From: Deltaproteobacteria bacterium
Lineage (GTDB): Bacteria > Desulfobacterota > Desulfarculia > Adiutricales > Adiutricaceae
NCBI GenBank assembly: GCA_031278475.1
Contig: JAITKK010000190.1
Span: 1 to 43,041, forward strand
Direction of reading: 5' to 3'
DNA length: 43,041 nt
The notes beneath the pieces were generated by a model, which did no database searches, had not been told where the DNA came from, and was given only the letters and a program-made list of their open reading frames with translations. Shown here in pieces: positions 1 through 43,041 of this stretch. The translations under genes were made by a program, and so were the position numbers. The number at the start of each line of letters is the position of its first letter. The first letter of the stretch is position 1.

Positions 1-435
1 ACGGTGTCGGCCGACTACGGCTGCGAAGCCAGCCTCACCTCGTTGAAGTACGGGGAAGCTGAGGAGGAAGGGCACGAGCACGGCGACCACGGGCACGGCG
101 ACCACGAGCACGGCGATCATGAGCACGGCGATCACGAGCACGGCGATCACGATCACGGCGAGGCCGATCACGAGCACGGTGATCACGATCACGGCGAGGC
201 CGACCACGATCACGGCGACCACGGGCACGGCGACCACGACCACGGGGCCGTCCACAGGGACGCGGACATACAGTACGGCTACGTCTGCAAGAAGCTGCCC
301 GAGAGCGGGCAGGCGGATCTGTCCCCGCTGTTCAAGAGCTTCCCGCTCCTTAAGACCATCCATGTGCAGATTGTGGCCCCATCCGGCCAGAAGGCCCAGG
401 ACCTCACTCCGCAGGATGCCATCCTGAAGTGGTAG
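1..435 (+). CDS. zrgA: ZrgA-type (DUF2796) zinc-binding protein, 5' truncated by window edge
   Basis: Only the last 145 codons are present; the frame is open to base 1, so the gene begins upstream. After a short segment comes a linker of about 58 residues made almost only of His, Asp/Glu and Gly in GDHxHG-like units, with more than 20 histidines. The C-terminal 60 residues ([12 protein letters not shown], then a block containing LFKSFP and GQ) fit the end of the DUF2796/ZrgA family. These are periplasmic His-rich proteins of Zur-regulated zinc uptake systems such as Vibrio zrgABCDE and Pseudomonas PA4063-PA4066. The neighbours (ATPase, permease, DUF3299, Zur-like regulator) reproduce that gene order, which is the strongest support. 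Likely role: capture of Zn2+ in the periplasm for the adjacent transporter. The repeat is slippage-prone, so its length may vary between strains. Confidence 0.8.
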
Positions 436-449
436 CGGGGAAGGGTCAG

Positions 450-1166
450 GTGTCATCCGAGGAAGCCGGGGCCCCGGCCGTCCGCTTCGAGGGCGTGACC
501 TTCGCCTGGCCGGGCGGCGCCCCGGTCCTGTCTGGCTTCGACCTGAGCCTCCCGGCCGGGGAGAAGCTATTCATAAGCGGCCCTTCGGGCTGCGGCAAGA
601 GCACCCTGCTCTCGCTCGCGGCTGGCATACTGACCCCGCAGGAAGGCGACGTGCTCATCGGGGGCAAGGCCCTGGGCGGCTTGTCCGGGCCGGCGAGGGA
701 CAGGCTCCGGGGCGACAGGGTGGGCTACATATTCCAGCAGTTCAACCTGGTGCCCTACCTCTCCCCGCTGGAGAACGTCATTCTGCCCTGCCGCTTCTCC
801 CCCGCCAGAAGGGCGAGGGCCCTCCCGGCCGGGGGCTCCAAGACCCTGGAGGAGGAGGCCGGGAGGCTACTCTCCCGGCTCTCCATCCAGGAGGGGCTTT
901 GGAAAAAACCCTCGGCAAGGCTTTCCGTGGGCCAGCAGCAGAGGGTCGCGGCCGCGAGGGCCCTCATCGGAAGGCCCGGGCTGCTCATAGCCGACGAGCC
1001 CACCTCGGCTCTGGACTCGGGGCTGGGGCTGGACTTCCTCAGGCTGCTCCTAAGGGAGTGCGACGAGGCCGGGGCCAGCCTCCTATTCGTGAGCCACGAC
1101 AAGTCGCTCGCCCCTGAGTTCGGGATGCGGCTTAGCCTCCCCGGCCCGGAGGAAAGGGCCGCGTAG
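450..1166 (+). CDS. ABC transporter ATP-binding protein of zinc-uptake cluster (MacB/LolD-like)
   Basis: A 238-aa cytoplasmic nucleotide-binding subunit. It has a complete motif set: Walker A GPSGCGKST, Q-loop in IFQQFN, signature LSVGQQQR, Walker B LLIADEP and H-loop FVSHD. It belongs to the LolD/MacB/FtsE-like class that pairs with FtsX-domain permeases, and such a permease lies downstream. I chose GTG 450 because GGGGAAGGG precedes it at about 436-444; an in-frame GTG at 429 would overlap the zrgA stop and has no better site. It starts 14 bases after zrgA and is probably cotranscribed with it. In the homologous Pseudomonas PA4063-4066 and Vibrio zrg loci this subunit powers zinc acquisition. 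That substrate is inferred from context, not from residues in this protein. Confidence 0.88.
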   Translation: MSSEEAGAPAVRFEGVTFAWPGGAPVLSGFDLSLPAGEKLFISGPSGCGKSTLLSLAAGILTPQEGDVLIGGKALGGLSGPARDRLRGDRVGYIFQQFNLVPYLSPLENVILPCRFSPARRARALPAGGSKTLEEEAGRLLSRLSIQEGLWKKPSARLSVGQQQRVAAARALIGRPGLLIADEPTSALDSGLGLDFLRLLLRECDEAGASLLFVSHDKSLAPEFGMRLSLPGPEERAA

Positions 1167-1395
1167 GCGCGGGCCTCGGGGGCCTGGGCCAGGCCCTTGG
1201 GATCTTTGGCACCGAGACTTGTTCGACCGTTGGCCGTTTAACCGGGAAGGCGCCTGGCATGGGGCCTTGGCGGCTTTCCGAAAGATACCCGCCCCCTCGC
1301 GGGGGCAGGGCTTCCCCCCCAGGCGCCCCGGCCCACCCCCGGGGCGGGCCCTGACCAAAACGATGCTTAACCTGTCCCTTAACCCGGCTGGGTCC

Positions 1396-1418
1396 GCCCC
1401 GGGCCGAAGGCCCGGGGC
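1396..1418 (+). repeat. Perfect GC hairpin 1 upstream of permease
   Basis: The arms GCCCCGGGCC and GGCCCGGGGC form a perfect 10-bp stem closed by a GAA triloop. There is no T-run after it, so it is not a standard intrinsic terminator. It may stabilise, process or attenuate the mRNA between the ATPase and permease cistrons. Confidence 0.75.
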
Positions 1419-1437
1419 GTCGAGGGGGAAACCATGG

Positions 1438-1474
1438 GCCCGGGGGGCCCGGCCGGAGGCCGGGCCCCCCGGGC
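1438..1474 (+). repeat. Perfect GC hairpin 2 just ahead of permease ribosome-binding site
   Basis: A perfect 17-bp stem (1438-1454 with 1458-1474) is closed by a GGA triloop and made only of G and C. It ends six bases before the GAGGA ribosome-binding site of the permease (ATG at 1489). Only TTT follows within ATTTCC, so termination would be weak. A structure this stable beside the start codon should affect translation or protect the 3' end of the upstream cistron. Confidence 0.8.
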
Positions 1475-1488
1475 ATTTCCGAGGAAAC

Positions 1489-2757
1489 ATGCGAAAGATC
1501 GCGACCCTCGCGTCCCTGGCCGCAAGGAGCGCCTGGAACCGCCGCTTCACGCTCTTGTTGGTCACATTGTCCATAAGCCTTTCCACCATCCTGCTCGTGG
1601 GGATCGAAAGGGTGCGGGGCCAGGTGAGGGCGGGCTTCGTGCAGGCCATATCGGGCACCGATCTGGTGGTTGGGGCCAGGGGCAGCCACATCCAGCTCAT
1701 CCTCTATGCGGTCTTCCACATGGGGGGCGCCACCAACAACATGGGCTGGGACAGCGCCCAGGCCATAATGGCGAGGCCGGAGGTGGCCTGGGCGGTGCCT
1801 CTATCCATGGGCGACTCCCACCGGGGTTACCCGGTGGTCGCGACCACCAACGACTTCTTCACCCGCTTCCGATACCGCTCGGACGCCTCGCTCAGGATGG
1901 CCGAGGGCCGCGAGTTCGCGGACATCTTCGAGGTGGTCCTTGGCTCCGAGGTGGCCTCCCGCCTGGGCTACTCGGATGGCTCGGAGATAACCCTTACCCA
2001 CGGCGGCGACGTCCGGGGCATAGAGCACTCCGACAAGCCCTTCCTGGTGGTGGGGGTGCTGGCGCCCACCGGGTCGCCGGTGGACAGGTCGCTCTACATC
2101 AACCTGGAGTCCATGGAGGCCATACACGTGGACTGGCGGGGAGGGGCGCCCATCAGGGGCTTTTCGGTGGCCAAGGACCAGGTCCGCAGGTTCGACCTGC
2201 GGCCCAAGGCAATCACCGCCATGCTCCTGGGGCTCAAGGACAGGAGGTCGGTCTTCGCCCTGCAGAGGGAGATCCAGTCCTCCAAGACCGAGGCCCTGAG
2301 CGCGGTGCTCCCAGGGGTAGCCCTCGACCAGCTGTGGGGGCTCATAGGCGGCTGGGAGAGGGTTTTGGTGCTTGTGTCGCTGATGGTGACCTTCACCGGG
2401 CTCGCGGGGCTCTCGTCCACGATACTCGCGGGCCTTGGCGAGAGGCGCAGGGAGCTCGCGATCCTCAGGTCCACGGGCGCGAGCCCGCTCGACATCGTCC
2501 TCCTGATGGCCATGGAGGGCTTCTTCCTGACTCTCGCGGGGATAATGCTCGGGCTTCTTATATTGGGGATCCTGGTAGCGGCCCTCGCGCCCTGGATACT
2601 GGACTCCTATGGGATAGCCCTGGGGCTCTCGCCCCCCACGGCCATGGAGTGGCTCATAATCCTCGGCATACTCGCCCTGGGCGTGCTCACAAGCCTCATA
2701 CCGGCCTTCAGGGCCTACTTCCTGAGCCTGTCGGACGGGCTCAGCCCCACCACCTGA
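1489..2757 (+). CDS. FtsX/MacB-type ABC transporter permease (zinc-uptake cluster)
   Basis: A 422-aa inner-membrane protein. It has one N-terminal membrane segment (about residues 15-40, FTLLLVTLSISLSTILLVGI), then a periplasmic MacB-like core domain of about 250 residues. Three C-terminal segments follow, recognisable as VLVLVSLMVTFTGLAGL, FFLTLAGIMLGLLILGIL and WLIILGILALGVLTSLIP. The loop GERRRELAILRSTGAS is the FtsX-domain coupling region that contacts the ATPase. ATG 1489 was chosen because the family N-terminus begins there and GAGGA lies at 1481. With its partner ATPase and ZrgA it matches the Zur-regulated transporter seen in Pseudomonas and Vibrio. Four-segment FtsX permeases usually act mechanically on periplasmic partners rather than forming a channel, so the exact transport mechanism is uncertain. 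Confidence 0.88.
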   Translation: MRKIATLASLAARSAWNRRFTLLLVTLSISLSTILLVGIERVRGQVRAGFVQAISGTDLVVGARGSHIQLILYAVFHMGGATNNMGWDSAQAIMARPEVAWAVPLSMGDSHRGYPVVATTNDFFTRFRYRSDASLRMAEGREFADIFEVVLGSEVASRLGYSDGSEITLTHGGDVRGIEHSDKPFLVVGVLAPTGSPVDRSLYINLESMEAIHVDWRGGAPIRGFSVAKDQVRRFDLRPKAITAMLLGLKDRRSVFALQREIQSSKTEALSAVLPGVALDQLWGLIGGWERVLVLVSLMVTFTGLAGLSSTILAGLGERRRELAILRSTGASPLDIVLLMAMEGFFLTLAGIMLGLLILGILVAALAPWILDSYGIALGLSPPTAMEWLIILGILALGVLTSLIPAFRAYFLSLSDGLSPTT

Positions 2758-2805
2758 GGGCCCTTGCCCCGACAGGCGAAAGGACGGGACGGACAGGACA
2801 ACACG

Positions 2806-3411
2806 ATGCGCCCGCAACACGCAACAGCCCCCAAGGGTCATCCCGCACCCATCCTTCCCTTCCTCTTGGCCCTGCCATTGGCATTGCTCGGGGCCTTGGG
2901 GATCCCCTTCCAGGGGGGGGCCCTGGCCCTCGACAAGGCCGGCTACGAGGACAAGGGCTGGCTCATATGGGACGATCTTGTGGATCCTTCCTGGGATCCG
3001 GAGAAGATCTTCAAGGAACTCGGCATAGACCAGATGACGGACGACGACCCCAGGGCCGAGCAGGTCCTGGCCCAGTTCCTGGAACGCTGGAACAACGCCC
3101 CCATAAACCCCAAGATGAACGGGAAGCCCGTGAGGATTCCCGGGTTCGTGGTGCCGCTGGACTTCTCCGGGGCCGAGATGAGGGAGTTCTTCCTGGTGCC
3201 CTTCTTCGGGGCCTGCATCCACGTCCCGCCCCCGCCGCCCAACCAGATAATCCACGTGACCTCGGAGAAGGGCCTCAAAGGCATAGAGGCCATGGAAATA
3301 GTGTGGGTGTACGGGAAGCTCCTGACCGAGAGGTACGAATCCGGGGAGATGGGGGCGGCCGGCTACAGCATCCCCGCGGACCTTGTGGAGATATACAGGG
3401 AGGACGGCTGA
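2806..3411 (+). CDS. DUF3299 periplasmic protein of zinc-uptake cluster
   Basis: A 201-aa protein with a hydrophobic signal segment (about residues 16-40, PILPFLLALPLALLGALG) and a DUF3299 core. The core shows WDDL near residue 57, then VRIPGFVVPLDF and the family hallmark EFFLVPFFGACIHVPPPPPN, which contains a conserved Cys and His that could bind metal. The function of DUF3299 is not established, but it recurs next to ZrgA-type transporters (for example PA4066), which argues for a role in periplasmic zinc handling. ATG 2806 is preferred over an upstream TTG at 2764 because GGACAGGA precedes it and the signal peptide then sits at the N-terminus. It starts 48 bases after the permease stop and is likely in the same operon. 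Confidence 0.85.
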   Translation: MRPQHATAPKGHPAPILPFLLALPLALLGALGIPFQGGALALDKAGYEDKGWLIWDDLVDPSWDPEKIFKELGIDQMTDDDPRAEQVLAQFLERWNNAPINPKMNGKPVRIPGFVVPLDFSGAEMREFFLVPFFGACIHVPPPPPNQIIHVTSEKGLKGIEAMEIVWVYGKLLTERYESGEMGAAGYSIPADLVEIYREDG

Positions 3412-3538
3412 GAGGGGGATCCTTGACCGGGGCGCCCATGCAGGCCTGTTGCAATCCGCGCGGGCTTTTGCGAGAATGGTGCCTAGGGCAAGCTGCCAGG
3501 CATTGCCCAAGGCTAGCCAAGGCTAACCACGGTGGGAT

Positions 3539-4024
3539 ATGAACCTCAACAAAAGACAAGTGGACAAGTTCATGGCCGAGGCCGAGAAGCTCTGCCAGCT
3601 CGAAGGGACCCAGCTGACGGAGCTGCGCCGCATGATCCTCGAACGCCTCATAAAGGCCCCGGGCCCTGTCAAGGCCTACGACCTCATAGACAGCCTGAGG
3701 GTGAAGGGCCGCCGCATCACGCCGTCCTCCGTCTACCGCTCGCTCGAGTTCTTCATCCAGATAGGCCTTGTGCACCGGGTGAACGCCCTTAACGCCTTTG
3801 TCGTCTGCAACGACCACGGGTCGCACCACAACCCGGTGATCCTTGTCTGCCCGGACTGCCAGGCCACCACCGAGATAAACGACGAGGGCCTCTACACCAG
3901 CATCTTCAACCACATGGGGGCCCAAGCCTTCTTCGGGAAGGACGGCAGCGTGGAGATCCGAGGCCTGTGCAAGAAATGCGCTAAGGCCGAGACCAAGTCC
4001 AACGCCAAGGCCAAAACCAGTTAG
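3539..4024 (+). CDS. zur: Fur-family zinc-responsive repressor (Zur-like)
   Basis: A 161-aa Fur-superfamily regulator. The N-terminal winged helix covers about residues 10-85, with ITPSSVYRSLEFFIQIGLVHR as the recognition and wing region. The C-terminal dimerisation domain carries two CxxC pairs, CPDC (C104, C107) and CKKC (C144, C147), the usual structural zinc site. C90, H96 and H97 in VVCNDHGSHH match where Zur proteins place a regulatory zinc site, unlike typical Fur. Position at the end of a zinc-uptake cluster supports Zur over Fur or PerR. It is separated from DUF3299 by 127 bases, so it may have its own promoter; I could not identify a clear Zur box there. A terminator follows at 4056. 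Confidence 0.85.
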   Translation: MNLNKRQVDKFMAEAEKLCQLEGTQLTELRRMILERLIKAPGPVKAYDLIDSLRVKGRRITPSSVYRSLEFFIQIGLVHRVNALNAFVVCNDHGSHHNPVILVCPDCQATTEINDEGLYTSIFNHMGAQAFFGKDGSVEIRGLCKKCAKAETKSNAKAKTS

Positions 4025-4055
4025 CCCCACACTGCCCAAGCCCATAAGGTTCCCA

Positions 4056-4084
4056 AAACCCGCGGCCCGCTACGCCGCGGGTTT
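4056..4084 (+). terminator. Terminator of the zinc-uptake cluster
   Basis: The arms AAACCCGCGGC (4056-4066) and GCCGCGGGTTT (4074-4084) form an 11-bp stem, with Ts in the 3' arm. It lies 32 bases after the zur stop. The T-tract is short, so efficiency is uncertain. Confidence 0.7.
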
Positions 4085-4143
4085 CGCGTTTGCGCGCAGC
4101 TTTTCCGTGAGCCGCTAGTTTTGCCAACCCGCGCAGCGGCCCG

Positions 4144-4223
4144 AATCAACCCAAATCAGCTAACAACGGCTAAAAGCAGCCAATAACAGCCCGACACAGC
4201 TCGACACAGCTCGACACAGCTCA
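4144..4223. repeat. Degenerate 10-bp array centred on CAGC
   Basis: Read in steps of ten from 4144, about eight units line up with an A-G-C-like core at the same place: AATCAGCTAA, CAACGGCTAA, AAGCAGCCAA, TAACAGCCCG, ACACAGCTCG (twice) and ACACAGCTCA. The last three are near identical (CGACACAGCT, 4192-4221) and the earlier ones are progressively diverged. The period matches one DNA helical turn. Confidence 0.75.
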
Positions 4224-4558
4224 AAACACCTGATGACCCGTTAAGTCCGGGCACTTTCACTTTGCGGCAACGCGATTATCCGATAATCATGGCCCTGTAG
4301 CCATAAACCGCTTCCAAAACCGACGATACGAAAAGCCTCGGTTTTTGGCTTATATGGCAAAAGCAAAGGGATAGGATCAAAGAAATGGGTTAGTGCCTTG
4401 CGGGACACGCAATGTCCGGGCATATGGGAGTGCGCCGTGGGAAAAAAGCAGGCTTAATATGGGAGACTTTGGGAAGATGGGGGAGGCAAGGGAAATAGGG
4501 GGAAATAAGGGGAAACTAGAGGACTATTAGATAAAAATTGGGCAAGCAAGTGGAAAAT

Positions 4559-4618
4559 ATGGGAAAACATGGGAAAACATGGGAATATATGGGAATACAT
4601 GGGAATACATGGGAAAAC
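4559..4618. repeat. Six-copy 10-bp array ATGGGAAWAY
   Basis: Six uninterrupted decamers: ATGGGAAAAC twice, ATGGGAATAT, ATGGGAATAC twice, then ATGGGAAAAC. All units are exactly 10 bp, so A-rich and G-rich faces recur once per helical turn. Its translations on either strand are low complexity and are not called as genes. Confidence 0.9.
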
Positions 4619-4794
4619 AATTCCCCAAACACGCAATGACGTTAGGACAGAGCCAAAAGCACAATGATTGGCGCAAAGCCTTATGGGTTATTGGTTATTG
4701 GTTATTGGTTATGGTTCAAGGGATCTTGCGGGGCTCTTGGAAGCGTGCGGCCGGGGTGGCGGGCTTTTATGTGGGTATTGGGGTCTTTCCGGTG

Positions 4795-6420
4795 TCAGGA
4801 TCTGAAGTCCTTGTAGTTCAGGTTCAGGCGCTTCATGCGCAGCCCCATGGACCTGCGGGTCAGCCTAAGATCCTTGGCCGCCTTGGAGATGTTCCCCCGG
4901 TGGCGCTTGAGCGCCTCGGATATCATCTCGTGCTCGATTGAGGACAGCCTTTCCTCGAGCCCGAGCGGCTCGGCGGCCTTGGGGGCCGCGACCAGCTTTA
5001 TGTGCAGCGGCAGGTCCTGGGGCTCTATGCTCTGGGCCTTCTTGTCCGCCATTATGACCGTGCGGTGGATAACCGCCTCCAGCTCCTCCACGTTCCCGGG
5101 CCAGTCGTAGGCGCGAAGTATCTCCAGGGCCATCGGGGACAGGGTTTTGAGGTTTTTGCCTGCATCCTCGTTGTAGCGTCCCAGGAAGTGCCTCGCGAGC
5201 CTGGGGATGTCCTCCTCCCGCTTTCGCAGGGGCGGGATGGTTATGGGGAACACGTTCAGCCGGTAGAAGAGGGCCTCAAGGAACAGCCCCTCGGCCACCA
5301 TCTCCCTGAGGTCCCGGCAGGTGCCGGCTATGACCCTTGCGTCCGGGGCCAGGGGCCCGGGCGGGAGCGCCTGGTCCTGGGACGGCTCCTGCAAGGCGTC
5401 CAGGAGCCTCGCCTGGAGCCCCAGCGGGCAGCGGTCTATCTCGTCGATGAAGATGCTCCCCCCGTCCGCGGCCCCCAGGAGGCCGCGGCAGGGGCCTGGG
5501 CCCTCGGAGCCCTCGGCCGCGGCAGGCCCGAGGAGCTCGGCCTCCAGGTGCTCGGGCGGGAACTCGGCGCAGTTGATCATCACGAAGGGGCCCATGGCCT
5601 TAAGGCCGTCGTAGTGGATGGACTGGGCCACGGTCTCCTTCTCCACGCCCTTCTCGCCGAGGATGAGCACTATCGTCTTGCGTGAGGCCACCTTGCGCAG
5701 CAGGAAGTACACCTCCTGCATGGCCGCCGAGCAGGATACCAGGTTGGAGGGGGAGTAGCGCTCCTTGAGCTCGTAGATCTCGGAGCTCAGGGTGCGCACC
5801 TTCTTCTCCAGCACCACGCGGTCGATGTTCTCCTCCATGTAGAGCCTCGCCTCCCCGGAGAAGAGGCTGGCCATGACGGAGAGGTGGGTCTCGTGCCTCT
5901 TGCGGGCCAAGGGGTCCGGGAAGTGGGACAGGGTGGTCATCGCGCCCAGGGCCTTCCCCTCCCTTGTTATGGGGACGGTGACCAGGGTCAGCCCCTGCTC
6001 GCCACCGAGGCCGGGGATTGCCTCCTTGCCGGAGTATCCCCCGAAGGGCCTGGGGCCCAGGTGCGGGACCTGGCCCCTCTTGGCGAGGGCCCCCTCGCCG
6101 GACAGGAAAGAGTCCCTGATGGCCTCCTCCTCCTCCCGGCCGAGGCCGGCCGAGCGGGAGAGGAAGAGCTTCCCGGAGTCGCCGTGGATGAGGCTCACCA
6201 TGGCCTTGGCGACGCCAAGCTCCTTTTTCATGTAGTAGAGCAGGGTGTCCAGGGCGGCGTTCATGTCGCCCTTCTCGGAGAGCAGCCGCCCGACCGTCAT
6301 GAAGAGCGATATGAGCCTCTCGCCCCCGGCCCTCAGGCCGAGGACGGAGAAAGCCTCCCCACGCCCCGTGGAGAGGGCATCCTCAAGGCCCCGGCCCAGT
6401 TGGCTCTGGTTCTCGTTCAA
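4795..6420 (-). CDS. NifA-like GAF-AAA-Fis regulator with degenerate sigma54-activation motifs
   Basis: A 541-aa protein with the NifA layout: a GAF-like sensor domain (about 35-195), an AAA+ domain (about 228-460) and a C-terminal Fis-type HTH (about 505-532, GNISKAAKDLRLTRRSMGLR). Walker B (SIFIDEID, 322-329), the YRLNVFPITIPPLRKREEDIP segment and WPGNVEELE are well kept. Two key motifs are not. Walker A reads GEKGVEKE (255-262) where active members have GESGTGKE, so the second glycine is Glu. The sigma54-contacting GAFTGA loop is replaced by PAAAEGSEGPGPCRG (299-313). It is therefore unlikely to remodel sigma54 polymerase in the usual way and may act like TyrR on sigma70 promoters, or only bind DNA. 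It starts with TTG at 6420, preceded by GGGGAAA and overlapping the stop of the upstream oxidase-like gene. Confidence 0.87.
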   Translation of the reverse strand: MNENQSQLGRGLEDALSTGRGEAFSVLGLRAGGERLISLFMTVGRLLSEKGDMNAALDTLLYYMKKELGVAKAMVSLIHGDSGKLFLSRSAGLGREEEEAIRDSFLSGEGALAKRGQVPHLGPRPFGGYSGKEAIPGLGGEQGLTLVTVPITREGKALGAMTTLSHFPDPLARKRHETHLSVMASLFSGEARLYMEENIDRVVLEKKVRTLSSEIYELKERYSPSNLVSCSAAMQEVYFLLRKVASRKTIVLILGEKGVEKETVAQSIHYDGLKAMGPFVMINCAEFPPEHLEAELLGPAAAEGSEGPGPCRGLLGAADGGSIFIDEIDRCPLGLQARLLDALQEPSQDQALPPGPLAPDARVIAGTCRDLREMVAEGLFLEALFYRLNVFPITIPPLRKREEDIPRLARHFLGRYNEDAGKNLKTLSPMALEILRAYDWPGNVEELEAVIHRTVIMADKKAQSIEPQDLPLHIKLVAAPKAAEPLGLEERLSSIEHEMISEALKRHRGNISKAAKDLRLTRRSMGLRMKRLNLNYKDFRS

Positions 6421-6884
6421 CTGTAGTATTTCCCCGTTGCGGACAGGATGTCCACCTCGATGATCCCCGTGGCCTTGACCTTGCCCGGGGGCAGCTCCCT
6501 CCCGAAGTGCTGCGGGGTGTACTTTTGGACGAACGCGTCGAGGACGATCAGCGCCCTCGCGGGCTCGGAAAGCATCCTCGCCTCGCCCTGGATGATCGCG
6601 CTCCTGAAGCGGGTGTTTGTCTCGCAGGCCTCATCGCCGTGGATGATGCCCCCGTCGGCCACGACCGTGAACGACACCCTGGGATCCCTTTTAAGGTTAT
6701 CGATCTTGGTGCCCTTGGGGTTCCCGTGGACGTAGATTTTGCCCTCAATGAAGACGAAGTGGACAGGGGTCACGTAAGGTCGCCCGTCCGGCGATATGCT
6801 TGCCAGGAACCCGGTAGGCACTTCCTGGAGCAAGAGTTCCGTCGCCTCCCTGTCTAGCTGGTGGTCGCGCATCCTAGGCTGCAT
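6417..6884 (-). CDS. Pyridoxamine 5'-phosphate oxidase-like FMN-binding protein
   Basis: A 155-aa split-barrel flavin protein of the pyridoxamine 5'-phosphate oxidase-like/NimA superfamily. The N-terminal motif GFLASISPDGRPYVTPVHF and the following IYVHGNPKGTKIDNLKRDP are typical of the FMN-binding half-barrel. HGDEACETNTRFRSAIIQGEA forms the central strands. Members bind FMN or F420 or reduce nitro compounds, and the substrate cannot be told from sequence. I chose ATG 6884; a TTG at 6920 lacks a ribosome-binding site. The stop overlaps the TTG start of the NifA-like gene (TTGA), so the two are translationally coupled and may work in one redox- or flavin-linked pathway. That link is inference. 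Confidence 0.85.
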   Translation of the reverse strand: MQPRMRDHQLDREATELLLQEVPTGFLASISPDGRPYVTPVHFVFIEGKIYVHGNPKGTKIDNLKRDPRVSFTVVADGGIIHGDEACETNTRFRSAIIQGEARMLSEPARALIVLDAFVQKYTPQHFGRELPPGKVKATGIIEVDILSATGKYYS

Positions 6885-6960
6885 CGGTGAATTGGACCTC
6901 AAAGTGTAAGATTTTTCCAATAATCATACATTTATGTGGGAATGCCCCGCATCCAGCCGG

Positions 6961-6995
6961 CTCCCCCGGGCGCCCCGCCGGGGCGCCCGGGGGAG
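6961..6995. repeat. Perfect 16-bp GC hairpin upstream of the oxidase-like gene
   Basis: The arms 6961-6976 and 6980-6995 are perfectly complementary around a GCC triloop and lie 76 bases upstream of the oxidase-like start. No T-run follows on either strand. It could be an operator-like palindrome, an mRNA leader hairpin or a terminator-like relic. It resembles the triloop hairpins at 1396-1474 in style, not in sequence. Confidence 0.75.
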
Positions 6996-7988
6996 GGGGG
7001 CTTGGGTCAGGCAACAGCCCTCTGAGATAGGAGCCATTTGGCAAAAGCATGGGATCCCAGGATGCCGGGAAGCCCTTCCCGGCGGGGTCTTGCGGCGAAT
7101 GCCGCGGATATCCAGCTTGCCCGTTGCCTGTATGGGAGCAAGGCCTGTGCCAACCGCAAAGGGCCTTTCGCAGACTTTTGGGTGCCCTCGGGACGCTTTG
7201 GGGCCTTTTGGGGCTTGTGGCAAGAAATGTACGCATTGCGTACAGTTTATTTTGCCACTCTTCAAACAGGCCAACAATAACCGGACAGCCCGCCCGCAAG
7301 AGAACCGCATCCCCGTGTCTCCGCAGCCATGTCGCGGCCCCCATGCTCATCCCCAATAGTGCCGCCGCCATGGTGCCGCAAGCATGGGGGGCTTTGCCAG
7401 CCTCTCTTGTGGGGCCCTGCACCCAAAATATTTCTTTCGGAGGATGCCCGAGCCCGCCATGGGTAAAAAAAAAAGTGGAAATGGGATGGAAAAAAAGAGA
7501 GAATAGAGAGTAGAGAGAGGGACAACTGCCTAGGGCAATCGTTTTTTTACCTTGCCAAAAGCCAAGGGACTCAAGCATTTTGGCATTGTCACAGCATTTC
7601 CGGGCATCCAGTAAAATTTTTACCTTTTGAATACCTTGTATTTTATGAATAATTTTTCAAAAAAATGTTAAATTATTCATAATTTTTCAATTGTATTTTA
7701 AAATGGCTTATCCGTACTGATTTAAAAATTTATTAGATAAAAATTTGCCATTTTTTTTCAAAAATGAGGCAAAAGTCACTACAAAAAGCCGGGACGTTCT
7801 GCAATCCGCCCAAAATTATTGCGCCAAGCCGCTTTTGCCGCTAGCGTCCTGGGGAAACTGCGGCGTTGAGGCCGGATAACGCATCTCATTTCCAATAAGG
7901 GCGTGAAAGCACGGCCATCTTGTCAAAAGGGACATGCCCCCGCATGGCCGGGTGCGTACGGCACCAAGGCACGGCCAATAACCACGAA

Positions 7989-8129
7989 CATGGGCTTGCT
8001 TCTTCGGAGCTGGGACATAAGCCCAATGCCTAAGGACATGGGCCGTTTCTTCGGTGCCAGGGCCTCAGCCAAGCCCAATGCCTAAGGCTCACGGGCATGA
8101 TTCTTCGGAGCTGGGGTCTCAGCCATGGA
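7989..8129. repeat. Degenerate ~50-bp tandem repeat, three copies
   Basis: Three diverged units share CAYGGGC, then TTCTTCGGAGCTGGG or a variant, then CAGCC and AAGCCCAATGCCTAAGG. They begin near 7989, 8038 and 8091, and the last is incomplete. Copies differ by substitutions and small indels, which suggests old duplication. Confidence 0.65.
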
Positions 8130-8170
8130 TTGGGAACCAAATATTACGCCAACCTGAGGGTTCGCCAACC

Positions 8171-8368
8171 CACGGGCTCGGAAGCCACGGAGCTTTTGGC
8201 AAGGGAAACCGGCCCCGGGCCTCTGGAAGCGGCTTCGGAACCTCGGGGCTTTTGTGGCAAAGTGGCCTGCCACGGGCTCGGAAGCCACGGAGCTTTTGCC
8301 ATGGGAAACCGGCCCTGGGCCTCTGGAAACGGCTTCGGAACTTCTGGGTTTTTCGGAAAAATGGCCTA
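8171..8368. repeat. 100-bp tandem direct duplication
   Basis: Copy 1 begins at 8171 and copy 2 at 8271, both with CACGGGCTCGGAAGCCACGG. They remain alignable without a gap through GGGAAACCGGCCC, CCTCTGGAA and CGGCTTCGGAAC to GGCCT near 8368. Copy 2 has diverged most at its end. Period is exactly 100 bp. Confidence 0.85.
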
Positions 8369-8920
8369 GATACGGTCTAAAATCAAAAATTCGATTTATT
8401 CAAAAAAGTGCCGACAGCCAACCTTCGTAGCTACGTAGGTTTGGTGGGCCACAATTTTTCGGAATGTTTTCAGGGTTTCGGGACCTTAGGGTTAATCCTA
8501 AAATCGCTTGTTTTTTGAAATGATAGGACTCTTCATGCTTTGATGCTCTAACTTTCGATTCCCAAGCCCACTACTATATATTGTATATAAATATTTTTTA
8601 TAAGCTATATGTGGGTTTTCGGATAAAACAGGCTAAAAATTCGCATTTTTATCAAGAAAAAAACAGATTTACATTGAAAAAAGCTCCGCATTTTTATAAA
8701 ATTAGAAAAAAAGCATGAAAAGTAAAAACAATAAATCGTCTCAGGCCTGTAAGGTAGAAAAATAAACACTACATATCATGAATCGATGGATTAATAGCAC
8801 TATATATTTACATTATATGCTAATTACACGGCCAAGGGCCGACTCCGCCAAGCCGCCCGGGGCGGCTAGCGGCTATGGCCCCCCTACCCAAGGTGTTTTC
8901 TAACTTTTATGGGGTTTCCT

Positions 8921-10282
8921 ATGAGTGAGGCTTTCGGACCCGACCCAAGATTCTCTCTTTTCATCCAGGCCCTAAGGGAAGGCAAGACAGTGGACAACTC
9001 GCGCAAAGCGTCGTCCCTGAACTGGAACAGCCTCTACAAGATGAAGAAAAGGAACGAGGCATTCCGCAACGCTTGGAACCAGGCGCTGATGGAGGGCGGC
9101 CGCAAGTATCCCGTCGAGGTGGATCCGAGGTTCGAGGCGTTCCTCAGGAACCTGGAGAAGGGGATGACCGTTGCGCACTCCATGGAGGATGCGGGCCTTT
9201 ACTGGAGGCGCCTCTACCTGCGGAAGCACAACGACCCCGACTTCACCAAGGCCTGGGACGATGCCATGATAACGGGCGGCAGGCATGTGTGCGACTCGGA
9301 TGACCCTCGCTTCGAGATCTTCATCTTGACCTTGGCGAAGACCAAGAGCATGAACGTTGCCTTGGCGAAGTCCGAGCTGGACTGCCGGAGCCTGTACAAC
9401 TACAGGCTCAAGAACAAAAATTTCCATGATCTGTACATCCAGACCCTGACCGACAACGGCATAACCTTCGTCTACGATGACCCCAGGTTCGACGTCTTCC
9501 TGGATTCCCTAAGGGCCGGGAAGACAATCAACGCCTCCATGCGGGAGTCCGCCCTCAACTGGAAGACGCTCTACACCTACAAGAACTCCAACCAGAAGTT
9601 CAAGGAGGCCTGGGATGAGGCGGTGGTAGCCGGCGGGCGCGTGCAGTCCAAGTTCAAGGCCATAACGCCCGAGTCCATACAGGTGTTCCTAGAGCGCATA
9701 GCGGAAGGGGACACCGTGAAGCAGGCCGCTCTCACCGCCGGGCTGACCCTCGCCAGCCTTTACAAGAGGAGCACGAGGGACCCGGAGCTCGAGGCTGCCT
9801 GGGAGGAAGCCTACGATAAGGGCAAGGCCAGGAACCTGAGGTTACGGGAGGAGACGGGCGTTTTCCTCAAGGAGCTGGAGGCGGGCCGCACGGTGAGCCA
9901 GGCGGCCAGGGTCGCTGGCAGGGACGTGACCACCTTCTACCGTCTGAAGAAGAGGGACGCCGAGTTCGCGGAAAAGTGGGTGGAGGTCGCCTCAAGGAGA
10001 AAGAGCAGCTACCCGAGGCGCAGGAAGAGCGAGCCCAAACCCGCTGTCGCAAAGGATGCCGATGATTCATCGGACCATGCCCCAGCCCTCTCCGACCACG
10101 CTACCCAGGATGATGCGTCGGGGAAGGCCATCGAGAGCGCTGACGCAGGCGCAAAGGGTGTCCCGGAGGCAAGTGTTGCGCCTAAGCCGCCGGTGGGATC
10201 CAAGAAGCCAAGGGGGCTTTTCGATCTATTGGACGGCGACAGGGAAAAGATACCCTGCCACAAGATGCCAAAGACAAACTAG
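8921..10282 (+). CDS. Protein of six tandem ~60-aa helix-turn-helix-like modules
   Basis: A 453-aa protein that I do not recognise as a named family. Residues about 8-365 are six consecutive modules starting near residues 8, 68, 128, 187, 250 and 311. Each follows a pattern like DPRFxxFLxxLxxGKT, xxAxxxAxL, xWxxLYxxK, then F/LxxAWxxAxxxGGR. Modules 5 and 6 (GDTVKQAALTAGLTLASLYK, GRTVSQAARVAGRDVTTFYR) look like homeodomain-like HTHs of transposase or small-terminase type. The predicted third helix differs in every module. A basic stretch (SYPRRRKSEPKP), an acidic/Ala-rich tail and RGLFDLLDGDREKIP end the protein. There is no enzyme domain, signal peptide or membrane segment, so a cytoplasmic nucleic-acid-binding role is inferred. 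ATG 8921 has GGGG six bases upstream; ATG 8909 is possible. It stands alone between AT-rich gene-free regions. Confidence 0.85.
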   Translation: MSEAFGPDPRFSLFIQALREGKTVDNSRKASSLNWNSLYKMKKRNEAFRNAWNQALMEGGRKYPVEVDPRFEAFLRNLEKGMTVAHSMEDAGLYWRRLYLRKHNDPDFTKAWDDAMITGGRHVCDSDDPRFEIFILTLAKTKSMNVALAKSELDCRSLYNYRLKNKNFHDLYIQTLTDNGITFVYDDPRFDVFLDSLRAGKTINASMRESALNWKTLYTYKNSNQKFKEAWDEAVVAGGRVQSKFKAITPESIQVFLERIAEGDTVKQAALTAGLTLASLYKRSTRDPELEAAWEEAYDKGKARNLRLREETGVFLKELEAGRTVSQAARVAGRDVTTFYRLKKRDAEFAEKWVEVASRRKSSYPRRRKSEPKPAVAKDADDSSDHAPALSDHATQDDASGKAIESADAGAKGVPEASVAPKPPVGSKKPRGLFDLLDGDREKIPCHKMPKTN

Positions 10283-11313
10283 GGCGAAAGTCCCTGATGA
10301 GGGCATGCGCGAAAGCCCAAGCCGGCTGTTAGGCTATAGTAGGGTATTAGAGTTAATGGGACCTTACGGGGTAGGGTATTCCTGCGCACAGCCACTTGAG
10401 AGAACCGCACTTGTGCCGGATGCATTGGCTTTTGCATAAATTCCAGAAACTTGGATGCCATTAAGGATATTTTGCGTATTGCGGTTGGATTTGTTGGCAA
10501 ATTATAGCTGTGGTAAAGTATAGTTTAAAATTTGGCAGCAAAGGGCCACGTAAATCATAAACGATTCGATTAAGTTCTCAAAAAAGTCATGCTCTGTTAA
10601 TGATCCCAAGAATGTTATAGGTATTTAAATTTGTCCCACAATGTTTGATCCCTCTTTTACTCTTCAGAAAATCCTCGAAACAGCCCACCTCCTACCAACA
10701 ATAATAAAATCACAAGCATAATATAATCAATTGCTGTTACGCTTAATCTATGAGCAATTAGCCGGGTATGCCATGTACTTATGAATCACAAGGCACTTGC
10801 GGAGATTAACCGGATTTCAACTGAACTTTATGTAATCTTCCAAGACTTGTGAGCATGGAGAGCATGGTGAGCGTGGAGAGTGCTAGAAGCTGCGACTTGG
10901 TTCTGAGGAAGTGTTGGGGAACCTCACATATGAATATTTACCTGAATTACCAAATATTATACTTTTAAATTGTTAAAAAAATCAGGGATTTTAATTATCT
11001 CAGCAGGATATAATGTGAATAGGCATGAGGCGAATCGATTTGCCAATTGTTGGATAGTTTGGAATTCTAACTCTTTCGCAATTTCGTGAAAATCAGATAA
11101 TTAGCCGATAATGTGTGTTGTTAAGCGGTTTGCGCAAGTTTGATTTGCATCAAGCGTTAAATATTATATATAATTTTGAAATATGTTCAAGATACTTGAG
11201 GCATATCAAATAATTTTAATAATTACAATTCTTAAGATGCGAGAAAAATATTGTTCTAAAAATACTTAAAATAGTTGACATTACCGCATGTTAAGGAGTA
11301 AAAGCGTAAAGTC
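10283..11313. other. AT-rich gene-free region before the cobalamin riboswitch
   Basis: About 1 kb with no credible gene on either strand. A short irregular GAGCATGGAGAGCATGG-type repeat lies near 10852-10882. A TTGACA at 11275-11280 followed 18 bases later by TAAAAG is a candidate promoter for the riboswitch transcript. The composition is far more AT-rich than the flanking genes. Confidence 0.6.
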
Positions 11314-11469
11314 TGCAAGGTGCACAATTGTGCCTAACAGGGAACCTCAATAAAAAGAGGACGAACCCTCCGCTGTATTCGGGAATTTCCCATCCAACTA
11401 AGCCACTGGTAATATTCTGGGAAGGCGTGGTGGGAGAGACGATCCGTGAGTCAGAAGACCTGCCTTGCA
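11314..11469 (+). ncRNA. Cobalamin (AdoCbl-class) riboswitch
   Basis: The closing stem P1 is TGCAAGG (11314-11320) with CCTTGCA (11463-11469). Hallmarks appear in order: AACAGGGAA, GAGGACGAACCCTCCGCTGT, the conserved GCCACTGG, CTGGGAAGGCG, and the 3' core GTGAGTCAGAAGACCTGCC. This is the Rfam cobalamin-riboswitch layout. It precedes btuB and an intrinsic terminator at 11547, so B12 binding probably promotes termination and shuts down B12 import. A possible TTGACA -35 box lies at 11275. Confidence 0.93.
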
Positions 11470-11546
11470 CTATTATATAGAATTTGCGCCAAAATATTAA
11501 AATTATTTGGTGGTATCGAACCAAGATTCAGGATAAAAATGGGAAT

Positions 11547-11580
11547 CCTGGATTGTTTTTAAGACAATCCAGGTTTTTTT
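11547..11580 (+). terminator. Riboswitch-associated intrinsic terminator
   Basis: The arms CCTGGATTGT (11547-11556) and ACAATCCAGG (11564-11573) are followed by seven Ts. It lies 77 bases after the riboswitch core and about 295 bases before the btuB start, as expected for a transcription-attenuation expression platform. Confidence 0.88.
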
Positions 11581-11875
11581 ATATCCATATGGCATATATA
11601 AAATCACGAGGTTTTCATTTTTATATTTTGAATTATATACGTTATGGGTTAATTCCCCAAGCGTGATTATGCCAAATTTTGCGGATTTTGTAATTCGCAT
11701 TTTAAAGGCCGTCTTTGAGCGATTGAAAAGCGCAATTGCGATTATGGGTAGTGATTGATTTGGGACTTTTTTAAGTCTTAAAATTTGCACTGAGTCGCAA
11801 GTCAAAGGCGGGGGTTCTCTTGTCCTTTATGTATATCTAGAATACCAGTAACACCCGAGACACAAGGAGAATCGT
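11581..11875 (+). other. Long untranslated leader between riboswitch terminator and btuB
   Basis: These 295 AT-rich bases have no credible gene. CGCAATTGCG (about 11730) is a small palindrome. AAGGAGA at 11863-11869 is the btuB ribosome-binding site. The distance from terminator to start codon is unusually long, so a second promoter or control element here is possible. Confidence 0.5.
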
Positions 11876-13843
11876 GTGATTAAACGTAAATTAGGGGTAT
11901 TGGGCATGGTGATGATATTTTCAGCCATCACCACTCTCATACCCACATTTCTCTCGGCCCAGACCGAGCTCGAATTGGATCCAACGCTTGTGGAAGGAAG
12001 GCTTATTGAGGAAAAGCTTTCCGCGGAACTAGCAGCTTACGGGCACAAAGTCAACATAATACAAGGGGAGACCATAAAAAAACTTGGGGTAAACGATCTG
12101 TCCCAGGTGCTTATGAAGCTCGTCCCTGGCATGGCATATGTCCCTCGCTCAAAAGCCGATTACGGCCGTTCAATTATGAACGGCTCGAAAAGGATTCTTT
12201 GGCTAGTCGATGGCATCAGGATCAACAATCGCTTATACGTAGATGCCTACATTGATGCCATAGGCATCCATATGATCGAGCGCATAGAAGTGTTGACCGG
12301 AGGCGAAGGACTCTTTTACGGCACTGAGGCCGTAGGCGGCGTGATTAACGTCATTACCAAAAAACCGGGCGAAGACTTTGGCGGTGAGGTTGGCGTTTCT
12401 TACGGCTCATACGGTTCATTAGACAGTTGGGCAAATATCGGAGGCACCATCAAAGGCCATAAATTTATGGCATTTGCAAGTTATGACAGCTCCGATGGAT
12501 ATGTTCCTTACAAAGAGGAAACCTTCAGCTATTACAACAACCCCCATCGCACCAAAAGGGCCTACGATAGACTGAATGTCGGCCTGAAATACTCCAAAGA
12601 GTTTGATCTTTCAGGCTATAGCAATCTATATGTGGGCATCCAGAGGAACAGCGGGACATTTGATTACCCATATCCCAATATGTATAAGGTCTATAACAAA
12701 CGGGATGAGTACATTGCCACACTCAAATGGGATCACGATGTCACACCCAACTACAGTTATTACATCAAGGCCTATTACCACTCTTGGTGGTCAGATTACA
12801 CCAGCATAATGGCCAATGGTGCTTACACCCGTGGTAAGCCAAGTTTCAATTGGGGTTACCAGGATTGGGGATTCAACTTCCTCAATAGCCTCCGTTGGGA
12901 TAGCGGTCATGAACTATTGGTGGGATTGGATTATCAGAACTATTGGGGAAAAGATGAATTTTCCGAGATTTCTCCCAATCATGAGCAGGTTTACGCAGGA
13001 TTTTTCCAGTTCAGGCCCCATTTTTCGTTCTGGGAGGATTGGAAACTGGCGTTTGGTGCACGATATAATTATATGACCGGCGACCAAGCGACGCATGACA
13101 CTTTGGTATGGAACGTAAGTTCGCTTCTCCCTATATTGCCTGGGGAAAAGCTGTTCTTCAAAACCAATATCGGCACCGCTTTCGTCCTTCCTGTCTTGGA
13201 TCACCTCTATGCCAACAATGATTACACAGTAGGCAATCCGAATATCCGCCCTGAGGAGATTTTCTCGGTGACCGCAGGATTTGGTGGCAGGAGCAAGTAT
13301 TTTGACTGGGATGTGGATTTCTTTTTCAATGAGACCACCGACAGAATCATAACGGGACCGCACCCCAGCGGCAAAAGCACGTATCTCAATGCGGAAGGCG
13401 ACAGCGTGGTCAAGGGTTTCAGCTTGGAAGGCACCCTAAAACCAATCGAAGGTTTGTCCTTTAGCGGATCTTTTACCAAAAACTACTATGAGATCCCTAG
13501 CGATGGCGATATCCGGAGCTTTGCCAAGCTCAGTGCCCAATGGGACGGCTATCTTGACGAATACGCCTATGGCATTGGCGTTTACAGCAACTACATCGGA
13601 AAAAGGGAATTCAAGCTTTCCGGTCTGCCGCCTATAAACGTCGGCGATTACTGGCTTGTGGATTTGAGGATGTATTTCAAGCCCACGCCGAAGTTAACCT
13701 TTACACTCGCACTCGAGAACCTCTTTAACCAGGAATACGCTTGGCACCTCTCCAGGGTCAACTATGCCGGTGCGTTACGACCGTTTGCCAACCCGCTTGG
13801 AAACAAGTTCGCCGTGACGGTGGGCGCAACCTACGAGTTCTAG
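11876..13843 (+). CDS. btuB: TonB-dependent outer-membrane receptor, vitamin B12 (BtuB-like)
   Basis: A 655-aa precursor with a signal peptide (about 1-29, ending LSAQ). A likely TonB box lies near DPTLVEG. The plug domain covers about 45-165 (VNIIQGETIKKLGVNDLSQVL, VDGIRINN, IERIEVLTGG, EAVGGVINVITKKPG). A 22-strand-type barrel follows, ending in LENLFNQEYAW and a C-terminal Phe (TVGATYEF). The length is normal for BtuB-like receptors. The riboswitch upstream and btuFCD downstream specify cobalamin or related corrinoids. The start is GTG 11876 with AAGGAGA six bases upstream. Base composition is clearly more AT-rich than btuFCD and most of the window, which suggests a separate origin for the riboswitch-btuB block. 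Confidence 0.92.
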   Translation: MIKRKLGVLGMVMIFSAITTLIPTFLSAQTELELDPTLVEGRLIEEKLSAELAAYGHKVNIIQGETIKKLGVNDLSQVLMKLVPGMAYVPRSKADYGRSIMNGSKRILWLVDGIRINNRLYVDAYIDAIGIHMIERIEVLTGGEGLFYGTEAVGGVINVITKKPGEDFGGEVGVSYGSYGSLDSWANIGGTIKGHKFMAFASYDSSDGYVPYKEETFSYYNNPHRTKRAYDRLNVGLKYSKEFDLSGYSNLYVGIQRNSGTFDYPYPNMYKVYNKRDEYIATLKWDHDVTPNYSYYIKAYYHSWWSDYTSIMANGAYTRGKPSFNWGYQDWGFNFLNSLRWDSGHELLVGLDYQNYWGKDEFSEISPNHEQVYAGFFQFRPHFSFWEDWKLAFGARYNYMTGDQATHDTLVWNVSSLLPILPGEKLFFKTNIGTAFVLPVLDHLYANNDYTVGNPNIRPEEIFSVTAGFGGRSKYFDWDVDFFFNETTDRIITGPHPSGKSTYLNAEGDSVVKGFSLEGTLKPIEGLSFSGSFTKNYYEIPSDGDIRSFAKLSAQWDGYLDEYAYGIGVYSNYIGKREFKLSGLPPINVGDYWLVDLRMYFKPTPKLTFTLALENLFNQEYAWHLSRVNYAGALRPFANPLGNKFAVTVGATYEF

Positions 13844-13854
13844 TCAGATGTTTT

Positions 13855-13898
13855 TTAGTCGTGAAAGTGTCGGGCGAGCCCCGGCACTTTCACGGCTA
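13855..13898 (+). terminator. Strong stem-loop after btuB
   Basis: CGTGAAAGTGTCGGG (13860-13874) pairs with CCCCGGCACTTTCACG (13879-13894), with flanking TTAG/CTAA able to extend it. No long T-run follows, so it could also be a processing or stabilising hairpin that separates btuB from btuFCD expression. Confidence 0.65.
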
Positions 13899-14038
13899 AT
13901 CCCCCTTTGTTAACACCAAAACCTTGGCACACTTGGAATTTTGTTTTAATTTGGTTTTTTAAAATGTTACAAAAGCAAATAAGTTTAATTATTTTTTCAA
14001 CAATTGCCATTAATAACGGATAATACAGTGTGCCCACC

Positions 14039-14992
14039 ATGCCAAAAACCATATGCTCAATAATAATATGTGCGATTTTCATGGCAGGCTTCGCCCAGGC
14101 CGGCACTTCCGTCACCATCACGAATTACAATTATGATCTAAGCGAAAACGTCCAGGTGTTTGCCAAAATCCCTAAAAGGGTTATTAGCACCAACGGGTCC
14201 GCGACGGAGCTTCTTCTCTCGCTCGGATTGGAAAAGCGCATGCTAGCGACCGCCTACCTGGACAACCCTCCCAGCCCCGAGCTCGAGGATGCCTACGGCA
14301 GGATCCCGGTCCTCTCAAGGCTCTACCCCGGGAAGGAACAGGTTTTGGGTTTGGAGCCCGACATGCTGGTCGGCTGGCAGAGCGCGTTCGCGCCCAGGGT
14401 CTTGGGGGATCCGTCCTACTGGAACCGCCTTGGTGTCGGGACCTTCATACTCAGGGATTCCTCCGCCCTCCCCAAGAGCTTGGGAAACATCCATGCCGAC
14501 ATCCGCGACCTCGGAAGGATTTTCCGGGTGGAGGAAAGGGCCGAGGAAATCCTCCGCTCCTTGGACTCCGAGCTCTCCGGGCTGAAGGCCAGGGCGGCCT
14601 TGAGGGAAGGCGATAGGCTAAGGGCGCTCATCCTTGAGTGCCTCCCCGGCGGCCGCTTGAGGGCTTGGGGCGACAACTCGACCCCAGGGCGGATGCTCCA
14701 GGCCATCGGCGCCGAGAACGTCTTTTCCCTCACGGGCGACCAAAACAAGGAGGGCATCGTGAAGGCCGATCCCGACGCCGTCATATTCATCTACATGGAT
14801 AGCACTTTGCGCGACACCCTCAGGCTCATGGAGGATTTCAGGACGGACCCCATCCTCTCTTACACAAAGGCCTCAAGGACCGGCCGGCTGGGCCTTGTGC
14901 CACTTTCGGAAAGCTACTGCCCGGGAGTGCGCTTGGGCATGGGGCTTAGGCGCATGGCCGGGATCCTTTTTGGCGACGGGCCCCAAGGCTAG
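14039..14992 (+). CDS. btuF: Periplasmic corrinoid-binding protein of ABC importer (BtuF-like)
   Basis: A 317-aa class III periplasmic binding protein with a signal peptide (about 1-22, ICSIIICAIFMAGFAQA). The N-lobe begins PKRVISTNGSATELLLSLGL, typical of BtuF/FhuD-type proteins. The long connecting helix lies near LGNIHADIRDLGRIFRVEE, and the C-lobe includes LRAWGDNSTPGRMLQAIGAEN. It should deliver corrinoid from BtuB to the BtuCD importer. ATG 14039 is used; a GTG at 14030 would add three residues. It lies about 195 bases after btuB, beyond a strong hairpin, so it may be partly uncoupled from btuB. Composition is GC-rich, unlike btuB. Substrate assignment rests on the riboswitch and btuB; iron-siderophore proteins share this fold. 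Confidence 0.87.
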   Translation: MPKTICSIIICAIFMAGFAQAGTSVTITNYNYDLSENVQVFAKIPKRVISTNGSATELLLSLGLEKRMLATAYLDNPPSPELEDAYGRIPVLSRLYPGKEQVLGLEPDMLVGWQSAFAPRVLGDPSYWNRLGVGTFILRDSSALPKSLGNIHADIRDLGRIFRVEERAEEILRSLDSELSGLKARAALREGDRLRALILECLPGGRLRAWGDNSTPGRMLQAIGAENVFSLTGDQNKEGIVKADPDAVIFIYMDSTLRDTLRLMEDFRTDPILSYTKASRTGRLGLVPLSESYCPGVRLGMGLRRMAGILFGDGPQG

Positions 14993-15054
14993 TCGCGCGC
15001 TGCCACGCCAGGCGTGCTTTCCCATCCACCCAAGCCATGGTCGGAGGTGCCCAG

Positions 15055-16143
15055 ATGAGCGAACCGACAACGGACGACAGCAAAGCCGGGGCGGGACCCT
15101 TGGTGGGGCCCCACGAAGGTGCGGTCCTGCCTTGCAGGGAGAAGAGGGGGTACGTTGGGCCGCGCCTTTTTGTCTGGGTCGCGGTCCTTTTGGCTATGCT
15201 TGTGGGGAGCATTGCCCTGTCGCTTACCATGGGGCCGGTTGAGATGCCCCTTGCGGAGGTCGCCTCGTTGCTGGGCTCGGACACCCACTCCTTGAGGCGG
15301 GAGATAGTCGTGAACCTGAGGCTCCCCAGGGCGCTGGCCGCCGCCTTCCTCGGGATGGGGCTCGCCCTGTGCGGTCTGGCGATGCAGGCCGTGGTGAGGA
15401 ACCCTTTGGCCGATCCCTACCTTATGGGCATATCCTCCGGCGCGGGGCTGGGGGCGGCCGCCTCCATCCTCTGGCTGGGGGCGGCCGGGCCGACGCTCCC
15501 GGCAATGGCCTTCGCCGGGGCCCTGTCGGCGGGCGGCTTGGTATTCGCCCTGGGCTCCAGGGGCAGGGCCCCGGTCCACATGCTCATATTGGCGGGGCTC
15601 GCCATGAACGTCCTGTGCTCGTCTTTCACCGGCTTGCTCGTGTTCCTGAACGTGGACCCGCAGAGGCTCCAGAACCTGTCATTCTGGCTGATGGGGAGCC
15701 TTGCGCCGGCCACCTGGGCGGTCCTGCCGTTCCCGGCCTCCGTAACCCTTTTGGGGGCCTTCTTTTTTTGGTTCCAGGGAAGGAACCTGAACCTGGTCTC
15801 CCTGGACGACGACGAGTCCAGGTCCCTGGGTGCGAGCCCCCGGAGGCTAAGGCTTGCCTTCCTGGCCGTCACCGCGCTCATGACCTCTGCCCTCACGGCC
15901 TTCTTCGGGATCATAGGCTTCGTGGGGCTCATAATACCCCACATAATGCGCTTCTTCGCGGGCGGCGACCACCTGAGGCTCGCGCCCCTCACGGCCTTGG
16001 CAGGCGGCATATTCATGGTGCTGGTGGACGCGGTCGCAAGGTCCTCCGCCGATGCGGAGATCCCCCTGGGCGTGATAACCGGGGCCATCGGGTCGCCATT
16101 CTTCTTCTGGCTGCTCCTGTGCCCGGGAGGGCGGGGCAGGTAA
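15055..16143 (+). CDS. btuC: FecCD-family ABC permease, corrinoid importer (BtuC-like)
   Basis: A 362-aa inner-membrane permease. The N-terminus carries a cytoplasmic extension of about 40 residues (charged, Gly/Ala-rich) that most BtuC proteins lack. Family motifs follow: NLRLPRALAAAFLGMGLALCGLAMQ, NPLADPYLMGISSGAGLGA, FWLMGSLAPATW, and the coupling-helix region GASPRRLRLAFLAVTALMTS with FFGIIGFVGLIIPHIMRF. About ten membrane segments are expected. ATG 15055 is preferred because GGAGGT lies seven bases upstream; ATG 15037 would place that site inside the gene. It starts 62 bases after btuF and ends 11 bases before btuD, so btuFCD is one operon. Confidence 0.9.
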   Translation: MSEPTTDDSKAGAGPLVGPHEGAVLPCREKRGYVGPRLFVWVAVLLAMLVGSIALSLTMGPVEMPLAEVASLLGSDTHSLRREIVVNLRLPRALAAAFLGMGLALCGLAMQAVVRNPLADPYLMGISSGAGLGAAASILWLGAAGPTLPAMAFAGALSAGGLVFALGSRGRAPVHMLILAGLAMNVLCSSFTGLLVFLNVDPQRLQNLSFWLMGSLAPATWAVLPFPASVTLLGAFFFWFQGRNLNLVSLDDDESRSLGASPRRLRLAFLAVTALMTSALTAFFGIIGFVGLIIPHIMRFFAGGDHLRLAPLTALAGGIFMVLVDAVARSSADAEIPLGVITGAIGSPFFFWLLLCPGGRGR

Positions 16144-16154
16144 GGGGGGCTCCA

Positions 16155-16910
16155 ATGGAAATCAGGGCGCATGGGGTGAAGGTAGCCCTGGACGGCACGG
16201 AGATCCTCCGCGGCGTCGAGGCGACGCTCGGGGCGGCCAGGCTTACCGGCATAATAGGCCCCAATGGCAGCGGCAAGAGCACGCTCCTCAAAACCTTCTA
16301 CAAGGCCATTACCCCAATCAGCGGGTACGTGAGCTACGGCTCCGAGCCCCTGAAGGACATCAGCCAGAGGCGCTGCGCGAGGATGACCGCGGTGCTCCCC
16401 CAGAACCAGGACGGCGCGAGCGAGCTCGGGGTCATGGAGATAGTGATGATGGGCCGCTACCCCTACAAGGGGTTCATGGACGGCTTTGGCCAGGAGGATC
16501 GCCGCATGGCGGGGGAGGCGCTTGCGAGGCTCGGGCTTGCGGCGTTTGCGAAGAGGAAGTTCCGGACGCTTTCAGGGGGCGAGAGGCAGCTTGCGCTGCT
16601 TGCGAGGGCCCTTGTCCAGGACACGCCCTGGCTGCTCCTTGACGAGCCCACCAACCACCTGGACATCCAGCACCAGCTGAGGCTCCTTGACAGCCTCGGG
16701 GAGCTTGACAAGAGGATGGTGGTGGTCTTCCACGACCTGTCGCTGGCATCCAAGTACTGCGACCAGCTCTTCGTGATGAAGGGGGGGCTGATAGCCGCCC
16801 AGGGCGCCCCCAGGGACATCATGACCCCGGGGCTGATAAGGGAAGTCTACAACGTGGAAGCCCTTGTCATGGCGCACCCGCTGGGCGGGTGGCCGGTGGT
16901 CTTGCTCTGA
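16155..16910 (+). CDS. btuD: ABC importer ATP-binding protein (BtuD/FecE-like)
   Basis: A 251-aa ATPase with Walker A GPNGSGKST, Q-loop VLPQNQ, signature LSGGERQLALLARAL, Walker B WLLLDEPTNHLD and H-loop VVFHDLS. The motif GRYPYKG after the Q-loop is typical of the iron-siderophore/B12 importer class. It powers the BtuC-like permease immediately upstream (11-base gap, with GGGGGG before the ATG). The frame is open far upstream across btuC, but ATG 16155 is the only start that gives a family-like N-terminus. A hairpin followed by TTTT at 17238-17270 is the likely operon terminator. Confidence 0.92.
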   Translation: MEIRAHGVKVALDGTEILRGVEATLGAARLTGIIGPNGSGKSTLLKTFYKAITPISGYVSYGSEPLKDISQRRCARMTAVLPQNQDGASELGVMEIVMMGRYPYKGFMDGFGQEDRRMAGEALARLGLAAFAKRKFRTLSGGERQLALLARALVQDTPWLLLDEPTNHLDIQHQLRLLDSLGELDKRMVVVFHDLSLASKYCDQLFVMKGGLIAAQGAPRDIMTPGLIREVYNVEALVMAHPLGGWPVVLL

Positions 16911-17237
16911 GGAAGCCTGGAAGGAGCTATGCGCCTGGGGGGCCATTCAAGGGCGGTCCCTGTTTGCCTCGTTTGTCTTGGAACCGGTAAGCGATATTGC
17001 CTTTTCCAGCAATCGGCTTTTCCGGCATCATCCCATTTTCGCCTGATAAGCCGCGATTTCGCGCATTGTGTTTTTGCCCTGTTGGGTTCCGTTGTCATCG
17101 ATGCGACGGGAGAAGGAAGGGCGAAAAGGGGTATTGGCAGGGCCTTGGCAGACGCCGTTTCCCATTCCCGGCATTTGGGCTTGCGGATGGCGCCCGTTGC
17201 CTTCCAAGGCGGAAAGCCCGCGGCGGGGGAAAAGAAG

Positions 17238-17270
17238 ATGCCGGGCCCGGAAGGCGCCCGGCATCGTTTT
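17238..17270 (+). terminator. Probable btuFCD terminator
   Basis: ATGCCGGGC (17238-17246) pairs with GCCCGGCAT (17256-17264) over a 9-nt loop and is followed by CGTTTT. It is the first T-tailed hairpin after btuD on the plus strand, though 327 bases downstream. Confidence 0.6.
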
Positions 17271-17274
17271 CCCA

Positions 17275-17306
17275 GGGCCCCGCCCGCGGATGCGGGCGGG
17301 GCCTTT
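17275..17306. terminator. GC-rich palindrome between convergent genes
   Basis: GGCCCCGCCCGC (17276-17287) pairs perfectly with GCGGGCGGGGCC (17292-17303) around GGAT, followed by TTT on the plus strand. The core arms match those of the hairpin at 38700-38726. It probably acts as a second, possibly bidirectional, terminator. Confidence 0.55.
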
Positions 17307-17364
17307 CCGGCATTGGCCGCGTTGGGTTTCCGGGTATGCCCCGGACAGGCATTTTACCGGGGAT

Positions 17365-19014
17365 CTACTTGGGGGATGCCCCGGGAAGGGGGCCGTAGAG
17401 CGTGTCCGCCATGAAGTCGAGGTCATCCTTGCCTGGAAGCGGCAGGGCCCCAACCTTGGTCCCGAATGCCATGGCCTTCGGATCCTTGGGGTCGTAGGCC
17501 GGCCATTCGGCCCGGGTGGGGGAGGGATCCCCCTGGTTCGGGTCGCCGGTCTTTATGAAGTTCACCCAGCGCGAGCGGATGTCCTCGCCCAGCCTCAACT
17601 CCTCGGGTGTGGAGGTGTATCCCATGAAGCCCATGTTCCCGAACACCAGCGGGAGCTCCGAGGTGTGGAAGGCCCCTGCCAACCCCTCCTTTTCCGATTC
17701 CTTGTTGCTGTATTCGAAGTTGTAGAGGTACACCTCGCCGAACCTCGAGTGCAGGTCGGCTACCCTCTTGGCCCCGGCAGAGAACAGGGTGAAGGTCATG
17801 AAGCGCCTGCCGCTTGCGAGGCCCTGGTCGTCCTTGCCGGCCGGGAAGCGGCCCCAGAACGCCTCGGAAGCCCTGGGCCCCGACACGAACAGGGTCATGT
17901 CCTCGAGATCGGATTCCGTGCAGCCCGCGAACAGAAGGCTGTTGGCCTCGTCGCGGTTGTAGCCCATGAGTATTTTCACCCTGTTGATGTCGCCGGATGC
18001 CAGGGCGCCCTGCGGGTCCCTCGGGAGCACCTTGCCGTCGAAGACCGGCGCCAGGGAGAAGGGGGAGCTGCGGCAGGTCGCGCCGAAGGGGCACAGCCTC
18101 TCCAGCACCTCGGGCGGCACGGACCTCAGGGCCTCGAGCCCCTGCGGGTCGTCCTTCAGGCCCAGCACCTCCATTATGAGGGAGCCCTGGTCCATGGCGG
18201 GCCCCAGCTTGCCGTGGCTGAAGTTGCTGGGCCAGTTCACCATGGAGTAGAAGGTGCCGCTCTCCATTATCGCGCCCCGGAAGAGCCCCTTGGCGAGCGG
18301 GCTCAGGATCAGGGCCGAGACGCTCATGGAGCCTGCCGACTCGCCGCCTACCGTGACCTTGGCCGGGTCCCCGCCGAAGGCCGCTATGTTGTCCCTCACC
18401 CACTCAAGGGCCTTTATCTGGTCAAGGATGCCCCAGTTGCCGGTCGTCCCGTGCAGTTTGAGGGTCTCGCGGCTTGCCAGGAAACCCAAGGCACCCAGCC
18501 GGTAGTTCATGGTCACCACCACGATACCGGCCTTCGCGAGCGTCGTCCCGTCGTAGAGCGGCTGGCTGCCCGCGCCTATGGCGAAGCCGCCCCCGGGGAT
18601 GAACATGTACACCGGCAGCCCGTCGGAGGCTTTGGCGCCTTCGGGCACCCAGATATTGAGGTTGAGGCAGTCCTCGGACGGGGGCGGGAGCACCGAGGTG
18701 TCCCTGAAGTAGCTCTTGCCGAGTGGCTGCGGGGGTATGGGGCCGAAGGCGTCCGCTTCCCTCGGCTCCGTCCAGGGTTCCGGGTCCTTGGGGGGCGCGA
18801 AGCGCAACACCCCCACCGGGGGAGCGGCGAAGGGGATCCCCTTGAAGAGGGTGACGCCGTCCCCGGGGACGCCGATGACGGGCCCGGACTTGGTGCCGAC
18901 CCTTGGGCCCGAGGGCGCCTGGGCGAGGGCCGGGCTCGTGGCCGCAAGGGAGAGTGCCAGCGGCAGTGCCGCAAGCGCAAGAAAGATGGCCGTGAATATG
19001 GGTGGGAATGCCAT
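17365..19014 (-). CDS. Secreted type-B carboxylesterase
   Basis: A 549-aa alpha/beta-hydrolase of the carboxylesterase type B family. A signal peptide covers about 1-32 (FTAIFLALAALPLALSLAAT, then PALAQA). Family signatures are GIPFAAPPVG, SEDCLNLNIWVPEG (about 113-126), the oxyanion hole GGGF (141-144) and the nucleophile elbow GGESAGS with Ser226. The rest of the triad is Glu356 (GYNRDEAN) and His450 (FHTSELP). All catalytic residues are present, so it should be active on an ester in the periplasm or outside the cell; the substrate is unknown. ATG 19014 was chosen for the AAAGGAGA site upstream and a clean signal peptide; the frame opens earlier at 19074. It appears to be monocistronic. Confidence 0.92.
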   Translation of the reverse strand: MAFPPIFTAIFLALAALPLALSLAATSPALAQAPSGPRVGTKSGPVIGVPGDGVTLFKGIPFAAPPVGVLRFAPPKDPEPWTEPREADAFGPIPPQPLGKSYFRDTSVLPPPSEDCLNLNIWVPEGAKASDGLPVYMFIPGGGFAIGAGSQPLYDGTTLAKAGIVVVTMNYRLGALGFLASRETLKLHGTTGNWGILDQIKALEWVRDNIAAFGGDPAKVTVGGESAGSMSVSALILSPLAKGLFRGAIMESGTFYSMVNWPSNFSHGKLGPAMDQGSLIMEVLGLKDDPQGLEALRSVPPEVLERLCPFGATCRSSPFSLAPVFDGKVLPRDPQGALASGDINRVKILMGYNRDEANSLLFAGCTESDLEDMTLFVSGPRASEAFWGRFPAGKDDQGLASGRRFMTFTLFSAGAKRVADLHSRFGEVYLYNFEYSNKESEKEGLAGAFHTSELPLVFGNMGFMGYTSTPEELRLGEDIRSRWVNFIKTGDPNQGDPSPTRAEWPAYDPKDPKAMAFGTKVGALPLPGKDDLDFMADTLYGPLPGASPK

Positions 19015-19720
19015 GGGGGGTCTCCTTTCCGGCCGGCCGCAAGCCTTTCCCGGGATGTCCGTCATTTCGGCCAATGGCCGCGCCGCAGGCGGAAACCACC
19101 GGGAACATGCGGTCGGAAGCTTCCGGGCGGGCGAATCGGCGGAAGATGCCAGGCGCGCGGTTCGCTGATTGGTTTGTTGGGTTTTGGCGTTGTCTTATGG
19201 CAACTGTCGCTTTTTCATTCTTTCAAATCAAAGTTCCGCTTGCAAATTCCAGGAAACAAGCCCCGGCGATTTCGCCGAAGGCCCGATGCCAAGGTTGCCT
19301 CTTATTTTAGGGAACATCGTGAAAGCGGCCCACAATTTGGATTGAATTCTATATTTGATGAAAATACAAGGTTTTTGGGGCTTTTCCCATAACAAAAAGC
19401 AGGGCAATACGGCCTTTCAAAATAATTTCTTGATAATAGATATTTTTGATGCCCGGCGATTGACCGCGAAACCCGGGCCGAACCACCCAACCCTATGATG
19501 TTTGGCGCGATACCTTGCGGCAGGGCAGCCGGCATGTCCTTTTCCGGTCCCAGGCACCGCAAATGTCCGGGCATGGGTTTCGAGTCAGGCAATGGTTGGC
19601 TGGCCCGATGCCGCCTTCGATGCCGTCCGCGAAAATCCCCCTGGGTTTTGCCAATCCCCAAGGCCATGGCGCGCCCGAGGAAGTTGGGCGCCGAATCGCC
19701 TATTTGGTTGTTAGGGGGAT
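19015..19720. other. Gene-free spacer between permease and esterase genes
   Basis: About 700 bases upstream of the esterase and downstream of the NCS2 permease, both on the minus strand. I see no gene, RNA or convincing terminator. Bases 19330-19450 are AT-rich and are the likeliest place for the esterase promoter. Confidence 0.5.
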
Positions 19721-21028
19721 TCAGGGTTTTTCATTGGTCGGGGCCTTGGCAGCGGCTTCGCCCTTCCCTTGCCTCAGGACGAGGTGCTCCAAGGCCAGCA
19801 CCAGAAGCGTGCCCATGACGAAGCCGTTCCCGAGCACGGGCCTCAATATGGCAGGGAAGGCGGCAAAGGCCTCGACCGGCGTGAAGGCTATGAGCAGCCC
19901 GGCCATCAGGGGCAGGGCCACAACGTTGCCTGTCCTGAAGTCCGTGACGCCCCTTGGGCCGGTTATGCCCGTGAGACCGCTGGCCAGCTGGGAGACCATG
20001 GTATAGAGCAGGATGGACCCCATCACAGGGTTGGGTATCATTGCCATGACGACAATCAGCTTCGGGAAAAGGGCGCACAGCGAAAGCAGGATCCCCATCG
20101 GCACCATGGGGTAGCGGGAAGCGCAGCCGGTCGCCATGATTATCCCCGCGCTGAGTGAGAAGTCCACGGACCCTATGACGCCCACGGTGCCGGATGCCAT
20201 GTTCCCGAAGCCGCACACCCGGGTCCCCATCCTGAGCCTGGAATCCATGGAGCCCGCGCCCAGGATCCTCCCCACGGCCTCGATGGAGCCCAGCTCGTTG
20301 ATGGTGAGCGCAAGGAAGCAGAACAGGAAGGCGAGCAGGGTCCCGGGCTCCACCGCGAAGGCGAGGGGCGGGCGGACGGTGGAAAGCCCCACCGCGTCGA
20401 AGGCCGCGGGAGCCGTGTAGCCAAAGAGGAGGATATGGGCGGGGGTCCCCAGCCCGATGCCAAGAAGCAGGGTGACGGCCTTCCAGGCCCCTGGCAGGCG
20501 GTCGTTGATGGCGACAAGGGCCAGCATCAGGCACAGGGCGAAGACCAGGCCCCAGGCGCCCCCGCCGCCCAGGTGGTCAGTCGAAAGCCGCAGGATTGTG
20601 GGGGAGAGGGTGAAGGATATGAGGATGAGGATTACGGCCACTATCCTCGGGGTGAAGAAGTCCCGGATCCTCGTGAAAAAGCCGACCGTGGTGAACGCCG
20701 CCATGGCACAGCCGCCCAGGAAAACGGACGTGTAGATGGCACTGGGGCCGGCCGCCTGGGAGGCCACTATGCCTACCAGCAGCACCGTCGCCGGCCCTAT
20801 GATGAGCGGCAGCCTGTGCCCCCAGAGCACTTGGGCGACGCTCAGGGCGCCGGTCAGGGCGAAGAGCTTCCCAAGGTAGACGATCTGGGACGCCCCGTCG
20901 CCAGGGTGATGGAGCCTCGCGACCACCAGCCCGGTCACCAGGACGCAGGGCATGGCCACCACCCACCATTGGAGGCCGTAAAGGCAAAGCTTGAAAAAGG
21001 GGGGTCTGTCGTCCGGTCCGTATTTCAC
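19721..21028 (-). CDS. NCS2-family uracil/xanthine permease
   Basis: A 435-aa polytopic membrane protein of the nucleobase-cation symporter 2 family with about 12-14 hydrophobic segments. It begins MKYGPDDRPPF, the usual NCS2 N-terminus, when started at GTG 21028; AAAGGCGGG precedes it. A TTG at 21049 would add seven residues without a clear site. Further hallmarks are GLQWWVVAMPCVLV in segment 1, the substrate-region sequence TINELGSIEAVGRI, GFGNMASGTVGVIGSVDFS and a final IPNPVMGSILLY region. It imports a purine or pyrimidine base with a cation. Relatives include uracil, xanthine and urate carriers, and the exact substrate cannot be assigned. Confidence 0.9.
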   Translation of the reverse strand: MKYGPDDRPPFFKLCLYGLQWWVVAMPCVLVTGLVVARLHHPGDGASQIVYLGKLFALTGALSVAQVLWGHRLPLIIGPATVLLVGIVASQAAGPSAIYTSVFLGGCAMAAFTTVGFFTRIRDFFTPRIVAVILILISFTLSPTILRLSTDHLGGGGAWGLVFALCLMLALVAINDRLPGAWKAVTLLLGIGLGTPAHILLFGYTAPAAFDAVGLSTVRPPLAFAVEPGTLLAFLFCFLALTINELGSIEAVGRILGAGSMDSRLRMGTRVCGFGNMASGTVGVIGSVDFSLSAGIIMATGCASRYPMVPMGILLSLCALFPKLIVVMAMIPNPVMGSILLYTMVSQLASGLTGITGPRGVTDFRTGNVVALPLMAGLLIAFTPVEAFAAFPAILRPVLGNGFVMGTLLVLALEHLVLRQGKGEAAAKAPTNEKP

Positions 21029-22293
21029 AATGTACCCGCCTTTGGCCAAACGGCAGGGCCGACACCACCCTCCCGGGCATTGAAAGACTTGGCAAACAGC
21101 ATGGAAAGGGCGAGAAAGGGTAGCCTCCTGTGTGCCCGAAAGGGCATCGTTTGGGTATTATAGGGAATTTTTGGGATCCGCGTAAGCGATAAAACCAGAT
21201 AAAATTAGTATTTACTGTCTAAGACGCTGTTTTTCGCAGGCATTGGCCGCATTGGGCTGGCGGGACGACAGGATGACGGGATGACGGGATGCTTGGATGG
21301 CGGGCTGGCGGGACGACAGGATGACGGGATGGCGGGATGGCGGGATGGCGGGATGGCGGGATGAAGGGATGGGTGGCTTGAAAAACGTGGGAAATTTCCC
21401 AAGGATTTTCCCAGTTTTTTTCCGAAATAATAAGTATTTGGCGTTCTTTTCAACAGAATGGCAAAATATCATGAAGAAACTTGTGCATTGCCTTTTGTTT
21501 CATGGCAATATAGGGGCATAACGCTAAGACCGGCTATGGGAATCTTAGACTGTGCCACAATTTTCCCTAAGTTTCCCTAATTTGGAAACGCTTTCGCTCA
21601 TTCTATCCAACCTCAATTTATCCAATTTTGGGCGTTTTGCCATTCCGCAGGGCACTGTAGCCCGAGCATTTGCAAACGGCATTCTTCGTTTTGTTTGTGA
21701 TTTTGTGCTTATGGAAAATTAGCAATATTATAGGCTTTTGTAATTAATTGTAAGGATCGTCTTTTTAGCGAGTTGTCAAAAAGCAAATGTTTTTCCTGCC
21801 AACTTCATTTGCCGGGAAACTCTAAGCCAAATTGTCATTTTTAGCTATTAATTCTGTCCGGTATTATCTCATTTTAGCCCTAACTAGCTACAATTTTTAC
21901 ACATCGTATTTTTTGCCCTATTGTATTTCGTGGTTATTATTCCGAAAGGGGAAGAAAGAGAGGGCACGATATTGGAAGGCGAGGACAAAAGTTATTGTAA
22001 ATTTCCGGGCATTTTGGCTTGCCGGTAACAATAATGTGTGTCTTGTCATCCCTAGGGTTTCCGCGATGAATCGCGAATGTATCTTAAGATGCGGGGAAAC
22101 AAGCGACAGTCGTGCCACCGTGCGACCGGGCAAACAAGGTTATTTGGGGCCCTTGTATCGGTAATGCGTGTGGCATGGTTTGAAAAGAGGGAAAATTGTT
22201 GGTTGCGGCGAACTTTTTCTATCGGCGCGAAAGCACTTAAGCCTCAAGTGCTTGGCCCGTTCTTGCAGAAGACCGAGCAGCCGTCCACGATGC
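21029..22293. other. Gene-free region with octamer minisatellite
   Basis: No supported gene. It holds the minisatellite at 21254-21370 and an AT-rich part at 21560-21960. Open frames of 70-110 codons here are either low-complexity translations of the repeat or lack ribosome-binding sites. Block A of the downstream duplicated unit begins near 22294. Confidence 0.6.
21254..21370. repeat. Octamer minisatellite, GGGATGGC-type
   Basis: About 14 units of a degenerate 8-bp repeat: GGGATGGC, GGGATGAC, GGGACGAC and GGGCTGGC variants. A higher-order block beginning GGGCTGGCGGGACGACAGG occurs at 21254 and again at 21302 (48-bp spacing, six octamers). The last five units are near-identical GGGATGGC. This pattern is typical of replication slippage. 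Confidence 0.88.
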
Positions 22294-22446
22294 TAGTGAC
22301 AGTGTCTTGGCATATGCAGGCCGACAGCTGCCACGGGAACCCGTAGTCGGCCGTGGCCCGTCGCCACCCCGCAGCCGCAGGCCGTCCCCGTGAACGCGCG
22401 TCGCGCGCATCCTTCCGTATGGACGGGCCGGTCAGGAACAAACATC

Positions 22447-22476
22447 TTGGCGGCCCCTGCCCGCCCGTGGTACAAT
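22447..22476 (+). promoter_or_regulatory. Sigma70-type promoter of small gene, copy 1
   Basis: TTGGCG (22447-22452) and TACAAT (22471-22476) are separated by 18 bases. The same arrangement is conserved in copy 2. The start codon lies 38 bases downstream of the -10 box. Confidence 0.7.
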
Positions 22477-22514
22477 CGGTCATTGCCACCCACCCCAAGG
22501 GGGCGAAAGGATTC

Positions 22515-22841
22515 ATGATGCCGTACGACGACAAAGGCGAGTGGACGCCCGATCCGGAGGATGCCATTTACACCGATCCCGATGAAAGCAAATACCTGGA
22601 CGAGTATGGCAACGACACAAGGTTCGGCTCGCGGATTGGCGAGGTCTGGCTGCCCAACCCGCCGGAAATCATCGAGCTCAAGAAATCCGGCAGGTGGGCC
22701 TGGATGCGCCCGATACACCGCCGCTGGGCCTACGCCGACTGCAGGCCGCCGTCCGACGACGCCAGGGAGGAACTCAGGCGGCTGGAGGAAAAGACCAGGA
22801 AGACACACGACAAGCCGTGCGCCGAAAGGAAGGACGACTAG
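22515..22841 (+). CDS. Unknown 108-aa protein, copy 1 of tandem pair
   Basis: A small soluble protein I do not recognise. It starts MMPYDDKGEWTPDPEDAIYT and is acidic over its first 45 residues. A central conserved segment follows, PPEIIELKKSGRWAWMRPIH (about 55-74), then RRWAY and a highly charged tail (REELRRLEEKTRKTHDK) that may be helical. No signal peptide or membrane segment. The paralogue at 23271 is nearly identical over the first 40 residues and the RWAWMRPIHRRWAY core but diverges at the tail, so coding pressure is evident. GAAAGGA precedes the double ATG (22515 or 22518). A conserved promoter sits upstream. No function can be assigned. Confidence 0.8.
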   Translation: MMPYDDKGEWTPDPEDAIYTDPDESKYLDEYGNDTRFGSRIGEVWLPNPPEIIELKKSGRWAWMRPIHRRWAYADCRPPSDDAREELRRLEEKTRKTHDKPCAERKDD

Positions 22842-23202
22842 ACGCCGAACATGCAATCCACCGCCTCCCCGCTCCCGGACGCCCCAACCGCGCGTGGTAG
22901 GTGAAATCACCCGTCGCGCCAGACGCCGGGTCCCTGATGAGCCCCGGCACCGTCACCCTCGTGGCGCGTGCGGGTCGCCGTCCCCGATGCCGCCGACAGT
23001 GTCTGGGTATATGCGGACCGAAACCGCCACGGGAACCCGTAGTCGGCCATGCCCGCTACCTTCCGCCCCGTGTCGGGCCCGGATATCGCGCCGGGCACGC
23101 GGACGCCCCGCCTAACCCGGACTTCCCCGTGTAGCCCATGATCCCCCTGGGTCATGGCCCAGCGGCGCCGGTACCCGGACGGGCCGGTCAGGAACAAATA
23201 TC

Positions 23203-23232
23203 TTGGCGGCCCCTGCCCGCCCGCGGTATAAT
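23203..23232 (+). promoter_or_regulatory. Sigma70-type promoter of small gene, copy 2
   Basis: TTGGCG (23203-23208) and a perfect TATAAT (23227-23232) are 18 bases apart. The -10 box is closer to consensus than in copy 1 (TACAAT), so copy 2 may be more strongly expressed. Confidence 0.75.
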
Positions 23233-23270
23233 CGGTCATTGCCACCCACCCCAAGGGGGCGAAAGGATTC

Positions 23271-23591
23271 ATGATGCCGTACGATGACAAAGACAGGTGG
23301 ACGCCCGATCCAGAGGATGCCATTTACACCGATCCCGACGAAAGCAAATACCTGAACAAGGACGGCAACGACACAAGGTTCGGCTCGCAAATGAGCAACG
23401 GCTGGCTGCCCGATCCGCCAGAGATACTCAAGTTGAAAAAATCAGGCAGGTGGGCCTGGATGCGCCCTATCCACAGACGCTGGGCATACATCGATTACAT
23501 ACCCTTATCCGATGACATGCGCAAAGCTCTTCATGAGATAAGCGAAGTATCCAATGCCAGAATGGCGCGCTGGAAAAAAGAAGACAATTAA
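23271..23591 (+). CDS. Unknown 106-aa protein, copy 2 of tandem pair
   Basis: This is the paralogue of the 22515 gene. It shares MMPYDDK, WTPDPEDAIYTDPDESKYL, GNDTRFGS, WLPDPPEI and KKSGRWAWMRPIHRRWAY. It differs in the middle (NKDGNDTRFGSQMSNG) and in its C-terminal tail (LHEISEVSNARMARWKKEDN). Conservation of aromatic and Pro residues across the pair points to a folded domain with selected function. The same GAAAGGA site and double ATG are present. Its TAA stop at 23589-23591 overlaps the stop of a possible minus-strand gene through TTAA. Function unknown. Confidence 0.8.
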   Translation: MMPYDDKDRWTPDPEDAIYTDPDESKYLNKDGNDTRFGSQMSNGWLPDPPEILKLKKSGRWAWMRPIHRRWAYIDYIPLSDDMRKALHEISEVSNARMARWKKEDN

Positions 23592-23812
23592 ACATTGAAC
23601 CTGCAATCCGACTCCTCATCATCGCCCGGATGCCCCAAGCGCGCGTGGTAGGCGGAATCCCCCTTCGCGAGCTTCGCCACGTCCCTGCCGTGACTCTTTT
23701 CCGCCTTGGGTGTCCCGTGCCTCTCGTTGGGCCGCGCGATGCGCTCCTTTTCGCGGGCGTAGTCGTTTGCGGCCGGCACGGGCACGCCCCTGTCGCGCGT
23801 CGCGCGGGACAC
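23588..23812 (-). CDS. Possible 74-aa hydrophilic protein convergent with small gene copy 2
   Basis: This reads MSRATRDRGVPVPAANDYAR and continues as a very charged protein ending GDSAYHARLGHPGDDEESDC, then RFNV. The segment GDxxYHARLGxPG recurs on the minus strand after copy 1 (about 22880-22925, reading GDFTYHARLGRPG), which hints at a real coding family rather than chance. In copy 1 the surrounding frame is shifted and runs into the convergent gene, so that copy looks broken. The start here (GTG 23812) has no good ribosome-binding site and the frame stays open further upstream. I treat it as a low-confidence gene or gene remnant. Confidence 0.35.
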   Translation of the reverse strand: MSRATRDRGVPVPAANDYAREKERIARPNERHGTPKAEKSHGRDVAKLAKGDSAYHARLGHPGDDEESDCRFNV

Positions 23813-24032
23813 CTCGGATCCGGTGCTTGGACCCGTTCCTGTTGGCCACCGGGCAGGGGCCCCGCCCGCCGGGATGCGCGGTGGCCGCCCCTTCCGCCCT
23901 TAAAACCCTGTCGCGGCCCCGGTCGGACACATATGTCTTGTTTTCCTTCCTTTCAAGGAAATATGTCTTATTTATATCCTGATCCGCGGAAAAGTCGGGA
24001 AACAGGGTGCAAAGGTTCGGAAAGCCCTGAAA

Positions 24033-24070
24033 CAAAAAAAACAAGGCCCCCAAAGTTTTTTGGGGGCCTT
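24033..24070 (-). terminator. Intrinsic terminator of the initiator tRNA
   Basis: On the minus strand AAGGCCCCCA and TGGGGGCCTT (24043-24070) pair around an A-rich loop and are followed by GTTTTTTTTG. It lies 34 bases after the tRNA 3' end. Confidence 0.9.
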
Positions 24071-24103
24071 GCAACCCATTACAACATAAAATAGGGCATC
24101 GTT

Positions 24104-24180
<77 letters not shown>

Positions 24181-24196
24181 CCATACGACAATAATT

Positions 24197-24224
24197 AGTA
24201 TACAATATTGTCCCGCATTGTCAA
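24197..24224 (-). promoter_or_regulatory. Promoter of initiator tRNA
   Basis: On the minus strand TTGACA (24224-24219) and TATACT (24202-24197) are 16 bases apart. The -10 box ends 16 bases before the mature tRNA 5' end. Confidence 0.85.
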
Positions 24225-24373
24225 GTCTTTTTTTGCCAAGTCCGTCCTTTCGGCAAAAACGGCGTTCCGCCTTATCATCCCTTGCGTCCCAAGGCGCCAT
24301 GTTCCATAATCGCTTCCATTTCCGGCCCTGTCTTCCTATCAGGCAATTGCCACCCCACGCCCATCCCCCAAGC

Positions 24374-25978
24374 TCATCGCTTGGGGAAGGCAAGGCTCAG
24401 TATGGTTTCGAGCCGGTGCTCATAGGTGTGGGCCTCCAAGACCCTCTGCCTGGCCTTGGCCCCTCTCGCACCGGCCTCCCCGGGATCCCCCAGGAAGCGC
24501 TCTATGAGGGCGGGCAGCCCTTCAGGGCTGTCCGAGACCGCAAGCTCCCCCTCGCCGAACAGGCCTTGGAGCAGCGGCCTGCGGTCCACGATCTGGAACC
24601 CCCCTGCCGCGGCTATCTCGAAGGTGCGGGGGTTCACGAACCAGGAGCCGGGGTTGTAGCCCTCGCCGCGCCCCGAGTGGATGTTCAGCTGCACCCCCCG
24701 GCCTGCGTAGACCAGGGCCGTCTCCTCCGGGGTGAGCCTCCGCCCGCCCTCGAAGAGGTGGCCAGCGAGCTCCGGCGAGGCCCCCTGCCAGCCCGAGCCG
24801 AATACCTTGAAGTCGCTCGCGGGCCTTCCGGACCCCCCCCAGCGGGAGGCGAGTTCCCCGAATATCCCGAGGCGGTTGGGGTAGCCTGCCCCCATGAAGG
24901 ACAGCCTGGCCCTGAAGCGTTCCGGGACCTCCCGGGGCCTGAAGAAGCCGGGGTCCGCGCAGGGCGGGAGGTAGTGGGCGCCCAGGGCGCCAAGGTCGCA
25001 AAGCCTTGGGGCCAGGAAGTCCCCCTGGATGTGCAGGAAGAGGTCGTAGAGCGGCACAAGGCCTTCCGCGTAGCGGAAGACGGACATGTCCTCCACGAAC
25101 CAGAAGGCCAGGATCGCATCGGGAAGCATGTCCCTGAGCCTTGCGACGCCCGGCGGGTCCAGGGGGGCCTGGGCCAGGGCTAGGACCAGACCCGGCGAGA
25201 AGGCGGCGGCCTCCTTGGCGAGGAAGCCCAGGCAGTCCCGGAACAGCCCGGTGAGGCCCTCCGGGGGGCCGCCGGCCCCCCGGAGGGCGGCCTCCCTCAG
25301 CGGAAGGGCGGCGGGCCAGGATAGGAGCCTGGCCCTGAGCCCCAGTCCCAGGGCGGCCTTTTCCAGGAAGCCCCCCATGGAGGCTGGCCCCCCGGACAAG
25401 GGCGGGACTATCAGGATCCCCGGGCCCGATGGGCCCGGGCGGCCCTTGGGCCCCCGGCCGCATTCGGCGAGCCTGGCCTTTAGGGCCTCGTACATCCATG
25501 GGTCGCGGCGCAGCGTGCCCCTGTGGGCGACAAGCTCGGGCCGGGAGGGAAGCCCAAGGGGTTTTTGGAGCCCCCAGGGCGTGAACAGCCTGAGGCTCCC
25601 GTCGGCAAGGGGACCGCTTAGGTCAACGGACGAAAAAAAGGCCCTGGCGACCTCCGGGGAGGGTTCCAGGGCGAACAGCTCATTTGTCCTTTCAAGCAGG
25701 GCCTTGCAGAGGGCCGGGCTTCCCAGCCCGTAGAGAAAGGCGCGGCCCATGCGCCCAGGGAGCCCGGAGAGGAGGGCCAGGGCGTCCTTCTCGGGTTGCC
25801 TGCGGGAGTCCTGGGAGATTCCGTCCACGATGAGGACGATCCCGCCGTCCTCGGAAGCCGCCTGGCTTACCTTGCGCCCCTGCCGGGACCGGGAGGATAG
25901 CCAGCGGGCGGCCCCGGGGTCCGGGCCTTCCCGCAGCAGGGCCAGGGCCTTGGCCAGGAAGGGCCCGTCCTCAGCCAT
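24374..25978 (-). CDS. CgeB-family glycosyltransferase-like protein
   Basis: A 534-aa protein. Its C-terminal third matches CgeB/glycosyltransferase-1-like proteins: FMGAGYPNRLGIFGEL, LNIHSGRGEGYNPGSW, then NPRTFEIAAAGGFQIVDRR with the conserved Glu used for nucleotide-sugar binding, and a terminal HTYEHRLETIL. The middle has FWFVEDMSVF and DLFLHIQGDF, typical of the DUF3880-like half. The N-terminal ~200 residues are Ala/Gly/Leu-rich and less defined. Such proteins are common in Desulfovibrio-like genomes and probably glycosylate a surface component; donor and acceptor are unknown. It begins 18 bases after cobQ with GGGAGG ahead of the ATG, so the two are cotranscribed despite no obvious shared pathway. 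Confidence 0.85.
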   Translation of the reverse strand: MAEDGPFLAKALALLREGPDPGAARWLSSRSRQGRKVSQAASEDGGIVLIVDGISQDSRRQPEKDALALLSGLPGRMGRAFLYGLGSPALCKALLERTNELFALEPSPEVARAFFSSVDLSGPLADGSLRLFTPWGLQKPLGLPSRPELVAHRGTLRRDPWMYEALKARLAECGRGPKGRPGPSGPGILIVPPLSGGPASMGGFLEKAALGLGLRARLLSWPAALPLREAALRGAGGPPEGLTGLFRDCLGFLAKEAAAFSPGLVLALAQAPLDPPGVARLRDMLPDAILAFWFVEDMSVFRYAEGLVPLYDLFLHIQGDFLAPRLCDLGALGAHYLPPCADPGFFRPREVPERFRARLSFMGAGYPNRLGIFGELASRWGGSGRPASDFKVFGSGWQGASPELAGHLFEGGRRLTPEETALVYAGRGVQLNIHSGRGEGYNPGSWFVNPRTFEIAAAGGFQIVDRRPLLQGLFGEGELAVSDSPEGLPALIERFLGDPGEAGARGAKARQRVLEAHTYEHRLETILSLAFPKR

Positions 25979-25996
25979 GGAAGGGGGCCTCCCGGC

Positions 25997-27514
25997 TCAC
26001 AGGCTCCTTGCGGCCGTCGCGAGCCTCGCGAGCGGGGTGTCCCGGGTGTCGTCCTGGGTGTTGCCCGCCTGGATGATGGACAAGAGCCTCTTGGAGTCCA
26101 GGCGGGTCTCGATCATGTCGGCCAGGGCGTCGATGTCCTCTTCCCTCAGCTTCCAGTAGTCAACGGGATCCACGTCCTTGAGCCCCGCCCAGCGCAGGAT
26201 GGCGGCCAACCCCTCCTGGCTCTCGAAGACCCCGTGGAGGTAGGAACCGGCCACCTGGTTGTCCTCTGAGATCGCACCGTCCCTCTCGCCCCCGGCCTTT
26301 TCCAAGAAGGGCCTCTTGAGCCCGTCGCCGTTGGTCACGCCCGCGTGGATCTCGTAGCCCTTGACCGGGGCGTTATCGAGTGTCAGGGTCGCTTCCACGT
26401 TCAGAAGCTGCTTTTCCGGCTCGAGGGTCGTCTCCAGGTCCAGGAGCCCCAGGGCGGGGCTGGAGCCCGGCTTGGACTCGTAGCCGAGCGGGTCGTGGAC
26501 GACCTTCCCCAGCATCTGGTAGCCGCCGCAGATGCCCATGACCTTGCCGCCGTAGCGGAGGTGGGTCTTGAGCCTTTCGTCCCAGCCCTCGTCCAGGAGG
26601 AATTTCAGGTCCGTGCGCACGCTCTTCGAGCCCGCGAGTATTACGAGGTCCGCCTCCGGGACCGCCTCGCCCTTGCGCACGAAGGTGACATCCGCCTGCG
26701 GGTGCATGCGCAGGGGGTCGAAGTCCGTGTGGTTGCTGATCCTGGGGGTAACGGGTATCACGATCTTAAGTGAGTTTATGGATTTCTCGCCCTGGCGGCG
26801 GTCTATGGCGTCCTCCGCCTCCAGGTGGAACCCCACGATGTATGGCAGCACCCCGAGCACCGGCTTGCCCGTGTAGTTCTCCAGCCAGTCGAGCCCGGGC
26901 GTGAGTATGTCCGGGTCGCCCCTGAACTTGTTGATGATGAATCCCTTGATGCGGTTCTGCTCGCTCTGGCTGAGGACCATGCAGGTGCCGGCCAGGTGCG
27001 CGAAGACCCCGCCCCGGTCTATGTCGGCCACCAGGATGACGGGGGCGTCTATCTCCTCGGCGAATCCCATGTTGGCGATGTCGCCCTCCCGCAGGTTTAT
27101 CTCGGCCGGGGACCCGGCACCTTCAATCACCATGTAGTCGTACTTGGAGGAGAGCCTCCGGTAGGACTCCATCACGTACTTGAGGGCGGTGGGCTTGTAG
27201 CCGTGGTAGGCCTTGGCCTCCATGTCGGTGAGCGCCCTTCCCTGGATTATCACCTGGGACCCGGTCTCGGAGTTGGGCTTAAGGAGCACCGGGTTCATGT
27301 CGCTTACCGGCTTTAGCCCCGCGGCCTGGGCCTGCACGGCCTGGGCCCTGCCGATCTCGCCGCTGTCGACGGTGACCGCGCTGTTGAGCGCCATGTTCTG
27401 GGGCTTGAACGGGGCCACGGAGTAGCCCTTGCGCAAAAGCCAGCGGCATATGCCGGTGGCTATGGTGCTTTTCCCTGAATCCGATGTGCATCCTTGGACC
27501 ATTATCGAGGGCAT
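25997..27514 (-). CDS. cobQ: Adenosylcobyric acid synthase (glutamine-hydrolysing)
   Basis: A 505-aa enzyme of the B12 pathway that amidates four side chains of adenosylcobyrinic acid a,c-diamide using ATP and glutamine. The N-terminal dethiobiotin-synthetase-like domain has the P-loop [12 protein letters not shown] (6-17), [10 protein letters not shown] and [12 protein letters not shown]. The C-terminal class-I glutamine amidotransferase domain has the nucleophile Cys329 in [10 protein letters not shown] and the catalytic His427 in SYLHGVFE. Length and all motifs are normal. ATG 27514 follows AAGAGAGAA. It sits away from the btu locus and I see no riboswitch in front of it. No other corrin-ring genes are in the window, so whether the cell makes B12 de novo or only remodels corrinoids is open. 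Confidence 0.95.
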
Positions 27515-28029
27515 GTGGGTTCTCTCTTCATAATCGGGGGCAAGCCTTGGCCCGCCCGCCTTATCAGGCCCCTGGCCCCGCCGGGGGCCCTGAGGGCATG
27601 TCTGATTTGGGGTTTTGGGTATCCGCGAACGCAGGGCCGGGCAGGGACCCAAGGGCGTATGACGGCCTCTTGCGGTCTAGCCCCAAGCGGGTCGGGTATA
27701 CGGCATGCTGCGGGTTTTCGGGGACTTAGCGGGGCGCCGGGCCCTTGGGGCCGGCGGCCAAGGGATGCCCGTTGTTCTGGGCAATCCTTGTTTTGGGGCT
27801 TTGGGGCGGTTTTACCCGCCTTTCAACCCGGAACCGAAGCGATGCGGAGTGAGGAAACGGGGAATCGGTTAAACCGTTGTTTAAATTGTTGTTGTAATTT
27901 AATGCTGAAATTTAGATTATGTATCAATTTTAGCTATATTAGATATATACTAGGCCTATAATAAGCCTATAAAAATTATACATGCGAAAATTTTGGACAA
28001 TTTACGAACACTTCTTTCGATAATTTGAA
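27515..28029. other. Spacer between tatA and cobQ
   Basis: These 515 bases have no supported gene. A short GC palindrome (GGCCCCGCCGGGGGCC) lies near 27574 and an AT-rich stretch at 27860-28010. No cobalamin riboswitch elements are visible ahead of cobQ. Confidence 0.55.
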
Positions 28030-28245
28030 TCAGGCGCCCTTGCCGTCCGTGTCGTCCTGGGCCTTCCGGTCCTTGGCATCCTCTTCCGCCTCCGTCCCCT
28101 CCTTGGGGTTCTTAAGGGCGTTCCTGAAGTTGGTGATGCCCCTGCCCAGGCTGCGCCCCAGCTCGGGCAGCTTGCGCCCGCCGAATATGATGATTATGAG
28201 TATGACAACGACTACGATTTCCCAGACGCTGAAACGACCGAACAT
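28030..28245 (-). CDS. tatA: Sec-independent protein translocase subunit TatA
   Basis: A 71-aa protein with the standard TatA plan: a short periplasmic N-terminus (MFGRFSVWE), one hydrophobic helix (IVVVVILIIIIF), the hinge FGGRKLPELGRSLGRG and an amphipathic helix (ITNFRNALKN), then an acidic tail. TatA oligomers form the path for folded proteins through the inner membrane with TatC, which is not in the window. AAGGTGA precedes the ATG. TatB is possible but the length and short tail favour TatA. Confidence 0.92.
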   Translation of the reverse strand: MFGRFSVWEIVVVVILIIIIFGGRKLPELGRSLGRGITNFRNALKNPKEGTEAEEDAKDRKAQDDTDGKGA

Positions 28246-28477
28246 GGGTCACCTTGGATGTGGGGGGATAGGGTCGGTGCGGACGGGGCCCGAACGGGCG
28301 GCCGCAGGCCAAAACAGCCCTAAGTCTACCACCTTTTGCCTGTCATTGTAAGGTTTTCGTTAAAGCCGGTGGGAGTTTTCGGGATGGGGGATGGGAAAGG
28401 CGGGGGGGGCCTTCTTTTGCCATGGGACGCGTTGGGGGCCAAGGGGCCTTGGCAATCCGTAATCGGGTCGCCGAGGT

Positions 28478-28515
28478 AAAAAGGCGGGCGGGCCCCCGTT
28501 GGGGCCCGCCCGCCT
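28478..28515 (-). terminator. rpoZ terminator
   Basis: AGGCGGGCGGGCCCC (28482-28496) pairs perfectly with GGGGCCCGCCCGCCT (28501-28515) over CGTT, and the minus strand continues TTTT. It lies 27 bases past the rpoZ stop. Confidence 0.85.
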
Positions 28516-28541
28516 CAAAGTCTGTTCCCTACAAGGGAGGG

Positions 28542-28814
28542 CTAGTCTTCCGCGGAGGGGGTGTAGCCCTCTGGGGTGCTGTAGGTCACCTCCAGATCGT
28601 CCGGGTGGCTCGCCGGCTCGAATTTCTTGATGTTGTCGTAGGAGATCAGCCCTTCGGCGATTTCGCGCAGAGCCAGCACGATGTCCTTGTTCTTCCTTGC
28701 GACAAGGGGTTTGGCCCCTTCCTTTAGTTGCCTCGCCCGCTCGGCGGCCAAGTGGATGAGGGAAAACCTGTTGTCGACGTTCTTGAGGCAGTCGTCTATG
28801 GTGACTCTGGCCAT
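28542..28814 (-). CDS. rpoZ: RNA polymerase omega subunit
   Basis: A 90-aa protein. The conserved core [19 protein letters not shown], then [13 protein letters not shown] and [16 protein letters not shown], matches omega, which helps assemble and stabilise RNA polymerase by binding beta prime. The C-terminal tail (after about residue 60) is variable and acidic, as usual. AAGGA lies six bases before ATG. It is flanked by HU and tatA on the same strand, each with its own spacer. Confidence 0.95.
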
Positions 28815-29051
28815 TTGAATCCTTCTTCGGCCCTCTCAAAACCTGCCGGGCCTTGGGGGCCGGGGCCATGGGGGGCGGGGCCATGGGGGGTCGGAGGGTG
28901 TTGGTGGGTTTGCGGTTCGTGCCCCTCGGGGGGCCGATGGCGGGATGCCCATCCGCCGGGTCGCTTGCATCATAGCACAAAGCCTGAAGTAGCGGAAGCC
29001 CCGGCCTTTGCGCGTGCCATCGGGGGAGGCGAGGGGGGAGGATGCCGTCCG

Positions 29052-29327
29052 TCAGCTGTTCAGAAGATCCTTGAGGGCCTTGGCGCACTTAAAGCGAACG
29101 GTGTTGGATGCCGGTATCTTGATGGGCTCCTTGGTCCTCGGGTTGATCCCGCTGCGGGCCTGCCTCTTGGAGACGGCAAAGGTCCCAAGGCCTGCGATCG
29201 TGATAGAGCCGGATCCCCTGACTTCCTCGGACACGGTTGCGATGAAACTCTGCAGGGCCTTGCCGGCTTGGGCTTGGTTGATGTGGGCTTCCTCTGCGAT
29301 CTTGGCTACCAATTCAGCTTTGGTCAT
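29052..29327 (-). CDS. hup: HU-family histone-like DNA-binding protein
   Basis: A 91-aa nucleoid protein. It begins MTKAELVAKIAEEAHINQAQ, has the dimer core GSITIAGLGTFAVSKRQAR and the DNA-bending arm GINPRTKEPIKIPASNTVRF with the key Pro in KIP, and ends KALKDLL. All features are typical of HU rather than IHF. AAGGAAGGA precedes ATG. It helps compact and bend DNA. The 1.6 kb upstream is gene-free and AT-rich. Confidence 0.95.
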   Translation of the reverse strand: MTKAELVAKIAEEAHINQAQAGKALQSFIATVSEEVRGSGSITIAGLGTFAVSKRQARSGINPRTKEPIKIPASNTVRFKCAKALKDLLNS

Positions 29328-30951
29328 ATCGAAAAATCCTTCCTTGCTTGATCAAATTGGATTCGATCCAAAAGTTAAGGCACCCTTAAGGGGCCATTCA
29401 CGCAAGCCTTGGGTGTTTCGCGAAAGGCGCGTGGTTTAGTTGTGGGAAATGTTCGCGGCATAAGGCTTTCGGCCGCATTTTGATATTAGGTGAAATTTAT
29501 TATCTTGTTGGAATAAGTGATGTCATTGCAGTTAATTAAAACATAAACACTTATGGATTTATTGCCATGAAAAAAAATTAAAATTATTCATGCCTCAAAA
29601 GCAAAGCGGCAAACGGAATGTATAAAAGGCCAAAAAACTTGGGATGCCTTAATGTGTCATTTTAAAAAGCGCGCGGCGCTTGCGGCCCATGGAAATCGCA
29701 GGCAAAAAAAGCCCCGTCGTATGCAAAAAAAAACCCTACATACCCCAAGCAAGGGCCGCAGGGGAAAAATATACGCAAGGGCCCGTATTGTCAAGAGGCA
29801 GGATTTTGGGTCTTAGGATTGCAACTGATTGGGATTGGGCATTTTCCATGAGTGCCAAGCGGGGAGCCATTTTGGCAACGGCTAATTGTGCCTATTTTTT
29901 GGCTTAAGGTCAAGCCTTTTTTGGCCTATGCCCGTTCTTTTTACGTAATCCCTTGATTATCTACCCGCCCCATATGCCCCGAAATCGAATATTCAAGGAA
30001 TATCCTACCATAAATCCATTATAATTCTAATCATAATACAATATATAGCATAATCCAGCACCTGCCAGGGACCCGCGGGGGCGTAATGCCCGTTAACTGG
30101 GCGAATGTCCGGCAAACATCGGGGGGCTTTCCTTGGCGCGCTTCTGATTCTTTAAATAGTCGGCATCTAATTATGTATATATAGTGGCAATGTTATTGTT
30201 TTGTCAATGGATGGAAAAGGCCCAAAGGGCCGAAAAAGCGCAAAAGCCAGGTTTTTCGCCGATTTTGCAATTTTGAGTGAGGTAATTATGGTTTATTTAG
30301 GATTATATTACCAAAATATAAGAAAGTACGGTATATAAAATTGTTAAAATGATATATTTTGCTTTATAATATATATTTGTATCTGTGGAAAGCCCGCTAG
30401 GATTGACCTAAATTGAAGCGATCGAATTGCCATCCGCGAATCAACCGCGCAAAAAACCAAGGCCTGGATCGTTTTGTTTTGTAAAATTTTTTTGAGTGAG
30501 CCGCAAAGGCATGTCTCAAAACCAATATGCCGACCCAAGGATAAGCGGTTAGGGAAAATGTTGGCCGAGTACTTATAAACAATGTTTTGACACACCTCGT
30601 GCGATGCCGCATAAGGCTAACATTTAGCATAATAACGCGCAAAAAAGGAAAATATAAATGCGGGGCAATAATGGGGGACATGGGGGACATGGGGGACATG
30701 GGGCAAATCCCAAAAACGCGGATTGTCAAGCCTTGCGGCCCTTGGGTCAAAATGGGATCCAAGCGTGTCGGCCCCGTAAATCAAGGCTTTTTTTTAAAAC
30801 GGCGTTTTTGCGATATTAAAGAACAAGCTTGTTTTAAAATGATTTTATGCCTATAATGAAAGTGAACTCCCATGCGGGCCTAAAACAAGAGGCGGCTATC
30901 GGCGGTTAACGGCCGCAATGGGGCTCCAAGGGAGGGTGACTCGGCCCAAAG
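29328..30951. other. 1.6-kb AT-rich gene-free region
   Basis: No supported gene on either strand. It contains a promoter-like pair on the minus strand (TTGACA 30207-30202, 18 bases, TATATA 30183-30178) and another TTGACA at 29793-29788. A 9-bp repeat, ATGGGGGAC, occurs three times at 30670-30696. Short open frames at 29680-29907 and 30587-30856 lack ribosome-binding sites and look random; the second includes the translated 9-bp repeat. Confidence 0.6.
30670..30702. repeat. 9-bp direct repeat ATGGGGGAC, three and a half copies
   Basis: ATGGGGGAC occurs at 30670, 30679 and 30688, followed by ATGGGG. The copies are identical. It is one of several short G-rich tandem repeats in spacers of this window. 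Confidence 0.9.
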
Positions 30952-31923
30952 ATGATGGACACCAGCACATGCAACCTATGCGGAAGGCACTGCGAGGTCA
31001 GGCGTAACTGCCCCAATCCCAAGGGGGGGTTCTGCGGGGCGGTGGATCAGGCCACGGTCGGCCTGAGCCAGGCGGTCATCCACCACGGGGAGGAGCCGCC
31101 CCTTTCCGGAAAGCCCCCTGGGGGCTCGGGCGCCATATTCTTCACCCGCTGCAACCTTGCCTGCGTCTTCTGCCAGAACAGCGACATCTCCCAGACGCCC
31201 GGGGCCGGCCAGGAGGTGACGGTGGACACCTTGGTCGCCTTGATGTTCGAGCTCAAGAGGATGGGCGCCTACAACATAAACCTTGTGTCCCCCACCCAAT
31301 ACGCGTTCCAGCTGGCCCAGGCCATATACAGGGCCAAAAACATGGGGCTTGACCTTCCCGTGGTCTACAACACCGGCGGCTACGACTCGGACGACGCGAT
31401 AGACCTCATGGACGGGCTGGTGGACGTCTATCTCCCGGACGCGAAGCTCGGAAACCAAGGCGGCAAGTACCCGGAGGAATACGACTCGCGCTCCCAGGAT
31501 TTCCTCGGGGTCCCGGACTACCCCGAGAAGAACATGAAGGCCATCGAAAGGATGCTGCGGCAGGTGGGGCACCTGACTTTGGACGACAAAGGCTTGGCAA
31601 CGAGGGGGCTCCTCGTGCGCCATCTTGTGCTCCCGGACAACCTGGCAAGGACCGACCGGGTGCTCGCATGGATCCACGACAAGCTCGGCCCCGACACATA
31701 CCTGGCCCTCATGGCCCAGTATTTCCCCAGGAACAAGGTGGAGCTTGGCTACTCGCAGAGCTTCGCCAACTACCCTGGCCTCGGCCGCCCATTGAGCGTC
31801 CGGGAATACGATGAGGCAGTCGATCGCGCCCTCGCACTGGGGCTGTTCCACACCTATATCCAGGATCTGTCGGCCGCGACCTATTATTTGCCCGATTTCT
31901 CAAAGCCGGGCATCTTTAGTTAA
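30952..31923 (+). CDS. Radical SAM protein, PflX type
   Basis: A 323-aa radical SAM enzyme of the PflX (COG1313) group, often labelled putative pyruvate formate-lyase activating enzyme. The SAM-binding iron-sulfur motif is TRCNLACVFCQN (C67, C71, C74). The N-terminus adds a Cys-rich segment (C7, C10, C14, C20, C28), likely a further metal or cluster site that is also typical of PflX. VVYNTGGYDS and DVYLPDAKLGN are family blocks. Real substrates of PflX are not established and no glycyl radical enzyme is nearby. ATG 30952 or 30955 may be used; GGAGGGTG lies about 16 bases upstream, a wide spacing. It is convergent with the DinG-like gene. Confidence 0.87.
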   Translation: MMDTSTCNLCGRHCEVRRNCPNPKGGFCGAVDQATVGLSQAVIHHGEEPPLSGKPPGGSGAIFFTRCNLACVFCQNSDISQTPGAGQEVTVDTLVALMFELKRMGAYNINLVSPTQYAFQLAQAIYRAKNMGLDLPVVYNTGGYDSDDAIDLMDGLVDVYLPDAKLGNQGGKYPEEYDSRSQDFLGVPDYPEKNMKAIERMLRQVGHLTLDDKGLATRGLLVRHLVLPDNLARTDRVLAWIHDKLGPDTYLALMAQYFPRNKVELGYSQSFANYPGLGRPLSVREYDEAVDRALALGLFHTYIQDLSAATYYLPDFSKPGIFS

Positions 31924-32034
31924 ATCCCCCACCTATAAATTGCCGCCCGGTTAAGCCTGCGAGGCTTGTTTGCATTGGCCAGCCCCGCGCGTGGCATGTA
32001 TTGCGTCCTGGGAAAATGGTCCCCCTTGGTTCTG

Positions 32035-34098
32035 TCAGCCGTTGGCGTTTTTCTCGTTGAAGAACCTTTCGATATCGGTAATCCTGCAGGTGAGGATCTT
32101 GGCCGGGAATCCAACGTTTGTTAGGATTGAAGGGCCGTATGACGTATGGTGCAGCCTCGAGTCGAGAATCGCCAGGAGGCCCCAGTCGCTCTTGTTGCGG
32201 ATTAGGCGGCCGAGGCCCTGTTTGAGGCTCAAGGATGCCTCGGGCATGAAATAGTCATTAAACCCGTTGCCGTTGTTCTTTTCGATGAGCTCGATCTTTG
32301 CCTGCACCAGCGGCGTGTTCGGGCGTGGGAAGGGTATCTTGTCTATTATCACCGCGGAGAGGCTCTCGCCGGGGATGTCCACCCCCTGCCAAAAGCTTTG
32401 CGTCCCAAGCAACACCGAGTTCGTGTCCCTCTTGAAAATATCGAGGAGCGCGCTTTTGCTGGTGTTCCTGTCCTGCCACAGCAGCCTGTAACCCAAATTG
32501 CCTGCCGACTGCAGCCTGTGCCTTACATTGTTTAGCTGCCTGAAGGAGGTGAAGAGAACCAAGGCCCTGCCTTCTGTGATTTTAAGCAGTTGCGCGATTC
32601 TTTCCGCGATGGCATCGTCGTATTCCTTCACGCGCTCCTCATCCTCCTTTGGTTGCCCATCGAGTTCTCGATCAAGAGGCACATAGAACGTGACGTTTTT
32701 CTCGTAGTCGAACGGGGATTTGAGCACCTTGTTATGCGGGTTGGGCTTTATCCCGGTCTTCCTCAGGAAATAATCCAGCTTCCCGTCACAGCTAAGTGTC
32801 GCGGAGCACAGGAGTATGGACTGCTCGCACCCGAAAAGGTGCTTGTAGAGGAATGGCGATATGTCAATGGGCACGGCCGCAAGCTCGACAGACGTCTTGT
32901 CGCTCTTCACCTGGTAGACGTAGTCCTCGTCGTCGTGGTTGGTGATGAATTTCAGTGCCTCGAAGTGGTTGAGCAAGTCGGAGAGTATCAACTTGAAGTC
33001 GTCGTTGTTGTCCTTTATGACGTCAAGCTTGTCTATTATTTCCGAGAGCTTGTCCTTAAGGCCTATGAGAAGGAGTTTGAGCTCCCTGTGCTTCCTCTCC
33101 CACTGCGCCTCGGGGAGCTTGGGCCACAGTAGGCTTTCCTCCATTGGGTCGTGGAAGGTGTTGGAGATGAAGTTTATGTCATCCTCGATGGATTCCGAAA
33201 GCTCCCTAAGGTCGTTTAGGGTCGACTCGTAGCCCCTGGGCGCCCCGCCCTCCTTCCCAAGCTCCCAGGCGATGGCCTGCTCCAGGGATTTCCCGGTGTT
33301 TTGGAGGTTGTCCGTCGCGGACTTGTAGGAGAAATAGTCGCTCGCGATGTTCTCGAGCATGTGGGCCTCGTCAATTATCGCCGCCTCCCATGGCGGCAGG
33401 AAGCCCACCGCGCCCCTGCCTTTCATGGCGAGATCCGCCATGAACAGGTGGTGGTTTATGAGCACAATGTCCGACTCGCATGCCTTTTTCCTGATCCTCG
33501 TCACGAAGCAGCGGTCGTGGTTGCGGCAGGTCTGGCCAAGGCAGTTCTCGGAAGAGGAGGATATCCTGTCGAAGGGGGGTTCCTTGTCCACGAGGCCCAA
33601 TTCGTAGAGATCGTCCACCTCGCCGGTCTCCGTCTCCTCGGCCCATTCCCTGATGAAGGCGTAAGTCTCCCTTTCCTTCGGCTTCCTGACCCTCATCCCT
33701 ATGGAGTCCAGGAGCCTCAGGCAGACGTAGTTCTGCCTGCCCTTCAGGACGGAGGCCTTGAAGTCCCTCTCGAAGTGTTCCCTTATGAAGCGCAGGTCCT
33801 TGGTGAGGATCTGCACCTGGAGGTTCTTGAGCGCGGTGGACACGAAGGTCTTCTTCCCGGATATGAGCGCCGGGAGCAGGTAGGCGAGGGTCTTCCCCGT
33901 CCCCGTGCCCGCCTCTATGACCGTGGTCCCCCCGTGCTTGAAGGTCCTGGTGGCCTCCCGGAACATCACCTGCTGGGAGTCCCTGGCCTCGAAGCCTTCC
34001 CAGGCTTCTTCCAGGGGGCCGCCCTGGACAAGGAGGTAGTCCAGCTTGCTTGGGTCGGCCGGGAGCTCTTTGGGTAGTGGGTGTTTGCTTGCTGCCAT
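32035..34098 (-). CDS. dinG: DinG-family ATP-dependent DNA helicase
   Basis: A 687-aa XPD/DinG-like 5'-3' helicase. Walker A is EAGTGTGKT (62-70) and the Walker B box is IIDEAH (241-246). Between them, four cysteines (C126, then C186, C191 and C197 in CLGQTCRNHDRC) are placed to bind the iron-sulfur cluster of this family. The second RecA-like domain has LVLFTSFRQL, GTQSFWQGVDIPGE and the motif VI-like QGLGRLIRN. It is expected to unwind branched or R-loop DNA during repair. ATG 34098 was chosen over an upstream frame extension at 34152; the ribosome-binding site is weak. It is larger than minimal DinG but within the family range. Confidence 0.9.
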   Translation of the reverse strand: MAASKHPLPKELPADPSKLDYLLVQGGPLEEAWEGFEARDSQQVMFREATRTFKHGGTTVIEAGTGTGKTLAYLLPALISGKKTFVSTALKNLQVQILTKDLRFIREHFERDFKASVLKGRQNYVCLRLLDSIGMRVRKPKERETYAFIREWAEETETGEVDDLYELGLVDKEPPFDRISSSSENCLGQTCRNHDRCFVTRIRKKACESDIVLINHHLFMADLAMKGRGAVGFLPPWEAAIIDEAHMLENIASDYFSYKSATDNLQNTGKSLEQAIAWELGKEGGAPRGYESTLNDLRELSESIEDDINFISNTFHDPMEESLLWPKLPEAQWERKHRELKLLLIGLKDKLSEIIDKLDVIKDNNDDFKLILSDLLNHFEALKFITNHDDEDYVYQVKSDKTSVELAAVPIDISPFLYKHLFGCEQSILLCSATLSCDGKLDYFLRKTGIKPNPHNKVLKSPFDYEKNVTFYVPLDRELDGQPKEDEERVKEYDDAIAERIAQLLKITEGRALVLFTSFRQLNNVRHRLQSAGNLGYRLLWQDRNTSKSALLDIFKRDTNSVLLGTQSFWQGVDIPGESLSAVIIDKIPFPRPNTPLVQAKIELIEKNNGNGFNDYFMPEASLSLKQGLGRLIRNKSDWGLLAILDSRLHHTSYGPSILTNVGFPAKILTCRITDIERFFNEKNANG

Positions 34099-34272
34099 GG
34101 TGCTTGGTTCTTGGGGGTTTTGCCGGGGCGCCCTTGGCGCCACATTATGCAAAAGTAGATACTATATAGTGCAATTTGCCTTTGATGTATAGCCAAATTT
34201 TCGGTAAGCCCGGCTTGGCCCCCCTTGGCCTTTGCCCGGCCCTGCCCGGGCCCCCTTGGGGGGCGCATGGCC

Positions 34273-34307
34273 AAAAAAAAGGCCCCCGGGGCGTAAACCC
34301 CGGGGGC
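34273..34307 (-). terminator. Terminator of the PA2779-like gene
   Basis: GCCCCCGGGG (34282-34291) pairs with CCCCGGGGGC (34298-34307); the minus strand continues GG, CC-free, into a run of eight Ts (34280-34273). It is a strong intrinsic terminator 79 bases after the stop codon. Confidence 0.92.
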
Positions 34308-34385
34308 GCAAGTCTTGCGGAGGGCATAGCCCTCCCCCTGGCGCCCTCCCGGGCGCCCTGGCGGGGCTCGCTCGGTCGCACGGCG

Positions 34386-34787
34386 TTATTCCGAGACCAC
34401 CACCCTCTTGCCCACCAGGCTCAGGATGCCCAAGGCAACGAGCACCACGACCACCACGCCGATGACTATGCCCGCGGCGCTGCCGCCGGGCGCGAGGGTC
34501 TTGTCAAGCTCGCCGGCGAGCTGGCTGATCTCTTCCTGGCTGAGCTGGGACAGGCGGTCGTTGATTTCCTCCTGGCTGAAGCCCAGGTTGCGAAGCGTCT
34601 CCTGGACCTTCTTGTTCTCAAGGTGGGCCCGGATGCTGTCCAGGTCCGAGTACCCGTGGTCCCCCGGGCCCATGGTGGGCGCGAAGCCGGCGAACGCCAA
34701 CCTTGGGCTCAGGCCCAGGACCAGGCTCAAGGCCAGCATGAGCATGGCTACCCGCCGGCCGAGTCTTGTTTTGAGCAGGTCTCTCAT
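34386..34787 (-). CDS. PA2779-like (DUF6627-type) small membrane protein
   Basis: A 133-aa protein with an N-terminal signal or anchor helix (about 12-33, RVAMLMLALSLVLGLSPRLAFA). A periplasmic helical segment follows, LDSIRAHLENKKVQETLRNL and GFSQEEINDRLSQLSQEEIS, then a Gly/Ala linker and a C-terminal membrane helix (AAGIVIGVVVVVLVALGILSL). This matches the plan of the PA2779 family of unknown function. GAGGGAG lies five bases before ATG. It has its own terminator and a hairpin just upstream (34838-34859). Role unknown; a small envelope protein is all that can be inferred. Confidence 0.8.
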   Translation of the reverse strand: MRDLLKTRLGRRVAMLMLALSLVLGLSPRLAFAGFAPTMGPGDHGYSDLDSIRAHLENKKVQETLRNLGFSQEEINDRLSQLSQEEISQLAGELDKTLAPGGSAAGIVIGVVVVVLVALGILSLVGKRVVVSE

Positions 34788-34951
34788 AATAGCTCCCTCT
34801 TTCTTTGTCCGCTGGTGCTTTGCGGATTATGTTTTATCGTCCGGGCTTAGGCCCGGACGGCGGGTCCCTTCGGATCCTTGGATGGCCGGAAGGCCTTTTT
34901 CGCCCCCGCGCGCCCCTTTAGTGGGCTGTGGCGCGTGTCCGTCGCGTACTC

Positions 34952-35015
34952 GCGCGGAGGTTATCCGCGCCCCATGCCTTTGGCATCCGGTCATGCCGCG
35001 CCGAAGCCGCGGCAT
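34952..35015. repeat. Cluster of three adjacent hairpins
   Basis: GCGCGGA/TCCGCGC (34952-34970), ATGCC/GGCAT (34974-34986) and ATGCCGCG/CGCGGCAT (34993-35015) occur within 64 bases. The set could be a structured RNA element or chance in GC-rich DNA. Confidence 0.5.
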
Positions 35016-35606
35016 CCCTTCAGGATTTGTGGTTATCACCTTGAGAAAGCAGGTGTTTTTTTGGAAAGGCCGGGGCTTGTGTCAAAAACGTTTTTATTAG
35101 GATCATGCAAAAAGGCGAGTCACCAAAAAAGCCGCGATTCAGGTCTTGGCTGTTTTGTTACTTATGGGAACCGGATATTTCGGCATCCTGCGACTTTGGT
35201 TCCCAAATCTTCCGCAAGCCCTTTGACCATACGTCCAAAAAAGACGTATCGCCAAAACAGAAGGCCCGCGCAAACCAGAACAAATGTCCAAAATACTAAC
35301 AAGGATTATCAAGCGCTATAATTACGCTTATTACATAACAAAGATCAATAAAGTCATCAAGAACCAGATGATGCGGCAAACTAAAGTTTGTATATGCTAA
35401 GTATTAACCAGTAAGTCTAATAAGGACTTTAAAAGTTGAAAAATCTGCTATGAATCTACCCAAAAAGGCAAACACTTTCAAGTAGTTATACCCTTAATTA
35501 TTTTAAAATACAAGTTTTTTATATGCTATTGGGCATATTTTTTCCTAACAGTGTAAGTTTTTTGTGTTGAATGTTCAATACCAATATATTGTGTATAAAA
35601 ATTAAA

Positions 35607-35692
35607 AGTACCCAAAAATTAATGCGACATTAATCTCTCGATCAGCATTAATGTTGCGCAATGGCGCGCATTAAAAATTTTTGGGTGGGTAC
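35607..35692. repeat. Long imperfect palindrome with AGTACCC ends
   Basis: The outer ends AGTACCC and GGGTACT, then AAAAATT with AATTTTT, GCGC-flanked AATGCG with CGCATT, and the inner ACATTAAT with ATTAATGT form a nested imperfect inverted repeat over 86 bases. It sits in AT-rich gene-free DNA. The layout resembles a tiny non-autonomous element or a large operator. No clear target-site duplication is visible. Confidence 0.6.
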
Positions 35693-36037
35693 TTTGTTTA
35701 GTGTGTGAGATTAGGCTTCAGTTGTTTCTTAGGCAAGGCTTTCCCGGTTCCTAAAATCGTCATTTAAGCACTTTCATAATTGCCACTATAGGCCGATAAT
35801 GCAGAAATTGCCTTTCCGGGAAGCCCAGAAAAACGAGCGATATTTAGTTTGTATTATCGTGTATTATAATGAAATAGGCGTTATTGGACGGAATGAGGGG
35901 GTAATTTCATAGGTGATCCGGGGATAGGAGGAAAAACGGGGTAGATAGCGCCAAAATCGGCCATCTTAGGAGGGAAAATGGGGGGTGATAATGAGGAAAT
36001 GGGGGGTGATATGAAATGGGGCCAGGGCGGCGGGCTG

Positions 36038-36067
36038 AAAAAACGCCCCGGGGGTCCCCCGGGGCGT
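36038..36067 (-). terminator. gyrB terminator
   Basis: CGCCCCGGGGG (36044-36054) pairs with CCCCCGGGGCG (36056-36066), and the minus strand continues into six Ts (36043-36038). It lies 112 bases after the gyrB stop and is the first strong T-tailed hairpin. Confidence 0.88.
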
Positions 36068-36178
36068 CGGATTGACGGGCGCCAAAGGCATCCGGGCCCC
36101 CGCCCCGATGATGCCCTGGGCCCCATGGGTGGTGGGAGGATGCCCGGCCGATAGGCCTGTCCGCGCCTGGGCCGCCTT

Positions 36179-38726
<2,548 letters not shown>

Positions 38727-38793
38727 TCCTGGTTATCAAAGGGAATGTCCTTGGCGCGGCTTGCGGCGCCATGGGTCATGAGGGCCTTTCCGC

Positions 38794-39924
38794 TCACTCT
38801 TCCTCGGCCGGGGCCATGATGGTGAGGATGCCGAGATAGCCCGGATCCTGGTCGCCCGAGAGCACCGCCGGGCGCTTGTTGTCTATTATGTTTATCCTCA
38901 GTTCCTTGCTCTTCATGGTGGAGATGGCGTCCAGGAGGTGCCTGGGGTCGAAGCCGAAGCTAAGCTCCGGGCCGCTGTGGCTCACGGTCAGGCTCTCCTC
39001 GGACTCGCCCACCTTGGAGTTCTTGCCGGACAACGTGAGGGAGTCCTCGCCTATGCGGAGGTAGACCACCCGGACCTTGTCGTCGAAGATCTTGCTGACC
39101 CTCTTGAGGGAGTCGCTGAAGTCCTCCCGCTTCACGACTATGGGGTGCCCCGCCTCGTCCGGGATCAGGACGTGGTAGTTGGGGAACTTGCCGTTGAGGA
39201 GCCGCATCACAAGCAGGGTGTTGCCGGTCCTGGCCACCAGGTTTTTGGCGTCGACGCCCAGGGAGACCGCAAGGGAGTCCTCGGCCAGGGACTTGAGCTC
39301 GGAAAGGCCCTTGCGGGAGACCAGCACGCCCTCGTCCAGGAGCAGGCCCCCAAGGTTTTCCTCGGCAAGGGTCGCGATGTTCAGGCGGCTGTTGTCCGTG
39401 GACACCAGCTTCAGGGCCTCGTGGTCGCCGACCTGTTCCTTGACCCAGAAGATGCCGGCCAGGTTGTAGTTGGTGTTGCCCCCGGCAACCGAGTAAATCG
39501 TCTTGTTTATGGAGTCCACCAGGGCCGCCCCGGGGAACTCGGTGAAGGTGACCGCCCCGGTGTCCATGGTCTTGGGGAACTCGGTGGGGGAGATGCCAAG
39601 CAGGTCGGAGTGATAGTAGTCGGTCTTGACCCTGAGCACCAGGTTCTCCCGTTCCTCCAGGGTGAGGGTGGCCCCCTTGAGGGAACCTATTATGTCGGCG
39701 AAGGGCTTGGCCGGGACCGTTATGGCCCCCTCCTCCAGGACGTCGGCCTCTATGGAGCACTGGAAGGTCACCTCCAGGTCGGAGGCCGTCAAGGTGAGCA
39801 GACCCCCCGAGGCCTCGATCAGCACGTTGGACAGAATCGGCATGGAAGTGAACTTGCCGGCGATGGACGTGATGTGGGTGAGGTCCTTTTGCAGCTCTTT
39901 TATGTTCGCCATGGCTTTAAGCAT
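38794..39924 (-). CDS. dnaN: DNA polymerase III beta sliding clamp
   Basis: A 376-aa clamp made of three repeated folds. It begins with an N-terminal MLKAMANIKELQKDLTHITS and has the first-domain block PILSNVLIEASGGLLTLTAS. The second has LVSTDNSRLNIA and the third NGKFPNYHVLIPDE. It ends PGYLGILTIMAPAEEE, close to the usual motif (YVVMPMRL) but divergent, with an acidic tail in place of the common M-R-L end. The clamp tethers polymerase III to DNA. AGAGGGA lies before ATG 39924. dnaA and recF, often neighbours, are absent here. Confidence 0.96.
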   Translation of the reverse strand: MLKAMANIKELQKDLTHITSIAGKFTSMPILSNVLIEASGGLLTLTASDLEVTFQCSIEADVLEEGAITVPAKPFADIIGSLKGATLTLEERENLVLRVKTDYYHSDLLGISPTEFPKTMDTGAVTFTEFPGAALVDSINKTIYSVAGGNTNYNLAGIFWVKEQVGDHEALKLVSTDNSRLNIATLAEENLGGLLLDEGVLVSRKGLSELKSLAEDSLAVSLGVDAKNLVARTGNTLLVMRLLNGKFPNYHVLIPDEAGHPIVVKREDFSDSLKRVSKIFDDKVRVVYLRIGEDSLTLSGKNSKVGESEESLTVSHSGPELSFGFDPRHLLDAISTMKSKELRINIIDNKRPAVLSGDQDPGYLGILTIMAPAEEE

Positions 39925-40459
39925 GATGGTCCCTCTGGAAGTTAAGGATTTTGGGGCAGCCAGGCGGGGATGGCCAACAAGGGCCCGCCGGGCTCCCGTC
40001 TATTGGCTCTCGTTCTGCATCTCGCCTAAGGCAATGGGCTAATATACCACATTTTGGCGTGTCGGGCAAAAGAATAAATGTCGCGAATGGCGGGCCGGGG
40101 GCAGGGTAAGTGCGGATTTCTTTATTGACAATGATATTGATAATAATATATAAAATAAGTATAAATTAGAATAAAAGAAATAAATATAATAAAAGCTTGT
40201 CGAGGGCTTGCTTTTGCGGGTGCCAGATTGCCAAATCTTAGCGTACGTACTTCCCAGCCGGGCGCGTACGCCCTTTCGCGAGGCGGCTGCCAACATAGGC
40301 CTTAACCATAAAGGGAGCGTATAAGCATCCAGCTTTCGGATATTACCGTGTCTATCGCAGCGGTTCAAACAGCCATGCCTTCAAATCCTCCGCTTCCGGC
40401 CCCTGTCATTTGAAACCGCGGCTTTCCCCTGATTATTTCCGCCCAGGCCGTGACCCGGT
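39925..40459. other. AT-rich spacer upstream of dnaN
   Basis: No gene is supported in 535 bases. Bases 40110-40200 are very AT-rich. A plus-strand TTGACA (40125-40130) with TATAAA 18 bases on points away from dnaN into a region with no gene. An inverted repeat GCGTACG...CGTACGC lies about 40240-40270. I saw no TTATCCACA-type DnaA boxes, so this is not called an origin. Confidence 0.55.
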
Positions 40460-41935
40460 TTAGCCCACAAGGGTAATGGAAGATGTGGTGACCTTTTCCA
40501 GAAAGGCATAATCATGCTCGCAGACAACGAGGGTGATTTTAGACCTCGCAAGAAGATTTTCTATTTCCATCCTGCTTATGACATCCACGTTGGAGAGGGG
40601 CTCATCCCAAAGGTAAAGGTGCGCCTCCGTCAAAATGCTTGCGGCGAGGTACGCCTTTTTCCTTTGGCCTAGGCTTAATGAGGCCAAGTCGGAGTTAAGC
40701 TCCTCTCTCGCAAAGCCCAGAAGCCTCAACAGACTCTTGAAGCGTCCCTCGTCAAGGCCCCTTTCGATTGCCATCTCCCTTAGCTTTACGCTACCCGCAT
40801 CGGGATTTTGCGGGACGTAGGAGATTTTGGCCCTCGGCGAGATTCTTAATTCCCCCTTGTTAATCCTTCCCTCGCCAATAAGAAGCTTGATAAAAAGCGA
40901 CTTTCCCGAGCCGTTGGGCCCCTTGAGGGCCAATCTGTCCCCTAGGTTTATCGTAAAGGAGAGGTCCGTCAAGACCGATTTCCCATCGTAGCCTGCGCTA
41001 AGCCCCGTTGCCCTTGCGATCACGCCCCCTTCGAAGGGTAACGGTTTTAGGATAAGCTCGGAGGTTTTCTTTTCGCTCTTTACGATCGTAGCTCTTTCCT
41101 CAACCGCTTTTTCTCTTCTTCTTGTGATGTTTTTGCTTTTTTTCTGCATCTTGGAGGCTTTGTGGCCAATATAGCCTCTGTCCACGGGACCCTTGCCGAA
41201 CTTTCCTTTTTCCGCCGATTTGGCCCAGTCCGAGCTTTTTTGCGCGGCCTCCTCGAGCCTTTTTATGTCTTTTTTGAGCTTAAGGTTGTCAAGTTCCCGC
41301 CTTTTTTCCTCCCTTTGCCTATTTTCCCACCATACGCTGAAATTGCCGCGGCTTAGCTCCGGCCCCTCCGGGTTCAGGGCGATGATGTGATCGACCGCCC
41401 CGTCCAAAAGCTCCCTGTCGTGGGAGACAAGGATGAAGCCCTTTTTAAGGGAGAGGTACCTGGCAACTACTATCCTTCCGTCCCTGTCCAGGTTGCGGAC
41501 GGGTTCGTCTATGAGGGGAAAGGCCTCGTCTTCGGAAAAGAGGATGGACAAGAGCGCTTTTACCCTCTCCCCGCCAGAAAGGTCCCCGATGGGCCTTTTT
41601 AGGCTATTTTCGGAAAGTTTTAAAAAGCCTGCCTCGCGTTTGAGTTTCCACTCGTCAGGCTCTTTGCCAGGCCTTAGCGCCATGGTGAGCTCCAAGGCGT
41701 TTAGCCCATCGTCTGTTATTTCGGGAGGGAAATATTGCAAAGGGAAGGGTACCGTAATAGTGCCCTTATGTTCCAATGACCCTTCCAGAAGACGAAGCAA
41801 GGTTGTCTTGCCACTGCCGTTACGGCCGACGACCCCCAGGTTCCAAGAGGTGTCGATATTCAAGGATACTGAAGAGAAAAGAGGATCCCCGCCCGGATAG
41901 TTGAAGCCAAGATCCTTTATTATTATGGTTGACAT
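40460..41935 (-). CDS. ABC-F ATPase, Lsa/Vga-type ribosomal protection protein
   Basis: A 491-aa soluble protein with two ABC domains and no membrane segments. NBD1 has Walker A GRNGSGKT (37-44), signature LSGGE (119-123) and DEPVRNLD (143-150, normally DEPTNHLD). A charged linker (about 205-290, many Lys/Arg/Glu) carries the arm that enters the ribosome. NBD2 has GPNGSGKS (339-346), LSLGQ (420-424) and LWDEPLSNVD. The opening IIIKDLGFNYPGGDPLFSSV with NAFPLIDEP-like spacing and a GYIGHKASKMQKKSKNI segment closely resembles Lsa/Vga antibiotic-resistance ABC-F proteins of Firmicutes. It likely displaces lincosamide, streptogramin A or pleuromutilin drugs from ribosomes; the spectrum is unknown. 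Codon use is more A/T-ending than neighbours, suggesting transfer. AGGGATGATC precedes the ATG. Confidence 0.87.
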   Translation of the reverse strand: MSTIIIKDLGFNYPGGDPLFSSVSLNIDTSWNLGVVGRNGSGKTTLLRLLEGSLEHKGTITVPFPLQYFPPEITDDGLNALELTMALRPGKEPDEWKLKREAGFLKLSENSLKRPIGDLSGGERVKALLSILFSEDEAFPLIDEPVRNLDRDGRIVVARYLSLKKGFILVSHDRELLDGAVDHIIALNPEGPELSRGNFSVWWENRQREEKRRELDNLKLKKDIKRLEEAAQKSSDWAKSAEKGKFGKGPVDRGYIGHKASKMQKKSKNITRRREKAVEERATIVKSEKKTSELILKPLPFEGGVIARATGLSAGYDGKSVLTDLSFTINLGDRLALKGPNGSGKSLFIKLLIGEGRINKGELRISPRAKISYVPQNPDAGSVKLREMAIERGLDEGRFKSLLRLLGFAREELNSDLASLSLGQRKKAYLAASILTEAHLYLWDEPLSNVDVISRMEIENLLARSKITLVVCEHDYAFLEKVTTSSITLVG

Positions 41936-41952
41936 GACGGATCATCCCTAAG

Positions 41953-41969
41953 AAGCCCGCAACGGGCTT
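41953..41969 (-). promoter_or_regulatory. Small hairpin in ABC-F leader
   Basis: On the minus strand AAGCCCG and CGGGCTT form a 7-bp stem over TTG, ending 18 bases before the ABC-F start. It could sequester or expose the ribosome-binding region, or be the remnant of an attenuator. Confidence 0.5.
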
Positions 41970-42013
41970 AGTATGAAACAAAGCCAAAGCGATCACCCGA
42001 ACTTTTATCAACC

Positions 42014-42025
42014 TTATCTCTTCAT
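42014..42025 (-). CDS. Possible three-codon leader ORF (MKR) for ABC-F gene
   Basis: ATG AAG AGA TAA, preceded by a very good AAGGGGG site five bases upstream, lies 78 bases before the ABC-F start. Many ABC-F and Erm resistance genes are induced by ribosome stalling on short leader ORFs. The strong site in front of so short an ORF, plus the hairpin downstream, fits that model. There is no direct proof that it is translated. Confidence 0.4.
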   Translation of the reverse strand: MKR

Positions 42026-42444
42026 GTTAACCCCCTTGTCATACAAGATATTTTGAGGTATGAATCACAGAAGTCCTTGCTTTGATTCAAAATAAGTCAT
42101 GATATCCAAAAAATGGCGTTATAGCGTATACGATGGGGTATTATTTTCCGGGATAGCCAAGTGCGGGCGGCTATCAAAATCGTTTTTGCGCGCCAATCCA
42201 ATCATTGGGGAATTTAGTTGGGAGTGAAAAACGGGATTATCTTTGGCAAGTTTATTTGCCTGTTCCTGGGCATTCAAGGTTTTCGCTAACAATAATAAAC
42301 TACCATAAACCACAATATACTACAATAAACTGGAATGAATTGCAACAGTCAGCAACAAAGCCCCAACAAAGCAGGAGGGCATATAACCGCATAAAGGGAT
42401 GTCTTTGCCCTTGACAGGGTGAATGGGCAAATGCCAGTGGGCTC
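42026..42444. other. Spacer upstream of ABC-F gene
   Basis: About 420 AT-rich bases without a supported gene. A loose repeat of ACAATAAACT-like strings lies at 42290-42335. The ABC-F promoter should be here. Confidence 0.5.
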
Positions 42445-43041
42445 CTAGGAAAGGGCGAGATATCCAGACATAAGGGATGCGACAATCCGGCTCTCTTCAA
42501 TGTCCTTTGCGGGCAAACCGTAGAGGCGCATCACGGCATGGTCATTGTCACGGTGCGCCCTTTGTAGCCCCTCGGGCATGGTGAGCGGGTCGTAGAGGGC
42601 GGAAAAGGTCTCTCCCTTGTACTTCGAGCGAGCGTCCAGTATGGCGTTGGCTGTCCGCTCGATTGCGGATTTTTGGGCTTCCGTTGCCTTTGGCCAAGGG
42701 AAGTTGTTGTAGACAATGACCGCGGAATAACGGTAGTCGCTCTTGAGCCTTCCGCAAACGGCCCTGACCCAGGCCATGTGGACGTTCGAGGTCAGCACCC
42801 CGAAATGATACAGTGTTGCGCCTTCCACCACCTTCAGGAGGTTGCTGGCCATTACCTTGGGCGGAAGGAAGGCAATGGGAATGTAGGCCCTCCGCTCGGA
42901 TGACACCTCGGGTATCGCGAGATAGGCCGAATCCGGGAGCCTCATGTTATGGAAGGAGAGAGGGAACTCCGCGAGTTTTCTGGTGGCAGGGTTCTTGCTC
43001 GCCAAGCGGAAGTCACGGACCCTCCTTATGCGCTTGAGGCA
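42445..43041 (-). CDS. MmeI-like class I SAM-dependent DNA methyltransferase, C-terminal part
   Basis: The frame is open to the window edge, so this is the last 198 codons of a larger gene beginning beyond 43041. The blocks YIPIAFLPPKVMASN, LYHFGVLTSNVHMAWVRAVC, GRLKSDYRYSAVIVYNNFPW and ALYDPLTMPEGLQRAHRDND match the target-recognition and C-terminal region of MmeI-like type IIL/IIG restriction-modification proteins. In these, one chain may carry methyltransferase and nuclease activity. Catalytic motifs (SAM site, NPPY) are not in the window, so activity and completeness cannot be judged. An internal TTG at 43005 is not the true start. Confidence 0.85.
   Translation of the reverse strand, partial: CLKRIRRVRDFRLASKNPATRKLAEFPLSFHNMRLPDSAYLAIPEVSSERRAYIPIAFLPPKVMASNLLKVVEGATLYHFGVLTSNVHMAWVRAVCGRLKSDYRYSAVIVYNNFPWPKATEAQKSAIERTANAILDARSKYKGETFSALYDPLTMPEGLQRAHRDNDHAVMRLYGLPAKDIEESRIVASLMSGYLALS

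Follow-up and report, generated by a model that had tools for sequence, protein, structure and literature searches.

A lineage-restricted bacterial protein of six tandem helix-turn-helix modules related to phage terminase small subunits, and its possible role as a reader of a long DNA site

Eukaryotic Myb-type proteins carry two to three tandem repeats that resemble helix-turn-helix (HTH) domains, every repeat having a recognition helix of its own. In phages, the terminase small subunit (TerS) bears a single HTH module at the N-terminus, followed by a C-terminal region for oligomerisation and large-subunit binding. The crenarchaeal Cbp1 and Cbp2 are small proteins in which two or three tandem HTHs, derived from domain duplication, read an extended asymmetric site, and experiments have shown that Cbp1 places its three HTHs one after another on the CRISPR repeat (PMC10883916). 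A gene with a comparable plan and six modules is found in a deltaproteobacterial genome (GCA_031278475.1; G000), in a window that comprises the whole stretch of 43,041 nucleotides analysed from contig JAITKK010000190.1.

The open reading frame at 8909-10282 of the forward strand is uninterrupted and encodes 457 residues when counted from its first ATG. The second ATG (8921) is the more plausible start codon on sequence grounds, since GGGG lies 6 nt before it and the ATGGGG....ATGAG layout is kept in the congener G001. The gene is present as one copy in the genome. A sequence-only reading of this DNA had described the product as six tandem modules of about 60 residues, and this description is borne out in two ways: a profile built from the other five modules recovers each one, with E-values from 1.4e-7 (module 3) to 1.3e-21, as against best E-values per module of 0.017-0.73 with 1000 shuffles per module, and AlphaFold2 predicts six HTH folds. 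In the predicted structure each module has four helices, three of them forming the HTH, with a pLDDT of about 85-90 and linkers of 7-12 residues between modules, and the chain is disordered from about residue 368 to 457; the pTM is 0.35 for the whole array and 0.50 for modules 4-6 alone, the relative placement of the modules not being fixed by the model. The starts of helix 3 quoted earlier for the six modules (LNWNSLY, LYWRRLY, LDCRSLY, LNWKTLY, LTLASLY, RDVTTFY) are exact, and the recognition helices carry a net charge of +2 to +4 each. Domain and profile searches of the protein returned no enzyme domain, in line with what had been noted. The features are listed in Table 1.

Table 1. Features of the array locus and copies of the conserved element found upstream of the three-module genes in genus g7 (residues refer to the 457-residue reading).
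Feature	Position	Strand	Residues	Remarks
NifA-like sigma-54-dependent regulator, divergent neighbour	4795..6420	(-)		neighbour in genera g1, g7, g8
Long intergenic region upstream of array gene	6421..8920	.		single copy in genome
Six-module HTH-array gene	8921..10282	(+)		ATG 8921 likelier start; other in-frame ATG at 8909
Module 1, type A	8939..9121	(+)	11-71	recognition helix WNSLYKMKKR at 9023-9052
Module 2, type A copy	9122..9298	(+)	72-130	recognition helix WRRLYLRKHN at 9203-9232
Module 3, type A copy, most diverged	9299..9478	(+)	131-190	recognition helix CRSLYNYRLK at 9383-9412
Module 4, type A copy	9479..9661	(+)	191-251	recognition helix WKTLYTYKNS at 9560-9589
Module 5, type B (second module of three-module relatives)	9662..9844	(+)	252-312	recognition helix LASLYKRSTR at 9749-9778
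Module 6, type C (third module of relatives)	9845..10021	(+)	313-371	recognition helix VTTFYRLKKR at 9926-9955
Disordered C-terminal tail, weakly conserved	10022..10279	(+)		disorder predicted by AlphaFold2
g7 element copy	L021:4828-4890			upstream of three-module gene
g7 element copy	L022:5919-5980			upstream of three-module gene
g7 element copy	L024:12858-12919			upstream of three-module gene
g7 element copy	L025:5825-5887	(-)		upstream of three-module gene
g7 element copy	L020:1974-2036	(-)		upstream of three-module gene

The kinship of the modules with TerS, suspected from the letters, is supported by statistical matches in both directions. The array protein matches PHROG 4044 (phrog_4044, terminase small subunit) at 2.2e-26 over five stretches, the best of which covers profile positions 24-72 of 180, i.e., the N-terminal HTH only, and the same profile is matched by all five array homologues tested. 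In the reverse search, the array-module profile picks up TerS-like proteins both within the same bacterial family and on 15 viral contigs. The viral matches reach E-values down to 1e-15, calculated over a small set, and each of these proteins has exactly one module, which in most cases is followed by a TerS-like C-terminal part. Pfam returns weak matches to HTH_29 (3e-6) and Sf6_terminase (1e-4), which likewise point to the terminase type, and Foldseek a weak match to Sf6 gp1 (probability 0.5-0.6); the small size and flexible linkage of the modules account for the weakness of the fold searches. As judged from these comparisons, the module corresponds to the HTH at the N-terminus of phage TerS. 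The array protein itself is not a terminase subunit: the C-terminal region of TerS is absent and no DTLLIFLLK-like segment is found in the tail, the genes identified in the window include no recognisable terminase large subunit, and a TerS-type neighbourhood, with a terminase large subunit or phage structural genes, was not found at the array loci.

The protein had also been taken for an orphan. Within one termite-gut family, however, 13 of 37 genomes, this one among them, and 4 of 11 genera carry homologues, which refutes that view. No homologue was found in the 26 other genomes of the class, and a sample of 345 genomes of the phylum gave none beyond this family. The named records are termite-gut type Deltaproteobacteria MAGs, and the family is probably Adiutricaceae, which has been described in termite guts (PMC9137090). 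Homologues with another module count do exist: six modules are present in G000 and G001, and three in all the rest. In the module tree, modules 1-4 of G000 and G001 share a group with the first module of the g7 and g8 three-module proteins (99/97; 99/98 in a larger tree), while order and alignment identify modules 5 and 6 with the second and third modules of those proteins, and between the two six-module proteins the modules pair mostly position by position. The simplest history suggested by these relationships is an expansion from A-B-C to A-A-A-A-B-C, with three A copies added before the split of the two species of the genus. The three-module proteins of genus g6 are more distant and may be either orthologues or a separate array. 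That the gene is part of a mobile element or a phage was rejected, as tblastn gave no match in phage or plasmid records and a DNA search none in plasmids, the phage similarities of the array being confined to single-module TerS-like genes. The array gene is a resident, lineage-restricted chromosomal gene.

The surroundings of the gene, previously called gene-free, are broadly so, with no recognisable gene over 2.5 kb on the upstream side and about 1 kb on the downstream side, but a cobalamin riboswitch (11301-11481; Rfam RF00174, 90 bits) follows, and after it the genes of a TonB-dependent receptor and of a periplasmic binding protein (11876-14992), together an ordinary B12 or corrinoid uptake locus. 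The neighbourhood is stable over genera g1, g7 and g8, in which the divergent NifA-like regulator lies alongside, and in g1 and g7 glycosyltransferase and CobB-type genes are also near. The regulator is not an obligate partner of the array, since it also exists in array-less genomes and, in g6, apart from the array. Two long open reading frames of the window, 1434-3542 (702 aa) and 17068-19392 (774 aa), have no Pfam match at 1e-4, and the former has relatives next to the array in both G001 and G008. Elsewhere in the window gyrB and dnaN adjoin at 36179-39924 and dnaA is on another contig (C126) of the same genome, so that the usual dnaA-dnaN-gyrB cluster appears to be split; because of this position of dnaA, no origin-linked function is claimed despite the presence of dnaN and gyrB.

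The promoter of the array gene, and any operator, are expected in the intergenic region that precedes it. There, at 8170-8369, a GC-rich unit of 100 bp stands twice in tandem (84% identity), and a search of the genome at E 0.01 gave no further copy. Dispersed repeats are discarded as targets, as the upstream 1.4 kb is single copy and the 100-bp direct repeat is local. Between genomes the upstream intergenic DNA is hardly alignable, save for one block present in all five g7 carriers, with the consensus CGGCTCAAAAAACTCTGGAATACGATCCGAATCTGTTTTATAAGG, a length of about 45 bp (~45-63 bp) and a beginning roughly 90-400 bases before the start codon. A sequence model of this element finds exactly one strong copy per g7 carrier genome (3.3e-16 or better), the same five copies having built the model, so that only the absence of further copies is new information; nothing else falls below E = 0.09, and the g7 genome in which the array gene was not found has no strong match. 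A coding leader peptide is disfavoured by even variation over the codon phases (6/14, 5/15, 5/14) and by a stop in G014, and no convincing RNA structure was seen, with only one pair changed on both sides. The element could be the array protein's own long operator or, given its TATAA end, a promoter conserved for another reason. Searches before the array genes of G000, G001 and G008 did not find it, and there a different site would have to be assumed; no upstream element common to G000 and G001 was found.

Between the six-module proteins of G000 and G001 about half of the residues are identical, and identity is higher in the recognition helices (41/60, 68%) than in the other helices (95/198, 48%; Fisher p = 0.008), the recognition-helix sequence of each module being retained position by position between the species. 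Conserved, positively charged recognition helices are what selection on DNA contacts would leave, and we infer from these features that the array protein binds DNA. The reading that we favour, and consider somewhat probable, is that of a resident DNA-binding protein in which TerS-type modules in series read one long asymmetric site and which probably regulates itself. An HTH module of the TerS type, minus the C-terminal remainder, was multiplied in tandem, and the modules would lie in series along the DNA, by analogy with Cbp1 on the CRISPR repeat (PMC10883916), their differing recognition helices jointly reading the site. The protein would probably bind an extended operator upstream of its own gene and set its own level, for which the g7 element would be the putative target of the three-module form, and a few further sites may also come under its action, whether regulatory or locally architectural; the six-module protein would read a longer, different site than the three-module form. 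Of the long or repetitive DNA site proposed earlier, a long site, here taken to be asymmetric, is made plausible by the element of about 45 bp in the sister genus g7, and a repetitive one is not supported, both the upstream region and the g7 element being single copy. A more far-reaching version, in which a phage packaging HTH has become a modular reader whose site changes in length and sequence with the number and identity of the modules, with one dedicated long site per genome and a module-to-base correspondence in a natural, extensible array, seems to us rather doubtful.

The absence of any regulatory or ligand domain, together with the charged recognition helices and the disordered tail, would also suit a protein of nucleoid or chromosome architecture that binds DNA broadly and with low specificity, additional modules serving mainly to raise avidity. 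Avidity alone, however, would not require that module-specific recognition helices be kept across species, and the homologous g7 gene is accompanied by one dedicated element, so that we regard such a role as unlikely. It is also conceivable, and slightly less probable, that the TerS-type modules serve phage control, by occupying packaging sites or competing with TerS and thereby blocking or biasing the packaging of invading or resident phages, as the g7 genomes also hold genuine single-module TerS genes. Nevertheless, the array stays at one syntenic place over the three genera and away from phage genes, unlike most defence genes, and its modules stand apart in the tree from those of TerS in the same genomes, with weak support. 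Still more improbable is a helical repeat protein that binds RNA or protein and whose HTH folds no longer touch DNA: the g6 homologue lies immediately upstream of tex, the gene of an RNA-binding transcription accessory protein, but helix 3 is still positively charged and the most conserved element. A CRISPR-repeat binding protein in the manner of Cbp1/Cbp2 is highly improbable in spite of the shared tandem-HTH plan and of the best PDB sequence match, to 2lvs, a CRISPR repeat binding protein (weak, with E 0.015 and 0.032 and a Foldseek probability of 0.23), as Cas1 was found in only one of the nine carriers searched (G006) and in none of G000, G001, G007, G008, G013, G014, G019 and G020.

The array is a lineage-restricted variant of known things, TerS-type HTHs and tandem-HTH readers, and its interest lies in the module count, in the traceable expansion from three to six modules and in the candidate site for the three-module form. 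It would illustrate plainly how a component of phage packaging can become a gene of the host, and the six-module array could allow one to test how stringing HTHs together lengthens and changes the DNA sequence that is read. Phage TerS (phrog_4044; PF20901 Sf6_terminase; Sf6 gp1, PDB 3hef) share with it the HTH and a subsequent helix with the (D/N)PxFxxxWxxA signature, but they have one module plus a C-terminal region, typically with DTLLIFLLKxxxPxxY, whereas the array has six or three modules. Myb-type repeats, likened here by general description, differ in being eukaryotic and in their repeat signature. In comparison with Cbp1/Cbp2 of Crenarchaeota (PDB 2lvs), the array is bacterial, has up to six modules, shows weak sequence similarity and occurs mostly, among the carriers searched, without Cas1. 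Both consist of tandem HTH modules with little else, and on this likeness of plan Cbp1/Cbp2 appear to be the closest known working analogue of the array.
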